Shown here in pieces: positions 1 to 64,000 of a stretch of DNA of 64,000 nucleotides. The stretch comes from Lachnospiraceae bacterium (GTDB lineage: Bacteria; Bacillota; Clostridia; Lachnospirales; Lachnospiraceae). Position numbers and translations under genes: made by a program. The notes under the pieces were generated by a model that was not told the DNA's origin, ran no database searches, and saw only the letters and a list, made by a program, of their open reading frames with translations. The stretch covers positions 62,001 through 126,000 of the forward strand of contig CASJPF010000005.1 in assembly GCA_949383255.1 (NCBI GenBank), given 5' to 3'. How positions within the stretch are numbered: position 1 is the stretch's first letter; each line of letters starts with the position of its first letter.

Positions 1-1296
1 TGTCATATTATCCTTATTCCAGTAAGACTCATTTTGCTTAAACGCAATTACATTCTTAGAAGTAAAGTTTGTAATCAAAAACGGACCATTGTATGCAATA
101 TTGTCCGGAGACTTTCCATAGGTATAATCTGCTGCTGAACTGTCAAATTCATCACCAAATTTACCACCCTGCGATGTGTAGTAATCTCTGCTGATCGGCG
201 CAAATACATTATATCCAAGCATTGTTGGGAAATATGGCAGTGCTTCCTCCAATGTGTATTCCAATGTATAATCATCAACTGCCTTAACACCAACCTGTGA
301 AAAGTCTGTAATCTCACCAGAAATATATCCAGAGGCATTCAGGACAACGCCGTCAACCAAATCGCCTAGCCCACCGTTTGTATCAATCATATGTTGAAAG
401 CCTGCAACCCAGTCATCTGCCTTGACATCTGCAACTTTTCTGCCCTGTGAGTCAACCCAGTCAACTCCCTCGCGAATGTGGAATGTATAAGTCAATCCAT
501 CATCTGACACATCATAGCTTGTCGCCAAAGCAGGCTGCTGAACATTCTCACAATCATACTCTAGCAAACCATCATATGTATTTACTGTCGCATAACTGTC
601 AACAGTCTGACTTGTGGAGAGAATATCCCAAGTTGTTGGGTCAGAACCAAACCAGTGCGCTGCATAGGAATCTTTCAGCTCATATCCTTTTTCTGCAAGA
701 TATGTTTTTGCCCATTCAGTATAAGTTCCTGAGCCGCGCAACTCTGCCCATTTCTGCCGCATCTCTGTTCTGTCCGCCACTTTTATTGGCTCTGTTGTCA
801 CAAGCACATTGTGGTATCTATATTCATCATTGCCCCACAACACTGTTGTCTCTGTGTTTGGAACTCTTCTTGATATGGAGTAAGTACCACCCTGCGCAGT
901 CTGCGGATTTAAGACACCCGTTTCCAAAAGCTTTGCTTCTGCAACCGCCATCATTGCATACCGCTTAGAAAGGTCATTGATCTCAGCTTTTGCCTCCTGA
1001 TAAATCTCATAGAACTCGCCAAGATTCTGTTCGTACAGATAAGAGGACCGCTCATCATAATCCATCTCCGCAAGTTCCGCCATACTCTTTGCAGAACCCC
1101 CTTCTCCTTCCTCTGTTGTAGTCTCCTCTGCATTTGCCGTCTCTGTGCCCGCCTGTTCGGTTTCTTTATTATTTTCTGCTACAGGAGTATCTGTAGCTGG
1201 TTTATCAGAACCACCGTTAGAACCACAGCCTGCCAAAGAACCGGCAACCATCGTTCCTGCTAGTAAAACAGCAAGAACTCGTTTTCTGTTTCTCAT
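1..1296 (-). CDS. Oligopeptide ABC transporter substrate-binding lipoprotein (C-terminus outside window)
   Basis: This is the N-terminal 432 codons of an extracellular solute-binding protein of the OppA/DppA family (SBP_bac_5), which would capture peptides for an ABC importer. A basic n-region and hydrophobic core are followed by the lipobox SLAGC, with the lipidated cysteine at residue 24. A low-complexity Thr/Glu/Asn linker follows and tethers the binding domain to the membrane. Typical family segments are visible, such as LATSYDVSDDGLTYTFHIRE and the YNGPFLI region. The start is ATG at 1296, with AGGAGGT placed just upstream. The reading frame is open to position 1, so the gene continues outside the window and the permease genes are not seen. 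The ligand cannot be predicted. Upstream lies an unusually long non-coding region with its own promoter and terminator. Confidence 0.9.
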   Translation of the reverse strand, partial: MRNRKRVLAVLLAGTMVAGSLAGCGSNGGSDKPATDTPVAENNKETEQAGTETANAEETTTEEGEGGSAKSMAELAEMDYDERSSYLYEQNLGEFYEIYQEAKAEINDLSKRYAMMAVAEAKLLETGVLNPQTAQGGTYSISRRVPNTETTVLWGNDEYRYHNVLVTTEPIKVADRTEMRQKWAELRGSGTYTEWAKTYLAEKGYELKDSYAAHWFGSDPTTWDILSTSQTVDSYATVNTYDGLLEYDCENVQQPALATSYDVSDDGLTYTFHIREGVDWVDSQGRKVADVKADDWVAGFQHMIDTNGGLGDLVDGVVLNASGYISGEITDFSQVGVKAVDDYTLEYTLEEALPYFPTMLGYNVFAPISRDYYTSQGGKFGDEFDSSAADYTYGKSPDNIAYNGPFLITNFTSKNVIAFKQNESYWNKDNMT

Positions 1297-1384
1297 AATA
1301 CTTTTTTACCTCCTTAAAAATTGAACTATGTTTTAACCTAACAATAAGGTAAAAACCAAGCAAAATCTGTCAAATGACACAAAA

Positions 1385-1611
1385 AAGTAAAAAAAGTGCC
1401 TATGAACGCCATTGTCCACTGCACTTAACTCTATAACAGTTCCGATGCCTTCACTTGTGTACAGGACCTCCAAAAACCCTGCCTGCAGCCACTGCTCTCG
1501 TATATGGTCAGCACAATCAATGTGCTGACCTGACTAAACTGTTGCTTTCACTTACTATTTCCGACATAAGCTTTCGCTTTAATATGCTAAAGTAAGTTTA
1601 TGTCAAATGAC
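1385..1611 (-). ncRNA. Candidate structured small RNA or attenuated leader upstream of the peptide-binding lipoprotein
   Basis: A consensus promoter at 1618-1646 predicts transcription starting near 1611 on the minus strand, about 315 nt before the lipoprotein start. The transcript would begin with a long hairpin (1563-1581 pairing with 1588-1604). It continues into an element closed by AACAGTT/AACTGTT arms (1434-1545) that holds a perfect 10-bp stem with a 5-nt loop (1506-1530). It ends at an intrinsic terminator (1389-1426). The product would be about 225 nt, either a free small RNA or a leader under attenuation control. There is no open reading frame in it and no T-box motif. I do not recognise the RNA class. 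Confidence 0.5.
1389..1426 (-). terminator. Intrinsic terminator/attenuator before the peptide-binding lipoprotein
   Basis: On the minus strand AAGTGC pairs with GCACTT, with an inner TGGAC/GTTCA helix, followed by seven T residues. It sits between the upstream promoter and the lipoprotein gene. A TTGACA box at 1368-1373 just after it may belong to a second promoter for the gene, but the matching -10 (TACCTT) is poor. Confidence 0.6.
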
Positions 1612-1617
1612 TATTTA

Positions 1618-1646
1618 ATTATACTTACATTGAAAAAGTTTGTCAA
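1618..1646 (-). promoter_or_regulatory. Consensus sigma-A promoter TTGACA-N17-TATAAT
   Basis: The minus strand carries a perfect -35 (1641-1646) and a perfect -10 (1618-1623) with a 17-bp spacer. The predicted start is about 1611, immediately before the 5' hairpin of the candidate RNA. The rest of the gap up to 1800 shows nothing recognisable. Confidence 0.8.
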
Positions 1647-1800
1647 TAGCCTACATTCTAATGATTTTACATATAATGCCAGCAATACCACTTTTTTCAT
1701 TCTTTTTTGTGCAACATAACCTACGTTTTTTCCGTTTTACGACACAATTTTTTTACAATAACCACATATTTTATGTAACATATTGCTAAAAATTTTTAAA

Positions 1801-2478
1801 TTAGATATTTTCTATCTGCCAGTCAATTGGCTCTACCCCATTTGCTTTTAGAAACTCATTTGCTTGACTGAAATGCTTGCATCCAAAAAATCCGTTATGT
1901 GCGGACAGTGGGCTTGGATGTGCTGCCTTCAAAATTAGATGTTTGGGATTGGTCAGCATTGGTATCTTGCGCTGTGCTGGTTTTCCCCACAAAAAATACA
2001 CAATCGGTCTGTCCTGTGCATTGACTGCTTGTATAATTGCATCTGTAAACTTTTCCCATCCCTTACCTTGATGAGAATTTGGCTGGTGTGCACGCACTGT
2101 CAAAACAGTATTGAGAAGCAGCACGCCCTGATCTGCCCATTTTTTCAAATATCCATTGTTTGGTATAGAACAGCCAAGATCTTCCTGCAATTCCTTATAA
2201 ATATTTTGCAGAGAAGGCGGCAACTTTGTCTGACTTGGAAGCACCGAAAAACTCAATCCATGTGCTTGATTTACATTGTGATAGGGGTCTTGTCCTAACA
2301 AAAGCACCTTCACTTTATTTAGCGGGGTAAAATGCATTGCATTAAAAATATCATCCGCAGGCGGAAATATCTGTGTACTGTCATACTCCTCCTTTACAAA
2401 CTGATACAGTTCCTTATAGTATGGTTTTTGGAACTCCTCCTGCATCGCATCCAACCACTCTCCTGTCAACATTGCCAT
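1801..2478 (-). CDS. ung: Uracil-DNA glycosylase, family 1
   Basis: The protein removes uracil from DNA as the first step of base excision repair. The water-activating motif GQDPYH is at residues 62-67 (catalytic Asp64) and the minor-groove motif HPSPLSAH begins at His187, both diagnostic of family 1. The length of 225 residues is typical. The frame is open further upstream, but the ATG at 2478 is preferred because AAAGGAGA lies about 8 nt before it. The gene lies downstream of hisF, about 107 bp away, and may be transcribed separately. Confidence 0.95.
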   Translation of the reverse strand: MAMLTGEWLDAMQEEFQKPYYKELYQFVKEEYDSTQIFPPADDIFNAMHFTPLNKVKVLLLGQDPYHNVNQAHGLSFSVLPSQTKLPPSLQNIYKELQEDLGCSIPNNGYLKKWADQGVLLLNTVLTVRAHQPNSHQGKGWEKFTDAIIQAVNAQDRPIVYFLWGKPAQRKIPMLTNPKHLILKAAHPSPLSAHNGFFGCKHFSQANEFLKANGVEPIDWQIENI

Positions 2479-2585
2479 AATTGTTTCTCCTTTCGTATCT
2501 CTTTCTACGTGCAATACAACAGATAGAAATCGCATTCTAATCCGCTGTCACAAAACTTATTATAGTTTTATTTGTATATCAAGAC

Positions 2586-3347
2586 TTACACTCTTACAGA
2601 AATTCCTCTATGTTTTAAGTATTCTTTCACTTCTTTGATCTCAAGTTCTTTAAAATGGAAAAGGGAAGCAGCCAACACTGCATCTGCTTTTCCCTCCGCA
2701 AAGGCATCATAAAAATGTTCCATTTTTCCTGCTCCGCCTGACGCAATCACTGGTATAGAAACATTTTCAGAAACCATTCTGGTAAGCTCAATATCGTATC
2801 CATTTTTGGTTCCATCACAGTCCATGCTTGTGAGCAGAATTTCTCCCGCTCCAAGTTCACATGCCTTGATTGCCCACTCCACAGCATCGATTCCCATATC
2901 AATTCGCCCACCATTTTTATAAATATTCCAGCCGCTATTGTCAGCCCGCCGCTTCGCATCAATCGCAACCACAACACACTGGCTGCCAAACTTATCTGCC
3001 GCGTCACTGATCAGCGATGGATTTATAATCGCTGCACTGTTCACTGCCACCTTGTCTGCGCCTTCCCGCAATATTGCCTTGAAATCCTCGACGGTTCTAA
3101 TCCCCCCGCCAACTGTAAATGGTATAAATACCTTCTCGGCTACCCTGCGAACTAGCTCTATCTTTGTTGCCCGATTGTCCGACGATGCTGTAATATCTAA
3201 AAACACTATTTCATCCGCGCCCGCTTTATCATATGCCGCTGCAATCTCTACAGGATCTCCCGCATCAATTAAATTAACAAAATTTACACCTTTGACCACA
3301 CGTCCATCATTTACATCCAAGCACGGAATAATCCTTTTTGTAATCAT
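2586..3347 (-). CDS. hisF: Imidazole glycerol phosphate synthase, cyclase subunit HisF
   Basis: HisF is the (beta/alpha)8-barrel partner of HisH. It uses ammonia from HisH to turn PRFAR into imidazole glycerol phosphate and AICAR in histidine synthesis. The N-terminus reads [18 protein letters not shown] with the catalytic Asp11, and the second acidic residue lies in [10 protein letters not shown]. The phosphate-binding GGG and SGGAG loops are present. The start at 3347 (253 residues) is chosen because GAGG precedes it; an ATG 12 bp further upstream is less likely. hisH lies 33 bp upstream, so the two subunits are probably co-transcribed. The other his biosynthetic genes are not in this window. 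Confidence 0.96.
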
Positions 3348-3380
3348 TGTTTGCCTCATTTTTCTTAATAATAGACTCGC

Positions 3381-3986
3381 TTACAGTGCCACAAAATTTC
3401 TCAGTATCTGCAGTCCCACTTCTGAACTTTTCTCTGGATGAAACTGACAAGCAAATATATTCCCTTTTTCAACAGATGCGTGAATATTAACCACATACTC
3501 TGTTGTGGCAGTCACAATCTCTGGTTCTTCTGCCTGCAAATAATAGGAATGCACAAAATACACATAGGCATTCTTTGCAATTCCCTGAAAAAGTCTTCCA
3601 CTGTTTGGAAATGTCAACGCATTCCATCCAATCTGTGGTACTTTCCACCCTGCATTGTCCGGAATTTTTTGAATTGTTCCACGCAAAATTCCAAGTCCGG
3701 GGATTCCTGGTGCCTCCTCACTAGAATCAAACAATAACTGCAATCCTAGACAGATTCCCAAAAAAGGAGTATCCTTTGCAACAACCTCCTGAATCAGAGT
3801 ATCTAAACCATAACTTCTAATCCGTTCCATCGCTTTTCCAAACGCGCCAACCCCCGGAAGAATCACTTTTTCTGCATGGAGTATTGTATCTTTATCTTTT
3901 GTAATCACAGCCGTTTGCCCTAGTGCTGCCAGCGCCTTCTCCACACTTTTGATATTGCCAGCATCATAATCAATTATTGCTATCAT
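3381..3986 (-). CDS. hisH: Imidazole glycerol phosphate synthase, glutamine amidotransferase subunit HisH
   Basis: HisH hydrolyses glutamine and channels ammonia into the HisF barrel. The class-I glutaminase nucleophile is Cys79 in GICLGLQ, and the His/Glu pair is in QFHPEKS (His183, Glu185). The 201-residue length matches the family. Upstream is the large acidic repeat protein; the 64-bp gap has no clear terminator, so an upstream transcript may read in. Its position directly before hisF follows the usual his operon order. Confidence 0.96.
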   Translation of the reverse strand: MIAIIDYDAGNIKSVEKALAALGQTAVITKDKDTILHAEKVILPGVGAFGKAMERIRSYGLDTLIQEVVAKDTPFLGICLGLQLLFDSSEEAPGIPGLGILRGTIQKIPDNAGWKVPQIGWNALTFPNSGRLFQGIAKNAYVYFVHSYYLQAEEPEIVTATTEYVVNIHASVEKGNIFACQFHPEKSSEVGLQILRNFVAL

Positions 3987-4050
3987 ATATACTTTCCTTG
4001 CCTCCTACGCCGAAAAAGAATAGTAATAAAAATATTCTCTAAACAATCGC

Positions 4051-6693
4051 TTAGCTCTGTGTTATCACATCATTTAATGCAATTGTGTAAGTTAGCGGAT
4101 CTTCATTGCTGAGCAAGGTTCTTGCCTGTGTCTCATCCAAGTGATATTTTGTCTCAAGGATATTGCAAATCGTTGCTTTAAGTTCATCTACTTCTGTTGT
4201 CACTTCATACGCTTGTGCATCTGCATTTATCGTATCATAAACCACAAGCCCTTGAAGCAATGCATCGAGTGCTTCGAGTTCACGTCCCATCTTTAAATTA
4301 TTTTGATAGGAGTCATACTTTCTCTGCATCTTATATATAATTTCGCTCTTCTCCTTGATTAAGCTCTCGGTTTCTTTCCCGTTAAGTTCCATGCCATAAG
4401 TAGCTTGATACACCGTTTTATAATCTTGTTTGTAGTATGCGTTTCGTGCTGTTTGAAGAAATCCTTGTGTTGAGAGCACATTTGTGGCAACGAGCACCGC
4501 TCCACCTACAGAAACCCCAAATGCAGCAACCACCGCAATTTTCTTTGGAGGAATGCGCTTGTTTAAACCATTTGCAGCCTGTTTCGCTCTCTTTGCCTCT
4601 TTTTGGGCTTTCTTTTCTTGTCTCTTTTTCGCAGCCTCTTCCTGTTTCGCCTTTTTCGCAGCAGCTTTTTCCTCTGCTTTTGCCTTCTTTTCCTCGTCTT
4701 TGGCAAGTTTTTCTTCTTCCTTCTTAGTCTGCTCTTCCTGCTTCTTTGCCTTTTTAGCTTCTTTCTCGGCTGCAAGCTCTTCCTCCGTTGGCTCTGGCAC
4801 AAGATCCTCAGTCAGCATATTGAAAAATTTACCCAACCTTCCGGGTTCCTTTTTGGTCTCTACCTCCGCGTCTTCCGTTTCCTTGGCATTTTTTTTCTTT
4901 TTCGCAGATGCTTTCTTTGTCTTTTTATTCTCGTCACCATCTGCCTTTTCTGTTGATCGTGTCTCCTCTAACACAGACTTTGGGATTACTGGAAGCGGCA
5001 CTCCACCATCATCCTCATCTGTATGATTGAGTCCTGCATTGACAGACGCCGCTTCGTCGTCAGCCATCTGATTCAACAAATCCATCATGTCATCCTGTAT
5101 TGGCTCATTGTTGTCTGACTTCTTAAGCATATCATTGATTTCTGCAAGCTCTGCGTCATCATCAAGCATATTGAGTACATCTTCCAAATTATCATCCATA
5201 TTGATAGAAGTATCACTCTCATTACTATTACCGACAATATTAGAATCCTCGGAAATATCGGGAATCTTAATATCCAAATCTTTCTCAGAGTTATCTAACA
5301 CTTCTGTTTCTTTCATTTCCAAATCATCCATATCAAAGTCTGATAGATTAAAATCCGACATAGGTATTGTCAAATCATCAATATTTAGCTCGCCTGCCAT
5401 CTCACGTTCTGTCTCGGACTGAATCGCATCTTCCAATGCATCTATGTTCAGTTCATTATCCTGAAAAACTCCCAGATCGGACAATTCAGGAATCTCAATA
5501 TCCTCCAATTTAAAATCATCATCTGATTCCGGCATCTCTTTATCCTCCAAACTAAATCCTCCTCCAGAATCCGATGTCCCCACTGTCGCAAGGGCAGATT
5601 CTTCTGCATTTGTTTCCTCGGCATTTATTGCCACTATCTCTTCTGTTCCAAAGTAGTCCACAACAGGCAGCTCTGTCTCAAGTTCATTCTCATCCTCTAT
5701 TATGGGCTGTGTTATCTCTGAAGTTTCCTCCTCAACTGTTGGGCTTTCTACCGATTCAATAACCTCTGTATCTATAAAATCTGTTGTCAAATCCATAATT
5801 GATGGTTGATCTGAAACACTGCTTATCTCTTCTGATAACAGAAGGTCCTCGGAAGTTGATGGCTCCTCTAAACCGTCCAATATGTCTTCTGGGAGTTGCA
5901 ACAAAGGTTCTTCTGGAATTTCCGATATCTCTTCCGATAGTTGTATTTCTTCTGGAATTTCTGATATCTCTTCCGATAGTTGTATTTCTTCTGGAATTTG
6001 TGCTTCCTCTGGAATTTCTGATATCTCTTCCGATAATTGTATTTCTTCTGGAATTTCCGATATCTCTTCCGATAATTGTATTTCTTCTGGAATTTGTGCT
6101 TCCTCTGAAATTTCTGATATCTCTTCCGATAATTGTATTTCTTCTGGAATTTGTGCTTCCTCTGGAATTTCTGATATCTCTTCCGATAATTGTATTTCTT
6201 CTGGAATTTGTGCTTCCTCTGGAATTTCTGATATCTCTTCCGATAGTTGTATTTCTTCTGGAATTTGTGCTTCCTCTGGAATTTCTGATATCTCTTCCGA
6301 TAATTGTATTTCTTCTGGAATTTGTGCTTCCTCTGGAATTTCTGATATCTCTTCCGATAGTTGTATTTCTTCTGGAATTTGTGCTTCCTCTGGAATTTCT
6401 GATACTTCTTCTGATAGGAGAGGCTCCTCCAAACGATATGCTTCTTTAGAAAGCTCAGTCTCTTCCTCTAAAATCAATGGTTCCTCCGCAATATCAGCTA
6501 TTCCTTCTGATATCAGTGTTCCTTCTGAAGTATCTGTCACAGTTTCCGTTTTTTCTGCCTCTGTTTCCTTTAATTCTAGTTCCTGCACTGTTCGTTCTTC
6601 TGCAATCTGCGACTCCTCTTTCCCGGGTTCTGCTGCCTCAGGATTTAAAATATTCCTTAGCAAACTGTCCAGATAACTTTCCTCTGAGTTCAT
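4051..6693 (-). CDS. Large acidic repeat protein with one membrane segment, function unknown
   Basis: This 880-residue protein has no family I can name. Most of the first two thirds is very acidic and low in complexity, rich in Glu, Ser, Ile and Pro. It contains a tandem array built on a 19-residue unit (core EIQLSEEISEIPEEAQIPE). A Lys/Glu/Ala-rich coiled-coil stretch follows, then one hydrophobic segment (KIAVVAAFGVSVGGAVLVAT). A roughly 140-residue C-terminal helical region follows, resembling a TPR-like fold. Topology would be cytoplasmic acid tail, membrane anchor, external C-terminus. The start at 6693 has a GGAGGGG ribosome site; the frame extends further upstream into the preceding gene. 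Neighbours are a Sir2-like protein and cheV, which hints at the cell envelope or motility but does not prove it. Confidence 0.75.
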   Translation of the reverse strand: MNSEESYLDSLLRNILNPEAAEPGKEESQIAEERTVQELELKETEAEKTETVTDTSEGTLISEGIADIAEEPLILEEETELSKEAYRLEEPLLSEEVSEIPEEAQIPEEIQLSEEISEIPEEAQIPEEIQLSEEISEIPEEAQIPEEIQLSEEISEIPEEAQIPEEIQLSEEISEIPEEAQIPEEIQLSEEISEISEEAQIPEEIQLSEEISEIPEEIQLSEEISEIPEEAQIPEEIQLSEEISEIPEEIQLSEEISEIPEEPLLQLPEDILDGLEEPSTSEDLLLSEEISSVSDQPSIMDLTTDFIDTEVIESVESPTVEEETSEITQPIIEDENELETELPVVDYFGTEEIVAINAEETNAEESALATVGTSDSGGGFSLEDKEMPESDDDFKLEDIEIPELSDLGVFQDNELNIDALEDAIQSETEREMAGELNIDDLTIPMSDFNLSDFDMDDLEMKETEVLDNSEKDLDIKIPDISEDSNIVGNSNESDTSINMDDNLEDVLNMLDDDAELAEINDMLKKSDNNEPIQDDMMDLLNQMADDEAASVNAGLNHTDEDDGGVPLPVIPKSVLEETRSTEKADGDENKKTKKASAKKKKNAKETEDAEVETKKEPGRLGKFFNMLTEDLVPEPTEEELAAEKEAKKAKKQEEQTKKEEEKLAKDEEKKAKAEEKAAAKKAKQEEAAKKRQEKKAQKEAKRAKQAANGLNKRIPPKKIAVVAAFGVSVGGAVLVATNVLSTQGFLQTARNAYYKQDYKTVYQATYGMELNGKETESLIKEKSEIIYKMQRKYDSYQNNLKMGRELEALDALLQGLVVYDTINADAQAYEVTTEVDELKATICNILETKYHLDETQARTLLSNEDPLTYTIALNDVITQS
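5913..6411. repeat. 57-bp tandem coding repeat (minisatellite)
   Basis: A 57-bp unit, encoding 19 residues, is repeated in frame with very high nucleotide identity. Shortened 39-bp units lacking the AQIPEE portion are interspersed. I count seven copies of the AQIP segment and nine of the EIQLSEEISEI segment. Differences between units are few, mostly a single A/G change (gataat versus gatagt), which suggests recent expansion or gene conversion. Confidence 0.9.
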
Positions 6694-6712
6694 GACAATT
6701 CCCCTCCGTGTT

Positions 6713-7522
6713 TTATTCCTTACATTCCAGCAAAAAGTCCACTGCATTCCTAGCGATACTAACGCCTTTGTCGCCCAGATTCTCTGCCATCTGATACAGC
6801 GATTCATTCACTCTAAAAAAACTTGCCTTTTGATTATAAAATGCCACTTTTTCAAACGGCCACCTAATAATATTGGGTAGATTCAGCTCCACACCAAATT
6901 CAAGAATACATAATTTTTTGTTCAATGTCCCTTGCAGCCATTTTGTATACTTCTCCCACTGTTTCTGGTATCCCTCTTCCACATAATTTTGTTCACACAA
7001 TATATTGTTGTAAGCCAGCGCCTTACCGCAAACTGGACATCTTGGAATCTCGAGGGAATCCAACCCCACATTATCCAAAATCGCCTGATAAACCAAATCG
7101 GAAAAGTCTTTGGAAGGATACAGTTCATTGCAACACTTTTCACTGCATTGAAATCTCTCATAATTTCCACAAGGCTCTACCAATCGTCCTGTATCAAACG
7201 CCGCTTTTTTTATATTTTCATCAATACAAGTAGTAATTACAAAATAGTTTTTCTGCTGAATTAATTCATACAGTTTTCTATAGGCACTAATCAGCCTGCC
7301 CTCGTTATGCTCAATCAAAAAACGATGCTCTAAAAAAGGCACTGTCCATTCTAATGTCTGGTCAATATCAACCTCTTCCAACGCGGACATCAAATGCGGA
7401 AAGCTACCGATATCTCCAAAGCTCTCATTAAATTCCTCGCCAACCCCAACAAGCACCATGTCCGCATCTGCAATGCTCTCTTCCAATCTTTTCCTTTTTT
7501 CGATGAGTTCTGTTCTATCCAT
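6713..7522 (-). CDS. Sir2-like (DHS-fold) NAD-binding protein
   Basis: The 269-residue protein resembles bacterial Sir2-type proteins. It has a glycine-containing nucleotide loop near the N-terminus (VLVGVGEEF) and a TTCIDENIKKAAF segment at the position of the sirtuin T-x-N-I-D motif. Two cysteine pairs look like a zinc knuckle (CSEKCC and CPVCG), and ILEFGVELNLPNIIRWPFE matches the C-terminal NAD-site region. The GAG and TQNID motifs are degenerate, so deacetylase activity is doubtful. It may be an NAD-binding or NAD-consuming relative. It lies between cheV and the acidic repeat protein, separated from cheV by a strong stem-loop, so co-expression with a motility gene is likely. Confidence 0.65.
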   Translation of the reverse strand: MDRTELIEKRKRLEESIADADMVLVGVGEEFNESFGDIGSFPHLMSALEEVDIDQTLEWTVPFLEHRFLIEHNEGRLISAYRKLYELIQQKNYFVITTCIDENIKKAAFDTGRLVEPCGNYERFQCSEKCCNELYPSKDFSDLVYQAILDNVGLDSLEIPRCPVCGKALAYNNILCEQNYVEEGYQKQWEKYTKWLQGTLNKKLCILEFGVELNLPNIIRWPFEKVAFYNQKASFFRVNESLYQMAENLGDKGVSIARNAVDFLLECKE

Positions 7523-7536
7523 GCCGTTTCCTCACT

Positions 7537-7567
7537 GATAGAGCCGGGCATAAATCCCGGCTCTATC
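7537..7567. other. Perfect 12-bp intercistronic stem-loop
   Basis: GATAGAGCCGGG pairs perfectly with CCCGGCTCTATC around a 7-nt loop, between cheV and the Sir2-like gene. There is no T-tract on the minus strand, so it is not a classical terminator. It could stabilise the upstream cheV message or lower expression downstream. Confidence 0.7.
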
Positions 7568-7571
7568 CTTT

Positions 7572-8468
7572 CTATCTTGCAAGCAGTTGGTCAATTACTT
7601 TTACAAGATTTCCGATTTCAGGTTTTGACAGTTGTGCATCCGCACCCAAATCTTCACCCTTTCTTCTCATTTCCTCATTGACAAGGGAAGAGAAAATAAT
7701 CACCGGTATATGTTTCGTTGCATCATCTGATTTCACAAGCTTTGTCAAGCGGTGTCCATCCATAAGAGGCATCTCGATATCTGTAATCAAAAGATGCACA
7801 TCTCGATCCAGTGTTCCCGCATCCCGGCACTTTACTATGTACTCCCACGCTTCCTCACCATTCTCAGCCTTAATAATATTGTCATATCCGGCTTTTTTAA
7901 GAGAATCAATAATAAGTTTCCGAAGCAGCGATGAATCCTCTGCAATTAAAATTGGCACTTCAATGCCTTCTCGTTCGCCTAACGCTTCAATCTCAGTCAC
8001 TTTCAATCCCGTCTCAGGATTAATATCTGTAATAATCTTCTCAAAATCGAGAATAATGATCAATTTTCCATCTATCTTAATGATACCTGTAGAAATACCA
8101 TCCTCTGCAGTTGTCACTGTAGCTCCTGGCTTAATAATGTCAACCCATGAAACCCTGTGAATACCGATTACGGAATCAACATGAAATGCAATATCAAGTT
8201 TATTAAAACTTGTGATAATAAATAAGCCTCCCGGCTGGGACTGACCACGCTGTAAACAGTTGCGCAGGTCGATTGCCGTAATCATCGCATCACGCGGCAT
8301 AAAAATACCCTCTACGCTAGGATGCGCATTTGGTACAGGTGTCACGGGCGAATAAGGAATAATCTCTCTAATTTTTGCCACATTAATGCCGTAGGAATTT
8401 CCATCCACCACAAATTCCAATACTTCCAACTCATTTGTTCCGTTCTCTAAGAGAATCTTAGTCTCCAT
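7572..8468 (-). CDS. cheV: Chemotaxis coupling protein CheV (CheW domain plus receiver)
   Basis: CheV links chemoreceptors to the CheA kinase and tunes adaptation through a phosphorylatable receiver. Residues 1 to about 155 form a CheW-like coupling domain (LEFVVDGNSYGINVAKIREI). From about residue 172 a receiver domain follows, with the acidic pair in IAEDSS, the phospho-acceptor aspartate in LITDIEMP and the lysine in LSKPE. The start at 8468 has GGAGG well placed; a longer frame exists upstream but overlaps the promoter. A TTGTAA-N18-TATAAT promoter and a 21-bp palindrome lie upstream. It indicates a motile organism, although no other che or flagellar operon is in the window. Confidence 0.93.
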   Translation of the reverse strand: METKILLENGTNELEVLEFVVDGNSYGINVAKIREIIPYSPVTPVPNAHPSVEGIFMPRDAMITAIDLRNCLQRGQSQPGGLFIITSFNKLDIAFHVDSVIGIHRVSWVDIIKPGATVTTAEDGISTGIIKIDGKLIIILDFEKIITDINPETGLKVTEIEALGEREGIEVPILIAEDSSLLRKLIIDSLKKAGYDNIIKAENGEEAWEYIVKCRDAGTLDRDVHLLITDIEMPLMDGHRLTKLVKSDDATKHIPVIIFSSLVNEEMRRKGEDLGADAQLSKPEIGNLVKVIDQLLAR

Positions 8469-8486
8469 ATTAAACCTCCATTCTAC

Positions 8487-8507
8487 AAGATATTGATTCA
8501 ATATCTT
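8487..8507. promoter_or_regulatory. Palindrome between the cheV promoter and start codon
   Basis: AAGATATTGA and TCAATATCTT are perfect 10-base inverted repeats around a single base, between the -10 box and the ribosome binding site of cheV. This is the geometry of a repressor operator, or a small mRNA hairpin. Confidence 0.45.
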
Positions 8508-8539
8508 TCTATCACTGCCCTGCAGATTATCTGTCATCA

Positions 8540-8569
8540 ATTATAACATATGTATAGGATTAATTACAA
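8540..8569 (-). promoter_or_regulatory. Sigma-A type promoter of cheV
   Basis: The minus strand shows TTGTAA, an 18-bp spacer and TATAAT, about 70 bp before the cheV start. No flagellar sigma-D type sequence was found here. Confidence 0.6.
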
Positions 8570-8609
8570 ATATTTTCAGAAAATTTTTAATATTTTGGTT
8601 ACAGTATAA

Positions 8610-9368
8610 TCATTTCAGTTTTGCTGTACAAGTATTTCCATTTATCGACGCCTGCAATACCATAGACTGAATATCCGCCTCAGTCATATCGTTAATCTCT
8701 ACCACTGCCACCACGTCGACAGTCTCCCCTGCTTTCACAACGTCAATATAAGTAATAAGATTATTGGAAAGCATTGCATTGAGTGCCGAGGCAGATATAG
8801 AATCATTGATATTCACCCGCAGCTTTAAATCACGGTCAAAAAAATTGCAGTCTACATCTTCCTCCGGCAAACCTTCTAAATCAAAGTGCAATATCAACAA
8901 TTTTTTATCTCTGGCAGCGTCCACACTATATCCAGTACTGTCTTGTGGATAGGAGCTGCACACCTCAAAAGACTGATATCGAATAATCAGGTCATCAATG
9001 CCCAATTCCGCAGCAAAATCAATATCTTCTGCTGGCTGAACCTGCGCTGATTCTTCTTCCTGCCCCGCTGGCACATCTTCTGATGACGCCTCCGACACAT
9101 TTTCTTCTGGGGACTGCACTTGCTCTGTCTGTGTAGTTGGTTCTAACTCTGATTCAGAACCTTCCTGTCTGTCTGCAATTGCAGCAGCCAACTCCTCCTC
9201 ACTCACAATTCTATATTCATATCTGGGTGAATATTTTAGCAGCAGCCCAGCCGCATACTCCGCAATAATATCTGACTGTTCTGCTGTAAGCTCTGGCATG
9301 GCATCCACACATCCTGTCAATAACATTGCGGACAGGGCAATCAGCCCTAACACTTTCCCCTTCTTCAA
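8610..9368 (-). CDS. Predicted lipoprotein, function unknown
   Basis: The 252-residue protein begins with a lysine-rich signal peptide and a lipobox LLTGC (cysteine 20). A negatively charged Glu/Ser/Gln-rich spacer runs from about residue 75 to 120, followed by a folded C-terminal domain of about 130 residues with alternating beta-type sequence (LLILHFDLEG, TVDVVAVVEIND). It starts 14 bp after the histidine kinase gene and is almost certainly co-transcribed with it. It could be an envelope partner or sensor accessory of that kinase. I cannot assign a family. Confidence 0.75.
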   Translation of the reverse strand: MKKGKVLGLIALSAMLLTGCVDAMPELTAEQSDIIAEYAAGLLLKYSPRYEYRIVSEEELAAAIADRQEGSESELEPTTQTEQVQSPEENVSEASSEDVPAGQEEESAQVQPAEDIDFAAELGIDDLIIRYQSFEVCSSYPQDSTGYSVDAARDKKLLILHFDLEGLPEEDVDCNFFDRDLKLRVNINDSISASALNAMLSNNLITYIDVVKAGETVDVVAVVEINDMTEADIQSMVLQASINGNTCTAKLK

Positions 9369-9382
9369 ACAAACACCTCCAT

Positions 9383-10858
9383 TTACTTGGTTTCAAGTTC
9401 AAACCAGAACTCTACACCATTGGTATAATTGATAACACCGTACTGTTGATTCATGGATTCCATAATCGCCTTTACGATAGATAATCCCACTCCACTGCCG
9501 CCATACTCTCGTGTCCTCGCTTTATCCACCTTGTAGAATTTCTCCCAAATGTGTGACAACGATTCTTCTGGTATTGGTTCTCCTGTATTAAATATGCTGA
9601 TTCTCACCTTACTCTTATCTTGTTCCTCAATCAGCCTATATTTGATTTCAATAATCTTTTCTCCATTGACATGATTCATCGCATTGCTAAAAAAATTTCT
9701 TACAATCTCCTCTGTCTTAAACTCATCTGCCCACACATAAATGGGCGCAGAATCCTCCATACGCAGGTGCACCCCATTCTGACTAATCAGAATGTCTGCG
9801 GACACAATAAAATTAGTGATAAGTGCTGTGATGTCAAATCGCTCCATAGCAATCACATCATTTCCAGATTCAAGCTGATTTAAATCGAGCAGCTTTCTCA
9901 CCATTGTGTTCATCTTTCCAGCCTCATCCATAATGACATCACAGTAAAAGTCTCTGCTCTCTGTATCATCATTGATACACTCTTTCAACCCCTCTGCATA
10001 TCCTTGTATGAGTGCAATCGGAGTCTTCAACTCATGGGAAACATTAGATAGAAATTCTTTGCGCATCTCATCAATCTGCTCTTTTTTCTCAATATCCCGC
10101 AGCAGTTCATTATTTGCAGTCTTGAGTTCAGAGATTGTCTTTTCCAAAGTGGCAGAAAGAGCATTCATATGTTCTCCAAGCAAATCAATTTCATTCTGCC
10201 CGCGACTCTCATATTTTGACTCAAAATTAAGCTTTGTCATCTCCTCTGAGATATTTTTCAACTCCATAATCGGTCTGGTCACTCTTGTTGTAATAAACCA
10301 GATTAGCACTGTGCTAATTACAGTTGCCATAATCCCCACATACGCCAAAAAACGATTGGACAGTTTTACACTATCACGTATGCTCTCAAGCGGAGAACGA
10401 ATCAAAAACAGATTTCCATTATTTAGGATCCCCCACATTTCCAAATATTCTGTGTTGGTAGACTTATCTATAGCCATCCCCATATAATAATTGTCATTTT
10501 CATCAAAATAGACAAAATCCTTATCGGGATTAAAAAAATTATCATACAGCCTGTGCAATAGCTTATTGACATCTCTGGTACTAGATTTCACAATATTAGA
10601 ACCAGCGTCAATTACCAACAGACTAATATTGTACATATCACAGATTTTCCGCAGCTCAACATCAAACGACTCCGAGGAAATATCCCCTATCATCACCACT
10701 TCATTAATTCTGGAATACGCATCTTTGATGGCATTCTTTTTGTTCTGTATATAAAAATTTTCCAGAAAACTGTTGTTGACAATCCAGCAAAGAACAACCG
10801 TTCCCACCATGACTGCCATAAAAATCAAGGCAATTTCCTGTTTGATAGAATGTTTCAT
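9383..10858 (-). CDS. Sensor histidine kinase with HAMP domain, no adjacent response regulator
   Basis: This is a two-component membrane kinase of about 491 residues. It has an N-terminal membrane helix (IALIFMAVMVGTVVLCWIV), an extracytoplasmic sensor of about 150 residues, a second helix leading into a HAMP domain (ITTRVTRPIMEL), a coiled linker, the phospho-acceptor box SNVSHELKTPIALIQGYAEG and a HATPase domain with the G-box GGSGVGLSIVKAI. The start at 10858 is favoured over 10870 because GAGG lies at a good distance from it. The gene upstream is alkD and the one downstream is a lipoprotein, so the usual neighbouring response regulator is missing and its partner must be encoded elsewhere. 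Confidence 0.9.
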   Translation of the reverse strand: MKHSIKQEIALIFMAVMVGTVVLCWIVNNSFLENFYIQNKKNAIKDAYSRINEVVMIGDISSESFDVELRKICDMYNISLLVIDAGSNIVKSSTRDVNKLLHRLYDNFFNPDKDFVYFDENDNYYMGMAIDKSTNTEYLEMWGILNNGNLFLIRSPLESIRDSVKLSNRFLAYVGIMATVISTVLIWFITTRVTRPIMELKNISEEMTKLNFESKYESRGQNEIDLLGEHMNALSATLEKTISELKTANNELLRDIEKKEQIDEMRKEFLSNVSHELKTPIALIQGYAEGLKECINDDTESRDFYCDVIMDEAGKMNTMVRKLLDLNQLESGNDVIAMERFDITALITNFIVSADILISQNGVHLRMEDSAPIYVWADEFKTEEIVRNFFSNAMNHVNGEKIIEIKYRLIEEQDKSKVRISIFNTGEPIPEESLSHIWEKFYKVDKARTREYGGSGVGLSIVKAIMESMNQQYGVINYTNGVEFWFELETK

Positions 10859-10953
10859 AAAATGCCTCATAGTTCTGATTGCTGCCTGTCCTTCTATTTC
10901 TTTTTCTGTATTTTTATGTACCTATGTTATTCTATCAAATATCCTATGATATT

Positions 10954-11793
10954 TCAAGATTTATCTCTTCTTTTGAGACTTTTCACATATTCTTTCACTT
11001 CCCTGTCTGGATTTAAAGATTCTCGTATTTTCTGTAAAGCTTTATTGTAAGTCCATGTATCCATCTGACAATTATCTGCAAGAATCTTATTCGCTTCGTA
11101 TGGAAAACACACAAAAGTCTCAGCCATTAACCACGCTGCTGCCATCCGCGCATAATACCCCTGTGAAAATGCCCGATTCAATACTATAAGAATCTTTTCC
11201 AAATAAGGATATTGCGCCTTTGTCTGCCTAGAATGCGCTTCATTTTCCTGTGTCTGCACAATATCTGCCATACATATATTTCTATTTCTTGAAATTTTTT
11301 TATTGTCCACATCATACTTCAAATACTGACTTAAAAGCAAAATCAGTGCCACCCGAACTTCAAATTCCTGCTCCGAATACAAATAGGACTGTAAAAATGT
11401 CCAAACTGCGTCACGATATCTATTTGCAAAAGTAAAGGAATTACAGAAAGAGTCACACACAGACCAATTGTCAATATATGGAATAAAAGCTTTTAGAGCG
11501 GCAAGACCTTCCTCACAGGATATCTCTTTTTTTGCTGTTCCATAACCGATAAGGATACCGCGAAGCATTGTCTCCTCAAAAAAGAAATCCGCATAGATAT
11601 CATTGCAGGCGGCAGTTTCCTGCCGCCACCTTTCCCTGTTATTTTTATCATTTACAATGCTCTTTGCAATCTGTCTTATCTGCGGCAGGCGAACTCCTAT
11701 TAAGGGTTTCGCTTTTGGAATTAGACCTGCTGAAAATTCCCTATACTGCTCATCTGCATACTGTGCAAGCATATTTCTAATGTCTTCCTGCAT
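10954..11793 (-). CDS. DNA alkylation repair protein, AlkD/AlkC superfamily
   Basis: The 279-residue protein matches HEAT-like-repeat DNA glycosylases that remove cationic alkylated purines. The N-terminal segment KAKPLIGVRLPQIRQIAKSI is characteristic, as is the later block of YIDNWSVCDSF followed by repeated helical segments. It starts only 3 bp after the leuA stop codon, so it would be translated from the same leucine-controlled message. I see no metabolic logic for that pairing. Confidence 0.88.
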   Translation of the reverse strand: MQEDIRNMLAQYADEQYREFSAGLIPKAKPLIGVRLPQIRQIAKSIVNDKNNRERWRQETAACNDIYADFFFEETMLRGILIGYGTAKKEISCEEGLAALKAFIPYIDNWSVCDSFCNSFTFANRYRDAVWTFLQSYLYSEQEFEVRVALILLLSQYLKYDVDNKKISRNRNICMADIVQTQENEAHSRQTKAQYPYLEKILIVLNRAFSQGYYARMAAAWLMAETFVCFPYEANKILADNCQMDTWTYNKALQKIRESLNPDREVKEYVKSLKRRDKS

Positions 11794-11796
11794 GAA

Positions 11797-13788
11797 TTAT
11801 TGGCTTCCTTTTCTGCACTGAACGGGTGTCATCCCCATCCTTTTCTTAAAAATACGATTAAAGTGTTCCACGTTTGGATATCCGACCGCCATCGCAACAT
11901 TCTCAACAGTCATATTTCCATTCCGAAGCAATGTCTTTGCTTTTTTCAGACGAATATTCATTAAAATATCACCGAACGTCTTACCCGATTTCTCATGGAT
12001 ATACTTGCTCAGATATGGCTCTGACAAATGAAAATGCTCTGCGACATCGCTAAGTGCAATTGCCTGATAGTTTGCCTGAATATAATTTAAAATCTCTATC
12101 ATACGCTCGTCCTGACAAGCCTCATTGTTCTGTATCTGTGGCAGTTTATTGACACTGACACAAAGCGCGTGAATCGATGCCTTGATAATATCGTCATCCA
12201 TGCCAACACCCCAGAATTTCTCACCGTTACAGGTGACACTCACATATGCAATCGCCTTGGAAGACGAGCCCTTTGTAAGCGCGTGCTCCTCGTAATCTGA
12301 AAGTTGATAGCTGACTCTAAAATATTGTTTGATCGTATTGCTCACCGCATCAAGGCGACCATTGCCATTCGCCTTCACAGGTGTCTTTCTATCGCCACAA
12401 ACAATTGTTGCCTCTGCCATAATGCCGTCCACTTGTTCAAAGTGGCACTCACAAATCTGGAACAATGGCATATTATCCACATAATTCTCACAAAAAATAT
12501 CATAAACCCACTGCGGTGAAAGAACTTTATGTTCCTGATCAGAGACATCTTTGACCAGATATCCCACTTCCTCGCGCATTGCATACGGAAGTGAAATTCC
12601 ATAGTTTTGTTTCAGAATATAATTAACGCCACCCTTTCCTGACTGACTGTTAATACGAATCACATCCGCGTCATAATTTCTACCTACATCTTTTGGATCA
12701 ACCGGCAGATAAGGCACAAGCCACTGATCTGTCTGTCTCTCCTCCCGCCACTGCATTCCCTTTGCAATTGCATCCTGATGAGAACCTGAAAATGCGGTAA
12801 ATACCAAATCGCCAGAATATGGCTGTCTCTCATGCACTCTCATGCGTGTAAAAAGCTCATAATTCTCTCTAATTTCTGGCATATTAGAAAAATCCAGTTT
12901 GGGGTCAACGCCATGTGAATACATGTTCATCGCCACAGTGATAAGATCGACATTACCCGTCCGCTCTCCATTTCCAAAAAGAGTTCCTTCTACGCGGTCC
13001 GCCCCTGCAAGAATGCTAAACTCTGCATCACACACGCCACAGCCACGGTCATTGTGTGGGTGCACAGAAAGCACAACAGCATCTCTGTATTTCAGATTTT
13101 TATGAATGTATTCTACTTGTGTAGCAAACACATGCGGCATTGCATTCTCAACTGTAGTCGGAATATTTATAATTGCCTTTTTGTCCTTTGTTGGTTGCCA
13201 AATATCCAACACCGCATTGCACACTTCCACTGCATAGTCCACCTCTGTGCCATGAAAACTCTCAGGACTGTACTCAAAAGAGAAATTACCATCTGTTTCC
13301 TCTGCAAGTTTCTTTAAAAGCTCAGCGCCATCTGTCGCTATTTTCTTAATCTCTTCCTTGCTCTTTTTAAATACCTGTTCGCGCTGTGCCACCGATGTTG
13401 AGTTGTAGAGATGAATCACTGCATGAGGCGCTCCCTTGACTGCCTCAAAAGTCTTTTTAATAATATGTTCCCGCGCCTGAGTCAATACCTGCACAGTCAC
13501 ATCATCTGGTATCATATTGCGTTCTATCAAAGCGCGCATAAACTCATATTCTGTCTCTGACGCCGCAGGAAACCCTACTTCAATCTCCTTAAAACCGATA
13601 TCTACAAGCATTTCAAAAAAATGTAATTTCTCATCCAGACTCATTGGCTCAATCAATGCCTGATTCCCATCTCTTAAATCAACTGAACACCAGATTGGCG
13701 GTGCTGTAACCGCGTCTTTCTTCACCCAGTCATATGTACAGACTGGCGGTAAAAAATAGGATTTTTCGTACTTGTTTGCATGTTCCAT
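11797..13788 (-). CDS. leuA: 2-isopropylmalate synthase fused to a C-terminal AraC-type DNA-binding domain
   Basis: The first enzyme of leucine synthesis condenses acetyl-CoA with 2-ketoisovalerate. Residues 1 to about 330 are the HMGL-type barrel with the metal-site motifs DLRDGNQA (37-44), HPHND (243-247) and GNGERTGN (272-279). Residues about 420-550 form the LeuA allosteric domain that binds leucine in this family. The ORF then continues without a stop into about 110 residues (554-663) that form a complete AraC/XylS double helix-turn-helix, with [18 protein letters not shown] and a second helix pair ending in [14 protein letters not shown]. Ordinary LeuA proteins end near residue 550-560. 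The gene is preceded by a leucine T-box and followed by alkD. The enzyme may also act as a leucine-sensing transcription factor, but that is inference. Confidence 0.93.
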
Positions 13789-13837
13789 GTCTCATTCCTC
13801 CATTTTTATTCTCAAACTTTTTTTGTCTGGTAACGAT

Positions 13838-13886
13838 GAAAAAGCCTTTCGACTCCACAACATTACCGTTGTAGAGACGAAAGACT
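13838..13886 (-). terminator. Terminator hairpin of the leuA T-box
   Basis: Long arms (GTCTTTCG..CTACAAC with GTTGTGGAGTCGAAAGGC) around a GGTAAT loop are followed by TTTTTC. This is the off-state hairpin of the T-box; uncharged tRNA would favour the competing antiterminator. Confidence 0.9.
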
Positions 13887-14115
13887 CTCCTATAATCTCT
13901 CGCGGTACCACTCTACTTCACACTTTTATACAAAATAAAAGTATGCACTCATTCAGCACTATTATGCCTTCCCCTGATAACGGCAGGTCTTCCGTTGCAC
14001 CCTACTCTCAATGCTGTTTCAAGCACACAGCTCCAAGACGAGTTCACCATACTTCCCATACTGTCTCGCACCAATCGACAGCTCTCTGAAGTGTTTCATA
14101 TGATTACTATTTCTC
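13838..14115 (-). promoter_or_regulatory. T-box riboswitch, leucine specific, controlling leuA
   Basis: The minus strand has the T-box core AGAGTGGTACCGCG (13901-13914), a Stem I with the conserved GGTGCGAGACAG region near 14060-14080, and a downstream terminator. The specifier loop reads GAA-CTC-GTCTTGGAGC, so the specifier codon at 14040-14042 is CUC (Leu). Uncharged tRNA-Leu would pair with CUC and with the T-box bulge to allow read-through into leuA. The specifier matches the enzyme's pathway, which supports the assignment. Confidence 0.95.
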
Positions 14116-14131
14116 TTCATTGCTTTTTTCT

Positions 14132-14160
14132 ATCATAACATACATTTTCCCATTTTGGAA
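14132..14160 (-). promoter_or_regulatory. Probable promoter of the leuA T-box transcript
   Basis: The minus strand shows TTCCAA, a 17-bp spacer and TATGAT, about 15 bp before the predicted T-box Stem I. The -35 is weak, so this is tentative. Confidence 0.45.
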
Positions 14161-14216
14161 TTGTTAAAATCAATCATTTTTATTGATATTTTTTGTCTAT
14201 TTTTATCTAAAATATC

Positions 14217-16013
14217 TTATCCTAATGTTAATCCCAGATATCCTTCCTTATAATCCCAATCGGAAATATGTTCTGGCAGTAGTATCATCCCCCCCATATT
14301 TCGCTCAAATGCCCACGTCGTGCCTGTGTGCAAAAGCAACTCAGGTAGAATCTCATGCAATTCCTTGTCATTAAGAGTTGTCTCAACAATATGAAGACTA
14401 TCCTTTTCTACGCGATACATCAACACTGCACGCTGCGCTTCCTTGTCATTTGTCATATTGGTCAGCAAAAGCGTCCTTCCTCCACAAAATAAATTCTCTT
14501 TGATAGCATATGCAATGGCTTGTTCGTCCCATTCCACATAGCCTTCCTTCTCAAACGCTTTATCACGAACTAGCTTATATTCTTTCTCACTTGCATCTGC
14601 AACCGACCAATTGCCAAGTTCATCCAACTCATCTTGCTCAGAAACTGTCTCCGCAGCTCTTAAATCATTTTCACCAATTGATGGAACGCTGGCTGTCTCC
14701 GTACATTTACCAGCATAAATCCAGCAGGGGCTTTCACCAAAGGCATCTACAAAACCATGTTTTTCGTAATATTCCTGCAAATCTCTGTCTGCTGGCTGCA
14801 AAATCAAAGGTTCTTTCACCCTTTCTGCAGCATGTCTTATAAGTTTTGACGCATAGCCTTTATTGCGATATGCCGGAAGTGTCGCCACCGCATAGACATA
14901 GCGGGCATTTTCTTTGTTTCCATTGATTGTAATCTGCACTGGCAGCAGGCTTGCCATTGAGACAGGACGATTATCCTCATAGATTACAAACATATTTTCT
15001 GTCTCAAAACGATTTTCCAAATACAGTTCGATATACTGCCTATCATCACCAAAACATTGATTCCACAGTTCTATAAGATACTCCTTTTGCCTTTCATCCG
15101 CAAAGACAACACCACTCTCCACAGCAGTGTATTTTTTCACCAAAAAATCAGGATAGTAGGAAAGTTTTGCTTTGCGCAGTCCCAAATCTCCTGTATCCTC
15201 TTCTCGATTTACATATTGATAACTTTGTGCCTCATGCAATACAAACTGTTGATTAATCATAGGATATGCACCCTGCAAATCAGGAAATGCCTTCTCGAAA
15301 TGAACCACAAAGGTATCTGTATTCAACTGTTCTCCAATTGTAAATGCAACAATTTTATCCCCCTTATACAACACACCTCCGCGGAGTCCAAGCGCATTAA
15401 AATTAGAACATGCCACTTCCAATACGCTGATTTCCAAAGCCATCTCCTCATTCCATTTCTCAGTGCGCAGAGAGGTCCAGTCTTTAGCCATTTGGCGACA
15501 CTCATCTATATTTTTTTCTGTGAGTGGTTCATAATGCCAGTCGCCATCATCCATAAAGCGCGCAATATGATTTCGCTTTCCATGCAGTTTTTTTCCTTTT
15601 AACGTGGAAAGTTTCTCCACTGTATACACATAATCAAATTTATCTCTATTCGAGCAAATTTCAAACATTCCCGGAAACCAGTCCATCAGTTTGCGCCTGC
15701 ATTTTTCTGTAAGTGGATAAAAATCTAGCTTGTGTCCATGCACCGCACATATTTTTCTCAAGTGCTCTATCATCGCTCTTTTATCTCCATTTCCAAACGG
15801 AAAAGAGTACTGATAATTCTCCTGTCCTCTGTATCGAATCACACCGCATCCATAAGCACTGCCAACTTGCACATTGTATACTTTTGACCAGACAAAATTA
15901 TTTGCAAACGTATATTCACAGACATCTAAATGATCTTCTTTTAGTTTATCGTTTATCCAATTCCTGTCATCGAGTGAAATTGTGTGAAAAATAAGTTTTT
16001 CCTGTTCTGGCAT
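14217..16013 (-). CDS. DUF2156 (lysyl-phosphatidylglycerol synthase-like) domain fused to GNAT acetyltransferase
   Basis: Residues 1 to about 300 match the DUF2156 acyltransferase fold also found at the C-terminus of MprF, with KLHGKRNHIARF and GALYxxGDKIVAF-like segments. Residues about 310-440 form a GNAT domain with the acetyl-CoA loop (ATLPAYRNKGYASKLIRHA). The last 130 residues look like a degenerate second GNAT-like lobe. The predicted activity is transfer of an acyl or aminoacyl group, substrate unknown. There is no membrane segment. It follows nth by 75 bp and may be the last gene of the hisS operon. The substrate of the paired transferases cannot be read from the sequence. Confidence 0.8.
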   Translation of the reverse strand: MPEQEKLIFHTISLDDRNWINDKLKEDHLDVCEYTFANNFVWSKVYNVQVGSAYGCGVIRYRGQENYQYSFPFGNGDKRAMIEHLRKICAVHGHKLDFYPLTEKCRRKLMDWFPGMFEICSNRDKFDYVYTVEKLSTLKGKKLHGKRNHIARFMDDGDWHYEPLTEKNIDECRQMAKDWTSLRTEKWNEEMALEISVLEVACSNFNALGLRGGVLYKGDKIVAFTIGEQLNTDTFVVHFEKAFPDLQGAYPMINQQFVLHEAQSYQYVNREEDTGDLGLRKAKLSYYPDFLVKKYTAVESGVVFADERQKEYLIELWNQCFGDDRQYIELYLENRFETENMFVIYEDNRPVSMASLLPVQITINGNKENARYVYAVATLPAYRNKGYASKLIRHAAERVKEPLILQPADRDLQEYYEKHGFVDAFGESPCWIYAGKCTETASVPSIGENDLRAAETVSEQDELDELGNWSVADASEKEYKLVRDKAFEKEGYVEWDEQAIAYAIKENLFCGGRTLLLTNMTNDKEAQRAVLMYRVEKDSLHIVETTLNDKELHEILPELLLHTGTTWAFERNMGGMILLPEHISDWDYKEGYLGLTLG

Positions 16014-16088
16014 AAAATTTCCATCCTGCTTTATTTTTTCATAATTATTGACTTCTTAGCATAAACAACAACATTTTTGCACATGCCT

Positions 16089-16760
16089 CTATATCTGTTT
16101 CTTGCAGATATCTGCCAAACAACATCTGTCACAATATGGCTTGGTTCTAGCAGTACAAATCTCACGACCATGATCTACAAGTCTATGACAAAACTGATTG
16201 CCTTCTTCCGGCGGAATAAGCTCCCATAAAATCATCTCTACCTTCTTTGGCTCTTTTACATTATCAACCAGTCCCATCCTGTTTGTGAGTCGAATACAGT
16301 GTGTATCTGTCACAATTGCTGGTTTCCCAAACACATCACCCATAATAAGATTTGCACTCTTTCTTCCAACTCCCGGAAGGCTTAAAAGTGCCTTAAAATC
16401 ATCTGGCACCTTACCGTCAAACTCGTCTCGAAGCATCTTCATGCAAGCATTGATATCCCGCGCTTTACTATGCCCTAATCCGCATGGTCTCACAATGCGC
16501 TCAATCGCTGAAACCTCCGCGTCCGCAAGCGCCTCTATCGTCGGAAACTTTTCATAAAGTCCTTCTACCACCACATTGACTCTCGCGTCGGTACACTGCG
16601 CTGCCAGACGTACACTCACCAACAATTTCCACGCTTCATTGTAGTTGAGTGTACAGTCCGAATCGGGATATGCTTTCTTTAGACGCTCAATTATCTCAAG
16701 AGCAAGCGCCCTTTTCTTCTTCAGATTTTTTATTCTGACTTTTTTTACTTTTGTTCCCAT
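16089..16760 (-). CDS. nth: Endonuclease III (DNA glycosylase/AP lyase)
   Basis: The enzyme excises oxidised pyrimidines and nicks the abasic site. The helix-hairpin-helix LPGVGRKSANLI carries the catalytic lysine, and the catalytic aspartate is in VTDTHCIRL. A four-cysteine iron-sulphur loop closes the protein (CTARTKPYCDRCCLADIC), with spacing 7-2-5, one residue longer than the common 6-2-5 in the first gap. The length of 223 residues is typical. The start is 7 bp after the hisS stop codon, so the two are probably translated from one message. Confidence 0.95.
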   Translation of the reverse strand: MGTKVKKVRIKNLKKKRALALEIIERLKKAYPDSDCTLNYNEAWKLLVSVRLAAQCTDARVNVVVEGLYEKFPTIEALADAEVSAIERIVRPCGLGHSKARDINACMKMLRDEFDGKVPDDFKALLSLPGVGRKSANLIMGDVFGKPAIVTDTHCIRLTNRMGLVDNVKEPKKVEMILWELIPPEEGNQFCHRLVDHGREICTARTKPYCDRCCLADICKKQI

Positions 16761-16767
16761 ATTCTGC

Positions 16768-18030
16768 CTAATTTTTCAATCCTTCTTTATAGAATTGTCT
16801 TATCTCCTCATAACCATCTGCCAGAAGCTGTTCTTTCTGGAATTTTTTATTTTTATTCATGCGGGTAACCAGCACCTGTGTACCATTTTGTCTCTCCTTT
16901 TGCGCCTTTGCAATAATATCGCAGAGTGCCTTTCCCGATACCCCTTTTTCAATTAAATATGCTACCTTTTTATTTTGGTTTGGCACCTTAAAGCCACTTT
17001 CCAGCAAGAGTAATATAATGCGTTCAAATCCTATAGAAAATCCACACGCCGGAACATCTTTTCCGGTAAACCTTCCCACCATCTTATCATAACGTCCACC
17101 GCCTCCGCAACTTCCGCCAAACTCTGGCATTGCAACCTCAAAAATTGTTCCTGTATAATAAGACATTCCGCGCACTAGGGTAGGATCAAACACAAGTTTG
17201 AAATATTCTCCCTTGGTGGCATTTACACTCTCTATAATTTCTTGAAATCCTGTCTGAACATCTTCGTCAAGGATTCCTGCCAGCTTTTCTTTCATAAATG
17301 CCAGTGCGTCCTTCGACGCATCCATCCCTTTAAAGAGCACGAGATATTTCTCAACAGCTTCGATGCCATATCCCGATTCAAGCAATTCGTGTTTTACGCC
17401 TTCCACTCCAATCTTGTCCATCTTGTCAAGTGTGATAAATATATTATCATAATCCTTCTCATCAAATCCACTATAAGAAGCCATCGCTTTTAGGATTCTT
17501 CTATCATTGATACGAATCTGAAAATTTTGAAAACCAAGTCTGCCTAGCGTTGTCGTTGTCGCAAGAATCAACTCAATTTCTGCAAGGTTGGATTCCTCGC
17601 CAAGAATATCAATATCACACTGCATAAACTGGCGATATCTGCCTCTCTGCGGTCGGTCAGCTCTCCATACATTTCCTATCTGTAATGCCTTAAAAGGTGA
17701 TGGAAGCTCATTTATATGGTTAGAATAATATCTAACTAGCGGCACAGTCAGATCGTAGCGCATCCCAAAATCAACGACATCTGCATCTGTCTTTGCTGTT
17801 TCCAAATTAAGCTGTGCCCCTCTTTTCAATATTTTAAAAATTAATTTTTCATTCTCCCCCCCTTGCCTACTACTCAAATTCTCAATATTCTCCATACAAG
17901 GTGTTTCCATTGGCGCAAAGCCAAATTTTCCATAGGTCTCTTTGATTACACGCATCACGTAATCACGTATTTGCATTTCTTCTGGCATAATATCCTTCAT
18001 GCCATGAACAGGCTTCTTATTCAGTGCCAT
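16768..18030 (-). CDS. hisS: Histidyl-tRNA synthetase
   Basis: This class II aminoacyl-tRNA synthetase charges tRNA-His. The N-terminal HGMKDIMPEE, the motif 2 region GNVWRADRPQRGRYRQFMQCD, the histidine-specific loop LVRGMSYYTGTIFEV and motif 3 (GFSIGFERII) are all present. An anticodon-binding domain follows. The length of 420 residues is normal. It is preceded 31 bp upstream by a small conserved-looking gene and appears to be driven by the promoter at 18362-18390. No T-box was found in front of it. Confidence 0.96.
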   Translation of the reverse strand: MALNKKPVHGMKDIMPEEMQIRDYVMRVIKETYGKFGFAPMETPCMENIENLSSRQGGENEKLIFKILKRGAQLNLETAKTDADVVDFGMRYDLTVPLVRYYSNHINELPSPFKALQIGNVWRADRPQRGRYRQFMQCDIDILGEESNLAEIELILATTTTLGRLGFQNFQIRINDRRILKAMASYSGFDEKDYDNIFITLDKMDKIGVEGVKHELLESGYGIEAVEKYLVLFKGMDASKDALAFMKEKLAGILDEDVQTGFQEIIESVNATKGEYFKLVFDPTLVRGMSYYTGTIFEVAMPEFGGSCGGGGRYDKMVGRFTGKDVPACGFSIGFERIILLLLESGFKVPNQNKKVAYLIEKGVSGKALCDIIAKAQKERQNGTQVLVTRMNKNKKFQKEQLLADGYEEIRQFYKEGLKN

Positions 18031-18061
18031 AATTGTACCTCATTTCTTTTTCAAACACTCT

Positions 18062-18310
18062 CTAATCGCATCCAAAATTTCTAACAGTTCCTTTAGACCA
18101 AGGACTGCCCACATCACAACGCCCATGATGATACTGTGTATTTACGGTTCCCTCCTGCTGCTCATCAGACACATTTACTTTTATTCGGCTTACACCACTC
18201 TTGGTCTTGCTGTCTAACATATGAATAATATCATCAATTTCCTGCTCATGCTGGTGCTCTTTTTTCGCCATAAGTTCATCCATATCCTCTAAACCGCTAA
18301 ATACTGCCAT
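18062..18310 (-). CDS. Small protein with a C-terminal His/Cys motif, function unknown
   Basis: This 82-residue protein has an excellent ribosome binding site (AGGAGGGG, 5-6 nt before ATG) and a consensus promoter, so it is very likely real. The first half is charged and helical (DELMAKKEHQHEQEIDDIIHM). The second half is polar and ends in a motif containing QYHHGRCDVGSPW and a terminal CD. The paired histidines and two cysteines could bind a metal or serve as a modification site. It is the first gene of the hisS transcript. I do not recognise a family. Confidence 0.65.
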   Translation of the reverse strand: MAVFSGLEDMDELMAKKEHQHEQEIDDIIHMLDSKTKSGVSRIKVNVSDEQQEGTVNTQYHHGRCDVGSPWSKGTVRNFGCD

Positions 18311-18361
18311 ACAATCCCCTCCTTTTGCTTTTATCCATAATCTCTTGCGTATCTATAGAGT

Positions 18362-18390
18362 ATTATACGTATCCTATTGCGCTGTGTCAA
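18362..18390 (-). promoter_or_regulatory. Consensus sigma-A promoter of the hisS operon
   Basis: A perfect TTGACA and a perfect TATAAT are separated by 17 bp on the minus strand, about 50 bp before the small gene that leads the operon (small protein, hisS, nth and possibly the acyltransferase fusion). Confidence 0.85.
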
Positions 18391-18407
18391 ATTTTATTTC
18401 TAAATAA

Positions 18408-18878
18408 CTACCTTCTGCCAAATATTGAATTTATTGAAGTTTCCACGCGACGCAAAGACTCTGTTGCCTCGTTTAAATTTGCCAGCGTCTTGGAAAGTTC
18501 TGCGGTATCCAGTCCATCAATCGCGCTGTTCCATGCCTCCAGATCCACTGACTCCATTGTATCTACAGCCTGCTGCATTGTCTCTGCCGCCTTCTGCAAA
18601 TCCACATTCTCCAAAGTATACTTTACTTGACTGAGCGTCTCATTAACGTTTTCCATATCGACTGCCGCAACCTGGTCCAAAACAGGCTGTACCCGTCGCA
18701 ACACATATACGCCTCCCGCAAGCAAACAAACGATAAGTATTGATGTAATTGCGCACATCAACCTAGTTATTGCCATCTCCCAGCGAAACTTCTTTAGTAC
18801 TTGTCCTGATACCAACTCTGTGCTCTTTGTCAATTCATTGGCTTGATGCCCTTTCTGTCTGTTTTGTTGTTCATCCAT
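18408..18878 (-). CDS. Membrane-anchored coiled-coil protein, function unknown
   Basis: The 156-residue protein has a polar N-terminus, one membrane segment (ITRLMCAITSILIVCLLAGGVYVL) and a long amphipathic helical tail with heptad-like repeats of Val/Leu and Asp/Glu (LENVDLQKAAETMQQAVDTM). This looks like an oligomeric envelope protein. The ribosome site AAGGAGG precedes ATG well. It is the gene facing the divergent CheX-receiver gene, with about 420 bp between them. There is no recognised family. Confidence 0.7.
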   Translation of the reverse strand: MDEQQNRQKGHQANELTKSTELVSGQVLKKFRWEMAITRLMCAITSILIVCLLAGGVYVLRRVQPVLDQVAAVDMENVNETLSQVKYTLENVDLQKAAETMQQAVDTMESVDLEAWNSAIDGLDTAELSKTLANLNEATESLRRVETSINSIFGRR

Positions 18879-18995
18879 TATTTCAACCTCCTTGATAATA
18901 TATTCATATTAACAGTCTTTTCTAAAAAAACAATACTCTTTTCTATATATAATTATTATTCATCAAAATAATACTAAATATAGCTGTTGCAAACA

Positions 18996-19184
18996 GGTAA
19001 CAGTTCAGCCATGTCATTCACAAGTCGCCAGGGTGTATATTTTCACAAATAATATTCGGTTTTTGTTGGCGACTTATTTCATGATGGGCGTCTGCCCTAT
19101 AGAATTAATTGTACAAATTGTCCTTAGTGAGCAATCTCCTGTGTACAATTCGCACAATCAATTCTGCATGGCTGAACTCTTACG
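18996..19184. repeat. Inverted-repeat-bounded structured element (copy B)
   Basis: A 17-bp outer helix (18997-19013 with 19167-19183, one mismatch) encloses three stems: AAGTCGCCA/TGGCGACTT (19022-19075), GGGC/GCCC (19086-19097) and a 21-bp imperfect stem (19101-19121 with 19145-19165). The outer arms read GTAACAGTTCAGCCATG, the same start as the other copies listed here. It fills most of the 420-bp gap between divergent genes. No ORF is present. It could be a non-coding RNA or a non-autonomous mobile element. Confidence 0.6.
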
Positions 19185-19212
19185 CAAACAGCAATATTTT
19201 TCAAAATAATAG

Positions 19213-19241
19213 TTGTCTATTTGGCTTTTTTTTTATACAAT
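19213..19241 (+). promoter_or_regulatory. Promoter of the CheX-receiver gene
   Basis: The plus strand shows TTGTCT, a 17-bp spacer and TACAAT, about 60 bp before the ATG at 19300. A T-rich stretch lies in the spacer. Confidence 0.6.
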
Positions 19242-19299
19242 AATAAAGTAGATTTTTCTGACATCACGGACAACACAACAAAGAAAGGTGCGGATTGTT

Positions 19300-20604
19300 A
19301 TGTTTATTCAACTATTTAGTAACTATTTGGTCGGACAGTCAGTTATTACAATTGAACAGAAAAACTCCTTTCAGGAAGAAATTCAGAAGACTCGTGTTAA
19401 ACTAGGAACCATTGCTGTTGCACAAGGACTTCTGACAAAAGAACAGGCAGAAGAAATTAACCATCAGCAGACACAGCAAGACCGCCGTTTTGGTGACATT
19501 GCAATCGAACTGGGATACCTTACAGAAAATCAGGTATCAGAACTTCTGTCCATGCAAGGTGATTTGGCAATGAAATTCTTTCAATTGCTGATTGACACAC
19601 TTGATTTGTCTATGGAAGCAGTCAGAGAACACCTGCATAATTTTCAGAAAATGCATGGTTTCACAGATGACGAGCTGGAAGCAGTAAAAAAAGATGATTT
19701 TGAGTCTATCATTCCACTCTTTGCTACCGTTCGCGATCCAATGATAACAGATTTGGCAGGTCTGGTCATGCGTAATCTCACTCGATTTGTCACCAACAAT
19801 TTCTATTTTGGGCGAATGAAAAAAGCATCAGAATACTCTTATAGTATGCTCGCCGGTCAAAAATCTGTCGGTGACTACAATATCTTTCTTGGTTTCGGCG
19901 CTACCAATGAACTAGATGGCATTATTAGGCTTGCCAAAAATTATGCTAAGACAGTCGCTGTCACAAGCAGCGATGAAGTTTATGATGCTGTCTGTGAATT
20001 TGCCAATCTAAACAATGGACTTTTTGACTCTGTACTCAGCGATGACGATATTTTTATCGAAATGGTTCCGCCAGAAGTATACTTAAATCAGCAACTGTCG
20101 GGCAATGCTTACTGTATGCCTGTGTATATTGATGACTTTGAATTTGATCTTATTATTTCAGCAGATGCAGATTTTATCCCCGGGAACAACCCACACACAC
20201 TAAATTTGAAAAAGACAAAACTATGCACTGACACTTCCAGTACACTTCCTACCGTACTTGTTGTGGACGACTCCTCTCTTATCCGCAAAGTTTTGATAAC
20301 GCTGCTTAACGAAAATGGTTATCAGGTGGTAGGTGAAGCAACAAATGGTTTAGAAGGCGTTGAACTGTACAAAGAACTAATGCCTGATATTGTCACTCTC
20401 GATATTACCATGCCTGTAATGGACGGTGTGACAGCACTCAGAAAAATCAAAGAACATAATCCGGAAGCAATGGTTGCCATGATTTCTGCAGCCGGTCAGA
20501 AAGATAAGCTTATGGATGCGCTAAGAGAAGGCGCAGAATTATTCTTTACAAAACCATTTAATGCACAGGAGGTTATCAAAGGTCTCAAAAATTCCGAATT
20601 TTAA
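19300..20604 (+). CDS. CheX-like phosphatase fused to a receiver domain
   Basis: The 434-residue protein has three parts. Residues about 30-90 resemble the small N-terminal domain of GspE/MshE proteins, with paired GTIAVAQGLLTKEQAEEI and FGDIAIELGYLTENQVSEL segments. A central region of about 180 residues resembles CheX/CheC-type chemotaxis phosphatases, although the typical E-x2-N active-site signature is not clearly seen. From residue 316 there is a receiver with the Asp pair 323-324, the phospho-acceptor Asp368 in TLDITMP and the lysine in FTKPF. ATG at 19300 is chosen over a GTG 12 bp earlier because AAAGG precedes it. It probably ties c-di-GMP or type-IV-pilus-like signals to chemotaxis, which is inference. 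Confidence 0.75.
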   Translation: MFIQLFSNYLVGQSVITIEQKNSFQEEIQKTRVKLGTIAVAQGLLTKEQAEEINHQQTQQDRRFGDIAIELGYLTENQVSELLSMQGDLAMKFFQLLIDTLDLSMEAVREHLHNFQKMHGFTDDELEAVKKDDFESIIPLFATVRDPMITDLAGLVMRNLTRFVTNNFYFGRMKKASEYSYSMLAGQKSVGDYNIFLGFGATNELDGIIRLAKNYAKTVAVTSSDEVYDAVCEFANLNNGLFDSVLSDDDIFIEMVPPEVYLNQQLSGNAYCMPVYIDDFEFDLIISADADFIPGNNPHTLNLKKTKLCTDTSSTLPTVLVVDDSSLIRKVLITLLNENGYQVVGEATNGLEGVELYKELMPDIVTLDITMPVMDGVTALRKIKEHNPEAMVAMISAAGQKDKLMDALREGAELFFTKPFNAQEVIKGLKNSEF

Positions 20605-20611
20605 AAAAGGC

Positions 20612-20646
20612 TGCACCGAAACAATCTATTTGATTGTTTCGGTGCA
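20612..20646. terminator. Convergent terminator hairpin
   Basis: TGCACCGAAACAATC pairs perfectly with GATTGTTTCGGTGCA. On the minus strand it is followed by a T-run (CCTTTTTT), so it mainly serves the amidase gene. It lies just after the CheX-receiver stop codon and may also act on that transcript. Confidence 0.8.
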
Positions 20647-20688
20647 ATAAAAGTGTGTTATGTATAGAGAATTTTAACTTGTAGGCTA

Positions 20689-21756
20689 TTATAAAACATA
20701 ATGTTCCACATCATAGAGCAACTTTTGCCACGCATCTTCATGATCTACATAATAAATCGGACACTTCTTTCCACCGCAATCATAGTGACGCAAAATATCC
20801 TGTGGTTTCAAATTATATTTGTCAATCAGCCATGCCAGCATCTCCACAAGGGAGTCATAAGTTTCCTGTGTAAACGAACCATCTGCTGCGGTAAAACAAC
20901 ACTCGATTGAAATCGAATCCTTATTTCGTCCTATCACTGCATAGGCTTCCTCCTCCAAAGGAATGCACTGAATAATCTCTCCTTCATAACCAATGATAAA
21001 ATGTGCACTTACTGCCCGCTCGTGTGTTACACCAAGATTTTCAAAATAGCTTCTATTCTGCGCTGCTGACGTTCCTTTATTTGCTGTATAATGCACAAAT
21101 ATATTATTGACTTCCGCAAGTTTTGTCCCGGGACGATTGTAGTCGCTAATCGTCAGAAAATCTTCCTGAATATCCGGCTTTTTTTCTGTCTCTTCTGCGA
21201 CAAGAACTTCCTCTGGCAAAGATTGTTCCTCTGCAGTTCTCATTATGATAGCAGTACTATTATGTACATTTTGATAATAAGTTTTTCCCATAAATGCAAT
21301 CGCTGCACACATTGCTGTAATCCATAAAAAGACAAAGCATTGGTTTAGTCTGGCACGATGCCTCGCTTTTTTTGTTTTATTTTTGGTCTTTTGGGAGCTT
21401 GTCCTGCTTCTGCTTGGCTCCTGATATTTGAATTGCGGCTGTCTTGTTCTTGCTGTATACTTGCTTGCTGTTCTCGCTCTCTCAATATCTGCCTGTACTA
21501 CATTTTGTCTTACCATTTCAACGTTATCGTAGCTTGCTCTTGCTGTAGCTTGTCTTACTGTTCTCGCTCTGTTTGTATTTCCATTTTGGATTCTTCTTTG
21601 AGGTATAATATCAATTGTCTGTGTTCTGTCGTCCCTCTGGTTTTGCATGTTTTGTCTTCTTGCTCTTGCCTGCCTAGAATATGAATTTCTATTTCCAGAG
21701 GAGTGCACAACCTCCCACAGCTCCAGCTCCTGACTATGACGTGCTTGATTCCCCAT
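20689..21756 (-). CDS. Membrane-anchored N-acetylmuramoyl-L-alanine amidase (Amidase_2)
   Basis: This enzyme cleaves the amide link between N-acetylmuramic acid and the stem peptide. The first 125 residues form a very basic, Arg/Gln/Thr-rich, probably disordered cytoplasmic tail. One membrane segment (CFVFLWITAMCAAIAFMGKTYY) follows, then the external zinc amidase domain with FVHYTANKGTSAAQNRSYFE, VSAHFIIGYEGEI, SISIECCF and the late HYDCGGKKCP that supplies zinc ligands. The start at 21756 has GGGAGA in front; a start 36 bp further upstream is less supported. The long arginine-rich tail is unusual for the family. Confidence 0.88.
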   Translation of the reverse strand: MGNQARHSQELELWEVVHSSGNRNSYSRQARARRQNMQNQRDDRTQTIDIIPQRRIQNGNTNRARTVRQATARASYDNVEMVRQNVVQADIERARTASKYTARTRQPQFKYQEPSRSRTSSQKTKNKTKKARHRARLNQCFVFLWITAMCAAIAFMGKTYYQNVHNSTAIIMRTAEEQSLPEEVLVAEETEKKPDIQEDFLTISDYNRPGTKLAEVNNIFVHYTANKGTSAAQNRSYFENLGVTHERAVSAHFIIGYEGEIIQCIPLEEEAYAVIGRNKDSISIECCFTAADGSFTQETYDSLVEMLAWLIDKYNLKPQDILRHYDCGGKKCPIYYVDHEDAWQKLLYDVEHYVL

Positions 21757-21957
21757 AGTGTGTCTCCCTATTGTCTTCTTGTTTTTTCTCAAAAAAATTC
21801 GTATGATAAACTGCGAGAATCTATCTCTATATATTAGATGTATTAAATCTTAAAAAGGTTTCATCTCATTACAAATTTTTTTATTTTTTTCACCAACAAT
21901 ATTATACACGAAAATCCTCTAAAATTTCTCTAAAATTTCTTTCTTTTTCATAAATTT

Positions 21958-22923
21958 TTATTTGCCTATGGAAAATGCTAGCTCCTGTAACATCTTTTTA
22001 TCAGAAGATACTGTTATCCCTGCCGTGGTAAGCATATCTCCCGATATTGCAGCATTGGCACCACTCTGAAAACATCGCTTTCCTTTATCTTTCAAAAGCC
22101 CTCTCCCGCCGGCAAGCCTAATATCACCCTCTGGTATTATAAATCGAAAAAGAGCGATAATACGGCAAAATTCATCATTTGCCAAAATAGAATTCTTCTC
22201 ATAAGGAGTTCCTTTTATTGGATTTAAAAGATTTACTGGTATGGATTTTACTCCTAACCTTCGCAAATCCAACGCCATATCAATCCTGTCCTCCATTGTC
22301 TCACCCAATCCCATAATTCCGCCAGAACACACAGATAGTCCCGCACTTTTTGCTGCATTTATTGTTGCTATTTTTTCTTCATAGGTATGCGTCGTACAAA
22401 TTTCAGAAAAATATCTTTTTGATGACTCCAAATTACAGTGCACTCTTGAAACACCTGCTTCCTTAAGTTTTACAAACTGCCTTTCATTTAAAAGCCCAAA
22501 AGAAACACAAATTTCAATATTTGTCTGCCTGCGAATCACGCAGATACTGTCGCAGACCTGCGCAATCTCCCGCTCACTCAATTGCTTTCCTGATGTAACA
22601 ATCGAATATCGCAGCACCCCTTGCTTTTCGTTCTGCTTCGCTCCTGTCAAAAGTTCCTCTGTCTGCAAAAGCGGATAACTTTCCTGACATTCTGTATTAT
22701 AATGTATACTCTGCGCACAATATTTACAGTCCTCTGAACACTTTCCACACTTGCCATTTACAATGGTACACATATCAAACCGATTTCCGCACATGTGTTT
22801 TCGGATTTCATCTGCCACCGCCGTTAGCTTCTCCAATGGTTCCTTTGCAAGCGCAATCGCCTCCTGCCGCGTTATATTTTCGCCTCCATATATTTTTTGT
22901 CTGCATTCCTCTATAATGCTCAT
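21958..22923 (-). CDS. bioB: Biotin synthase
   Basis: BioB is a radical SAM enzyme that inserts sulphur into dethiobiotin. The 4Fe-4S binding motif reads CSEDCKYCAQS, followed by the SAM and substrate segments GGIMGLGETMEDRIDMAL and NLLNPIKGTP. The length is 321 residues. The start at 22923 has GGAGG in place; an alternative start 15 bp upstream lacks a ribosome site. A BirA-type operator overlaps its promoter. No other bio genes are adjacent, so the rest of the pathway, or biotin uptake, must be elsewhere. Confidence 0.96.
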   Translation of the reverse strand: MSIIEECRQKIYGGENITRQEAIALAKEPLEKLTAVADEIRKHMCGNRFDMCTIVNGKCGKCSEDCKYCAQSIHYNTECQESYPLLQTEELLTGAKQNEKQGVLRYSIVTSGKQLSEREIAQVCDSICVIRRQTNIEICVSFGLLNERQFVKLKEAGVSRVHCNLESSKRYFSEICTTHTYEEKIATINAAKSAGLSVCSGGIMGLGETMEDRIDMALDLRRLGVKSIPVNLLNPIKGTPYEKNSILANDEFCRIIALFRFIIPEGDIRLAGGRGLLKDKGKRCFQSGANAAISGDMLTTAGITVSSDKKMLQELAFSIGK

Positions 22924-22938
22924 GCGTATTACCTCCAA

Positions 22939-22971
22939 ATGTTAACTTATTTATTTATTATAGGTTAACAT
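22939..22971. promoter_or_regulatory. BirA (biotin repressor) operator of bioB
   Basis: ATGTTAAC and GTTAACAT are perfect inverted repeats separated by 17 bp of AT-rich sequence, which matches the known BirA box of Firmicutes. The right arm lies next to the -10 box, so biotin-loaded BirA would block transcription of bioB. Confidence 0.85.
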
Positions 22972-22985
22972 CAATAATACGTCAA
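22957..22985 (-). promoter_or_regulatory. bioB promoter TTGACG-N17-TATAAT
   Basis: A near-perfect -35 and a perfect -10 with a 17-bp spacer on the minus strand. The right arm of the BirA operator (22964-22971) falls inside the spacer, next to the -10. Confidence 0.85.
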
Positions 22986-23056
22986 TTATTTTATCAAAAC
23001 TTTAATGTTGAATGATTGCTATCAAAGCAAAGCCTTTGCTACGAAGCACAAACGCA

Positions 23057-23602
23057 CTATAAGAGATTGGAGCATACTTTCCGATGCGCCTTGAGCTTTT
23101 TTAGTGCCCACACATAATGGCTGGATGTATTGCTCACAAAATAAGAGCCAAGCGGGCTGTTTCCCACCCAATCAAAAACTCCTTTTAAGAATAACTGTTC
23201 ATTTGAAAAGCATTCCACTAGCTGCATAATTTCCCGGTGCGACTGCTCTAGCATTTTCTTTGATTCTTCCAAGGAGGTCCCTTGATGCTTTTTCCAGAAA
23301 AACATGTTCATTTGCCCATAAGTTCGCCAAGTATATGGTTTTGGCAGAAGCGGTTTTTCCTCACCCTTTTGATTTGACGATACCCAATCCAAAGTTAGGT
23401 TATGCCACTCATACAGATGTATCAAAATATCACGGAGATTTTTGTCACGCTGCCAATGTGCCTCCTTTTTCTTCTCATCCTGTGAAAAATCAAAAGGTGT
23501 TGTCAACTCCTGTTCTGCCATAGAATCAATAAATGCCATCAGACTTTCATACCCATTGTTTGAAGCCTCAATTAAATCTGTTTTTGTTGTTGGTCTTGCC
23601 AT
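23057..23602 (-). CDS. ClbS/DfsB-family protein (DUF1706)
   Basis: The 181-residue protein matches the ClbS/DfsB family, four-helix bundles related to DinB. The start MARPTTKTDLIEASNNGYESLMAFID, the segment RDKNLRDILIHLYEWHNLTLDW and the C-terminal GSYFVSNTSSHYVWALKKLK are typical. The best known member, ClbS, protects its host from the genotoxin colibactin, while others have no known task. No colibactin-type cluster is in this window, so a role in self-protection is not implied. The start follows a GGAG site. A long inverted repeat lies just upstream. Confidence 0.85.
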   Translation of the reverse strand: MARPTTKTDLIEASNNGYESLMAFIDSMAEQELTTPFDFSQDEKKKEAHWQRDKNLRDILIHLYEWHNLTLDWVSSNQKGEEKPLLPKPYTWRTYGQMNMFFWKKHQGTSLEESKKMLEQSHREIMQLVECFSNEQLFLKGVFDWVGNSPLGSYFVSNTSSHYVWALKKLKAHRKVCSNLL

Positions 23603-23623
23603 AATTTCATTCTCCTTTAAAAA

Positions 23624-23705
23624 AATGTAGTTATCCAGTTCCTATAAATGAACAAATATTATACATAAAATTTGCTCATAAATCATTTTACTGAATAACT
23701 ACATT
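23624..23705. repeat. 82-bp element bounded by 16-bp inverted repeats
   Basis: AATGTAGTTATCCAGT (23624-23639) and ACTGAATAACTACATT (23690-23705) are inverted repeats with one mismatch. They flank 50 bp of AT-rich sequence directly in front of the ClbS-like gene. No ORF lies inside. It is either a regulatory hairpin or a very short non-autonomous insertion. Confidence 0.55.
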
Positions 23706-23748
23706 ATATGCGTTAAAATATGACATCTTATGTCAAGTTTTTAAAAAA

Positions 23749-24792
23749 TTATACATTCTTTGGCTGATAAACCACATAAGTAACTGTGCCATCATCATTT
23801 CGCATAAACACATCAATACACAAATCTGCAAGTCCATTTTCTGAATAATCATAATTGAAAGTAGGGCTTATTCCTGTCTTGTTATCCGGAAACAATGTAT
23901 CAAATGGCACTGCTCCATTTCCCTCAGTATCATTCATTTTATAGGAATAGTGAACCATTCTTTTCTCATCAATCGTGCATATCTGTCTTGTTGATTCCAC
24001 TGGCATTGCATACTCGTCAATATTCTCAGGTGTCAAGTTTTCCATAAATGCATCCACACTCAAATCCACAGAGTCTTTCTCAATTGGTTCTGCTAGTTGA
24101 TTCATAGCTTCCTCAAACGCTTTTAAATAAGCCGCTGCCGCTGCAGGGTCTGCCTTGTTCTTGTCGATTGGAAGTTGAAACAGTGCATTTACACCAGAAT
24201 AACTTTCATTGCAGCTCATTTCTCCTGTCTCCGCATGATAGATATAAGCATTTGTATCATAAAATGTCCCTGTGCTGACACCTACATAAATCCCCTTATC
24301 CGCGAACATCTCAATATTGTCCATATCTAAAATCCGATATTGTACACCGTTCTTGACAAATGCTGTATACCCGCCACCCATGCACATCAAACTGTAAACA
24401 TTGGGATCTAATCCACAAATATAATGCGATACATAAAATTCCTCTTTTCCATAATCATCAGAACTTGTATCTGGCATCGGTGTTCCGTCAGCACGCTCAA
24501 TTGCCACTACAGTATAAATTCTGTTATCCAAAACCTCTCCATAATCATTGGTTTCCATAAAGTTACTAATACTCTTGCCAGCAACACTTCCCAAAAGTGT
24601 AACCTTGTATCCCCCACTCTCTTGTGTCTCGTTCACTAAGATTGCATCCTTACTCAAAAATGCTTTCCGCAATGCAAATGTATCCTGATACAAATCATCC
24701 GCTTCTTGACAACTGCGCGTTACACAACGACAAAACGAGTATAAGTCTTTGCCATATGTATCAATATAAAATTCCAGTTCTTCCTGTTTCAT
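23749..24792 (-). CDS. Sigma-factor N-terminal stub fused to a DUF4179-like extracellular domain
   Basis: The first 39 residues (MKQEELEFYIDTYGKDLYSF, then a second segment ending EADDLYQDTF) are the beginning of an ECF sigma factor, region 2.1-2.2. The rest of the sigma factor is missing. The frame passes directly into about 300 residues resembling the external part of DUF4179-type proteins encoded next to such sigma factors. There is no membrane helix or zinc-binding anti-sigma segment. The simplest reading is an in-frame deletion that joined the sigma gene to its anti-sigma-like neighbour. The ribosome site GGAGG suits the start at 24792. Without DNA-binding region 4 the product cannot work as a sigma factor, so it may be a decaying remnant. 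Confidence 0.6.
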   Translation of the reverse strand: MKQEELEFYIDTYGKDLYSFCRCVTRSCQEADDLYQDTFALRKAFLSKDAILVNETQESGGYKVTLLGSVAGKSISNFMETNDYGEVLDNRIYTVVAIERADGTPMPDTSSDDYGKEEFYVSHYICGLDPNVYSLMCMGGGYTAFVKNGVQYRILDMDNIEMFADKGIYVGVSTGTFYDTNAYIYHAETGEMSCNESYSGVNALFQLPIDKNKADPAAAAAYLKAFEEAMNQLAEPIEKDSVDLSVDAFMENLTPENIDEYAMPVESTRQICTIDEKRMVHYSYKMNDTEGNGAVPFDTLFPDNKTGISPTFNYDYSENGLADLCIDVFMRNDDGTVTYVVYQPKNV

Positions 24793-24986
24793 TATGTTTC
24801 CTCCGGTATTGTAACATTGACAACCATTCAAAAAAGTTGCCCTTTGGATATCCGTGGTACTATATTGTACCGGATTAGGGATTTTCAATTCCCTTCACTG
24901 ATATAGGGTAACAGGAATCACAGAAGTTTCAATAAATTTATACGAAAAATCCGCAAAGAGCTGCAAAGAAATACCCTTACAGCTCC

Positions 24987-25484
24987 TTAATATGCAATAT
25001 CTTTATATGCGATTTCGTCAACTTCCTCATTTACGCAGCAGACGCCAATTCCATTGTCATCCCAATCCTCGCCGCCCCAAGTTCTCGAAAATAACAAATA
25101 AATGCACCTTCCCTTTCTAACCACTTCCATTATAAAATCCTGTGGAATCACAATTTTCTCTAATGTGACTGCCTTCAGAAGTGCTTCCTTTGTTGTAATT
25201 TCAGGCCACCATTCTGCCAATTCTTCCTCGTCATCTGGACCATAGCTAAAGCGCTCTTCCTCATTATAGTATTTGATTAATTCTTCTATCAATTTCTCTT
25301 GCAATACTGGCCAGCTCTCTATAAAACGCTGATACGCCTCTCTCTGGATTGGCATAATCTCACTATTATTTTTCACTTTGACACATAGTTCTACAGGATA
25401 TGCATTTCCACCAAAATCCAAGGTTGATGCGCCTTCCCATCCATAATAATCTTTGTCTAATTCACCAAACAACTGATCCGTCAT
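24987..25484 (-). CDS. DUF6985/DUF2004-like protein
   Basis: This 165-residue acidic cytoplasmic protein begins with a FGELDKDYYGWEGASTLDFGG pattern, has a helical middle rich in Glu and Tyr, and ends with IYLLFSRTWGGEDWDDNGIGV. This pattern fits the DUF6985-type proteins I know, some of which sit near polymorphic-toxin immunity genes. The assignment is by resemblance only. The ribosome site (GGAGG) is good. The gene stands alone between the sigma-stub gene and pnp. Confidence 0.55.
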   Translation of the reverse strand: MTDQLFGELDKDYYGWEGASTLDFGGNAYPVELCVKVKNNSEIMPIQREAYQRFIESWPVLQEKLIEELIKYYNEEERFSYGPDDEEELAEWWPEITTKEALLKAVTLEKIVIPQDFIMEVVRKGRCIYLLFSRTWGGEDWDDNGIGVCCVNEEVDEIAYKDIAY

Positions 25485-25544
25485 ATTTTACCTCCACACA
25501 CGCTATATTTTTGATAAAATTTCCTTTTCCCAAACCTTTTTATC

Positions 25545-25575
25545 AAAAAGGAGACCCTCTTTTAAAAGTGTCTCC
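25545..25575 (-). terminator. Terminator after pnp
   Basis: GGAGAC and GTCTCC form the base of a hairpin on the minus strand, followed by TTTTT, 25 bp after the pnp stop codon. Confidence 0.8.
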
Positions 25576-25599
25576 CTAATACAGCAGTCCTATTATATA

Positions 25600-27726
25600 T
25601 TACTGTTGTGCTACGTCCTTCATTGAAAAGCTAATACGCCCCATTTTGTCTCTGCCAAGACATACTACAGTAACAACATCGCCGAGCGTCAGCACATCTT
25701 CAACATGGTTTATGCGCTCCTTTGCAATTTTAGAAATATGAACCATGCCTTCTTTTCCGGGTGCAAACTCAAGAAATGCGCCAAACTCTTTAATGCTGAC
25801 TACCTTACCCTTAAACACTTGACCAGCCTCAAAATCTGTCGTAATAATCTTAATCATCTCACACGCCTTATCCATCATCTTCTGATCCGTACCACATATG
25901 CTGACAAAACCATCATCAGAAATATCAATCTTTACACCAGTCTGCTCAATAATGGTATTAATGGTCTTGCCTCTCTGCCCAACTACATCGCCAATCTTCT
26001 CCGGGTCAATTTTCGTCTGAATAATCTTTGGCGCATACTCGCCAACAGTTGGTCTGGGCTGACTGATACATGGAAGCATAATCTCGTTTAGAATGTACAT
26101 TCTGGCATCTCTTGTCTTTGCAATAGCCTCCTCAACAATCGGTCTGGTCAAACCATGAATCTTGATATCCATCTGAATTGCTGTAATGCCATCTTTTGTT
26201 CCAGCAACCTTAAAATCCATATCACCAAAGAAATCCTCAAGCCCCTGAATGTCAGTTAGCACAATATAATCGTCATCTGTCTCTCCTGTTACCAGACCAC
26301 AAGAAATACCTGCCACTGGCTTTTTAATTGGTACACCTGCTGCCATCAACGACATCGTAGAAGCACAGATAGAACCTTGTGATGTAGAACCATTTGACTC
26401 AAAGGTCTCAGATACTGTGCGGATTGCATATGGAAATTCTTCCTCTGACGGAATTACAGGTACGAGCGCTTTCTCAGCCAGCGCGCCATGACCAATCTCA
26501 CGTCTTCCTGGTCCTCTTGACGGCTTTGTCTCACCCACTGAATAAGATGGAAAATTATAATGATGCATATATCTTTTTGCTGTCTCATTCTCGTCAAGCC
26601 CATCAATTTTTTGTACTTCCGATAACGGCGCCAAAGTTGTAACAGTACAAATCTGTGTCTGCCCACGTGTAAACATTGCCGATCCATGCACTCTTGGAAT
26701 AATGTCAACCTCAGCAGCAAGTGGACGAATCTGTGTAATTGCACGGCCATCAGGACGCTTATGGTCTTTCAAAATCATCTTGCGGACAGTCTTTTTCTGA
26801 TACTGATATATCGCTTCCCCTAAAATAGCAAGCCACTCTTCATTATCTGCAAAAGCCTCTTCAAGTTTTTCAGTAATCTTTCGGATATTCTCCTCTCTTA
26901 CCTGCTTTTCATCTGTAAAGACCGCAACCTCCATCTCCTCCGGAGGAACAATCTCCTTAATCCTTGCAAACATTTCCTCTGGAATCGCACAGCTTGTATA
27001 TTCATGCTTTACTTTGCCAACTTCCGCCACTATCTGATTGATAAATGCAATGATTGTTTGATTAATCTCATGGCACTTATAAATTGCCTCAATCATCTTG
27101 TCCTCTGGCACTTCATTCGCACCAGCCTCAATCATAATCACCTTCTGGCTTGTGGAAGCCACTGTAAGCTGCAAATCCCCATTTTTCCATTGTTCCTGAT
27201 TTGGATTTACTACAAACTCCCCATCAACAAGCCCCATCTGCGTTGTCGCACATGGACCATCAAAAGGAATATCTGATATTGAAGTGACAATCGCAGAGCC
27301 AATCATAGCAACTAACTCTGGGCGACAATCAGGGTCAACACTCATAACCATATTGTTTAAGGTGACATCATTTCTGTAATCCTTTGGAAACAAGGGACGC
27401 ATTGGTCTGTCAATAACACGGCTTGTAAGAATTGCGTTCTCGCTTGCTTTCCCTTCTCTCTTATTAAAGCCTCCTGGAATCTTACCTACCGAGTAAAGTT
27501 TCTCTTCAAATTCCACAGAAAGCGGAAAAAAATCAATGCCGTCTCTCGGTTTGTCTGACGCAGTTGCAGTACACAAAACTGTAGTATCTCCATAGTGCAT
27601 CAACGCTGCTCCATTTGCCTGTGCCGCCACTCTTCCAATATCAATGGTCAATGTACGCCCTGCCAGGTCCATACTGTAAGACTTATAAGATTTGTCCTTC
27701 TTCTCACTGAATGTCATGTATTCCAT
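25600..27726 (-). CDS. pnp: Polyribonucleotide nucleotidyltransferase (PNPase)
   Basis: PNPase degrades RNA from the 3' end with phosphate and is part of RNA turnover complexes. Two RNase PH domains are visible (RTLTIDIGRVAAQANGAALM and RPDGRAITQIRPL), then a KH domain with GKTINTIIEQTG and a C-terminal S1 domain (FKGKVVSIKEFGAFLEFAPG). The 708-residue length is standard. The ATG at 27726 is preceded by AAGGAG at a somewhat long distance. It lies downstream of rpsO, the usual order, but 330 bp apart rather than tightly linked. Confidence 0.97.
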   Translation of the reverse strand: MEYMTFSEKKDKSYKSYSMDLAGRTLTIDIGRVAAQANGAALMHYGDTTVLCTATASDKPRDGIDFFPLSVEFEEKLYSVGKIPGGFNKREGKASENAILTSRVIDRPMRPLFPKDYRNDVTLNNMVMSVDPDCRPELVAMIGSAIVTSISDIPFDGPCATTQMGLVDGEFVVNPNQEQWKNGDLQLTVASTSQKVIMIEAGANEVPEDKMIEAIYKCHEINQTIIAFINQIVAEVGKVKHEYTSCAIPEEMFARIKEIVPPEEMEVAVFTDEKQVREENIRKITEKLEEAFADNEEWLAILGEAIYQYQKKTVRKMILKDHKRPDGRAITQIRPLAAEVDIIPRVHGSAMFTRGQTQICTVTTLAPLSEVQKIDGLDENETAKRYMHHYNFPSYSVGETKPSRGPGRREIGHGALAEKALVPVIPSEEEFPYAIRTVSETFESNGSTSQGSICASTMSLMAAGVPIKKPVAGISCGLVTGETDDDYIVLTDIQGLEDFFGDMDFKVAGTKDGITAIQMDIKIHGLTRPIVEEAIAKTRDARMYILNEIMLPCISQPRPTVGEYAPKIIQTKIDPEKIGDVVGQRGKTINTIIEQTGVKIDISDDGFVSICGTDQKMMDKACEMIKIITTDFEAGQVFKGKVVSIKEFGAFLEFAPGKEGMVHISKIAKERINHVEDVLTLGDVVTVVCLGRDKMGRISFSMKDVAQQ

Positions 27727-28056
27727 ACAATTTCAATTCTCCTTTTCTTTTCTCTACAAAACATTTTTGCTTCCTGTCAGATAGAACCTGCTGAGTTCCT
27801 ATTCACGCCCATTCGTTTTTAACAAAATTTTAGGTATTGTTGGCGTATAATTTTCACTACTTTCACAGAGGCACGAACAATAACTCTGTCGAAACTACTG
27901 AAAAATCTACAAAGATTCATAAACTTTTCAGCGGTCTCGAAACAAGCTCCTATCTAAACTACACATAGATTGAATAATAACAGTTCAACTCCTCGCTTCA
28001 CTATCACATAAAGGAGCGGACAATTCCGCTCCTCCAAATGCATAAGTATTCAAAAA
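27727..28056. other. 330-bp gap between rpsO and pnp with a stem-loop
   Basis: No gene is seen. A hairpin at 27890-27940 has arms around CTGAAAA/TTTTCAG. A segment ending AACAGTTCAAC near 27977-27990 resembles the ends of the structured elements listed elsewhere, but the match is weak. In other bacteria this region controls pnp by RNase III or PNPase cleavage, so an autoregulatory hairpin is plausible. Confidence 0.5.
28013..28033 (-). terminator. Hairpin after rpsO
   Basis: GGAGCGG and CCGCTCC form a short strong stem 25-45 bp after the rpsO stop. The following T-run is short (TTTA), so termination may be partial and allow read-through to pnp. Confidence 0.5.
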
Positions 28057-28323
28057 TTACTTTCTGATACCAAGCTTCTCAATAAGAGCACGATATCCTT
28101 CTATATCAACGCCCTTTAAATAGTCAAGCAAACCACGTCTCTGACCAACCATCTTTAAAAGACCACGTCTTGAATGATGGTCTTTCTGATTGTCCTTCAA
28201 ATGCTCTGTCAACTCCTGAATCCTTGCCGTCAGAATGGCAATTTGTACTTCAGGCGAACCTGTGTCACCCGGCTTTCTGCCATACTCAGCAATAATCGCC
28301 TGCTTTTTTTCCTTAGAAATCAT
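28057..28323 (-). CDS. rpsO: 30S ribosomal protein S15
   Basis: The 88-residue protein has the full S15 sequence ([21 protein letters not shown]) that binds the central domain of 16S rRNA. GGAGG lies in front of the ATG. A promoter and a 115-nt structured leader precede it. pnp follows, the standard arrangement. Confidence 0.98.
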
Positions 28324-28438
28324 TTTAAAAATCCTCCATAATAAATCAATCTATTATAATCACTAGACACCAAGTCTGGGTTGGAGTATCCCGACACTGG
28401 GCATCAGCTTATTTGAGTGTACTGCACCAACAGCACAC
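28324..28438 (-). promoter_or_regulatory. Structured leader of rpsO, candidate S15 autoregulatory site
   Basis: The predicted transcript begins near 28438. It carries a stem near its 5' end (TTGAGTGT..CTG with CAG..ACACTCAA) and further GC-rich pairings before the start codon. S15 often represses its own messenger, and such leaders differ in shape between phyla. I infer the role from position and structure only. Confidence 0.5.
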
Positions 28439-28444
28439 TCAATC

Positions 28445-28473
28445 AGTATATCACAGGAGCTTTGATTATGCAA
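28445..28473 (-). promoter_or_regulatory. rpsO promoter TTGCAT-N17-TATACT
   Basis: Minus-strand -35 and -10 boxes with a 17-bp spacer, 122 bp before the rpsO start. Confidence 0.65.
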
Positions 28474-28524
28474 TACAATTTTATATGGATTTTTCAAACA
28501 TGTTCTAGCGGTATCATTTAGAAA

Positions 28525-29898
28525 TTAATTTGGCAGATATCTTCTGATTCCTGCCGGAGTACGATAATTCCAGCTTGAAATCTTAATTCCTGTCTTTGGG
28601 CTGGAGGCATGAATCACCTGTCCATTACCTATGTAGATTGCCACATGATTTATCCGACCATTCTTTGCGTAAAACACTAAGTCTCCCGGCTGTGCGGAGC
28701 TGTAATCCACTTTCGTCCCCATCTGCGCTTGCGATGCCGCATGATGTGGAAGACTCACACCATATTTTTTATAGATGCTCAGTGTAAAACCAGAGCAATC
28801 TGCACCTTTCGTCAGGCTTGTTCCTCCCCAGACATAAGGATTTCCAACAAACTGTTTTGCATACTGTACTAAGTCTACACGCACATTGGAAACTCCCTGA
28901 CCATACATTAGCTCTGTAAGAGTAACTGCCTTCTCAAGTCGTTCCTCCACATCAACATAATCCCCAGATACATATGCCTCTTCGTCATCGAGTAGAAATT
29001 TTACCCAGCCATTGTCCATAATCTCAACTACTTCCAATTCCTCCTCTTGTGGAATCAATGTAATTACAATAGAATCTGTGTTTGGTTCCTCTCTTACTTT
29101 GAGCGTCTGTGTATTTACCACTGCAATCATAGAAGCAACCTCGCTTCCCCGTGCAATCGCTTGCTCACCTGTGTAGAGAAATTCAGTACTGCAATATCCC
29201 TCTACCTTTCCAGACTTGATATGTGCCCATCCATTCTCATCAATATCCAAAATCTCACACGCTGCATCTTTTGGCAGTTTTCCAATTAATTTGCCACTTT
29301 CGCTTGGCTCCTGTCGAATATTCAAATGATTGTCTACATGCGCAATCCCAAGGTTGGTATATCCCCAATAATCTTTGGATTCCTGTGATTGCGGCTCCTG
29401 TGATACCTCCACGCTTCTTGCCTGTTCATCCACATTGTCAAGCACTTCTCCTGCCCCCGCTGACAGCCCTAAATCCTCTGTCATCGCTTCTGTCTCTTCT
29501 GTGTTGTCAAGTACTTCTCCTGCCCCCGCCGACAGTCCCAAATCTATTGTTGTCTCTTCTATCTCTGTCTCTTCTGTGTTGTCAAGTACTTCTCCTGCCC
29601 CTGCCGACAAGCCAGGATTTTCCTGTGCACTATCTTCTATACTACTTTCTGGCACAGTCTCTGTGCCTTGTGTCAAAAACTCCTCGCTAGAGAAGGACTC
29701 CGAACTTTCCTCGGTAGAAAGAGTCTCTGTCTCTGCAGTTTCCTCACTGTTACTTTCTGAATCATCAAATGAAATAACCCGAATTTCCTCTTCTTTTTTT
29801 GGACTGGTGTTTGCGTATACTCCGCTGCTAAACAACACAACTGCAAGTCCTGCTCCTGCGACCGCCCCTGTATACTTCCATCTATTTCTCCTGTTCAT
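28525..29898 (-). CDS. Secreted NlpC/P60 peptidoglycan hydrolase with SH3 domains
   Basis: The 457-residue protein is an exported cell-wall endopeptidase. A signal peptide (VAGAGLAVVLFSSGVYA) precedes an acidic Ser/Thr/Glu linker with three near-identical copies of GLSAGAGEVLDN separated by TEETE-type spacers. Two bacterial SH3 domains follow (LNIRQEPSESGKLIGKLP and LKVREEPNTDSIV). The C-terminal NlpC/P60 domain shows the catalytic Cys in KGADCSGF, the His in INHVAIYIG and the third residue region near VIHASS. ATG at 29898 is preferred over an upstream TTG because the site before TTG is too close. It has its own promoter. Confidence 0.93.
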   Translation of the reverse strand: MNRRNRWKYTGAVAGAGLAVVLFSSGVYANTSPKKEEEIRVISFDDSESNSEETAETETLSTEESSESFSSEEFLTQGTETVPESSIEDSAQENPGLSAGAGEVLDNTEETEIEETTIDLGLSAGAGEVLDNTEETEAMTEDLGLSAGAGEVLDNVDEQARSVEVSQEPQSQESKDYWGYTNLGIAHVDNHLNIRQEPSESGKLIGKLPKDAACEILDIDENGWAHIKSGKVEGYCSTEFLYTGEQAIARGSEVASMIAVVNTQTLKVREEPNTDSIVITLIPQEEELEVVEIMDNGWVKFLLDDEEAYVSGDYVDVEERLEKAVTLTELMYGQGVSNVRVDLVQYAKQFVGNPYVWGGTSLTKGADCSGFTLSIYKKYGVSLPHHAASQAQMGTKVDYSSAQPGDLVFYAKNGRINHVAIYIGNGQVIHASSPKTGIKISSWNYRTPAGIRRYLPN

Positions 29899-29970
29899 TT
29901 TTCCAATCAATTCCTTTTCATTGTATACCCAATTAATATTACAAATTTGTTACATATAAATTACAGAATT

Positions 29971-29999
29971 AATATATCACCGAATCCTCAATCTGTCAA
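29971..29999 (-). promoter_or_regulatory. Promoter of the NlpC/P60 gene, TTGACA-N17-TATATT
   Basis: A perfect -35 and a good -10 with a 17-bp spacer on the minus strand, about 73 bp before the ATG at 29898. Confidence 0.75.
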
Positions 30000-30066
30000 C
30001 AACAAATCTTTCTATTCCATTGTCATTTCCTTCCAAAACAAAAAGTTCTTATAAAACTTATTGTGT

Positions 30067-31014
30067 CTATAATCTATGATACTTTCTGCCATCTGCAATG
30101 TCTATCGCCATCTGCGCCTTCAAAGCCTCCACGCCTTCAAATCGCATCTCTGGTCTTTTATGACGCAGCAGATATACTTCCATCTCCTCCCCATACACAT
30201 CTTTGTCAAAATTATAAATATACGTTTCCACACCCATGACAGAACGGTCATCCACCGTAGGTTTTGTTCCAATATTCGTAATCGCTGCAAAATGTTTGCC
30301 ATCATATGGCATCACACCTAAATCACTATGCAAGGACACATAAGAATAATACACTCCTTTGGGCGGAAGCAGCTTTTCCTCTGATGGCAAAAGGTTCACT
30401 GTCGGCATGCCAAGTACACGCCCCAATCTTCGTCCATGTACAATCTTGCCCGCTACATGGTATGGGGTTCCTAAAAGCTCTTTAACCAATTCCATATTTC
30501 CCTGACTGACTTCTTCCCGCACATAAGTGGAACTTACTTCCTTCCCTTGATATTGCACTTTTTCAACCAATATCACTTCATACCCGCATTCTACTGCCAT
30601 ATCCTGAAGCAACTGATAATCTCCGGAACCTTGCTTTCCATATGAGATGTCTTCCCCCGCAACCACACATTTCGCACGAATTCTATTGACAAGTACTTCC
30701 TTGATATAGATCTTTGGATCCATATCTGCAATCTTCTGATTAAAAGGATACTCTATCAGGTAATCAACTCCTGCATTTTCAAAAATACGGCGTTTTTCCT
30801 CCACTGTAGATAATTCTCTAACTGGCTCTTTGCTAAAAAATACTGCGGGGGAGGGGACGAAGGTAAATACTACTGATTTTAGCCCTTTTTCCTGCTGTTG
30901 TCTCAAATATCCCAGCAACTTTTGATGCCCTCTGTGGAACCCATCAAACTTACCGATTGCCACAACTGTATTTTCCTCAATATAAAACTCTGTCGTATTC
31001 TCAATAATTTTCAT
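30067..31014 (-). CDS. ribF: Bifunctional riboflavin kinase/FAD synthetase
   Basis: The enzyme makes FMN and FAD from riboflavin. The N-terminal nucleotidyltransferase has AIGKFDGFHRGHQKLL, and the C-terminal riboflavin kinase has GKIVHGRRLGRVLGMPTVNL, both typical. The length is 315 residues. It follows truB by 25 bp and ends the nrnA-truB-ribF operon. A weak AT-rich hairpin with a T-run lies near 30035-30062 and may end the transcript, although the predicted stem is only 5-6 bp. Confidence 0.96.
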   Translation of the reverse strand: MKIIENTTEFYIEENTVVAIGKFDGFHRGHQKLLGYLRQQQEKGLKSVVFTFVPSPAVFFSKEPVRELSTVEEKRRIFENAGVDYLIEYPFNQKIADMDPKIYIKEVLVNRIRAKCVVAGEDISYGKQGSGDYQLLQDMAVECGYEVILVEKVQYQGKEVSSTYVREEVSQGNMELVKELLGTPYHVAGKIVHGRRLGRVLGMPTVNLLPSEEKLLPPKGVYYSYVSLHSDLGVMPYDGKHFAAITNIGTKPTVDDRSVMGVETYIYNFDKDVYGEEMEVYLLRHKRPEMRFEGVEALKAQMAIDIADGRKYHRL

Positions 31015-31039
31015 TTTCCACCTATCCTAGAACCTACTG

Positions 31040-31942
31040 TCATAAAAACATCTTGCATGGTTTAAACACACCTTCATTTTCCGCAAAGATATATATCGCA
31101 CGAAATTCACGCTTCGCATTGTACACGCGAAGCTGGTCTCCATTTGCAAAAGATTTATGATGGTCGAAATCCAACTGATGCGGATAAAGTTTATTTCCAT
31201 TTGCAAGGGCACTTTCCGCTTCCCATTTTACTGTCGCCCCCTCATACTCCATAAATACACTGTCAGGCGCAATCACATAATCACTATATGTCCCCTGTCG
31301 TATCAATTCTTCCACTTTGGCAAGTGTAATGGAATCTGCAATGCGAAAATTTCCAACTCTAGTGCGAACCAAACTTGCCATAACACCACCGCATCCAAGT
31401 CTCTCTCCAATATCTGCACACAATGTTCTAATATAAGTGCCCTTAGAACAGCTTACCACAAACCGCACTTCTGGCAGACGAATCTCCAATATCTGAATTG
31501 AAAAAATCTCAACAGGTCTTGATTGTCGCTCTATTTCTTTACCCGCTCTCGCAAGCTCGTAAAGTTTCTTGCCGTGAACTTTCAGGGCAGAATACATAGG
31601 AGGAGTCTGTTCATATCCACCGACAAAATACATTACAGCCTGTTCCACTTCCGCCTCACTTACATGCACCTTTGCCTCCGTTAGAATCCTACCACTCAAA
31701 TCCTGTGTGTCTGTAGTCATACCTAGTCTCATAATTGTCTCATATTCCTTGCTCTTGTCTGTCAACATATCACACAACTTCGTCGCATTGCCAAAGCACA
31801 CAGGAAGAACGCCAACTGCATCTGGATCAAGCGTTCCAGTATGCCCTATCTTTTTCTGTTTTACAATCCCGCGGAGCTTTGCCACCACATCATGAGACGT
31901 ATAGCCAGCCTCCTTATAAATATTCATCATTCCATTTATCAA
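31040..31942 (-). CDS. truB: tRNA pseudouridine-55 synthase
   Basis: TruB makes pseudouridine 55 in the T-loop of tRNA. The N-terminus MINGMMNIYKEAGYTSHDVV and the catalytic-region segment IGHTGTLDPDAVGVLPVC (aspartate in the TLDP motif) are typical, followed by a PUA-like C-terminal domain. The start is a TTG at 31942 with GGCGGTG as ribosome site; an ATG 12 bp further in is possible. It starts 14 bp after the nrnA stop codon. Confidence 0.96.
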   Translation of the reverse strand: MINGMMNIYKEAGYTSHDVVAKLRGIVKQKKIGHTGTLDPDAVGVLPVCFGNATKLCDMLTDKSKEYETIMRLGMTTDTQDLSGRILTEAKVHVSEAEVEQAVMYFVGGYEQTPPMYSALKVHGKKLYELARAGKEIERQSRPVEIFSIQILEIRLPEVRFVVSCSKGTYIRTLCADIGERLGCGGVMASLVRTRVGNFRIADSITLAKVEELIRQGTYSDYVIAPDSVFMEYEGATVKWEAESALANGNKLYPHQLDFDHHKSFANGDQLRVYNAKREFRAIYIFAENEGVFKPCKMFL

Positions 31943-31956
31943 TGTTTCACCGCCAT

Positions 31957-32940
31957 TTATTTCAGTATCATCTTCTCTTCATACGCTTTCATCTGAAGTG
32001 CAATCTGTTTGGAAATATTATTGACCACATCATAAAAAGTTCCATTGATGGTGCAGCCAGCAGCTCTTATATGACCGCCGCCGCCAAAGAACGCTGCAAT
32101 CTTGCTCACATCTACATACTTGCAAGAACGCAAACTAACCTTATATTCCAAATTACCTGTCGCGTACATAAAAATAGCACACTCAACCCCTTTTGTAATG
32201 CGAAGTTGATTTACAATTCCATCCAAATCTTTTGCTGTTGCATTATAAAACTCCAACGTTTTTTTATCAATCGCACTGACAATACACTTTCCATGCATAA
32301 ATATGATACTCTCAAGCAATGCCCGCCCAAGAAGTTGATTCTGTGTATATGTCTTCTCATAAAAGGTTTCATCAATCAAACTAGAAAAATCAAAACCATA
32401 TTCTATCAATTCCGCTGCTGTCCGAAGTGTATTTGGCGACGTGTTAGAATACTGGAATATTCCTGTATCATGAATCATTCCTATGTAAATCGCCTTGGCA
32501 ATCTCCTGATTGATATACTGTTTATCCATCAGTTCATATACCAATTCTGCCGTCGAGCTACTATCAGGATTCACATAATTAATATCGCCGCATCCTTGGC
32601 TATTGCTAATGTGATGATCGATATTAATGCGTTTTTTTGCCTTTACAAAAATTTCTTCTGCTTCTCCAAGTCTGGATTTCTCACAGTCAAGTGCGATAAA
32701 CACATCAACCTCTCCATCTACAGTATACGTACTGTCAATCTTATCAAAATCCTGAATACACTGAAATACTATAGGAGGCTCCTCAAGGCAAAGTTGAACC
32801 TTCGCAGCCGGCAATGCTTTCTTCAGATACAAATACATTGCCAGACACGAACTTGTACAATCACCGTCTGGTCTAACATGTCCCGATATCAAAATATATT
32901 TTGCGTCCTTACATTCCTCTAATAAATAAATTTTTTCCAT
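31957..32940 (-). CDS. nrnA: DHH-family oligoribonuclease/pAp phosphatase NrnA
   Basis: NrnA degrades short RNAs and 3'-phosphoadenosine phosphate. The DHH motifs are visible: GHVRPDGDCTSSCLAMYL, LDCEKSRLGEA, IDHHISNSQGCGDINYV and the DHHA1 block GGGGHIRAAG. The length of 327 residues is typical. It is the first gene of the nrnA-truB-ribF transcript and is preceded by a promoter inside the rbfA terminator. Confidence 0.95.
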   Translation of the reverse strand: MEKIYLLEECKDAKYILISGHVRPDGDCTSSCLAMYLYLKKALPAAKVQLCLEEPPIVFQCIQDFDKIDSTYTVDGEVDVFIALDCEKSRLGEAEEIFVKAKKRINIDHHISNSQGCGDINYVNPDSSSTAELVYELMDKQYINQEIAKAIYIGMIHDTGIFQYSNTSPNTLRTAAELIEYGFDFSSLIDETFYEKTYTQNQLLGRALLESIIFMHGKCIVSAIDKKTLEFYNATAKDLDGIVNQLRITKGVECAIFMYATGNLEYKVSLRSCKYVDVSKIAAFFGGGGHIRAAGCTINGTFYDVVNNISKQIALQMKAYEEKMILK

Positions 32941-33001
32941 AACTTTACTACCCTCATTTAATCCCTTTATTTTGGTGTAATATTCTTATACACCTGTGTA
33001 C

Positions 33002-33030
33002 ATCATACACAAAAATATCTGGGAAGTCAA
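33002..33030 (-). promoter_or_regulatory. nrnA promoter TTGACT-N17-TATGAT, overlapping a terminator
   Basis: The minus-strand -35 (33025-33030) falls in the loop of the rbfA terminator and the -10 (33002-33007) lies just beyond its T-run, with 17 bp between. The spacer therefore contains one arm of the terminator stem and the T-tract. Confidence 0.75.
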
Positions 33031-33042
33031 ATATTCCCAGAT
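33011..33042 (-). terminator. Terminator after rbfA
   Basis: ATCTGGGAA and TTCCCAGAT form a 9-bp stem with an 8-nt loop, followed by ATTTTT. It separates rimP-nusA-ylxR-ylxQ-infB-rbfA from nrnA-truB-ribF. Confidence 0.85.
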
Positions 33043-33054
33043 ACTTTTAACTTT

Positions 33055-33420
33055 TTATTCATTGTTCGCTACATGATTGATTTCATCAATCTTTTTGGAC
33101 ATCGACACGCCATAGGCGATTGACTGGTCAAGAATAAACCGGATTTCTGGTGTATTCCTAAGATTGATTTTTTTCGCAAGAAGGCTTCTAATATATCCCT
33201 CCGCACTTCTTAACCCTTCCAGCGTCTCTTTCTGGGAATCCTCATCGCCCAAGACACTAATCCATGCCTTACAGGTCTTTAAATCGGGCGCCACTTCCAC
33301 CGTTACAACAGAGGTCATAGGATTGATTCTTGGATCTTTTATGTCACTTCGAATAACCTCTGCCAAAACACGATGAACTTCCCCATTCACACGGGTATTT
33401 TTTACACTGTTCTTTCTCAT
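33055..33420 (-). CDS. rbfA: 30S ribosome-binding factor A
   Basis: RbfA binds the 30S subunit and helps 16S rRNA maturation. The KH-like fold is seen in VHRVLAEVIRSDIKDPRI and TVEVAPDLKTCKAWISVLG. The 121-residue length is normal. It is the last gene of the rimP-nusA-infB operon, 66 bp after infB. Confidence 0.95.
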   Translation of the reverse strand: MRKNSVKNTRVNGEVHRVLAEVIRSDIKDPRINPMTSVVTVEVAPDLKTCKAWISVLGDEDSQKETLEGLRSAEGYIRSLLAKKINLRNTPEIRFILDQSIAYGVSMSKKIDEINHVANNE

Positions 33421-33486
33421 TTCACTTTTACTCCTATATTAAAAACTGTAGGAAATAATCGATATCACTTATTTTTCTACAACTTC

Positions 33487-36400
33487 TTATCTTGGCACCT
33501 CAACCATAATATACGCCTCAACAATATCCAGTTCCTGCATACTGTCAAACCCTTCAAATACCAGACCGCACTCAAACCCTGCTTTGACTTCCTTGACGTC
33601 ATCCTTAAACCGCTTGAGTGACGCAAGTTCACCTTCATAAATCTGATTGCCCTCGCGCGTAATACGTATCTTACATCCTCTCTGGAAAACACCGTCAAGG
33701 ACATAGGAACCCGCAATATTGCCGACAGCAGATGCCTTAAATATCTGTCTAACTTCTGCGTGACCGATAACTTTCTCCTCAAATACTGGGTCAAGCATGC
33801 CCTTCATCGCCGCCTCAATATCCTCGATTGCCTGATAAATCACTTTATAAAGCCGCACATCCACACCTTCGCGCTCTGCTGTCGCCTTTGCCTGTGCGTC
33901 CGGACGCACATTGAATCCAATAATAATCGCCTTGGAAGCAGATGCAAGACTGACATCAGACTCATTGATTGCACCGACGCCACCGTGAATGCACTTGACA
34001 ACAACCTCCTCATTAGAAAGTTTCATTAGACTTTGCTTCACTGCCTCCACACTACCCTGGACATCGGCTTTGATAATCAGATTGAGCTCTTTGAGATTTC
34101 CTGCCTGGATCTGTGAAAACAGGTCATCGAGAGACATCTTAGCTTTAGTATCCTCAAGAAGTTTTTCTTTATTCTGTGCCACAAACGTCTCCGCATAATA
34201 TTTTGCTTCCTTATCATTTTCATGTGCAATAAAAATCTCTCCAGCATTTGGCACATCACTCAGCCCCAATATTTCCACAGGAGTAGATGGTCCTGCTTCC
34301 TTCACACGCCTTCCCTTGTCATCTACCATAGCACGAACTTTGCCGCTCGCTGCTCCCGCTGACACAAAATCACCAACATTTAAAGTGCCTTTTTGTACCA
34401 AAATCGTAGCGACTGGTCCACGACCTTTATCCAACTCTGCCTCAATTACAAGGCCTCTCGCACGTCTGTTTGGATTCGCTTTTAATTCAAGAACTTCTGC
34501 AGTCAATAAAATCATCTCAAGCAACAGTTCAATCCCTTCACCACTCTTTGCTGACACTGGCACAAACACTGTGCTTCCGCCCCAATCCTCGGCAATCAGT
34601 CCATACTCTGTAAGCTCCTGTTTCACTCGTTCAATATTCGCACCCGGCTTATCAATCTTATTGACAGCGACAATAATCTCAATCCCTGCCGCTTTTGCGT
34701 GGCTGATGGCTTCCACTGTCTGTGGCATAACGCCGTCATCTGCTGCCACCACAAGAATTGCAATATCCGTAGAATTTGCCCCGCGCATACGCATTGCAGT
34801 AAATGCCTCATGTCCTGGCGTGTCTAGGAAGGTAATCCGTTGTCCATTGACATTTACGGTGTATGCACCAATATGCTGTGTGATGCCTCCTGCCTCTTTG
34901 TCCGTGACATTCGTCTTTCTAATCGCATCCAACAGCGAAGTTTTACCGTGGTCGACATGACCCATAACGCAGATTACAGGCGATCTTGGAATCATATCCT
35001 GCTGGTTTTCATCCTCCTCTTTTAGAAGTTCCTCAATTACATCCACCTTAACTTCTTGCTCACAGATAATATCATACTCGATTGCAATATTCTCCGCTGT
35101 CTCATAGGTTATCTCCTGATTGACAGTCACAATTTGACCTTGAAGAAACAATTTCTTGACAATAACTGACGGTTGTATCTTCATCTTGTCAGCAAGATCC
35201 TTGATTGTGATTGTCTCTGGAAGAGTGATAACCTTAATCTGCTCTTCGACAGCCTCCACGGCCTTCTTCTCAGGCTTAATAAATTTTCCCGGTTTATTTT
35301 TGCCTTTTATATTCTTGAGGTTGTCTCCATCCTCTTCATACATTAAATCTTTGCGGTTTCGCTTATCTTTTTCCTGACTAATTCTGCGCTTTTCTTCATC
35401 TCTGTGCTTCTCTGCATCCTTGATGGGACTCTCCGGCATAAACCCACCCTTATTTGCACTTTTGCTGCCAAATCCGCCTCTGTTGTCCCAACCTCCGCGG
35501 TCATTATTGTCACGGCCTCCGCCAAATTGCCCTTGTCTTGCGCCCTGACGCTGCCCGTCACGACGTTGGCTGTCACGCCGTTGACCATCACCTCGATTGT
35601 CACGGTTCTCTCGATTTTCAAAACGCTGTCCATCGCGGCGCTGTCCATCATTTCGATTCTCTCGATTCTCACGGTTCTCAAAGCGCTGATTATCGTTTCG
35701 ATTTTCGCGGCGTTGCCCGTCACGGCGCTGCCCATCCTTTCGATTGTCGCGGTTCTCTCGATTTTCTCTGTTGTCGCGGCTCTCTCTGTTATCGCGATTC
35801 TCAAAACGCTGGTTATCATTTCGATTTTCGCGGTTTTCTTTATTGTCACGATTCTCTCGATTTTCTCTGTTGTCACGATTCTCTCTGTTATCAAAACGCT
35901 GTCCATCACTTCGGTTTTCGCGGTGATTGCGGCTCTCTTTGTTGTCTTCTTTTTGTATTGGCTTTGGTGTCTCTATTTTAATTGGTTTTTCTGTATTTTC
36001 CGACACCTGCGCCTTGTCTTGAACCTGTGTTTTTACCGGTTCTTCACTCTTGACAGGCTCTGTCTTTACAGGTTGCACACTCACTGTTTCTGGTATAGTC
36101 TTCTGTGCTGGCTTTTCAGCAGTTGTTCCTGTTTTCTCTGTTGTTTTAACTGCATCTTTTGCCTCTTTACTCTCAGCTTTTGTCTGCACAACAGCCTTTT
36201 TCCCTTCTGTGTTCTCTGACTGTTTAGCCTGCGGTGCAGCCTTTTTGTCTGAATGCGCGGCTTTTCTGGGAATTTGTGCTCCCCCTGGCATCTTTGAGTT
36301 GTGAGGATTGCTCACAAATATAATGCTTTTTTTCTTCTTCATCGTTCCCTCACCAGTCTTGGCAGGCGCCTTTGTCTCTTCTGCTGCCTCTGTTTTCTCT

Positions 36401-36591
36401 GTTGTCTTAGGTGCCTCTTCTGACTTGGCAGGTACTTTTTTTAATGTCTTCCTTACATCTTCTACCTGTCCGTCTTCTAATACACTCATGTGGCTTTTTA
36501 CCTCTATACCTTTATTTTTTAATAATGCAAGAATCTCTGCGCTCTTTACGCCAATCTCCTGTGCTAATTCATACACTTTTATTTTTGCCAT
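33487..36591 (-). CDS. infB: Translation initiation factor IF-2 with a long Arg/Asn-rich N-terminal region
   Basis: IF-2 recruits initiator tRNA and is a GTPase. The C-terminal half has the G1 box [22 protein letters not shown] and NKID, followed by the EF-Tu-like and fMet-binding domains. The N-terminal IF2 domain ([21 protein letters not shown]) starts the protein. Between about residues 90 and 400 lies a low-complexity region of Lys/Glu/Pro and then [10 protein letters not shown]-type repeats with Gly/Arg-rich ends. The start at 36591 has GGAGGAG; a longer frame upstream would run into ylxQ. Total length is 1034 residues, long for the family. Confidence 0.97.
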
Positions 36592-36592
36592 A

Positions 36593-36919
36593 TTACTCCT
36601 CCTCACCCTCACGATTAACAGATTCCTCAAGATGCTTCATGATTGATTTTGCAAAGTTTTCATCTGTAATTGCAAGAGATGAACGCATAGCCTTACCAAT
36701 TGTATGTCCAAGTTTTTCCTTTGTTCCATAGAAATATCTTGGAACCTTATAAAACTCACACATATTGGAAAACATCTTCTTCGTATTATTCGATGCATCT
36801 TCCGAGACAATAACAAGCCATGCCTTGCCACTCTTAACGCTCTTGTCAGTTGCAAACTCTCCACTTACTACTTTGCCTGCCTTCATGGCAAGCCCCAGCA
36901 TGGAATACACCTTATTCAA
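36593..36919 (-). CDS. ylxQ: L7Ae-family RNA-binding protein YlxQ
   Basis: The 108-residue protein has the L7Ae/L30e/S12e fold that binds kink-turn RNA, with [21 protein letters not shown] and [16 protein letters not shown]. The start is probably the TTG at 36919, 10 nt after AAAGGAG; a TTG at 36928 is too close to that site. The start overlaps the ylxR stop codon, which implies translational coupling. Its stop is 1 nt before the infB start. Confidence 0.88.
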
Positions 36920-37178
36920 ACACTTCAATCTCCTTTGTCAAACTGTCATATATTTCATCAGGTATTGGCATTTTAAACGCTCTCTCCAATCCCTTTGACT
37001 TTCTCGCTCTCCTCATACACTCTGAGTTAGGGCATATGTAAGCGCCTCTGCCATTCTTTCTGCCTGTCGTATCCAAAATAATATTTTGGTCCTCTGTTCT
37101 CAGTATCCGAAGCATTTCTTTTTTGCTCTTCATCTCACCGCAGCCAATACACTGTCTTAATGGAATTTTTTTTGCCAT
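36912..37178 (-). CDS. ylxR: YlxR (DUF448) RNA-binding protein
   Basis: The 88-residue protein carries the diagnostic RQCIGCGEMKSKKEMLRI and GRGAYICPNSECMRRARK with its cysteine pairs. The family is proposed to bind nucleic acid, and in some bacteria it acts with the nusA operon. It starts directly after the nusA stop codon and overlaps the start of ylxQ. Confidence 0.92.
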   Translation of the reverse strand: MAKKIPLRQCIGCGEMKSKKEMLRILRTEDQNIILDTTGRKNGRGAYICPNSECMRRARKSKGLERAFKMPIPDEIYDSLTKEIEVFE

Positions 37179-38384
37179 TTACGCCTCAGTCCCCTCCTCG
37201 TCAAATCCTTCTTCTCCGGGAACTTCCGCCTCTTCCATCACCAAATCTTTTGCGTCGGACGCTGCCTCTTCGTATTCTTCTTCGTAGTAAACATCCCCGT
37301 CCTCGTCAAACATATAATCTTCGTACCGGAACCCCTCCGCATCTTTGGCCTGCGTCTCCGACTTAATATCAATCTTATACCCTGTCAGTCTGGCGGCAAG
37401 TCGTGCATTCTGCCCTTCCTTTCCAATTGCAAGAGACAACTGATAATCTGGAACAACCACCTTCGCCGTCTTCTCGTCAGGATCAGCAAACACGGCAACA
37501 ATCTTGGCGGGAGACAGTGCATTTTGAATAAAGTTTCCGGGATTTTCATCCCAGTTTACAATGTCGATTTTTTCTCCTCGTAGTTCCTCTACTATTGCAT
37601 TGACACGCGCACCATTCATACCAACACACGCCCCCACCGCATCCACATTTGGATTATTTGTCCTAACTGCAAGCTTTGTACGACTTCCAGCTTCTCGCGC
37701 AATACTCATAATCTCAACAGTTCCATCTTTAATTTCTGTCACTTCCGATTCAAATAGGCGCTTTACAAGTTCTGGGTGCGTTCTGCTGACAAGGATTCTA
37801 GGTCCTTTTGGTGTATTTTTTACTTCCAAAATATACACTTTAATGCGCTCTGTTGGTTTGAACTCCTCTCCTCTTACCTGTTCCGCCTCATTGAGCATTG
37901 CGTCTGCTTTGCCTAGATTGATACTGATGTTTCTACCAATATAACGCTGTACGATTCCTGTGACTACATCCTTCTCTTTCTCAAAGAACTGATTATAGAC
38001 AACACTGCGCTCTTCCTCACGAATCTTCTGCAAAATCACATTCTTTGCATTCTGTGTCGCAATCCGCCCAAACTCCTTTGACTTAATTTCTATATTAATT
38101 GTGCCACCAATCACGGCATTCTTTGAAATCTGAATGGCATCATCAATACAAATCTGGGTAACATCATCCTCAACCTCGTCATAAGATGCAACAATATCCT
38201 TTGTGGCATATACGATAAAATCGCAAGTTTCTCTATCAATCTGAACAGTGATATTGTCCGCTTTGCCAAAATGATTCTTGCAGGCTGTCAAAAGAGAATT
38301 TTCAATCGCCTCAAAAAGAGTCTCTTTGCTAATCTCCTTCTCCTTCTCAAGATTATTTAGCGCTTCCATTAATTCTTTATTCAT
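37179..38384 (-). CDS. nusA: Transcription termination/antitermination factor NusA
   Basis: NusA controls pausing and termination by RNA polymerase. The N-terminal domain ([21 protein letters not shown]), the S1 domain ([16 protein letters not shown]) and two KH domains ([21 protein letters not shown] and [17 protein letters not shown]) are present. The C-terminal extra repeats of some NusA proteins are absent; instead there is an acidic tail. The length is 401 residues. It follows rimP by 77 bp. Confidence 0.96.
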
Positions 38385-38461
38385 TTTTCCTTTACCCTCC
38401 TAAACTTAAATTCAGTTTCAATCATTCGATCCCCAAGTGGCCAGTCTTTTTGACCACCAGT

Positions 38462-38938
38462 CTAAAAGTCTAGCACCAATCTTATGATTGCTATATCAGA
38501 TTTGGCAAAGACCATATCCTTTGTCTCTGAACCATTTTCCATTTCTATTGTGATTGTATCCTTGTCATAAGCTTTTAGGATACCAATAAATTCCTTCTGC
38601 AACGCAATTGGCTTATAGGTTTTTACTTCGACTTCCTCGCCAAGACTTTTTTCAAGATGTCTATCTTTTTTCAGTGCTCTGCCTAACCCCGGACTTGACA
38701 CTTCCAAAATATAGGCGTCTGGTATCAAATCCACCTCATCTAGTTTATCTGAAAAAGCGCGGCTGACATTCTCACAGTCCACAATGCTCACACCTTCTGG
38801 CTTATCAATATATGCTCTCAGATACCAGTCACTTCCTTCTTTTACATACTCCACATCATAAATCTCGCAGTTGTTTGCCGCTACAATTGGCACTAACAAT
38901 GCCTCTGCACGTTCTTCATACAAATCTTTTTTCGCCAT
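38462..38938 (-). CDS. rimP: Ribosome maturation factor RimP
   Basis: RimP is needed for 30S assembly. The 158-residue protein has the N-terminal YDVEYVKEGSDWYLRAYIDK and the family signature YILEVSSPGLGRAL. It leads the nusA-infB operon. Its upstream region (38939-39304) contains two repeat elements and the citrate synthase terminator. Confidence 0.95.
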   Translation of the reverse strand: MAKKDLYEERAEALLVPIVAANNCEIYDVEYVKEGSDWYLRAYIDKPEGVSIVDCENVSRAFSDKLDEVDLIPDAYILEVSSPGLGRALKKDRHLEKSLGEEVEVKTYKPIALQKEFIGILKAYDKDTITIEMENGSETKDMVFAKSDIAIIRLVLDF

Positions 38939-38979
38939 TCGATCACCCCATAATCGTGCACAATCAAGTAGAGAAGATA

Positions 38980-39050
38980 AAGCTTCCCTACTCGCCGCGC
39001 GACCCGTGCGCCACTTTAGTGGCTTTTTTCCTCTGCACGGGTCTGCGCAT
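38980..39050. repeat. GC-rich inverted repeat element (family 2, copy 1)
   Basis: TTCCCTACTCGCCGCGCGAC begins a block with GACCCGTGC and GCACGGGTC arms around a smaller GCCAC/GTGGC hairpin and TTTTTT. A second copy is at 59556-59657. It lies upstream of rimP. GC content is well above the surroundings. Confidence 0.7.
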
Positions 39051-39085
39051 CAAACAAAAGAGTGGACTTACAAGCCCACTCTTTA
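39051..39085 (-). terminator. Terminator after citrate synthase
   Basis: AGAGTGG and CCACTCT pair around an 10-nt loop, then TTTTGTTTG follows on the minus strand. It is about 220 bp after the citrate synthase stop codon, with repeat copy C between. Confidence 0.75.
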
Positions 39086-39168
39086 TCATCTAGCATTCAT
39101 TTTACATAATCAGTTTAACACCATATCACACAAATTGCAACATATTTTTAGAATTTTTTTCCTTTTAA

Positions 39169-39302
39169 GTTACAGTTCAGCCTTGCCGAAGTGTAACGCA
39201 ACAAGCCATGCAAAATCGCTGTGCGATGACTTGTTGCATCTCAACCACTATGCTTTCTACGGACTTTGCAGCTCAGTGCAAAGTCCTGTCTGAACTGTTA
39301 CC
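39169..39302. repeat. Inverted-repeat-bounded structured element (family 1, copy C)
   Basis: Outer arms GTTACAGTTCAG and CTGAACTGTTAC enclose GCAACAAG/CTTGTTGC (39198-39237) and a perfect 10-bp GGACTTTGCA/TGCAAAGTCC stem (39261-39286). It ends 2 bp after the citrate synthase stop codon. Its arms and the internal GCATGGCTTG-type core match copies D and E. Confidence 0.75.
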
Positions 39303-39304
39303 TT

Positions 39305-40723
39305 TTAATTCATAGGAAGTTTATATATCTTCTGGTCTTGACCATCCAATTTCGGTGTTGATCTGTCTTTTAGCGTCTGATAGGTTTTTAGTTCTGCAAT
39401 GCTCTTGTATGCAGGTCTAATAATCTTGTCCACATTGATTAGCTCTTCCATGCGATGCGCGCTCCACCCGACAATGCGCGCAATGGCAAAAATTGGGGTA
39501 AACAATTCCATTGGAATATCAAGCATACTGTACACAAATCCACTGTAAAAGTCCACATTTGCACTGACACCCTTATAAATTCTGCACTTCTCAGCAATTA
39601 CTTCTGGCGCCAGCCGTTCAATCATCGAGTACAATTCAAACTCTTTGCGATGTTTCTTCTCATTGGCAAGCCGTTCCACAAATGATTTGAACACCAAAGC
39701 TCTAGGGTCCGAAATAGAATAAACAGCATGTCCCATACCATAAATCAAACCACTTCTGTCAAAGGCCTCTTTGTTTAACAGACGATACAGATATTCTCGC
39801 ACTTGATTTTCGTTGGTTGTATCATCCACATTTCTGCGCAAATCTTCCATCATTTGAACCACTTTAATATTGGCTCCGCCATGCTTTGGTCCTTTCAAAG
39901 AGGAAAGCGCTGCCGCGATAACCGAGTATGTATCAGACCCAGCACTGGTTACAACTCTTGTCGTAAATGTCGAATTATTTCCACCGCCATGCTCCATATG
40001 AAGCACAAGGGCAGCGTCTAAAACTTTAGCTTCTGTCGGAGTATAAGACATATCCGGCCGCAGCATACGCAGCAGATTCTCCGCTGTGGAAAGTCTTGGA
40101 TCCGGCCGATGTATATACAAGCTCTCATCACACTCATAATGATTGTACGCATGATAACCATATACAGAAAGCATTGGAAACACACTGATCAACATTAAAC
40201 TCTGACGCAGCACATTGTCCAGCGACATATCTGCCACACTCTCGTCATAGGAAGCAAGCGTCAGGACACTTTTGGTCAGGGAGTTCATAATATCATGGCT
40301 TGGCGCCTTCATAATGACATCTCGCACAAAGTTGGTAGGGAGTGTCATGCTATATCCCAATGTCTTTTTAAATTCTATCAATTCGTTTGTAGTTGGCAAA
40401 TTTCCAAACAATAACAGATATGCACACTCATCAAAACCAAATCGATTTTCACTCTGGAATCCTCTTACCAAATCAAAAATATTGTATCCTCTGTAGTAAA
40501 GCTGCCCATCACACGGAACACTTTTTCCATCAATTTCCTCTGATGATTTTATCAGTGAAATATTGGTCAGACCGGAAAGCACTCCTTTTCCATTTTTGTC
40601 ACGCAGGCCTCTCTTTACGCCGTACTCATCAAACAAATCTGGATCAATGGCGTTGTTGTCCACACATACTTTTGTATATTTCTGCGTAAACTCCTTTATA
40701 CTCTCGTCACTCTTTAATCCCAT
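39305..40723 (-). CDS. Citrate synthase
   Basis: The enzyme condenses acetyl-CoA and oxaloacetate. Family motifs include HMEHGGGNNSTF, GPKHGGANIKVVQMM, GMGHAVYSISDPRA and the active-site region VDFYSGFVYSMLDIP with its aspartate. It is 472 residues with a longer N-terminus than the short bacterial type. A promoter TTGTTA-N17-TATAAT lies upstream. The gene stands alone; aconitase and isocitrate dehydrogenase are not nearby. Confidence 0.93.
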   Translation of the reverse strand: MGLKSDESIKEFTQKYTKVCVDNNAIDPDLFDEYGVKRGLRDKNGKGVLSGLTNISLIKSSEEIDGKSVPCDGQLYYRGYNIFDLVRGFQSENRFGFDECAYLLLFGNLPTTNELIEFKKTLGYSMTLPTNFVRDVIMKAPSHDIMNSLTKSVLTLASYDESVADMSLDNVLRQSLMLISVFPMLSVYGYHAYNHYECDESLYIHRPDPRLSTAENLLRMLRPDMSYTPTEAKVLDAALVLHMEHGGGNNSTFTTRVVTSAGSDTYSVIAAALSSLKGPKHGGANIKVVQMMEDLRRNVDDTTNENQVREYLYRLLNKEAFDRSGLIYGMGHAVYSISDPRALVFKSFVERLANEKKHRKEFELYSMIERLAPEVIAEKCRIYKGVSANVDFYSGFVYSMLDIPMELFTPIFAIARIVGWSAHRMEELINVDKIIRPAYKSIAELKTYQTLKDRSTPKLDGQDQKIYKLPMN

Positions 40724-40777
40724 TCACAACACCCTTTCTTTTATATTATTTCTCATATTATACTTGTCTCATATTAC

Positions 40778-40806
40778 ATTATACTTTAATTTTTGTGGCA
40801 TAACAA
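40778..40806 (-). promoter_or_regulatory. Promoter of citrate synthase, TTGTTA-N17-TATAAT
   Basis: Minus-strand boxes with a perfect -10 and 17-bp spacer, about 55 bp before the start. It diverges from spoIVB. Confidence 0.75.
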
Positions 40807-40935
40807 GCGCATAAACGTTAAAAAACAATGAATTTTCTAATTTATTTTTTATGAAAAAATTTAAGACAAGTTTATTTTATAAAAAAATCCATATACTACT
40901 TTTCGTACAATAGCGCGAAGTAAGGTAGTGAATAG

Positions 40936-42189
40936 ATGAAAACAGAGAAAATCAGACAGAGATATCTTTTATTTTTATATGTTTTTCTGGGATTTGCAAT
41001 CGGACTGTTCTGCTGGGCGACATATGCCTATTATCAGAGCAGTGTGCCAAGTACAATCAGTATCAAAGCAGGAACCAGTGAGGAGATTAATCTGCGCATT
41101 CCGGCATCTGGTGTTCTCAGCACGGATTCAGAGACTGTATTGGCACTCAATCATCCATTGACAATTGTGGCGGGCGAGACGACAAACTCCTATCAAATGC
41201 AGCTAAAACTTTTTGGTCTGTTACCGCTCAAAGATGTGGACATACAAGTGATAGAAAACACCACTTTGACTCCTGTAGGACGCCCGATCGGCATCTATGT
41301 TAAGACACAGGGCGTTCTTGTCGTGGACACTGGCAGTTTCGTAGGCGCAGGTGGCGACAAACACGCGCCCTCCGAGTATAAGCTGCAATCAGGAGATTAT
41401 TTAACCGCAATGGATGGTGTGGCAATCAATGACAAAAAACAGATTCGAGAATATGTAGAAAATGGAAATGGAGCAGAAATTATTTTTCAGGTATCCCGAA
41501 AAGAAGAACTGATTCAAGTGAAAATAAAACCAGAAGCAGACGAAAATAATGTCTATAAAATGGGAGCTTGGCTTAGAGACAGTGCACAGGGCATTGGCAC
41601 AATGACCTATATTGACAACCAGAATCGTTTTGGAGCACTTGGACATGGCATCAATGATATGGATACTGGCGAGCTGTTAAAGCTTGGAAGCGGACTACTA
41701 TACCACACAGAAATTGTCGCCGTCAAACGTGGAGAGCGGGGAAATCCCGGAGAACTAACTGGCGTCATCGAATACAAACCAGATCAGGTTTCCGGCGTGA
41801 TTGTAGACAATACCATTCAAGGAATTTACGGCGTGGCAAATACAGAACTCCTGTCCGAATACACAATGGGCAACACACCTCTTCCTATCGCACTCAAACC
41901 AGAAGTGACAACCGGTGCCGCGCAAATCTTATGCACAATTAACGGGGAAGCAAAATACTATGATATAGAACTCACAAAGCTTACTCCGGGAAAAGATGCT
42001 GTAAACCGCCAAATCTCACTAGAAGTCACAGACGCAGAACTCCTCTCACTGACAGGAGGAATTGTACAGGGTATGAGCGGTGCACCCATTATACAAAATG
42101 GAAAGTTTGTAGGTGCTGTCACACATGTGCTTGTACAAGATAGCACCAAAGGATATGGAATCTTTATTGAGGATATGCTCGCACACTAA
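40936..42189 (+). CDS. spoIVB: SpoIVB peptidase (stage IV sporulation protein B)
   Basis: This secreted serine peptidase signals from the forespore to activate sigma-K processing. It has an N-terminal membrane helix (LLFLYVFLGFAIGLFCWATYAYY), a PDZ domain around KLQSGDYLTAMDGVAI, and the S55 peptidase domain with GHGINDMDTG and the catalytic serine in GMSGAPIIQNG (about residue 381). The length is 417 residues. The ribosome site is AAGG with a short spacing. No clear sigma-F/G box was recognised upstream. The gene implies that the organism is, or descends from, an endospore former. Confidence 0.95.
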   Translation: MKTEKIRQRYLLFLYVFLGFAIGLFCWATYAYYQSSVPSTISIKAGTSEEINLRIPASGVLSTDSETVLALNHPLTIVAGETTNSYQMQLKLFGLLPLKDVDIQVIENTTLTPVGRPIGIYVKTQGVLVVDTGSFVGAGGDKHAPSEYKLQSGDYLTAMDGVAINDKKQIREYVENGNGAEIIFQVSRKEELIQVKIKPEADENNVYKMGAWLRDSAQGIGTMTYIDNQNRFGALGHGINDMDTGELLKLGSGLLYHTEIVAVKRGERGNPGELTGVIEYKPDQVSGVIVDNTIQGIYGVANTELLSEYTMGNTPLPIALKPEVTTGAAQILCTINGEAKYYDIELTKLTPGKDAVNRQISLEVTDAELLSLTGGIVQGMSGAPIIQNGKFVGAVTHVLVQDSTKGYGIFIEDMLAH

Positions 42190-42223
42190 AGAGCAAAAAT
42201 TTATGCCGTGGCAACTATCTATT

Positions 42224-42270
42224 TTGTGGTCTCTCCCCATCATCTAAAACGAATGGGGCTGCGACCACAA
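42224..42270. terminator. Stem-loop between the convergent spoIVB and membrane-protein genes
   Basis: TTGTGGTC pairs with GACCACAA and an inner CCCCAT with ATGGGG. The position between convergent genes suggests a bidirectional end, but there is no T-run. Confidence 0.55.
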
Positions 42271-42299
42271 TATTCCAAACCAGTCTTCACAGCACATTT

Positions 42300-42962
42300 T
42301 TAGATATGAAATCGTCTCTTTAATTCTACACGTGCTCTCCTGCCCCCGAGAATCACTGTGCCAAGCAGCAAAATTACAGAGACATTTAACGCCACAATAG
42401 AAACAATCGGATTGGTGACAATATGCACTAAATTTAGAATAATCGCTACAATGCTACAAAGCACCATAAAAATCTGCAACATTAGATAGCTCTGCCAATT
42501 TTTATTGTTAATTGCCATCAACACCAACGTCCCTACATCAATCAGCAAAATTCCTGCCGGAAATGCATAGTTGACCGACCAGCCATTGTAGCCCACTGAA
42601 AAGTCAATTGCCACCAGCATAATAATTGCTATAATTGTGAGCACTACCGTTTTTGCAATATACCCGCTCGTTCCTAAAATTGCATAGCGAATCACAATAT
42701 ATCCAAATAAAAGCACCAGTCCGCTTATTATATATACCAGTGACTGTACCTCCGTGAGCATACATAAATTTACAAGAAAAATCTCAATCGCAATCGCAGT
42801 AAACAGATACAACCGTGAGATAAACACCAATTTTCGTGATTTCAATCGAATGTTTGGGTACATATTTTCCACTTCCACTGTCGGTTCCAACACATTGCCA
42901 CACAGCGGGCAGCGCTGCGTCTCATCAAGCACTTCTATATTACATTGTCTGCACTTACTCAT
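42300..42962 (-). CDS. DUF6320-like membrane protein with zinc ribbon
   Basis: The 220-residue protein starts with a zinc ribbon (CRQCNIEVLDETQRCPLCG), followed by about six membrane helices. The pattern matches proteins I know as DUF6320, usually found beside condensation-like acyltransferases as here. The start overlaps the stop codon of the upstream acyltransferase gene by 8 bp, so the two are translationally coupled. Function unknown. Confidence 0.65.
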   Translation of the reverse strand: MSKCRQCNIEVLDETQRCPLCGNVLEPTVEVENMYPNIRLKSRKLVFISRLYLFTAIAIEIFLVNLCMLTEVQSLVYIISGLVLLFGYIVIRYAILGTSGYIAKTVVLTIIAIIMLVAIDFSVGYNGWSVNYAFPAGILLIDVGTLVLMAINNKNWQSYLMLQIFMVLCSIVAIILNLVHIVTNPIVSIVALNVSVILLLGTVILGGRRARVELKRRFHI

Positions 42963-44313
42963 AATTCACCCCATTACTTTCAATCTCAATATTGACGCCA
43001 TCTGCGGCAATCTTTCGGAAAAATCCGCGCTGTATAGACGGGTCAGACAAGTCATAACTAAAGCTAAACACCAGCGTTGATCCATAAGAACAAATATTTC
43101 CTTTTATATGCTGTCCCTTGGACATGGCAAGACATGAATGAAACATTTCCACATAGGGCCGGTACATTTCGTCAACTGTAATATTGCCAATATTGGTAAT
43201 TGTAGATGTATTTGCAAGTGCCGACTGTGTGTATACAACTCGCATGGCAATATTTTTGAACAATAGCGGCACAGCTCTCGCCGCCAAAACCTTCTCATTT
43301 GATACATTGTAAGAGAAAAGACGCTCTAAATTTTCCTTGTTTATCTGTCGTTTGAGACTGCTCTTTACAATCTCAAGAACCTCCTCGAATGTATATTCCT
43401 CATTGACTGGATGAAACTCCGCTGACACCATCGCAAAAAAATTTTTGGTCGTAATAGAATTAAAAAAAGGTCTGAGGTTTACTGGAACCGCCACTCTAAT
43501 TGGCCTGTCGGACGGCATACCATGCATACATTCTCTATAAACACTCCAGATAAATACAGTCACCAAATACTCATTAATACTTGCTCCATATCGATGACAA
43601 ACTTCCTTGAGTTGCGGCACCTGCATATAACCATGCATCATTCCAAATTCACCTGGGCTTAAATGCTCGCCTTTTACTAAATATGCCTTTTTGGTCTGAT
43701 ACCCTTTCTCCGAACTTTTGCGATAATTTTTTAGAAAACTATCCTCTCTGTTTAGGGAAGTGCTGCTGGCAAGCAAATCTCCTTTGTCCCCTTTTAATTC
43801 CGGATGCACAAGTCTTAGATATTGATAGGTCAATTCTTTTAGAAAATTAATGCCCCCCATACCATCTGTCAACACATGAAACACTTCAAGGTTAATGCGA
43901 TATCTATAATAAGTGACGCGGAACAAATAACTGTTATTCCGATTCGGATGAATATACCTGCATGGAAACGCAGCCTCCTCTCTAACTTTGGGCGCAGGTT
44001 TTCCATTCTCCTCAAAATAATACCAAAATACCCCCTGTCTAAGCCTCAGATTAAATCCGTCAAATTTGGGCAGCACAATATCTAGTGCCTGCTGCAAAAG
44101 TTCAGCGTCAATTTGCTCTGTCAATGTCACACTAATACGATACACATTGCTCATACTCTCCCCTGCAATTACTGGAAAAAGATGTGCCGTGTTATCCAGC
44201 TTGTCCCATCGGATTTCTCTTGTTGTGCTCGCGGCCTTCATCAGTCTAGCATATTGGTCTTCCCGTTTCTGTTTTTCTATCTTCTGTGTGGAATCTGTTG
44301 ACTTTTTCTTCAT
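42955..44313 (-). CDS. Condensation-fold acyltransferase (alcohol acetyltransferase-like)
   Basis: The 452-residue protein has the chloramphenicol-acetyltransferase/condensation fold. The catalytic HxxxDG motif reads HVLTDGMGG. The later fragments VNLRPFFNSITTKNFFAMV and ANTSTITNIGNI are also family-like. It probably transfers an acyl group to an alcohol, amine or sugar. The start at 44313 is favoured by TGGAG before the ATG. It is coupled to the downstream membrane protein, so the product may be exported or membrane-bound. Confidence 0.75.
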   Translation of the reverse strand: MKKKSTDSTQKIEKQKREDQYARLMKAASTTREIRWDKLDNTAHLFPVIAGESMSNVYRISVTLTEQIDAELLQQALDIVLPKFDGFNLRLRQGVFWYYFEENGKPAPKVREEAAFPCRYIHPNRNNSYLFRVTYYRYRINLEVFHVLTDGMGGINFLKELTYQYLRLVHPELKGDKGDLLASSTSLNREDSFLKNYRKSSEKGYQTKKAYLVKGEHLSPGEFGMMHGYMQVPQLKEVCHRYGASINEYLVTVFIWSVYRECMHGMPSDRPIRVAVPVNLRPFFNSITTKNFFAMVSAEFHPVNEEYTFEEVLEIVKSSLKRQINKENLERLFSYNVSNEKVLAARAVPLLFKNIAMRVVYTQSALANTSTITNIGNITVDEMYRPYVEMFHSCLAMSKGQHIKGNICSYGSTLVFSFSYDLSDPSIQRGFFRKIAADGVNIEIESNGVNYE

Positions 44314-44408
44314 ATACAGCTCCATTTCTATCAATCATTATCCCTATTTCCAGTATACGCTCAAATTCTGACTGTATCAAGAAAAATATGGTCTGTAATG
44401 CAAAAAGG

Positions 44409-44578
44409 GGTTACAATTTAGTCTAGGACTTTACATTTACTGCAAATTATGGTTTTATAAGCCACATAAAATTGCGTAGTGGAGAGATACATCAGGCTAC
44501 GGAACGTGGCTTTGACACCCCCAAGCGGTTTTGCATGGTTTGATGCTTATAATAGAAAGCCAAAGGCTAAACTGTGAC
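44409..44578. repeat. Inverted-repeat-bounded structured element (family 1, copy D)
   Basis: The ends are GGTTACAATTTAG and CTAAACTGTGACA. Inside are a AAGCCAC/GTGGCTT stem with a nested CGTAG/CTACG pair, and GCGGTTTTGCATGGTTTGATGC. The first part (TACTGCAAATTATGG..) matches copy E closely, and the second part matches copy C on the opposite strand. It fills most of the 300-bp gap (44314-44613). Confidence 0.7.
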
Positions 44579-44609
44579 AAAAAGGGCGGAAACCGCCCTT
44601 TTTGTCACA
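44573..44609 (-). terminator. Terminator of the coiled-coil gene
   Basis: A perfect 17-bp stem (TGTGACAAAAAGGGCGG with CCGCCCTTTTTGTCACA) around AAA, 4 bp after the stop codon of the coiled-coil gene. The T-run lies within the arm. Its outer bases overlap the end of repeat copy D. Confidence 0.85.
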
Positions 44610-44613
44610 AAAA

Positions 44614-45132
44614 TTACTGTAAAATATTCCGAACCTTCTCCTCGTACTCTTCTCTAGTGATAATGTCCATCTCAAACTGCATCTGAATCTTTTTTAACAT
44701 CTCAAAATTGTCATATCTTTTACGTGCCTTCGCCAGCTTCTCATCATATTCCAACTCAGAAATAATATCCAAATCTCTTGCCTTATCCAACTTGCGCTTT
44801 TCACTTTCAAACTGCTCTAGCGCCTTTTTTCTATCCTTCTCGATAGAATGCTGTCTAAACTGTTGTTCTTTCTGTTCCACCTGATCCACAATCTCAGCAA
44901 TTTTATCCAAATCAGGATTGATAACATCAAGAATATCTGTCACATCAAATGGTTCTGTCCGAAAGGTATCTGCAATATAAGCGACATATCGCTTGCCAAT
45001 CTCTGCATATTGACTTTCTAGTTTCTTCTCAATTGCCGCCTTCTGAATCTTGAGATTTGCAAGCTCTGTCTGCTCCCGCGTCGCATTTCCAATTTCTCTT
45101 ACTACTTTGGTCGTCCTATCAAAAAAATCCAT
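44614..45132 (-). CDS. Coiled-coil protein with SHOCT-like C-terminus, function unknown
   Basis: This 172-residue soluble protein has an N-terminal helix (FFDRTTKVVREIGNATREQTEL) and long charged coiled coils. Two C-terminal motifs resemble SHOCT-type helices (ARDLDIISELEYDEKLAKARKRY and MQFEMDIITREEYEEKVRNIL). The ATG at 45132 has GGAGGAA in front. It lies downstream of aat, separated by about 120 bp, and ends in a strong terminator. No known function. Confidence 0.75.
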   Translation of the reverse strand: MDFFDRTTKVVREIGNATREQTELANLKIQKAAIEKKLESQYAEIGKRYVAYIADTFRTEPFDVTDILDVINPDLDKIAEIVDQVEQKEQQFRQHSIEKDRKKALEQFESEKRKLDKARDLDIISELEYDEKLAKARKRYDNFEMLKKIQMQFEMDIITREEYEEKVRNILQ

Positions 45133-45253
45133 TCTTTTTCCTCCTGTTTTCCTCTTCCTCATTAATAAGTTACCTTTATTCTATCATTCCCAAAAACAGG
45201 TTGCCACCAAAGTATTTATAAAATATATGAAAAAAAGATAAAGCGAAAAGTTA

Positions 45254-45904
45254 TCACTGTAACCCTTTCTGCAATAATTCCACATACGTTTCCCACGAAA
45301 TATATCTGCCGCCCATACGCTCAAGATGTTCTGTGTGAAATTGGCAGTCAATAAACAGAAAATTTTGTTGCTCCAAAAGTTGTGCAAAGGCAATTAGCGC
45401 AGTTTTCGAGCCATTTTCCTTATCCGAAAACATACTCTCGCCAAAAAAACATTTTCCAATAGAAACACCATAAAAGCCACCTGCTAGCTCCTCATCCTCA
45501 AAAACTTCCACACTGACAGCATACCCTTGCTCATGCAGGCGGCAATATGCCTCCTCCATCTCATCAGAAATCCACGTTCCCTCATTAAATTCTCTCTTTA
45601 AGCGACATCGGTGCATTGTATCCGCAAAATTTTTATTTAACGCAATACGAAACGTATGTTTTTTCATATATTTTTTCATAGAGTGCGAGATATGAATTTC
45701 ACTGGGAAATATCACAAAACGTTTTTTGGGACACCACCATAAAATTTCTTCTCCTGGGTTATACCACGGAAAAATGCCATTTGTGTAGGCTAGCAAAAGT
45801 CGCTCGACACACAAATCTCCGCCGACTGCAAGCAGTCCATCCTCCCTTGCAAGCGTTGGGTGTGGAAATGATAATTGTTTTTTATCAATACGAAATACTG
45901 GCAT
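45254..45904 (-). CDS. aat: Leucyl/phenylalanyl-tRNA--protein transferase
   Basis: Aat adds Leu or Phe from tRNA to proteins with N-terminal Lys or Arg, creating an N-degron. The signature YTNGIFPWYNPGEEILWWCPKKRFVIFP is present, as is the later GGFYGVSIGKCFFGESMFS and the substrate-recognition segment FIDCQFHTEHLERMGG. It is 216 residues and lies 42 bp after clpA. With clpS and clpA it completes the N-degron pathway. Aat is uncommon in Firmicutes. Confidence 0.96.
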   Translation of the reverse strand: MPVFRIDKKQLSFPHPTLAREDGLLAVGGDLCVERLLLAYTNGIFPWYNPGEEILWWCPKKRFVIFPSEIHISHSMKKYMKKHTFRIALNKNFADTMHRCRLKREFNEGTWISDEMEEAYCRLHEQGYAVSVEVFEDEELAGGFYGVSIGKCFFGESMFSDKENGSKTALIAFAQLLEQQNFLFIDCQFHTEHLERMGGRYISWETYVELLQKGLQ

Positions 45905-45946
45905 ATGCCCTCCCCCTCTGTTGTGATTCTAAAAGTTACCTTTCTT

Positions 45947-48274
45947 TTATTCTGTATCTGCAAGCACTTTTCTTTTCATGTTTTTTCTAGGATTCTTTGT
46001 TTTTTCCTGTGAATATTCCAACGCAAAATGATTCTCTGTCACTGTCAGTTTACATTTACCACCTTTTTTTAGTTTTCCAAACAAGATTTCATCTACTAGG
46101 AGTGGTTTCACTTCACTTTGAATCACACGGTCAATCTCCCGCGCACCAAATTCTGTCGTAATGCCCTTCTTTTTCAAAAGAGTTTTTGCCTCTGTATCAA
46201 CAGAAAGCTCCACTTTTTTCAAGAGCAACATTTTTTGCAGCTCTCCAAGTTTTTTCTCTGTAATCTGCGCTGCCATCTTATTATCCATGCCATGAAAAAC
46301 AACAATTTTGTTCAGACGATTGCGAAACTCTGGTTGAAAAATGCGCTTTACTTCCTCTAAAATCACATCTGACTTAACATCCTGTCCTGTAAAACCAATA
46401 CCATGTTTTCCAACTCGACTTGCACCTGCGTTGGAAGTCATAATTACAATTACATTGCGAAAATCCGCCTTTCTGCCTTGATTGTCTGTGAGCGTCGCAT
46501 AATCCATTACCTGCAAAAGAATATTATAGATGTCAGGGTGCGCTTTTTCAATCTCATCCAACAACAGTACCGCATGTGGATGTTTGCGAATCTCCTCTGT
46601 CAAAAGTCCACCCTCTTCGTAGCCCACATATCCAGCCGGAGAACCAATCAGCTTTGCAACCGCATGTTTTTCCTCGTACTCACTCATATCAAAGCGAATC
46701 AAACGAACGCCAAGTTCCTCTGCCAAACTTCTTGCAATCTCTGTCTTACCAACACCTGTAGGTCCTACAAACAATAAACTCGCCAGCGGTTTTCCTTCCT
46801 CAAGAAGCCCTGCCCTTGAAAATTTAACAGCGTTGACCACCTGCGCAATCGCTTCATTCTGTCCAAACACACGACTTGCCAGCCGTGTTTCTAGCGTTGC
46901 AAGTGTCTCAATTTCATCTTGCTCTACAACTTGCTTTGGAATTTGACAAGTTTTTGACAAAATTTCATCAATTAAATCTGTGTCCACTGATTGCGTCTTC
47001 TGTTTTAGCGGATGCAGCCGACGGTAAGCACCCGCTTCGTCAATCAAATCAATCGCCTTGTCAGGCAAATAACGCTCATTCACATATTTCGCACTCATAT
47101 TCACCGCATATGCAATCACATCTGTCGCGTAAGTCACCCCATGAAACTGCTCATAACTCTCTTTCAATCCCTCCAAAATATGTGTGGCATCTTCTATATC
47201 CGGCTCTTTAATATCAATATTCTGAAAACGTCTTACCAGACTTTTACTTTTCTCAAAATGTTTCTTGTACTCTTCGTAAGTAGTTGCCCCAATAAAACGA
47301 ACTGTTCCCGCTGCCAGATATGGTTTTAGCATATTGGAAATGTCAAATGCACCTCCATTCACAGCGCCAGCACCCACAATATTATGAATCTCATCAATAT
47401 AGACAATTGGTTTTTCCTCGCGGCAAATGCTGTCCATCACCCGCTTAAATCGCTTCTCAAAATCACCGCGAAACTGTGTTCCTGCAATTAGGCTCCCAAG
47501 ATCAAGCGAAAAAATTTTGGCGTCTTTTAACGGTTCTGGAACCTGTTCTTCCTCAATCAAACGGGCAAGACCATACGTAATTGCAGTCTTGCCAACGCCT
47601 GGCTCCCCTATATGAAGCGGATTATTTTTGTCCTTGCGGCATAAAATCTGCATTGTGCGCTCTAGTTCTTCTTCCCTTCCAATCAGGGGATTCACCCCAT
47701 CAAGCACATCATTTAGACACACTGCAAACTGCTGCCATACTTTCTCTGATGGTCCATCTTCCTGTGCTTGATTTGTATCTTCCTCAATAAACTCTCGATT
47801 GTTTTTTTGTCTCCCCGCAGACAGTTCTTCATACAACATTGTCATCTGTTGCAACAGTTCCGCATGTTCAATTCCTTGAAGTTGCATATAGTAGACTGCA
47901 TAGCTCTCCTCCAACTCAAACATCGCATGGACAATATGCATTAATCCCACAACTTTCCGCCCGCTTCCCTGTGCTGACTGCCTTGCATAAGATAGCAAAC
48001 TTGCCATTCCTGCTGAAAACTCTGGGTTTGATTCAGAGTCTTGCGCAAAGGAATCCGCCGAATCACCATCCAACAAATATTGATTAAAATATCCCTCCAA
48101 TTGGTCTGAAAGCTCTGCAACATCACCACCACAATCCTCAAATGCCTCCGCAAATATTTGATTGCCACAAAGCACAAACAAGAGCAACTCTGGCGTCACA
48201 AGCTCATAATGCCGTTCTCTTGCCATAACAACTACCAAATTGATGATTTCTGCCACCTCTCTTGATACCTGCAT
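45947..48274 (-). CDS. clpA: ATP-dependent protease unfoldase ClpA
   Basis: ClpA is a two-ring AAA+ unfoldase that feeds proteins to ClpP. The N-domain has about 150 residues. The first Walker A is GEPGVGKT (223-230) with D-x-D/E type Walker B IVYIDEIHNIVGAG, and the second is GPTGVGKT. The ClpP docking loop IGF is present in KHGIGFTGQ. The middle domain is short, as in ClpA and unlike ClpC or ClpB. It lies 17 bp after clpS. ClpP is not in this window. Confidence 0.95.
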   Translation of the reverse strand: MQVSREVAEIINLVVVMARERHYELVTPELLLFVLCGNQIFAEAFEDCGGDVAELSDQLEGYFNQYLLDGDSADSFAQDSESNPEFSAGMASLLSYARQSAQGSGRKVVGLMHIVHAMFELEESYAVYYMQLQGIEHAELLQQMTMLYEELSAGRQKNNREFIEEDTNQAQEDGPSEKVWQQFAVCLNDVLDGVNPLIGREEELERTMQILCRKDKNNPLHIGEPGVGKTAITYGLARLIEEEQVPEPLKDAKIFSLDLGSLIAGTQFRGDFEKRFKRVMDSICREEKPIVYIDEIHNIVGAGAVNGGAFDISNMLKPYLAAGTVRFIGATTYEEYKKHFEKSKSLVRRFQNIDIKEPDIEDATHILEGLKESYEQFHGVTYATDVIAYAVNMSAKYVNERYLPDKAIDLIDEAGAYRRLHPLKQKTQSVDTDLIDEILSKTCQIPKQVVEQDEIETLATLETRLASRVFGQNEAIAQVVNAVKFSRAGLLEEGKPLASLLFVGPTGVGKTEIARSLAEELGVRLIRFDMSEYEEKHAVAKLIGSPAGYVGYEEGGLLTEEIRKHPHAVLLLDEIEKAHPDIYNILLQVMDYATLTDNQGRKADFRNVIVIMTSNAGASRVGKHGIGFTGQDVKSDVILEEVKRIFQPEFRNRLNKIVVFHGMDNKMAAQITEKKLGELQKMLLLKKVELSVDTEAKTLLKKKGITTEFGAREIDRVIQSEVKPLLVDEILFGKLKKGGKCKLTVTENHFALEYSQEKTKNPRKNMKRKVLADTE

Positions 48275-48291
48275 CTTTCTTCCTCCATATA

Positions 48292-48585
48292 TTACTCAAT
48301 TGTCATACGAAATGGAAATCCTTCTTCCCGCGCCCTTGCCGACGCAGATTGTACCTTTGAGACAGCAATATCATAGGGATATGTCCCCACAACAGCTTTC
48401 CCCGTCTCATGCACCAACAACATCAGTCGTTCGGCTTCTATTTCATTCTTATGAAAAAACTCTCGCAGAATATCCACCACAAAATCCATTGTGGTAAAAT
48501 CATCATTGTGCATAATCACTTTATATTGTTTTGGCTCTCGTATTTTGATACGTGTATTTTGCCTTGTTTCTCCCTGTATTGCCAT
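48292..48585 (-). CDS. clpS: ClpS adaptor protein
   Basis: ClpS recognises N-degrons and hands them to ClpA. The 97-residue protein shows the conserved VIMHNDDFTTMDFVVDILREFF with the N-terminal residue pocket, and VHETGKAVVG. It starts 25 bp after the VWA gene and 17 bp before clpA, so it links the MoxR/VWA genes to the clpA-aat genes in one transcript. Confidence 0.95.
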   Translation of the reverse strand: MAIQGETRQNTRIKIREPKQYKVIMHNDDFTTMDFVVDILREFFHKNEIEAERLMLLVHETGKAVVGTYPYDIAVSKVQSASARAREEGFPFRMTIE

Positions 48586-48610
48586 TTTGTATTCCCTCTT
48601 TAATCATTTA

Positions 48611-49792
48611 TCACTTTGCTTTTTTCCCAAACTGAGACAAATCCTGTCCTTTTAGCGCCTTCTCAAGCAATGCTGGCAAAAGCTCAGGGGTACAGGCAAA
48701 GCATGGAACTCCAAGCCCTGCAAGCTTCTGTGCCATCTGCGCATCATAGTAAGGTCTTCCGCCATCGGCAATTGCAAGCAGGCTGACAACTGTCACGCCG
48801 GATTCCTTCATATCGCTAATGCGTCTAAGCATTCCTGCCCGATTTCCAAACTCATCTAAATCAGAAATTAAGAAAAATAATGTCTTTGCCGGATTTTCAA
48901 TAAACTGCTCACAGTAAGCGATTGATTTGTTAATATCCGTGCCGCCTCCAAGCTGAAATCCAAACAACAAATCAACCGGATCATCACTTTTTTCTGTCAA
49001 GTCCACAATATTTGTATCAAATGCAACAATTCGTGTCTTAATACTTGCCATGCTTGCCAAAATACAACTGATAATTGAGGAATAAATAACAGATTCCCCC
49101 ATTGATCCACTCTGGTCAATATCTAGTATAATGGTCCATTTATTTGCTGCCGTTGTACTTGTCCGGTCAAAGAAATAAAAATGTTCAGGCACAATTGTCT
49201 TTAAATCAGGATTATAATGTTTTAAATTGCGATTGATTGTCATTTTAAAATCCATTGCCGACGCAGATGGAATAGGTGAGTGCTTTCTCTTATTGACCGC
49301 AGCAGTGATAGCACGCCGAATATCCTGCTCAAGCAACTTATTTATTTCCTCTACAATCTTTTTAATAAACTCTCGAACACTCTCCTTCGAGCGCTTTGGA
49401 ATCTGATCTTTTAACATTAAAATTGTGGAGGCAAGCCCAATGTCTGGCTCCATATTTTCCAATAGCTCTGGCTCAAATAACAACTGTTTTAGACCGCAGC
49501 GCGTCACCGCATCATTTTGGATAACAGTCACTAATTCCTTGTCAAACAGTGTCCGCACATCGCCAAGCCAGCGGCTAATCTGTGGATTTGATGGTCCCTT
49601 TCCTGCACCTCTGCCTGAACCGCCTGACCCACCAAATCCTCCAAGCTCTGTCCGATTATAGATAGAAGCAAGCGCCTGATCCATCAAATCCTGCTCTTGC
49701 GTCAGCGTCAAGTCTGTCATTGTTGACAGACGCTTATCACTCTCCTGTCCCAAAATTAAACGCCAACGACTAATTTGTTCTTTTACTTCCAT
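48611..49792 (-). CDS. VWA domain protein of the MoxR/DUF5682 system
   Basis: The 393-residue protein has an N-terminal helical region, a glycine-rich linker (GGFGGSGGSGRGAGKG) and a von Willebrand A domain with the metal-ion site DIDQSGS (Asp226, Ser228, Ser230) and a later QLGGGTDINK. VWA proteins of this type bind MoxR ATPases and a client. It follows the DUF5682 gene by 23 bp and precedes clpS by 25 bp. No membrane segment or signal peptide is seen, so it acts in the cytoplasm. Confidence 0.9.
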   Translation of the reverse strand: MEVKEQISRWRLILGQESDKRLSTMTDLTLTQEQDLMDQALASIYNRTELGGFGGSGGSGRGAGKGPSNPQISRWLGDVRTLFDKELVTVIQNDAVTRCGLKQLLFEPELLENMEPDIGLASTILMLKDQIPKRSKESVREFIKKIVEEINKLLEQDIRRAITAAVNKRKHSPIPSASAMDFKMTINRNLKHYNPDLKTIVPEHFYFFDRTSTTAANKWTIILDIDQSGSMGESVIYSSIISCILASMASIKTRIVAFDTNIVDLTEKSDDPVDLLFGFQLGGGTDINKSIAYCEQFIENPAKTLFFLISDLDEFGNRAGMLRRISDMKESGVTVVSLLAIADGGRPYYDAQMAQKLAGLGVPCFACTPELLPALLEKALKGQDLSQFGKKAK

Positions 49793-49815
49793 ATTGAACC
49801 TCCATATTAAAAGGA

Positions 49816-52065
49816 TTAAAGGTCAAAATCAAAATCATCCAGTCCTTCAATCATCTGCTGTGCATTCTCGTCAAGCACAGCATTTACAATCTCGCTGACC
49901 TCCTGACCATTCAACCCTAATATCTCTCCTAGGTTCTCTGCAATCTGGTCTTTTTCCGCCGCAGAAAAGTCTGCAAAAGCACGCCGCAAAAAGACAAGTG
50001 CTCGCTTAAACTCCTCATCATCTAGTGTGACAAGATAATCGTTTAAACTCTCCCATAGAGACAACCTTGCAATAAGCGCATATCTATTTTTCATGGCAAG
50101 CCCTTCAAACCACCCTGCCCCCAAGTCCGCAGGGATTCCTTTTGAGAGGCGTCTTGACACCTCTGTGCGCAACTGCTGTGTACTCATATTGCCGCGCTCT
50201 AGCAAAATTGCCGCTGCAAATCCCGACAATTTGGTATTCAAATCGTCGCGTTCTGAAATACTATCCAGCACTTTAATCCACTCGTCATGATCCAGAAAAT
50301 CATGTGCTAACTCCACACTGTTTAACTGTTCCATCGCAGCGAGAATTGACTTGCTTGCTGTATCATCGCACACGCAGGCAGACTCCAATATTAGACATGC
50401 CCTATAAAATAGCTGCTTTAATATTGGCTCTAACGGTTTGGCGTCAATGCGCCGGATATTGCCATACTGCACCACCACGGAAAGTCTCTGCGCTGTCTTT
50501 GCCAAATCCTCCACCGACGCTGCATCCACCGCCATTCTTTGTAGCGCTGCGGTCGCATAGCCAACTGCTTTTTCCATACCACAACTGCAAGCATCTTCTA
50601 TAACAAGCGCAATCTCTCCCATATTTGCGGCATTTTCCACACGTTCCTTCATGGCAAAAGACGCCGCCCCATCGATGGTATCACCCTTTAACGCAGATTC
50701 CACCAGCTCTATCTCCGCCTCTGGTGTCCACCGCACAACCCAGTGTTCTGACCACGTTGCATTGTCCTGACTAACAGACTGCTGCTGAGCAAAACTTACA
50801 TGAATCACTCTAAGTCGATGCAGGAAAAAAGAGCGATGCAAATCAATAAACGCTGATTTTTCTGAGCTGACACGTCTATTTTCCCGCAAATCCAGCATTA
50901 AATCTTGCGCAGCAATATCACGGTATTTTTCCAGTTTTAAATCTTTTAGCTGTCTGTAAAAGTCTTCTTGAATACTGGTGCGACTCACACCGTCAGGAAG
51001 CGCCCCAATCGCTGTTCCAATCTCTGTGTCAGCCGTCGCATGAATAATGCTTGACACGCTCCCCTCACCAATACAGGTCTGCGCTGCATCGCGCAAATCT
51101 CTAAGGGAGGCAATCGTTCCACCCCTAAGCTGTGCCAAAGACATTGCCAGACACACCGCCTCAATCACTGAGGCAGACGAAATGGGATTTCCTTTTTCGC
51201 GCTGATATTTTGCAAGCTTTATCAGATAGCTGTAAACCGCATACATTGGTTCACCTTTCTTTAAACCCTCCCACAAAAGCGCATAGTATGCAGGCGCTTT
51301 GTTTCCAGCACCATAGCCGGATCTTGTGGAAAGACGGTAATACGAATATGGCATTAATGTATGATTTGCCCCCACCTTGGGCATCTTTGATAAGTCTTCA
51401 TCAGCTTCTTGCCAATTTTTTAGCCCTTCTACATGATAGGAACCTGTCACCACAACAATGTTTTCCGGGTCAATGCCAGAATCTACAGATTTTTTAATCT
51501 GCTGGCGCATATATGCCTCACGAAGTACGGTCTCCGCCCAATCATTATCTTTTCCTTCCGTAAGGCTTCTAATGTTGGCACCAAAACTGTTTGCTCCCAA
51601 ATGATAGGCTTCAATGCTGCCAGACCGCTCCATAACACGCTCCCAAAATGTATCATGGCTATCCTCGCCGCTCTGCTGGTCAAGCTGTTCATAGACATTG
51701 ATTCTACCCTCTTCCCCTTCTGCATCTTGCATACCACACTCTGGTATTGCCAGAAAAGTTTCCGATGGCAAATCAATAAAATGACATGGCACGTGATTTT
51801 TGTGGCACCACTGTATTGCTTGATATTCTGGCGAATATTCTGCAAACGGATACAATATGGTTTTCACGGGTGCTTCCTTTGTGTATGCAAGTACCGCAAT
51901 TGGCGGTTTTGTCTCCTTGCGTACCATATCAGACAGCATATCCTCAAAATCGCTTGGCCCTTCAACCAGCACTAGCTTTGGTTTCTTCTCGTCAAGAAAC
52001 CCGCGCAGATAATACGCACCGGCAGGCGATAAATGCCGTATTCCGAAAAAATTTGGATTTTTCAT
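49816..52065 (-). CDS. DUF5682-family protein, predicted EreA/ChaN/TIKI-like hydrolase
   Basis: This 749-residue protein matches the DUF5682 family. The N-terminal domain has FFGIRHLSPAG (His11), VLVEGPSDF (Glu35), FIDLP near residue 100 and VVTGSYHVEGL (His211). Placed against the EreA/ChaN/TraB fold these would be metal or active-site residues, so a peptidase or esterase-like activity is plausible but unproved. The rest is a helical region. It sits 30 bp after the MoxR gene and 23 bp before the VWA gene. Confidence 0.8.
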   Translation of the reverse strand: MKNPNFFGIRHLSPAGAYYLRGFLDEKKPKLVLVEGPSDFEDMLSDMVRKETKPPIAVLAYTKEAPVKTILYPFAEYSPEYQAIQWCHKNHVPCHFIDLPSETFLAIPECGMQDAEGEEGRINVYEQLDQQSGEDSHDTFWERVMERSGSIEAYHLGANSFGANIRSLTEGKDNDWAETVLREAYMRQQIKKSVDSGIDPENIVVVTGSYHVEGLKNWQEADEDLSKMPKVGANHTLMPYSYYRLSTRSGYGAGNKAPAYYALLWEGLKKGEPMYAVYSYLIKLAKYQREKGNPISSASVIEAVCLAMSLAQLRGGTIASLRDLRDAAQTCIGEGSVSSIIHATADTEIGTAIGALPDGVSRTSIQEDFYRQLKDLKLEKYRDIAAQDLMLDLRENRRVSSEKSAFIDLHRSFFLHRLRVIHVSFAQQQSVSQDNATWSEHWVVRWTPEAEIELVESALKGDTIDGAASFAMKERVENAANMGEIALVIEDACSCGMEKAVGYATAALQRMAVDAASVEDLAKTAQRLSVVVQYGNIRRIDAKPLEPILKQLFYRACLILESACVCDDTASKSILAAMEQLNSVELAHDFLDHDEWIKVLDSISERDDLNTKLSGFAAAILLERGNMSTQQLRTEVSRRLSKGIPADLGAGWFEGLAMKNRYALIARLSLWESLNDYLVTLDDEEFKRALVFLRRAFADFSAAEKDQIAENLGEILGLNGQEVSEIVNAVLDENAQQMIEGLDDFDFDL

Positions 52066-52095
52066 CTATCTCTTCCTTACCTTCCTAAACTGGTA

Positions 52096-53181
52096 CTAAA
52101 CTGTCAGTTCCTTGCACGCCCGATACAGCCCTGACCACTCCGAACCGCGTTTTTTCATAACATTTTCCAAATATTCTTTCCACGCTACCTTGTCTTTGTC
52201 CTCGTCTTTAATCACCGCACCTTGCAGCGCTGCTGCCAAATCCTCATTTGTTATTGTCCCATTTCCAAAACTTCCTGCCAGCGCCATGCTGTTGCACAGC
52301 AAAGAAATTGCTTCCGCAGTAGAGAGAACGCCCGATGTACCTTTCACCTTCTGCGCGCGGTCAAGTGTTTCTCCGCAGCGAAGTTCCCGGAATATTGTAC
52401 ATACTTTCTCTATAACATTGTCTGTGGGCTGGGTTGCATTCAAATCAAGATTTTGCGACAGTTGTGTCACTCTTGTCCTGACAATTTCCATCTCAGAACT
52501 TAAATTTGCTGGCGCTGGAAGCACAACAATATTAAAACGGCGCTTTAGCGCAGCAGACATTTCATTCACGCCTTTATCCCTTGTGTTTGCTGTTGCAATT
52601 ACAGAAAAACCTTTTTTTGCTGCCACTTCAATTGCAAGTTCTGGAACAGAGATTCTCTTTTCTGATAAAATCGAAATTAATGCATCTTGCACCTCAGAGG
52701 CACAACGGGAAATTTCCTCAACACGCGCAATCGTTCCCGTTTCCATTGCATTAAAAACAGGACTCTTAAGCATTGCCTCGTGCGATGGTCCCTGCGCAAT
52801 CAACATTGCATAATTCCAAGAATATTTAATCTGCTCCTCTGTGGTTCCTGCTGTTCCCTGAATTACTTTTGTAGAATCACCGTTAATGGCAGCCGTCAAA
52901 TGCTCAGAAAGCCAGCTCTTTGCTGTACCTGGTTCACCAATTAACAACAGCGCCCTGTCTGTGACAAGTGTGGAAATTGCAATCTCCACTAGGCGCTCAT
53001 GCCCTATGTACTTTGGTGTAATCTCAGTTTTTCCAACCTTTCCGCCACAGATATAAGTCTTTACTGACTGCGGAGACATCCGCCAACCTGTCGGAACTGG
53101 ATTTTTCTCCGCTGCAATCAATGCGTCAATTTCCTTCTGAAATAACTGTTCTGCTGGCAGTCTCAATAATTCTTCACTCAT
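52096..53181 (-). CDS. MoxR-type AAA ATPase
   Basis: The 361-residue ATPase has Walker A GEPGTAKS (82-89), a Walker B region ending VEEISRC and an arginine-rich sensor region (NEMSAALKRRFNIVVLP). MoxR proteins act with VWA partners to remodel or assemble proteins. It lies 34 bp after the helical-repeat gene and 30 bp before the DUF5682 gene. Confidence 0.9.
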   Translation of the reverse strand: MSEELLRLPAEQLFQKEIDALIAAEKNPVPTGWRMSPQSVKTYICGGKVGKTEITPKYIGHERLVEIAISTLVTDRALLLIGEPGTAKSWLSEHLTAAINGDSTKVIQGTAGTTEEQIKYSWNYAMLIAQGPSHEAMLKSPVFNAMETGTIARVEEISRCASEVQDALISILSEKRISVPELAIEVAAKKGFSVIATANTRDKGVNEMSAALKRRFNIVVLPAPANLSSEMEIVRTRVTQLSQNLDLNATQPTDNVIEKVCTIFRELRCGETLDRAQKVKGTSGVLSTAEAISLLCNSMALAGSFGNGTITNEDLAAALQGAVIKDEDKDKVAWKEYLENVMKKRGSEWSGLYRACKELTV

Positions 53182-53215
53182 TTTATATACTTTCCTTTCT
53201 CAAATAAATTTCTTT

Positions 53216-55171
53216 TTATAAATTTTTCTCAATCCACGCTTCCAGACTAGAAAAATCAATTTTTCTTGGACGAAGTTTCCCTGTCTTTATCCGTTCTTTA
53301 AGGTTCTGTGCCTCCGCGCGTCTCGCCTCCAAGTCCCCTGGCATTTCTTCCAAATAATGCTGCAATTCCCACTCTTCAATTCGTTTTTCTTTACTCTTAC
53401 AATACTGTACAGCAAGATCCTCACAAACAGTCCAGCCACACGCCTTCATACTTGACAGATACATATTATCACCAGTCGTCAGCGCCTTCTTATAAAAATA
53501 TTCTCCCATCATACTACACATACACGCATCATTCAATGGAACCCAATTCGTCAACATCTCATCAACCAACTTTGAAGAATGCTCCTGAAACCACTCTATA
53601 ATCTCTTTTGCATGGGATAACTTAATTGGTCTTGCAACGCTTCTATGTCCTAGCGAATGAGTGTCCATATAATATCCAAAAAATTCATAACTGTTTTCTG
53701 TCGCGTTCCATTTTATATATGCCGCTACCTTCGTAACCACATTCATACGTTCCTTGGAAAGCTTTGGCACAATAAGGACTGTGTCTTTCACTTGTTGTTC
53801 AAGCCATTCGATGCAATTCTCATCCTTAGAAAACTGCACTGTAACCGCTGCTGGTAAAAATTTTAGATTTGTCTTTTTGGCGTCTCCATCTTGATACAGC
53901 GCAAACGCAAGTGACTGCAATTCTGGGTCTGGGTTCACAAGCAGAGAATGATGCAAAACTTTGCTCAATGTTGTCTCAATATCCCACAAACTCGATTTGT
54001 TCCAACATTGATAAGATCTTAATACCCCATACTGTAATACAATATTTTCATATACATTCTGTGATTCCTTACATGTTTTTTTCAGAAACGTATCTATCTT
54101 TTCTTTATTTACAAGAAGCTTTTTATAACATTCACAGATTCGAGAACCTCCCTTGCCAAAAAAAGCCCTCACCATAAGCTGTAGTCTATCGGAAAAATAT
54201 TGTTTTTCTTCATCAGTAGCGTTATCTATTGTTTTTAGCTCTTCCAAAATCGCATCACAAATATCTGCTACCAACTTTGCGGACCAATCCGTCATTGAAT
54301 CTTTAAGATACATTAGAACCGTATCCGTCCTTTTCTCTGCCAATTTCCGAAAAAATTTATGGACTCGTTCCTTTTGAATCCCCACAAGTAACTCAAAAAC
54401 TTTATCTTTATTTTTTCCTTTTTCTGTCTTTGCTAATGCAAGCAACAACGACAGATTTTCAGGCGCATGACGAAGTGCATCAATGAGTTCTGTGCGCACA
54501 TCTTTTTGCGCTTCCTTTAACATTTCAATATAAAAATCGTTTGCCTCTGCACCGGCAAGCGCACTGATTAGCCTTACACGGCGCACCATTTCCTTTTTCC
54601 CTTTTGGATCAAAATCTTTATATAAAAGCGGTAAAATTGTCTTATCATTATCTTCTCTTAGCCACTCTTCCACTTTGTCCGCTATATAGGTAGTCCCCAA
54701 TGCCCCAACCAATGTATATCTAACACGATAGTCCCGAAAAAATTCTGGGTGACGCTCATACAGTTCACACACATATCTATAGTGTCCACCATCTGATGTT
54801 GTCAGCGCATCAAGCAACTTTTTTAACACAGAATATGGTGCACTCACCACAATGCTGTCTGTGCTTGTTTCCAGTTCTGTGATCTCAAACGATTCAACTT
54901 CTCCTTGTATGTCTACTGCTCCCAGCGTACAAATCACAGCATCAGCCAATGTGCTAGCATCCAAAAGCGCACCTTGCAAATTAGAACAGTCCGGCGAAAA
55001 TAGCTGTGCTGTCAACTGCCCTAATTTTTCAAAGATAGGTGAAATCGCTTCCAGTGGTTGAAACGCTTCATAAGCGCGTTTCAACCGAAAATCTTCCGAC
55101 AACAGACTTGTTCCGGCGATACCCGCCACGCGCATACGCGCCCGCAACTCATAAATTGGTGTTATATCCAT
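53216..55171 (-). CDS. Helical-repeat protein, paralogue 1
   Basis: This 651-residue protein is mostly alpha-helical and HEAT-like. It has no catalytic motif I can see. It begins ITPIYELRARMRVAGIAGTS and shares this start, SLLSEDFRLKRAYEAF, LLYKDFDPKGKKEMVRRV and AGAEANDFYIEML with the next gene upstream, so they are tandem duplicates. The start at 55171 has AGAGGTG. It is 34 bp before the MoxR gene. In actinobacterial clusters of this kind the corresponding gene is DUF5691; I believe these are its counterparts. Confidence 0.75.
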   Translation of the reverse strand: MDITPIYELRARMRVAGIAGTSLLSEDFRLKRAYEAFQPLEAISPIFEKLGQLTAQLFSPDCSNLQGALLDASTLADAVICTLGAVDIQGEVESFEITELETSTDSIVVSAPYSVLKKLLDALTTSDGGHYRYVCELYERHPEFFRDYRVRYTLVGALGTTYIADKVEEWLREDNDKTILPLLYKDFDPKGKKEMVRRVRLISALAGAEANDFYIEMLKEAQKDVRTELIDALRHAPENLSLLLALAKTEKGKNKDKVFELLVGIQKERVHKFFRKLAEKRTDTVLMYLKDSMTDWSAKLVADICDAILEELKTIDNATDEEKQYFSDRLQLMVRAFFGKGGSRICECYKKLLVNKEKIDTFLKKTCKESQNVYENIVLQYGVLRSYQCWNKSSLWDIETTLSKVLHHSLLVNPDPELQSLAFALYQDGDAKKTNLKFLPAAVTVQFSKDENCIEWLEQQVKDTVLIVPKLSKERMNVVTKVAAYIKWNATENSYEFFGYYMDTHSLGHRSVARPIKLSHAKEIIEWFQEHSSKLVDEMLTNWVPLNDACMCSMMGEYFYKKALTTGDNMYLSSMKACGWTVCEDLAVQYCKSKEKRIEEWELQHYLEEMPGDLEARRAEAQNLKERIKTGKLRPRKIDFSSLEAWIEKNL

Positions 55172-55196
55172 TATATCACCTCTTTTGCTGGTTTTA

Positions 55197-57188
55197 TCAG
55201 CCTCCATACCAGTTGTTCATATATCTTTCAAAGTCTTGCTCCTTAAAATTCTTCATTTTAAGTTCGCCGCTTTTTACCTTATCGCAGATTGCTTTTGCCT
55301 CTTCCATCACAGCGTCTTTATCCTTTGACAAATCTATTAGCCAATAGTACAAAGACCATGACGAAATATTTGGATTATTCTGTGCATGTTTGATTCCCAG
55401 TCCCTTACAAACTGTCCAACCACACTCATTCATAAAATAAATACAATTGTTATTGTCCCGAGAAACCAGTGCCCTATTATAAAAATACTCTCCCATCTCC
55501 TGACATTGCTCTTTATCATTTAATACTACCCAATTTCCTAAAATGTCATCCGCTGCTTTTGTTTCATACTGTCTCAGCCAATCCATTACTTCCTTTGCGT
55601 GAGACAGTTCAACAGGCACTTCCACCATTTTGAATGGATTGTAATACTCACTCTCATAACTGTCTGCATAAGTATCTATATAATTGCCAACAAATTCATA
55701 GCCTCCCTGTTTTTGATCCCATTTAATATAGGCTGCCGCTTCAAGAACTGCCACCATATGCTCCTTGGACTGCTTTGGTACCAACGCCGCAAGCCACTCT
55801 GCACACGCTTCCTCCCGAATCAGTTTTGCTGTGATAGCGGCTGGAAGAAATTTTATATTTGCTGGAACAAATTTTACATTTGCTGTATATAATTCCAATG
55901 CAAGTTCCTGTAATGCAACATCTGGATTGACAATTAAAGAATGATGCAAGATCTTTCCCAATGCAATTTCAATTCTTCTAACATTTGCAGCAAATGAAAT
56001 CGTAGAAATTTCATCTATTGTCTCAAGCACTCCATATCGCAATATATCCGTATTATTGTTATTATTTTTTTTGTCAACTTTCCATGTTTCTTTCAACAGA
56101 GAATTAATATTATCTTTTCGTGCAAGCAGGCCGCGATAACATTCACAGATTGCAGTTCCTCCCTTTCCAAACAATGCGCGAATTACTTTTTGCAGTCTCT
56201 CAGATACTTCCAATTTCTTTTCCTCTGACATAATATTCAGCGAATCAATTTGTTCAAGCATCCCATTACAATAATTCGCAACCAATTGTGCTGACCACTC
56301 CGTTGTTGTATTTTTCAAATTTTGCAACGCATTTTCCGGCTTTTTCTTCATCATTTCTTGATAGAAGTCACATGCTCTAGTGTCGTCCATCTCCGCGAGT
56401 AACTCCAAAACTTTCTCTTTGTTTTTCCCCTTCTCTTTCTTTACCAAATCCAGAAGCAGTGGGACATTTTCTAAATTATGGCGCAGTGCATTGAGCAGTG
56501 CCAGACGAACATCTTTCTGTGCATTGGCAAGCATCTCAAGATAAAAATCATTTGCTTCTGCCCCCGCAATGGCATCAATTACTGTCACGCGACGCACCAT
56601 GTCCTTCTTGCCTTTTGGGTCAAAGTCCTTGTATAAAAGCGGCAGTAATGTCTTATCTTGGTCTTCTTTCATCCATTGCTTAATATCATTTGCAAGCTCT
56701 GCATAAGGAGCGCCCAACGCCTGCACCAAAGCATATCTCACGCGATAATCCCGAAACAATTCTGGGCGGTTTTCGCGCACATCACACACATAAGCATAAT
56801 GACCACTTCCCGATGTTGTCAGCGCTTCCAAAAGCTCTTTTAATGTAGAATATGGCGCATTGACAATAATACTGCCTGTATTTCTCTCTGTATCAACAAT
56901 ATCAAGCGCTGCAACTTCTCCTTTTATATCTACAGTTCCCAATGTGCAAATCACAGCGTCTGCAAGCGTTATTGTATCCAACAGCGCCCCTTGCAAATTC
57001 GGGCAATCCGGTGCTAACAACTGCGTGGTCAACTGTCCCAATTTTGCAAAGACAGGCGAAGCCGCCTCAAGTGGTTTAAATGCCTCATAGGCACGTTTTA
57101 ATCGAAAATCCTCCGAAAGCAAACTTGTTCCTGCAATCCCTGCTGCGCGCAAGCGTGCCCGCAGCTCATAAATCGGTGTTGTATCCAT
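55197..57188 (-). CDS. Helical-repeat protein, paralogue 2
   Basis: This 663-residue protein is the tandem paralogue of the gene 25 bp downstream, with conserved N-terminal and central segments and divergent C-terminal halves. It has an extra Asn-rich stretch (NNNNT) near residue 380. It is probably a scaffold that binds clients or the VWA partner. There is no membrane segment. A 140-bp gap separates it from the SWIM gene, long for the operon but with no terminator visible. Confidence 0.75.
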   Translation of the reverse strand: MDTTPIYELRARLRAAGIAGTSLLSEDFRLKRAYEAFKPLEAASPVFAKLGQLTTQLLAPDCPNLQGALLDTITLADAVICTLGTVDIKGEVAALDIVDTERNTGSIIVNAPYSTLKELLEALTTSGSGHYAYVCDVRENRPELFRDYRVRYALVQALGAPYAELANDIKQWMKEDQDKTLLPLLYKDFDPKGKKDMVRRVTVIDAIAGAEANDFYLEMLANAQKDVRLALLNALRHNLENVPLLLDLVKKEKGKNKEKVLELLAEMDDTRACDFYQEMMKKKPENALQNLKNTTTEWSAQLVANYCNGMLEQIDSLNIMSEEKKLEVSERLQKVIRALFGKGGTAICECYRGLLARKDNINSLLKETWKVDKKNNNNNTDILRYGVLETIDEISTISFAANVRRIEIALGKILHHSLIVNPDVALQELALELYTANVKFVPANIKFLPAAITAKLIREEACAEWLAALVPKQSKEHMVAVLEAAAYIKWDQKQGGYEFVGNYIDTYADSYESEYYNPFKMVEVPVELSHAKEVMDWLRQYETKAADDILGNWVVLNDKEQCQEMGEYFYNRALVSRDNNNCIYFMNECGWTVCKGLGIKHAQNNPNISSWSLYYWLIDLSKDKDAVMEEAKAICDKVKSGELKMKNFKEQDFERYMNNWYGG

Positions 57189-57327
57189 ATCTATCCCTCC
57201 TATTTTCTTTACAATTCCTTAGACAACCGCTTCCACAATTGTCTTTCCGCAAACCTGAATTTTTTTACGCCAATCTGCGCCTCATTTTAAGACACCTTTG
57301 TCAAAATCTTCTTGACTTTTTTACCAA

Positions 57328-58806
57328 TTAATATAACAATCGCACCACTGTGTCATGTGTGATAATACTGAGCGGCTGCACCATAAGTCTGCGGTTTTCC
57401 TGATTGTAATAAAATGCGCCCAAAAGTACCTGATTTTCAAGCAAAGAAGCATTTGGCAACATGGAAAGTCGCACAACCGTCTCCTCCATATTTGGCATAT
57501 CTCCTAAAAGAATGGTGTCGTTATTATTGTCTGCCAACACAAAATCCTCGCCAATTTTTCCAATCTTATGAAAGGAAATCAGCTTGATCATCCAAGGCTG
57601 TGTCATTGCATTTTTAAGGAAATTTTTGACAGCCTTTGCCTCCTGTTTGACAGAAGTAACAGCATGTTCAAAGATTGCCTCGTAATCTGCCTGTTCATAT
57701 TCGCGTATCTGAGCATTTTCCCAGCGAACCCTGACATTCCCATCACCGGGATAAAACACTGCGCTTGGTACTTTTGCCACACCAAAAATGCTGTCTTCCT
57801 GTTTAACGTATTTTAATGATTTTATTGGACGATAATTGTAATTCATATAAATTTCGCCAGTGTCCAAATCTGCCCAGCAACCAGTGTCAACATACTCTTT
57901 TCGCGCCTCATCGTAAATCACCCAGAAAGAGAGCTGCATTAGACTTGCATCCTTTTTATTTTTTCCTAGCTCCTCCAACTCTGACAGTTTCCAGATGCCG
58001 CCCAATTCCTCATACAGAACCGTATCCTCCAGCGTCACATCATCCTTTTCAATTTTTTCATTTAGATACTGACGCGACTTTTTAATTAAGCTCCAAAGCT
58101 TTTCCAACACGCTAATTGCCGCATCGTAATGAGATTCCTTTTGGTCTTTCTGAAATTCTGTAATCTCAATTAATAACTGGCTGCACAGTCTCTGCGGTCC
58201 TGGAAGATAATAATCGCCCATCTGCTTTGCAAGTTCTTGATAGGTCTTAATAGAAGCGCCTCCTATTGTTCCTAGCCCCGCCGACATCAGTTCCATAACA
58301 ACTTTCTCAACCAAATCCAGCCCTTCAAGCTGCGTCTTTATTTTTTTCACCCTTGCATTTTTCGCAGTTCTTGCAGCAGTTGCCTTTTTCTTTTCCGCCT
58401 TCTTCTTTTCTTCCTCGGTCATTTCGCTCTCTGGCTTTGCTGCCTCATTTGCCTTATTTTCCTTTGCCTGCTTCTTCTCGCGCTTTTTCTGAATATCCTC
58501 TGGGACTTCACAAATGCTAAATTCCTTTTTTGCAAGCATCTCATACATTAGCGCTAAACTGTGCTTGCAAGGAAACTGCCTGCTTGGACAAGAACAGCGA
58601 TAAACTGGATTGTTCTCATCTATGTAATCTGCCGATGTAATGTAATTGCTCTTGCCACTGCCAGTACACTCTCCCATATAAAATGTATCGTCTTGTGACC
58701 GCTCAAGCTTAACAAATCCGCCTTTCTGTGAAATTTTTTTGCCATTTGAGGCCGCTGCTGCATTTGGTGCCAGCGCTAAAATTTGCTGTTCGTTTATCTC
58801 TCTCAT
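57328..58806 (-). CDS. SWIM zinc finger protein
   Basis: The 492-residue protein has a SWIM finger near the N-terminus, CSC-x6-C-KH (Cys71, Cys73, Cys80, His82), preceded by the usual beta-rich region. A charged Lys/Glu/Ala region and a helical/beta C-terminal part follow. SWIM fingers bind DNA, RNA or proteins. It is the first gene of the MoxR/VWA operon, 69 bp after the thioesterase stop codon. Confidence 0.88.
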   Translation of the reverse strand: MREINEQQILALAPNAAAASNGKKISQKGGFVKLERSQDDTFYMGECTGSGKSNYITSADYIDENNPVYRCSCPSRQFPCKHSLALMYEMLAKKEFSICEVPEDIQKKREKKQAKENKANEAAKPESEMTEEEKKKAEKKKATAARTAKNARVKKIKTQLEGLDLVEKVVMELMSAGLGTIGGASIKTYQELAKQMGDYYLPGPQRLCSQLLIEITEFQKDQKESHYDAAISVLEKLWSLIKKSRQYLNEKIEKDDVTLEDTVLYEELGGIWKLSELEELGKNKKDASLMQLSFWVIYDEARKEYVDTGCWADLDTGEIYMNYNYRPIKSLKYVKQEDSIFGVAKVPSAVFYPGDGNVRVRWENAQIREYEQADYEAIFEHAVTSVKQEAKAVKNFLKNAMTQPWMIKLISFHKIGKIGEDFVLADNNNDTILLGDMPNMEETVVRLSMLPNASLLENQVLLGAFYYNQENRRLMVQPLSIITHDTVVRLLY

Positions 58807-58875
58807 GTGATCTCATTCCTTTCTATCAATATTGTTGTTTTATTAAAAAATCTTACGAGAGTTCTTTTCGCAACA

Positions 58876-59310
58876 TTACAACATCTGTCGAAATCGCTCA
58901 TCAATCTCAGGATAATCGTGTTTTAGTGAAATAACATGCCCTGCCTTATCCAGAAAACAATGTGTGCTTGTCCCTTTTGTGCGCAGCTCCCCAGTTCTAT
59001 TGTCTGTTATCTTATATGCTAAGTCTAGCCGCACACCATTATATTTTGTGACATTTACTTGAATCTGCACAATATCGTCAAAATGCACCATGCTTTTATA
59101 TTCACAAGATACCGAGACAACTGGACTGATAATGCCATTTTTTTCCATATTGCTGTACGATATTCCAAATTGACTCATGGCGTCCATTCGGGCCTCCTCC
59201 ATCCATCGAATATAATTGGAGTGATGAATAATCCCCATCTGATCTGTCTCATAATATTTTGCATGGTGTATATATGGCGCAATGTGATTTTTTATACTCA
59301 TCTTCTGCAT
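58876..59310 (-). CDS. Acyl-CoA thioesterase (4HBT hot-dog fold)
   Basis: The 144-residue enzyme resembles YbgC/FadM-type thioesterases. The active-site region is YYETDQMGIIHHSNYIRWMEEAR, and the catalytic Asp is the one in ETDQMG. AGGGG precedes ATG at 59310. It is likely first in the transcript with the SWIM operon, although the relation may be only by position. A promoter with an extended -10 is at 59362-59370. Confidence 0.88.
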   Translation of the reverse strand: MQKMSIKNHIAPYIHHAKYYETDQMGIIHHSNYIRWMEEARMDAMSQFGISYSNMEKNGIISPVVSVSCEYKSMVHFDDIVQIQVNVTKYNGVRLDLAYKITDNRTGELRTKGTSTHCFLDKAGHVISLKHDYPEIDERFRQML

Positions 59311-59361
59311 AATTCCCCTTTATAAAAACTATATCTAAACAAATCATTAAATCCAAACAGT

Positions 59362-59370
59362 ATTATAGCA
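59362..59370 (-). promoter_or_regulatory. Possible extended -10 promoter TGCTATAAT
   Basis: An exact TATAAT with the TGn extension, about 52 bp before the thioesterase. No good -35 is present, as is usual for extended -10 promoters. Confidence 0.5.
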
Positions 59371-59408
59371 TAAAACCACCAAAAAATATATAAAATGCAG
59401 AAAATTTT

Positions 59409-59552
59409 ATTACAGTTTCGTTTAGAACTTTGCATTTACTACAAATTATGGCTTTATAAGTCACATAAAATTATGTAGCGGCTTTTATACCAGGAACTTG
59501 TCTTACATAGCTTGATGCCTATAACACAAAGTCAAGGCTGAATCTAGGCAAG
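59409..59552. repeat. Inverted-repeat-bounded structured element (family 1, copy E)
   Basis: It starts TTACAGTTTCGTTTAGAACTT and ends near AAGGCTGAATCTAGGC. The central TACTACAAATTATGG and the CACATAAAATTATGTAG stretch match copy D at almost every base. The ends are eroded. It lies between yebC and the thioesterase gene, immediately before the family 2 repeat. Confidence 0.7.
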
Positions 59553-59555
59553 TCT

Positions 59556-59657
59556 TATCTTTCCTACCCGCCGCGCGACCCATGCGCCACATAGATATTT
59601 ATTTCCATGTGAAAACTGCCAGATATAGTTTTCACATTATGCACGAGTCCACGCATA
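59556..59657. repeat. GC-rich inverted repeat element (family 2, copy 2)
   Basis: The block TTTCCTACCCGCCGCGCGAC begins the element, and GCACGAGTCCACGCAT ends it, both matching the copy at 38980-39050. Between them is a different hairpin (TGTGAAAACT/AGTTTTCACA), so the interior has been replaced while the ends are kept. Confidence 0.65.
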
Positions 59658-59659
59658 AA

Positions 59660-59688
59660 AACAAAAATGCCAGATATTCTCTGGCACT
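59660..59688 (-). terminator. Terminator after yebC
   Basis: GTGCCAGA and TCTGGCAT around a 5-nt loop, followed by TTTTTG on the minus strand, 20 bp after the yebC stop codon. Confidence 0.85.
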
Positions 59689-59705
59689 TTAAAATAATTC
59701 TCTCG

Positions 59706-60434
59706 TTATTCTTCCCAATTGTGATACACTGCTTGTACATCATCATCCTCGTCTAGCATATCCAACGTTCTATTTAAATTCTTAATTGCAGTTTCATCTG
59801 TAAGTGTTACATAATTTTGCGGAATCATTGTAACCTCAGCACTTGCCATCTCAATCTTATTCTCTTGCATTGCCTTGTAAACCGCATCAAAGTCTTCCGG
59901 TGCAGTCAAAATCTCAAAGCTGTCCTCTTCCTCTGAAAAATCTTCTGCGCCGACGTCAAGCGCAGTCATCATTAGATCATCTGCACTCATGCTACACTCT
60001 TCTTTGTCAATAATAATCTGTCCCTTTTCATCAAACATAAAAGAGACGCACCCCTGTGTTCCAATACTTCCATTGCCTTTGGTAAACGCACTTCTAACAT
60101 TTGCAGCAGTTCTATTCTTATTGTCTGTCAACGCCTCAACTATAATCGCAATTCCATTTGGACCATATCCCTCATATGTAACATGTTCATAATTTACTGC
60201 ATTTCCATCACCGGCAGCTTTCTTAATACCACGGTCAATGGTATCATTTGGCATATTATTGGCTTTTGCCTTTGCAATAACCTGCGCCAATTTAAAATTG
60301 TTGGAAGGGTCTGGTCCACCCTCTTTTACTGCCACTGCAATTTCACGACCAATAATGGTAAAAATTTTTCCCTTCGCCGCATCATTTTTTTCCTTTTTGT
60401 GTTTAATGTTTGCAAATTTTGAATGTCCTGACAT
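59706..60434 (-). CDS. yebC: YebC/PmpR-family DNA-binding regulatory protein
   Basis: The 242-residue protein starts MSGHSKFANIKHKKEKNDAAK, the diagnostic YebC N-terminus, followed by GGPDPSNNFKLAQVIAKAKANNMP. Members have been described as transcriptional regulators and, more recently, as ribosome-associated factors that help translate proline stretches. Here the sequence does not tell which applies. It has its own terminator. Confidence 0.95.
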   Translation of the reverse strand: MSGHSKFANIKHKKEKNDAAKGKIFTIIGREIAVAVKEGGPDPSNNFKLAQVIAKAKANNMPNDTIDRGIKKAAGDGNAVNYEHVTYEGYGPNGIAIIVEALTDNKNRTAANVRSAFTKGNGSIGTQGCVSFMFDEKGQIIIDKEECSMSADDLMMTALDVGAEDFSEEEDSFEILTAPEDFDAVYKAMQENKIEMASAEVTMIPQNYVTLTDETAIKNLNRTLDMLDEDDDVQAVYHNWEE

Positions 60435-60482
60435 GTTTTTAACTCTCCTTTATCTCTATCGCTTTTCTATAATTTCACAAAA

Positions 60483-60507
60483 CCTCCGCCTTTTCCAATT
60501 TGGCGGC
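60483..60507 (-). terminator. Hairpin after the CBS membrane protein
   Basis: CCGCC and GGCGG close an 11-nt loop, followed by AGGTTTTG on the minus strand. It lies about 40 bp after the stop codon of the CBS membrane protein, before yebC. Confidence 0.5.
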
Positions 60508-60540
60508 TATTTTTGTGCAAATGCCTTTGATGTTTATGTA

Positions 60541-61917
60541 TTATTGCTCCGTGTTCTCTTTGACAACATTGTGCGCCTCTATTTTTTGAGACTTTGTGAC
60601 AAGCACCGATTGTATCACATTCTTTTCCACCTTCACAATCTTAAAAGTATATCCCTCAATCTCAAGCTCCGAGTTCTCATCTTCATCTGGAATCCGGTCC
60701 AACTTGGATATCAAGTATCCATTGAGTGTCTCAAACTCTGTATCACCAAAAGAAATTCCAAATCGCTCCTCCAAGTCCTCAAGCCGCATCATTCCTTCAA
60801 TCATATATTCATTCTCGCCCTTTTTCTCAATATGATTTTCCTCTGGGTCATACTCATCCATAATATTTCCCACAATTTCTTCAAGAATATCCTCCATTGT
60901 CACAAGTCCCGATGTCTGCCCATACTCATCCATAACAATCACCATCTGATTCTTTTGTGACTGCATACTCCGAAAAAGATCGTCAATATTTTTGGTTTCC
61001 GGCACAAACACTGCCTCTCTTAAAAGCCCTTCCACTATTCCAATAGGCTGATTTAAACTTTCATTTAAAGTATGTATTCTCATTGCATCTTTCAAGTACA
61101 ATACCCCAATCACATGATCCAAATTTTCCTCAAAAACGGGATATCTGCTGTTGCTCTCCTTCAGCATATAGCCAAGGGCATCTTTGAATGGTGTTGTGCT
61201 ATCAAGTGCCATAATATTATTTCTGTGTGTCATAATATCATTTGCTTTCTTATCCCCAAATTCAAAGATATTTGTAATCATCTCAACTTCACCTGCTTCG
61301 AGAACGCCAAGCTCATGCCCCTCATTGACCATTGAGATAATCTCCTCCTCTGTGACATCCGCCTGCTCCTCTGTATTGCGCAGACCGAAAATCCACAGCA
61401 GACCATTTGCAGAAATCGCAATAATCCATGTCAGCGGATAAAGCACTGTTCTAAGAAATTGTATTTGACGAATAAACCGATATGCCCACGCATCTGGATA
61501 TTTCTGTGCAATCTTCTTGGGCAGTAAAATTCCGAATGTCAACAGTACATACATTAGAAGGACCGCCGCGACTATTAGTGCCATCCAATCCAACACAATT
61601 TCATTGAACTCCCGAAAAAATGATATGTTCCCAAAAACCTTTCGGAGTCCCTCTGCCCATCTTGACAGAAAGAAGTATCCCATCACTAACTCAATCAACG
61701 TTGTGATCATTTGAATCGAATTGACATAGATTGTAGCGCGCTCAATAATGCGGCTGAGCAAAATTGATTTTTTGTCTTTCTCTTCCTCCGCTCTGCGCTC
61801 AATCTCTTTCTCATTCATAAGACCAATGGCCTTGTTAAATCCGGTCAATATCGCCTCAACAAAAAGCAGTAACAGAAATACTATCATACTACAGGCCGAA
61901 GCCCCTCCATCATCCAT
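60541..61917 (-). CDS. CNNM/CorC-type membrane protein (DUF21, CBS and transporter-associated domains)
   Basis: The 458-residue protein has an N-terminal DUF21 membrane domain with four hydrophobic segments (SMIVFLLLLFVEAILTGFN, later AVLLMYVLLTFGILLP). A pair of CBS domains follows, with IMTHRNNIMALDSTTPF and QNQMVIVMDEYGQTSGLVTM EDILEEIVG, and a C-terminal transporter-associated domain. Families with this layout are magnesium or cobalt transport related and were formerly called hemolysins. The start at 61917 has AAAGGAGAGG; a longer frame upstream is not supported. Confidence 0.92.
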   Translation of the reverse strand: MDDGGASACSMIVFLLLLFVEAILTGFNKAIGLMNEKEIERRAEEEKDKKSILLSRIIERATIYVNSIQMITTLIELVMGYFFLSRWAEGLRKVFGNISFFREFNEIVLDWMALIVAAVLLMYVLLTFGILLPKKIAQKYPDAWAYRFIRQIQFLRTVLYPLTWIIAISANGLLWIFGLRNTEEQADVTEEEIISMVNEGHELGVLEAGEVEMITNIFEFGDKKANDIMTHRNNIMALDSTTPFKDALGYMLKESNSRYPVFEENLDHVIGVLYLKDAMRIHTLNESLNQPIGIVEGLLREAVFVPETKNIDDLFRSMQSQKNQMVIVMDEYGQTSGLVTMEDILEEIVGNIMDEYDPEENHIEKKGENEYMIEGMMRLEDLEERFGISFGDTEFETLNGYLISKLDRIPDEDENSELEIEGYTFKIVKVEKNVIQSVLVTKSQKIEAHNVVKENTEQ

Positions 61918-61984
61918 TTTTTCCTCTCCTTTATTCTTTGGAATTGTTCTATCTTTCCTCTGCACCGATTTTTGTGCATACAGC

Positions 61985-62020
61985 AAAGGTGTAAACCACT
62001 ATTTTGTGGGCTACACCTTT
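61985..62020 (-). other. 5'-terminal stem-loop of the CBS membrane-protein transcript
   Basis: AAAGGTGTA pairs with TACACCTTT around a CCAC/GTGG inner stem. The predicted start of transcription is about 62016, inside the outer arm, so the message would begin with this hairpin. It may protect the 5' end. Confidence 0.55.
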
Positions 62021-62022
62021 CT

Positions 62023-62051
62023 AATATATCATTACTATTGTAAAACGTCAA
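62023..62051 (-). promoter_or_regulatory. Promoter of the CBS membrane protein, TTGACG-N17-TATATT
   Basis: A near-consensus -35 and good -10 with a 17-bp spacer on the minus strand, about 105 bp before the start codon and just after the mazF stop codon. Confidence 0.75.
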
Positions 62052-62063
62052 TATCCAAAGCCC

Positions 62064-62405
62064 TTATGTATCAAGCTCAAGACTGATTTGTAAGGCTCTG
62101 TTGACTCTCTGCATAATTGGAGAATCCAGATGACACACCTTATCCTTCAGACGTTTTTTATCGATTGTCCTTAACTGCTCAAGCAAAATCACGGAGTCTT
62201 TCACCATATCGTAATTTCCCGCATTCAGTTCAATATGTGTAGGTAAATTGGCTTTGTTCATCTTGGAAGTGATTGCAGCACAAATCACGGTCGGACTGTG
62301 CTTGTTTCCCACATCATTCTGAATAATCAAAACTGGCCTTACTCCGCCCTGTTCTGAGCCTACCACTGGTCTTAAATCTGCATAATAAATATCTCCTCGT
62401 TTCAT
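62064..62405 (-). CDS. ndoA: MazF/NdoA-family endoribonuclease toxin
   Basis: The 113-residue protein has the MazF/PemK fold with [40 protein letters not shown] and [24 protein letters not shown], including the catalytic Arg and Thr segments. In Bacillus it lies after alr with its antitoxin gene in between. Here the 107-bp gap from alr has no ORF of suitable size, so the antitoxin is not adjacent. Confidence 0.93.
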
Positions 62406-62511
62406 CTTCTTTCACCTCTGTCTGTTGCTTTTCGTATTCAAATTTTTATAATACTATTTTTTCCATTGGTGAAATTTTTATACAGTTTGTACATTAAAAA
62501 TAAAATCTATT

Positions 62512-63672
62512 TTATTCACAGATTAAAGTATCATCCAACTTGTAGATTCGAGGGATTCTTTTTCCAATATCGCACGCAAGCTCATAGTTAAATCTGCCAG
62601 AAAGCATACCTAACTCTTCCATTGTAATGCAAGCGTCGCCATCCTTTCCAATCAAAGTCACTGTGTCACCAACACACACTGAAAAATCCAAATCTGTGAC
62701 ATCAACCATAAACTGATCCATACAAATACGCCCAAGAATCATCGCCCGCTGTCCATGCAAAAGTACAGATCCAACATTAGACAGACTTCTAGGATACCCA
62801 TCCCCATAGCCAATACAAATTGTTGCAACCCTTGTATCTCTCGTCGTTGTATAAGTGCCCCCATAACTGATTTCCTGCCCTTTCGGAACAGTCTTAACAT
62901 ACACAACCCTTGATTTTAAGTTAAGCATAGGTTTTAATTGAAGCAGATTGTCCGCATGTACTACATCAGACGGCCACAATCCATACAAAATAATGCCTGC
63001 CCGTACTGCATCCATATTTGCCTCTGGCATCTGTACAATTCCTGCACTGTTAGAACAATGCTTCATTGGAATTTTTTGTTGTGTCTCATGCTCCACTTGT
63101 GTTACATACTCCTGAAAAAGTGCCATTTGATGATACGTCTTCGTTTTATCAATTTCATCCGCTGTTGCAAAATGTGTGAAAATACCTTCTATCTCCAAAC
63201 CGGGAAGCGCACAAATCTGTCGGATTAGCACCAGTCCCTGTGCATCTGGATTAATGCCAATCCTTGTCATACCTGTATCTATTTTTAGATGAATTTTGCA
63301 GCTTTTTCCAGTTTTTACCGCAATGTCTGACAATTCCTTGGCTGTATCTAGCGTGAATACAGTGGAGCGTATCGCTTCTTTGATAAAGCGCCCATAGCTG
63401 TAGGGAAATGTATATCCCAACACCAAAATTGGTTTTTGTATTTTGTTATCCCGCAATGCAAATGCCTCCTCGGCGGTTGCAACCGCATACCCCCACACCT
63501 GATGCTCATTTTCAAGAACGCGCGCAATTTGTTCTGCGCCATGCCCATAGCCATCTGTCTTTATAACTGCAATAATCTTTGTATCCCTTCCTATTTTCTT
63601 CCGAATACTTTCAATATTAAAAAGCAACGCATCTAAATCAATCTCTGCCCATGCTCTGTCATAATGCTTCAT
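62512..63672 (-). CDS. alr: Alanine racemase
   Basis: The enzyme makes D-alanine for peptidoglycan using PLP. The PLP lysine (Lys38) is in AVIKTDGYGHG, and further motifs include TGMTRIGI, ISYGGTYTT and the catalytic tyrosine region VATICIGYGDGYPR. The start at 63672 is preferred because GAGG lies about 9 nt before it. The length is 386 residues. It lies 30 bp after nnrD and upstream of ndoA, the arrangement seen in many Firmicutes. Confidence 0.94.
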   Translation of the reverse strand: MKHYDRAWAEIDLDALLFNIESIRKKIGRDTKIIAVIKTDGYGHGAEQIARVLENEHQVWGYAVATAEEAFALRDNKIQKPILVLGYTFPYSYGRFIKEAIRSTVFTLDTAKELSDIAVKTGKSCKIHLKIDTGMTRIGINPDAQGLVLIRQICALPGLEIEGIFTHFATADEIDKTKTYHQMALFQEYVTQVEHETQQKIPMKHCSNSAGIVQMPEANMDAVRAGIILYGLWPSDVVHADNLLQLKPMLNLKSRVVYVKTVPKGQEISYGGTYTTTRDTRVATICIGYGDGYPRSLSNVGSVLLHGQRAMILGRICMDQFMVDVTDLDFSVCVGDTVTLIGKDGDACITMEELGMLSGRFNYELACDIGKRIPRIYKLDDTLICE

Positions 63673-63702
63673 GGTCTCCATCCTCTTTTCCACATATGTT
63701 TT

Positions 63703-64000
63703 CTATAATTCCTTAAGCGATTTGATAATGTCCTGCGCCATAATATAATATGCTGATGTTTTCTTCCTTGCCAAGTCGCCTGCAAGACCATGTGTGTAAG
63801 TTCCCATCACGGCTGCCTCAAATCCGCTGCATCCCTGTGCCAGAAATCCTGCAATAATTCCTGTGAGCACATCTCCTGAACCAGCAGTCGCCATCCCATC
63901 ATTTCCACTGGCATTTAGATAGGTCAATTTTCCCCTTTTTGCCACAATTGTTCTTGCGTCTTTGCAAACAAGAGAGACATCGTATTTTTTGGTAAATGTT
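63703..64000 (-). CDS. nnrD: ADP-dependent NAD(P)H-hydrate dehydratase, C-terminal part
   Basis: The protein repairs hydrated NAD(P)H. The sequence ends in the ribokinase-like signature NDGMATAGSGDVLTGIIAGF, whose aspartate is catalytic, followed by the closing helix. The frame is open to position 64000, so the gene begins outside the window. The preceding residues (TFTKKYDVSLVCKDARTIVA) are also in frame. It may carry the NnrE epimerase domain upstream, as is common. Confidence 0.92.
   Translation of the reverse strand, partial: TFTKKYDVSLVCKDARTIVAKRGKLTYLNASGNDGMATAGSGDVLTGIIAGFLAQGCSGFEAAVMGTYTHGLAGDLARKKTSAYYIMAQDIIKSLKEL

Follow-up and report, generated by a model that had tools for sequence, protein, structure and literature searches.

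Why do the genes of a ClpS-ClpA-Aat N-degron pathway lie in one row with a MoxR/VWA cassette? The question is raised by a locus of a Lachnospiraceae bacterium (assembly GCA_949383255.1), which we analysed in a window of 64,000 nucleotides, the whole stretch of contig CASJPF010000005.1 under study.

A row of nine genes

An earlier note on this DNA had described nine genes running in the same direction. All nine were recovered from the list of open reading frames, on the minus strand of the window and with unchanged coordinates. The features of the locus are the following:

57328..58806, minus strand: SWIM zinc-finger protein of 492 aa (PF04434), whose gene opens the core cassette
55197..57188, minus strand: HR1, HEAT-repeat protein of 663 aa (HEAT_2 family match), probable client-recognition adaptor
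55989..56498, minus strand: HR1 region most divergent between sibling genomes (95.7% nucleotide identity)
53216..55207, minus strand: HR2, another HEAT-type protein, sharing 51% identity with HR1
53881..54381, minus strand: 501-bp hypervariable block of HR2 (variable residues 276-443), with 69 differences from genome G156 (13.8%)
52096..53181, minus strand: MoxR-type AAA+ ATPase, YehL-like, 361 aa (AAA_5 PF07728, 129.8 bits)
49816..52065, minus strand: DUF5682 protein, YehM-like, 749 aa (PF18934, 497 bits)
51256..52065, minus strand: TraB/TIKI-like domain predicted by hhalign, DUF5682 residues 1-270, with H11, E35, R182 and H211
48611..49792, minus strand: VWA protein, CoxE-type, YehP-like, 393 aa (VWA_CoxE PF05762, 146 bits)
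48292..48585, minus strand: ClpS N-degron adaptor, 97 aa (PF02617, 110 bits; best PDB matches are ClpS proteins)
45947..48274, minus strand: ClpA unfoldase, 775 aa (TIGR02639; best PDB match ClpA, 6w1z)
45254..45904, minus strand: Aat, leucyl/phenylalanyl-tRNA-protein transferase, 216 aa (TIGR00667, 192 bits)
44614..45162, minus strand: protein of 182 aa with no Pfam family, co-directional, 91 bp downstream of the nine-gene row

The gaps measure 139 bp (SWIM-HR1), 34 bp (HR2-MoxR), 30 bp (MoxR-DUF5682), 23 bp (DUF5682-VWA), 25 bp (VWA-ClpS), 17 bp (ClpS-ClpA) and 42 bp (ClpA-Aat). HR1 and HR2 overlap by 11 bp if HR2 begins at its first ATG and are 25 bp apart if it begins at an inner Met, which is the start that aligns with HR1. 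A terminator between the module and the clp genes had been named in the earlier note as a sign of chance linkage, but a consensus scan of the minus strand detected no terminator-like site in any intergenic gap of the row; the nearest one upstream lies at 59690-59664, after yebC. The row may extend beyond nine genes, as a co-directional ORF (58876-59310) is found 69 bp upstream and the 182-aa ORF lies downstream. Among 15 further linked loci on our maps, eight also encode the 182-aa protein downstream of aat, and several of the others are incomplete. By eye, the ORF at 58876-59310 looks thioesterase-like and is a candidate for that family.

The domain names proposed earlier (SWIM, MoxR, DUF5682, VWA, ClpS, ClpA and Aat) are borne out by Pfam and TIGR profile matches. 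In ClpS, HNDDFTTMDF and LVHETGK align to VNDDYTPMEF and AVHYQGK of a PDB ClpS, and we take the NDD and His to be pocket residues. ClpA, with 982.8 bits, falls just under the TIGR02639 cut-off of 993.15; it has two AAA+ modules and an IGF loop where the 6w1z chain has IGL, this IG(L/F) loop presumably being ClpP-binding. Two full-length ClpP genes are located elsewhere in the genome (ORFs of 206 and 200 aa; 290 and 260 bits). The SWIM protein scores 23.6 bits against PF04434 (cut-off 19.6). The motifs G(E/L)PGTAK(S/T), a Walker A, and R-x-EE, a Glu-Glu Walker B, are present in all five aligned MoxR rows. The VWA protein has the metal-site residues DxSGS...T...D, with DQSGSM or DESGSM in all five rows aligned. 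Pairs of MoxR and VWA proteins are described as remodelling chaperones in abstracts and in PMC9976466.

Relatives of the cassette and its linkage to clpS-clpA-aat

The first six genes do not make up a new system; they are the form that a widespread, as yet uncharacterised cassette, related to E. coli yehL-yehM-yehP-yehQ, takes in Clostridia. Relatives of the cassette are found in E. coli as well as in further bacteria. In the window, the YehL-like MoxR, DUF5682, CoxE-type VWA and SWIM genes are neighbours, with two HR genes between SWIM and MoxR. The E. coli genes code for the same four families, at 38% (MoxR YehL), 26% (DUF5682) and 34% (VWA) identity to the window proteins. However, the SWIM gene is last in E. 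coli and first in the window, and the two SWIM proteins cannot be aligned by BLAST. The upstream slot of the HEAT proteins is taken in E. coli by yehI (DUF4132), whose product showed no similarity to HR; yehK also adjoins, and the 22 kb inspected around these genes contain no clp gene. The cassette is near-core in this species, 5155 of 5426 genomes holding at least 80% of it, and the genome of the window itself harbours a second, E. coli-like module (G000:C26).

In the five-gene cassettes of Rhizobium and Deinococcus, SWIM-DUF5691-MoxR-DUF5682-VWA, the order is that of the window, including the position of SWIM, apart from one small extra ORF in Deinococcus, and their MoxR proteins are 53-55% identical to that of the window (53% for Rhizobium). 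Their second slot, however, is occupied by DUF5691, without detectable homology to the HR proteins, and no clp genes occur in the stretches viewed. Fusobacterium shows the order SWIM-HEAT-MoxR-DUF5682-VWA, as do 53 of the 80 best Clostridia loci; the majority of the remaining loci are incomplete or rearranged. A Hymenobacter protein annotated as DUF5691 carries a SWIM-like motif, seen by eye.

A search of the genome contigs placed ClpS at 13 of the 80 loci. Within the genus of the window, the cassette is linked to the clp genes in 16 of the 18 genomes carrying the window's type of DUF5682. In these 16 genomes DUF5682 lies at most 3.4 kb from ClpS, and in the mapped linked loci VWA and ClpS are adjacent or one gene apart, which is more than chance would produce. 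The linked ClpA proteins form one clade (support 99/99), and Aat is present in 15 of the 16 linked genomes compared with four of the ten unlinked genomes of the genus that have ClpS. The frequency of linkage in the genus and the single ClpA clade led us to reject chance. The linkage probably arose once. It is undone in one subclade of the genus, where the module has no ClpS beside it. In genome G181 the module is nested in the linked lineage, whereas ClpA belongs to an unlinked clade, indicating that the cassette and the clp genes can come apart.

Outside the genus, eight genomes with both genes (four each in the family and order samples, with fragmented assemblies) have them on separate contigs, which led us to reject the linkage as a trait of the module in general. 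Thus, the link to clpS-clpA-aat proposed in the earlier note stands within the genus but does not extend to the eight outside genomes, the one subclade or E. coli; the join is real but confined to one clade. As the cassette occurs without adjacent clp genes outside this clade, the Clp arm is not essential to it. L073, L156 and L157 are among the unlinked relatives in which the three clp-aat genes likewise stand in a row; only in the clade of the window were they seen to be co-directional with the MoxR/VWA cassette. The MoxR gene that comes after the clp genes in G041 and G022 is a different one.

HEAT-repeat proteins and DUF5682

By profile comparison the helical proteins are HEAT-repeat proteins: 35 of the 49 aligned HR family members match HEAT_2 (E <= 0.01). 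HR1 of the window matches below the curated cut-off and HR2 has no match at E <= 0.001. In the genus, HR is present in one to three copies, and no further copies were found elsewhere in the genome of the window. This genome and G156 are nearly identical outside the HR2 block. HR1 differs from that of G156 by ten amino acid changes, and 22 of the 28 HR1 differences between sibling genomes fall at about 55989..56498. The HR proteins evolve several times faster than those of the neighbouring genes, with dN/dS ranging over 0.13-0.31 in six genome pairs. In the pairs compared that gave a defined ratio, dN/dS does not exceed 0.06 for MoxR, DUF5682, VWA and SWIM, or 0.08 for ClpS, ClpA and Aat.

Since these HR values do not reach 1 and third codon positions hold 34 of the 69 differences in the HR2 block, the block can be explained by recombination, or by an old divergence of alleles, and is no proof of positive selection. 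Transitions account for 53 of the 69 differences, and 52 involve an A, in a block composed of 34% A and 13% C. A diversity-generating retroelement may be the source of the variation. No donor of the block was found among the loci compared, and a weak blastn search of the window returned HR1 and a 14-base match, with no near-identical template. The N-terminal part of the HR proteins (280 residues) is more conserved and the remainder variable. Together with the fast evolution and changing copy number, this pattern supports the earlier suggestion that the helical-repeat proteins could select clients.

That DUF5682 might be a cutting enzyme, as also suggested earlier, gains support from its N-terminal domain, which by profile comparison matches the TraB/TIKI putative protease family. 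In hhalign, this domain reached a probability of 92-93% (score 54-55) against TraB_PrgY_gumN (PF01963), the one member family of the superfamily covered, represented by six sequences. Twenty column-shuffled controls gave at most 1.4% (score at most 22), and MoxR, VWA and HR, used as controls, scored 15.6-21.7. The TraB/TIKI motif consists of two GxxH with a conserved Glu between them. The window protein has G8-x-x-H11, E35 and G208-x-x-H211, in a register checked against PF01963 proteins, and H11, E35 and H211 align to the TraB motif positions. In 14 rows, which cover the window protein, those of E. coli and Rhizobium and type-2 proteins, R10, H11, E35, R182 and H211 do not vary; the type-2 rows have another residue in place of G8, the Gly of the first GxxH, but keep H11, E35, G208 and H211. 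The domain would probably hydrolyse peptide bonds. Counting against a protease, besides the replaced G8 of the type-2 rows, default hhalign settings reported just 35 columns around the first motif, and the TIKI fold includes non-proteases, such as PMT without the 2His/2Glu motif (PMC6254334). A search of PDB sequences with the DUF5682 profile gave no meaningful match (two at E = 1 were taken as chance). A full-text search of one literature collection found the name DUF5682 in no paper.

A putative remodelling machine and its alternatives

Our preferred interpretation, to which we assign a probability of about 0.4, is a protein-remodelling machine for which the N-degron pathway was recruited in a single clade of gut bacteria, with clients chosen by HEAT proteins, a TIKI-like protease and disposal by Clp. 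In the complex that these proteins would form, the MoxR ring ATPase and VWA would be the motor, HR1 and HR2 would dock through their N-terminal 280 residues, the more conserved part, and use the fast-changing remainder to bind particular client proteins, and SWIM could help to hold the assembly together. The motor would feed or expose clients to DUF5682, whose TraB/TIKI-like domain would cut them into products with new first residues. Aat would add Leu or Phe to products starting with Lys or Arg; ClpS would take products directly or after Aat and pass them to ClpA and the ClpP encoded elsewhere. A bolder version, which we consider improbable, is programmable proteolysis in bacteria, in which exchangeable, fast-diversifying HEAT receptors would select the targets of a MoxR/VWA motor with a TIKI-type protease. 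Cutting would expose N-degrons, and in this clade the fragments would go to its own ClpS-ClpA-Aat line, the choice of targets evolving through swapped HEAT segments.

To our knowledge, the source of bacterial N-degrons is a long-standing open question, and the row with clpS-clpA-aat offers a concrete hypothesis for their origin. Most E. coli genomes searched have yehLMPQ, and the likely enzyme class of DUF5682 and the likely adaptor role of the helical proteins make the system testable in a K-12 host. In NorQ/NorD, CbbQ/CbbO and RavA/ViaA a MoxR ring likewise has a VWA partner and serves particular clients (PMC9976466), whereas the cassette of the window adds HEAT, SWIM and TraB-like proteins as regular parts.

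The linkage could instead be regulatory only, the cassette and clpS-clpA-aat sharing a promoter and a stress condition but not products. This is a serious competitor of the remodelling machine, although we hold it to be somewhat less probable. It agrees with the single linked ClpA clade, with the lack of terminator-like sites between the two groups and with the occurrence of each without the other adjacent in the genus; by family, both presumably act in protein quality. The clade kept the linkage through changes in the inserted genes and in the number of HR copies, and nearly all linked genomes kept Aat, which hints at more than shared regulation without proving it. ChaN, a distant relative of DUF5682, binds haem. 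ChaN is also named among TIKI superfamily structures in PMC6254334, and NorQ/NorD insert iron (PMC9976466), so that the cassette might assemble or activate a metal enzyme in the manner of NorQD and RavA-ViaA, with DUF5682 as a cofactor handler rather than a protease. We regard this as unlikely, because the ORFs around the module vary in length between loci, leaving no constant extra client gene evident, fast-evolving HEAT proteins are ill-suited to a single conserved client, and H11, E35 and H211 match the TraB motif.

The earlier note had also allowed for phage defence. In a conflict or anti-phage system resembling the VMAP ternary systems, HR would sense invader proteins and the TIKI-like domain would be the effector. 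MoxR, vWA and a putative peptidase do form a published ternary architecture, and sensors varied by diversity-generating retroelements are reported for some such systems (PMC7159879 and PMC10907252); the text of PMC7159879 does not contain the terms DUF5682, SWIM, YehL, YehM or TraB. The HR variation is sensor-like, and the MoxR of the window scores 29 bits (cut-off 27) against PF20030, bpMoxR of the MoxR-vWA-beta-propeller ternary, far below its AAA_5 score. Some relatives carry mixed cargo genes, some nuclease-like, between DUF5682 and VWA. Relatives are also counted among phage proteins, as phrog_30700 matches DUF5682 (E 4.5e-35) and phrog_31592 matches VWA (E 1.3e-65), PHROG functions not being assigned. 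However, no DUF5682 relative was confirmed in viral contigs, the phage records gave one match, MT835988, an unverified 14-kb faecal scaffold that we do not count as evidence, and no VMAP-named Pfam family appeared among the ten proteins scanned (E <= 0.001). Despite the PHROG matches, the near-core status of the cassette in E. coli and the absence of any PADLOC model matching the six module proteins leave a phage-defence island without direct support, and we rate this the least probable of the explanations. In the PADLOC search only ClpA was matched, by AAA-type models, the best being PDC-M37B.

The nine-gene row and its cassette relatives

The row of nine co-directional open reading frames reported in the earlier note is confirmed at its coordinates, and Pfam and NCBIfam bear out the domain names, with ClpA scoring slightly below its family cut-off. 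The short spacing claimed also stands in part: gaps are of 17–42 bp, with 139 bp rather than 140 bp after the SWIM gene, but HR1 and HR2 overlap by 11 bp when the first ATG is used. A terminator separating the genes, which would have pointed to chance linkage, was not detected by a consensus scan of the minus strand in any gap of the row.

Features of the window (all minus strand)
58806–45254: row of SWIM, HR1, HR2, AAA_5 (MoxR), DUF5682, VWA_CoxE, ClpS, ClpA and Aat
52096–53181: MoxR
49816–52065: DUF5682
48611–49792: VWA
59690–59664: nearest upstream terminator-like site (consensus scan), after yebC
13870–14129: T-box leader, 135.7 bits

Rfam at gathering threshold gave no match within the locus. 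HR1 and HR2 are 51% identical and, judging from sequence, are members of a HEAT-repeat family (HR): HEAT_2 is matched by 35 of 49 aligned members, and the top PDB matches of the family profile are designed HEAT-like alphaRep proteins. The Walker B motif, usually Asp-Glu, is Glu-Glu in all five aligned YehL-type MoxR rows, that of the window included.

The nine genes are a clade-specific variant of a known but uncharacterised cassette, not a new system. In Escherichia coli, yehI-yehK-yehL-yehM-yehP-yehQ encode DUF4132, a small protein, MoxR, DUF5682, VWA and SWIM. The window shares MoxR (38% identity to YehL), DUF5682 (26% to YehM) and VWA (34% to YehP) with yehLMPQ, whereas SWIM comes last in E. 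coli and first in the window. The four-gene cassette is near-core in E. coli, with a match in 5311 of 5426 genomes and at least 80% coverage in 5155. A full-text search for DUF5682 returned no paper, and searches on yeh gene names and family combinations returned no title on the function of the cassette. What is new here is the family to which DUF5682 is assigned, the diversification of the adaptors and a junction with clp genes that is confined to one clade.

The order SWIM-helical-MoxR-DUF5682-VWA is common to the window, Rhizobium, Deinococcus and Fusobacterium (locus L021), and is complete in 53 of the 80 top-ranking Clostridia loci among 404 confirmed relatives; the other 27 are mostly incomplete stretches, and two have HR ahead of SWIM, an arrangement seen in L054:11158-14790 and L089. 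DUF5691 fills the helical slot in Rhizobium and Deinococcus, and a profile comparison of the Clostridia HEAT protein with four DUF5691 sequences found no similarity. Close to the N-terminus of a Hymenobacter protein annotated as DUF5691 (L186:3951-6980) lies a SWIM-like CxCx6CxH, suggesting joint action of the SWIM and helical proteins.

The window's genome carries a second, E. coli-like DUF5682 module (L034, contig G000:C26, 8375–17335), in which DUF5682 and VWA are separated by an ADP-ribosylglycohydrolase gene (PF03747). This interval, which holds extra genes in some other relatives (DUF6560, an HsdR_N-like domain, RtcB, a methyltransferase, an alpha/beta hydrolase), resembles a variable cargo slot. 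DUF5682 relatives also occur in 36 of 72,556 plasmid records, including Rhizobium, Streptomyces and Hymenobacter; 27 are typed as non-mobilizable.

Loci with extra genes in the DUF5682–VWA interval
L098:12240-13283
L093:12238-13341
L114:4327-5532
L116:12322-14758
L119:12796-13584
L124:6972-8909

Linkage to clpS-clpA-aat

The proposed association of the module with clpS-clpA-aat holds within the genus. Of 38 genus genomes, the window's own included, 22 have DUF5682, 26 have ClpS and 19 have Aat. The window's DUF5682 type (at least 474 bits; the other type, type-2, reaches at most 341) occurs in 18, and 16 of those genomes have ClpS no more than 3.4 kb away on the contig that carries DUF5682, a DUF6020 gene being inserted between VWA and ClpS in three. 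In the remaining two, ClpS is on a different contig (G181) or was not found (G180). Beyond the genus no linkage shows in the samples: in both the family sample (150 genomes; DUF5682 in 17, ClpS in 12, both in 5) and the order sample (295; 19, 54 and 5), the two share a contig only in the window's genome, although contig breaks could mask some neighbours; several of these contigs are long. Ignoring kinship, co-occurrence exceeds chance in the genus (Fisher p 0.0014) and family (p 0.005), but not in the order sample (p 0.36). ClpS is present at 13 of the best 80 of 404 loci, a set overlapping the genus set, and 50 of the 67 loci lacking it have more than 1 kb available beyond VWA.

All 13 linked rows of usable length group as a single clade in the 33-row ClpA tree (support 99/99; 98% of bootstrap trees). 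The 16 linked rows in a DUF5682 tree of 42 require at least two changes (2–3 across bootstraps). Taken together, the two trees are most simply read as linkage gained once and lost once, the loss falling in a nested three-member subclade (G181, L083, L088). Since the ClpA of G181 falls within an unlinked clade, the module probably reached this genome without its clp neighbours. Aat is present in 15 of 16 linked genomes against 4 of the 10 genus genomes whose ClpS is unlinked (Fisher p 0.005, kinship ignored); the linked exception, G160, has a completeness of 66%, and its contig stops within clpA. ClpP is encoded elsewhere in the window's genome (two strong matches, open frames of 206 and 200 aa).

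Among the matches listed, 63 genomes from outside the genus bear ClpS. In two of them, G041 (L169:3656-5748, followed by DUF58) and G022 (L167:10543-11094), a different MoxR (AAA_3) comes directly after clpS-clpA(-aat), perhaps an independent MoxR-clp link.

Variation in the HEAT proteins

The HEAT proteins, at 1–3 copies per genome in the genus, are the fastest-evolving of the row. Over 16.5 kb the window and its sibling genome G156 are 99.08% identical, and 69 of the 152 mismatches fall inside a 501-bp block of HR2 (13.8%); HR1 has 28, mostly (22) in the region matching this block, and divergence outside the block and HR1 is 0.39%. HR2 shows 36 amino-acid changes, 35 of them within residues 276–443, and HR1 shows 10, against 0–2 in each of the other seven genes. 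Across six genome pairs, HR dN/dS is 0.13–0.31; where compared and defined, it is at most 0.06 for MoxR, DUF5682, VWA and SWIM and at most 0.08 for ClpS, ClpA and Aat, and reaches 0.09 in flanking genes of two pairs and a thioesterase-like gene of a third. Averaged over 20-residue stretches, column entropy in 22 genus HR sequences is 0.4–1.0 up to residue 280, except for 1.8 at 101–120, and 0.9–2.2 beyond.

Recombination between divergent alleles fits the HR2 block best. The variation calls for caution, because dN/dS stays below 1, third codon positions account for 34 of the 69 block differences, changes are more widely scattered in other pairs and no donor of the block was found among the loci compared.

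Five linked genomes carry related genes close to HR, in places that vary.

Related genes near HR
L055:9730-11325 (matches AAA_35 and PD-(D/E)XK)
L065:14712-16304
L067:1385-2956
L060:14671-15999
L057:12320-13522

DUF5682 and a possible mechanism

DUF5682 looks like a TraB/TIKI enzyme by profile comparison. R10, H11, E35, E80, D98, E146, R182, G208 and H211 are invariant in 14 sequences (window, E. coli, Rhizobium, Fusobacterium, other family and type-2 rows). The profile of residues 1–270 matches PF01963 (TraB_PrgY_gumN; built from six of seven proteins, no ORF being obtained for the seventh) with an hhalign probability of 92.3% and a score of 53.9, against 10–22 (probability at most 1.4%) for 20 column shuffles, 13.8 for the reversed profile, 15.6 for MoxR, 21.7 for VWA and 17.7 for HR. 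A loose setting extends the match over residues 2–220 and aligns both GxxH motifs as well as the Glu and an Arg; default settings report just 35 columns about the first motif. Active TIKI proteins are described in PMC6254334 as sharing a His-Glu core; some are endopeptidases, and some family members do not have the catalytic motif.

The overall interpretation, a MoxR/VWA machine with helical client selectors, a DUF5682 cutter and ClpAS-Aat disposal, is partly supported and firmer than before. MoxR/VWA would be the motor, the HEAT adaptors would select clients, SWIM would be a scaffold and DUF5682 a putative TIKI-like hydrolase. The Clp N-degron line is co-directional with the cassette in one clade and probably co-regulated there. 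We infer functional links between the two arms, the simplest of which would be cutting that generates N-degrons. Published MoxR/VWA pairs are presented in PMC9976466 as chaperones, with a finger of the VWA protein proposed to insert into the MoxR pore. A weaker link is that a MoxR can partner Clp directly: PMC10433963 lists the MoxR of Mycobacterium smegmatis as an interactor of the N-terminal domain of ClpC1 and as present in data from a ClpC1/P2 knock-down.

VMAP ternary conflict systems, according to PMC7159879 and PMC10907252, join MoxR, vWA and peptidases, with hypervariable sensors in some; against the bpMoxR model of these systems the window's MoxR gives a weak match of 29 bits (cut-off 27). 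Two proteins match PHROG families of unknown function, VWA phrog_31592 (E 1.3e-65) and DUF5682 phrog_30700 (E 4.5e-35). A DUF5682 relative, 60.7% identical to that of the window, was found in only one phage record (L184, MT835988), an unverified 14-kb ‘Bacteriophage sp.’ faecal scaffold that is possibly bacterial DNA.
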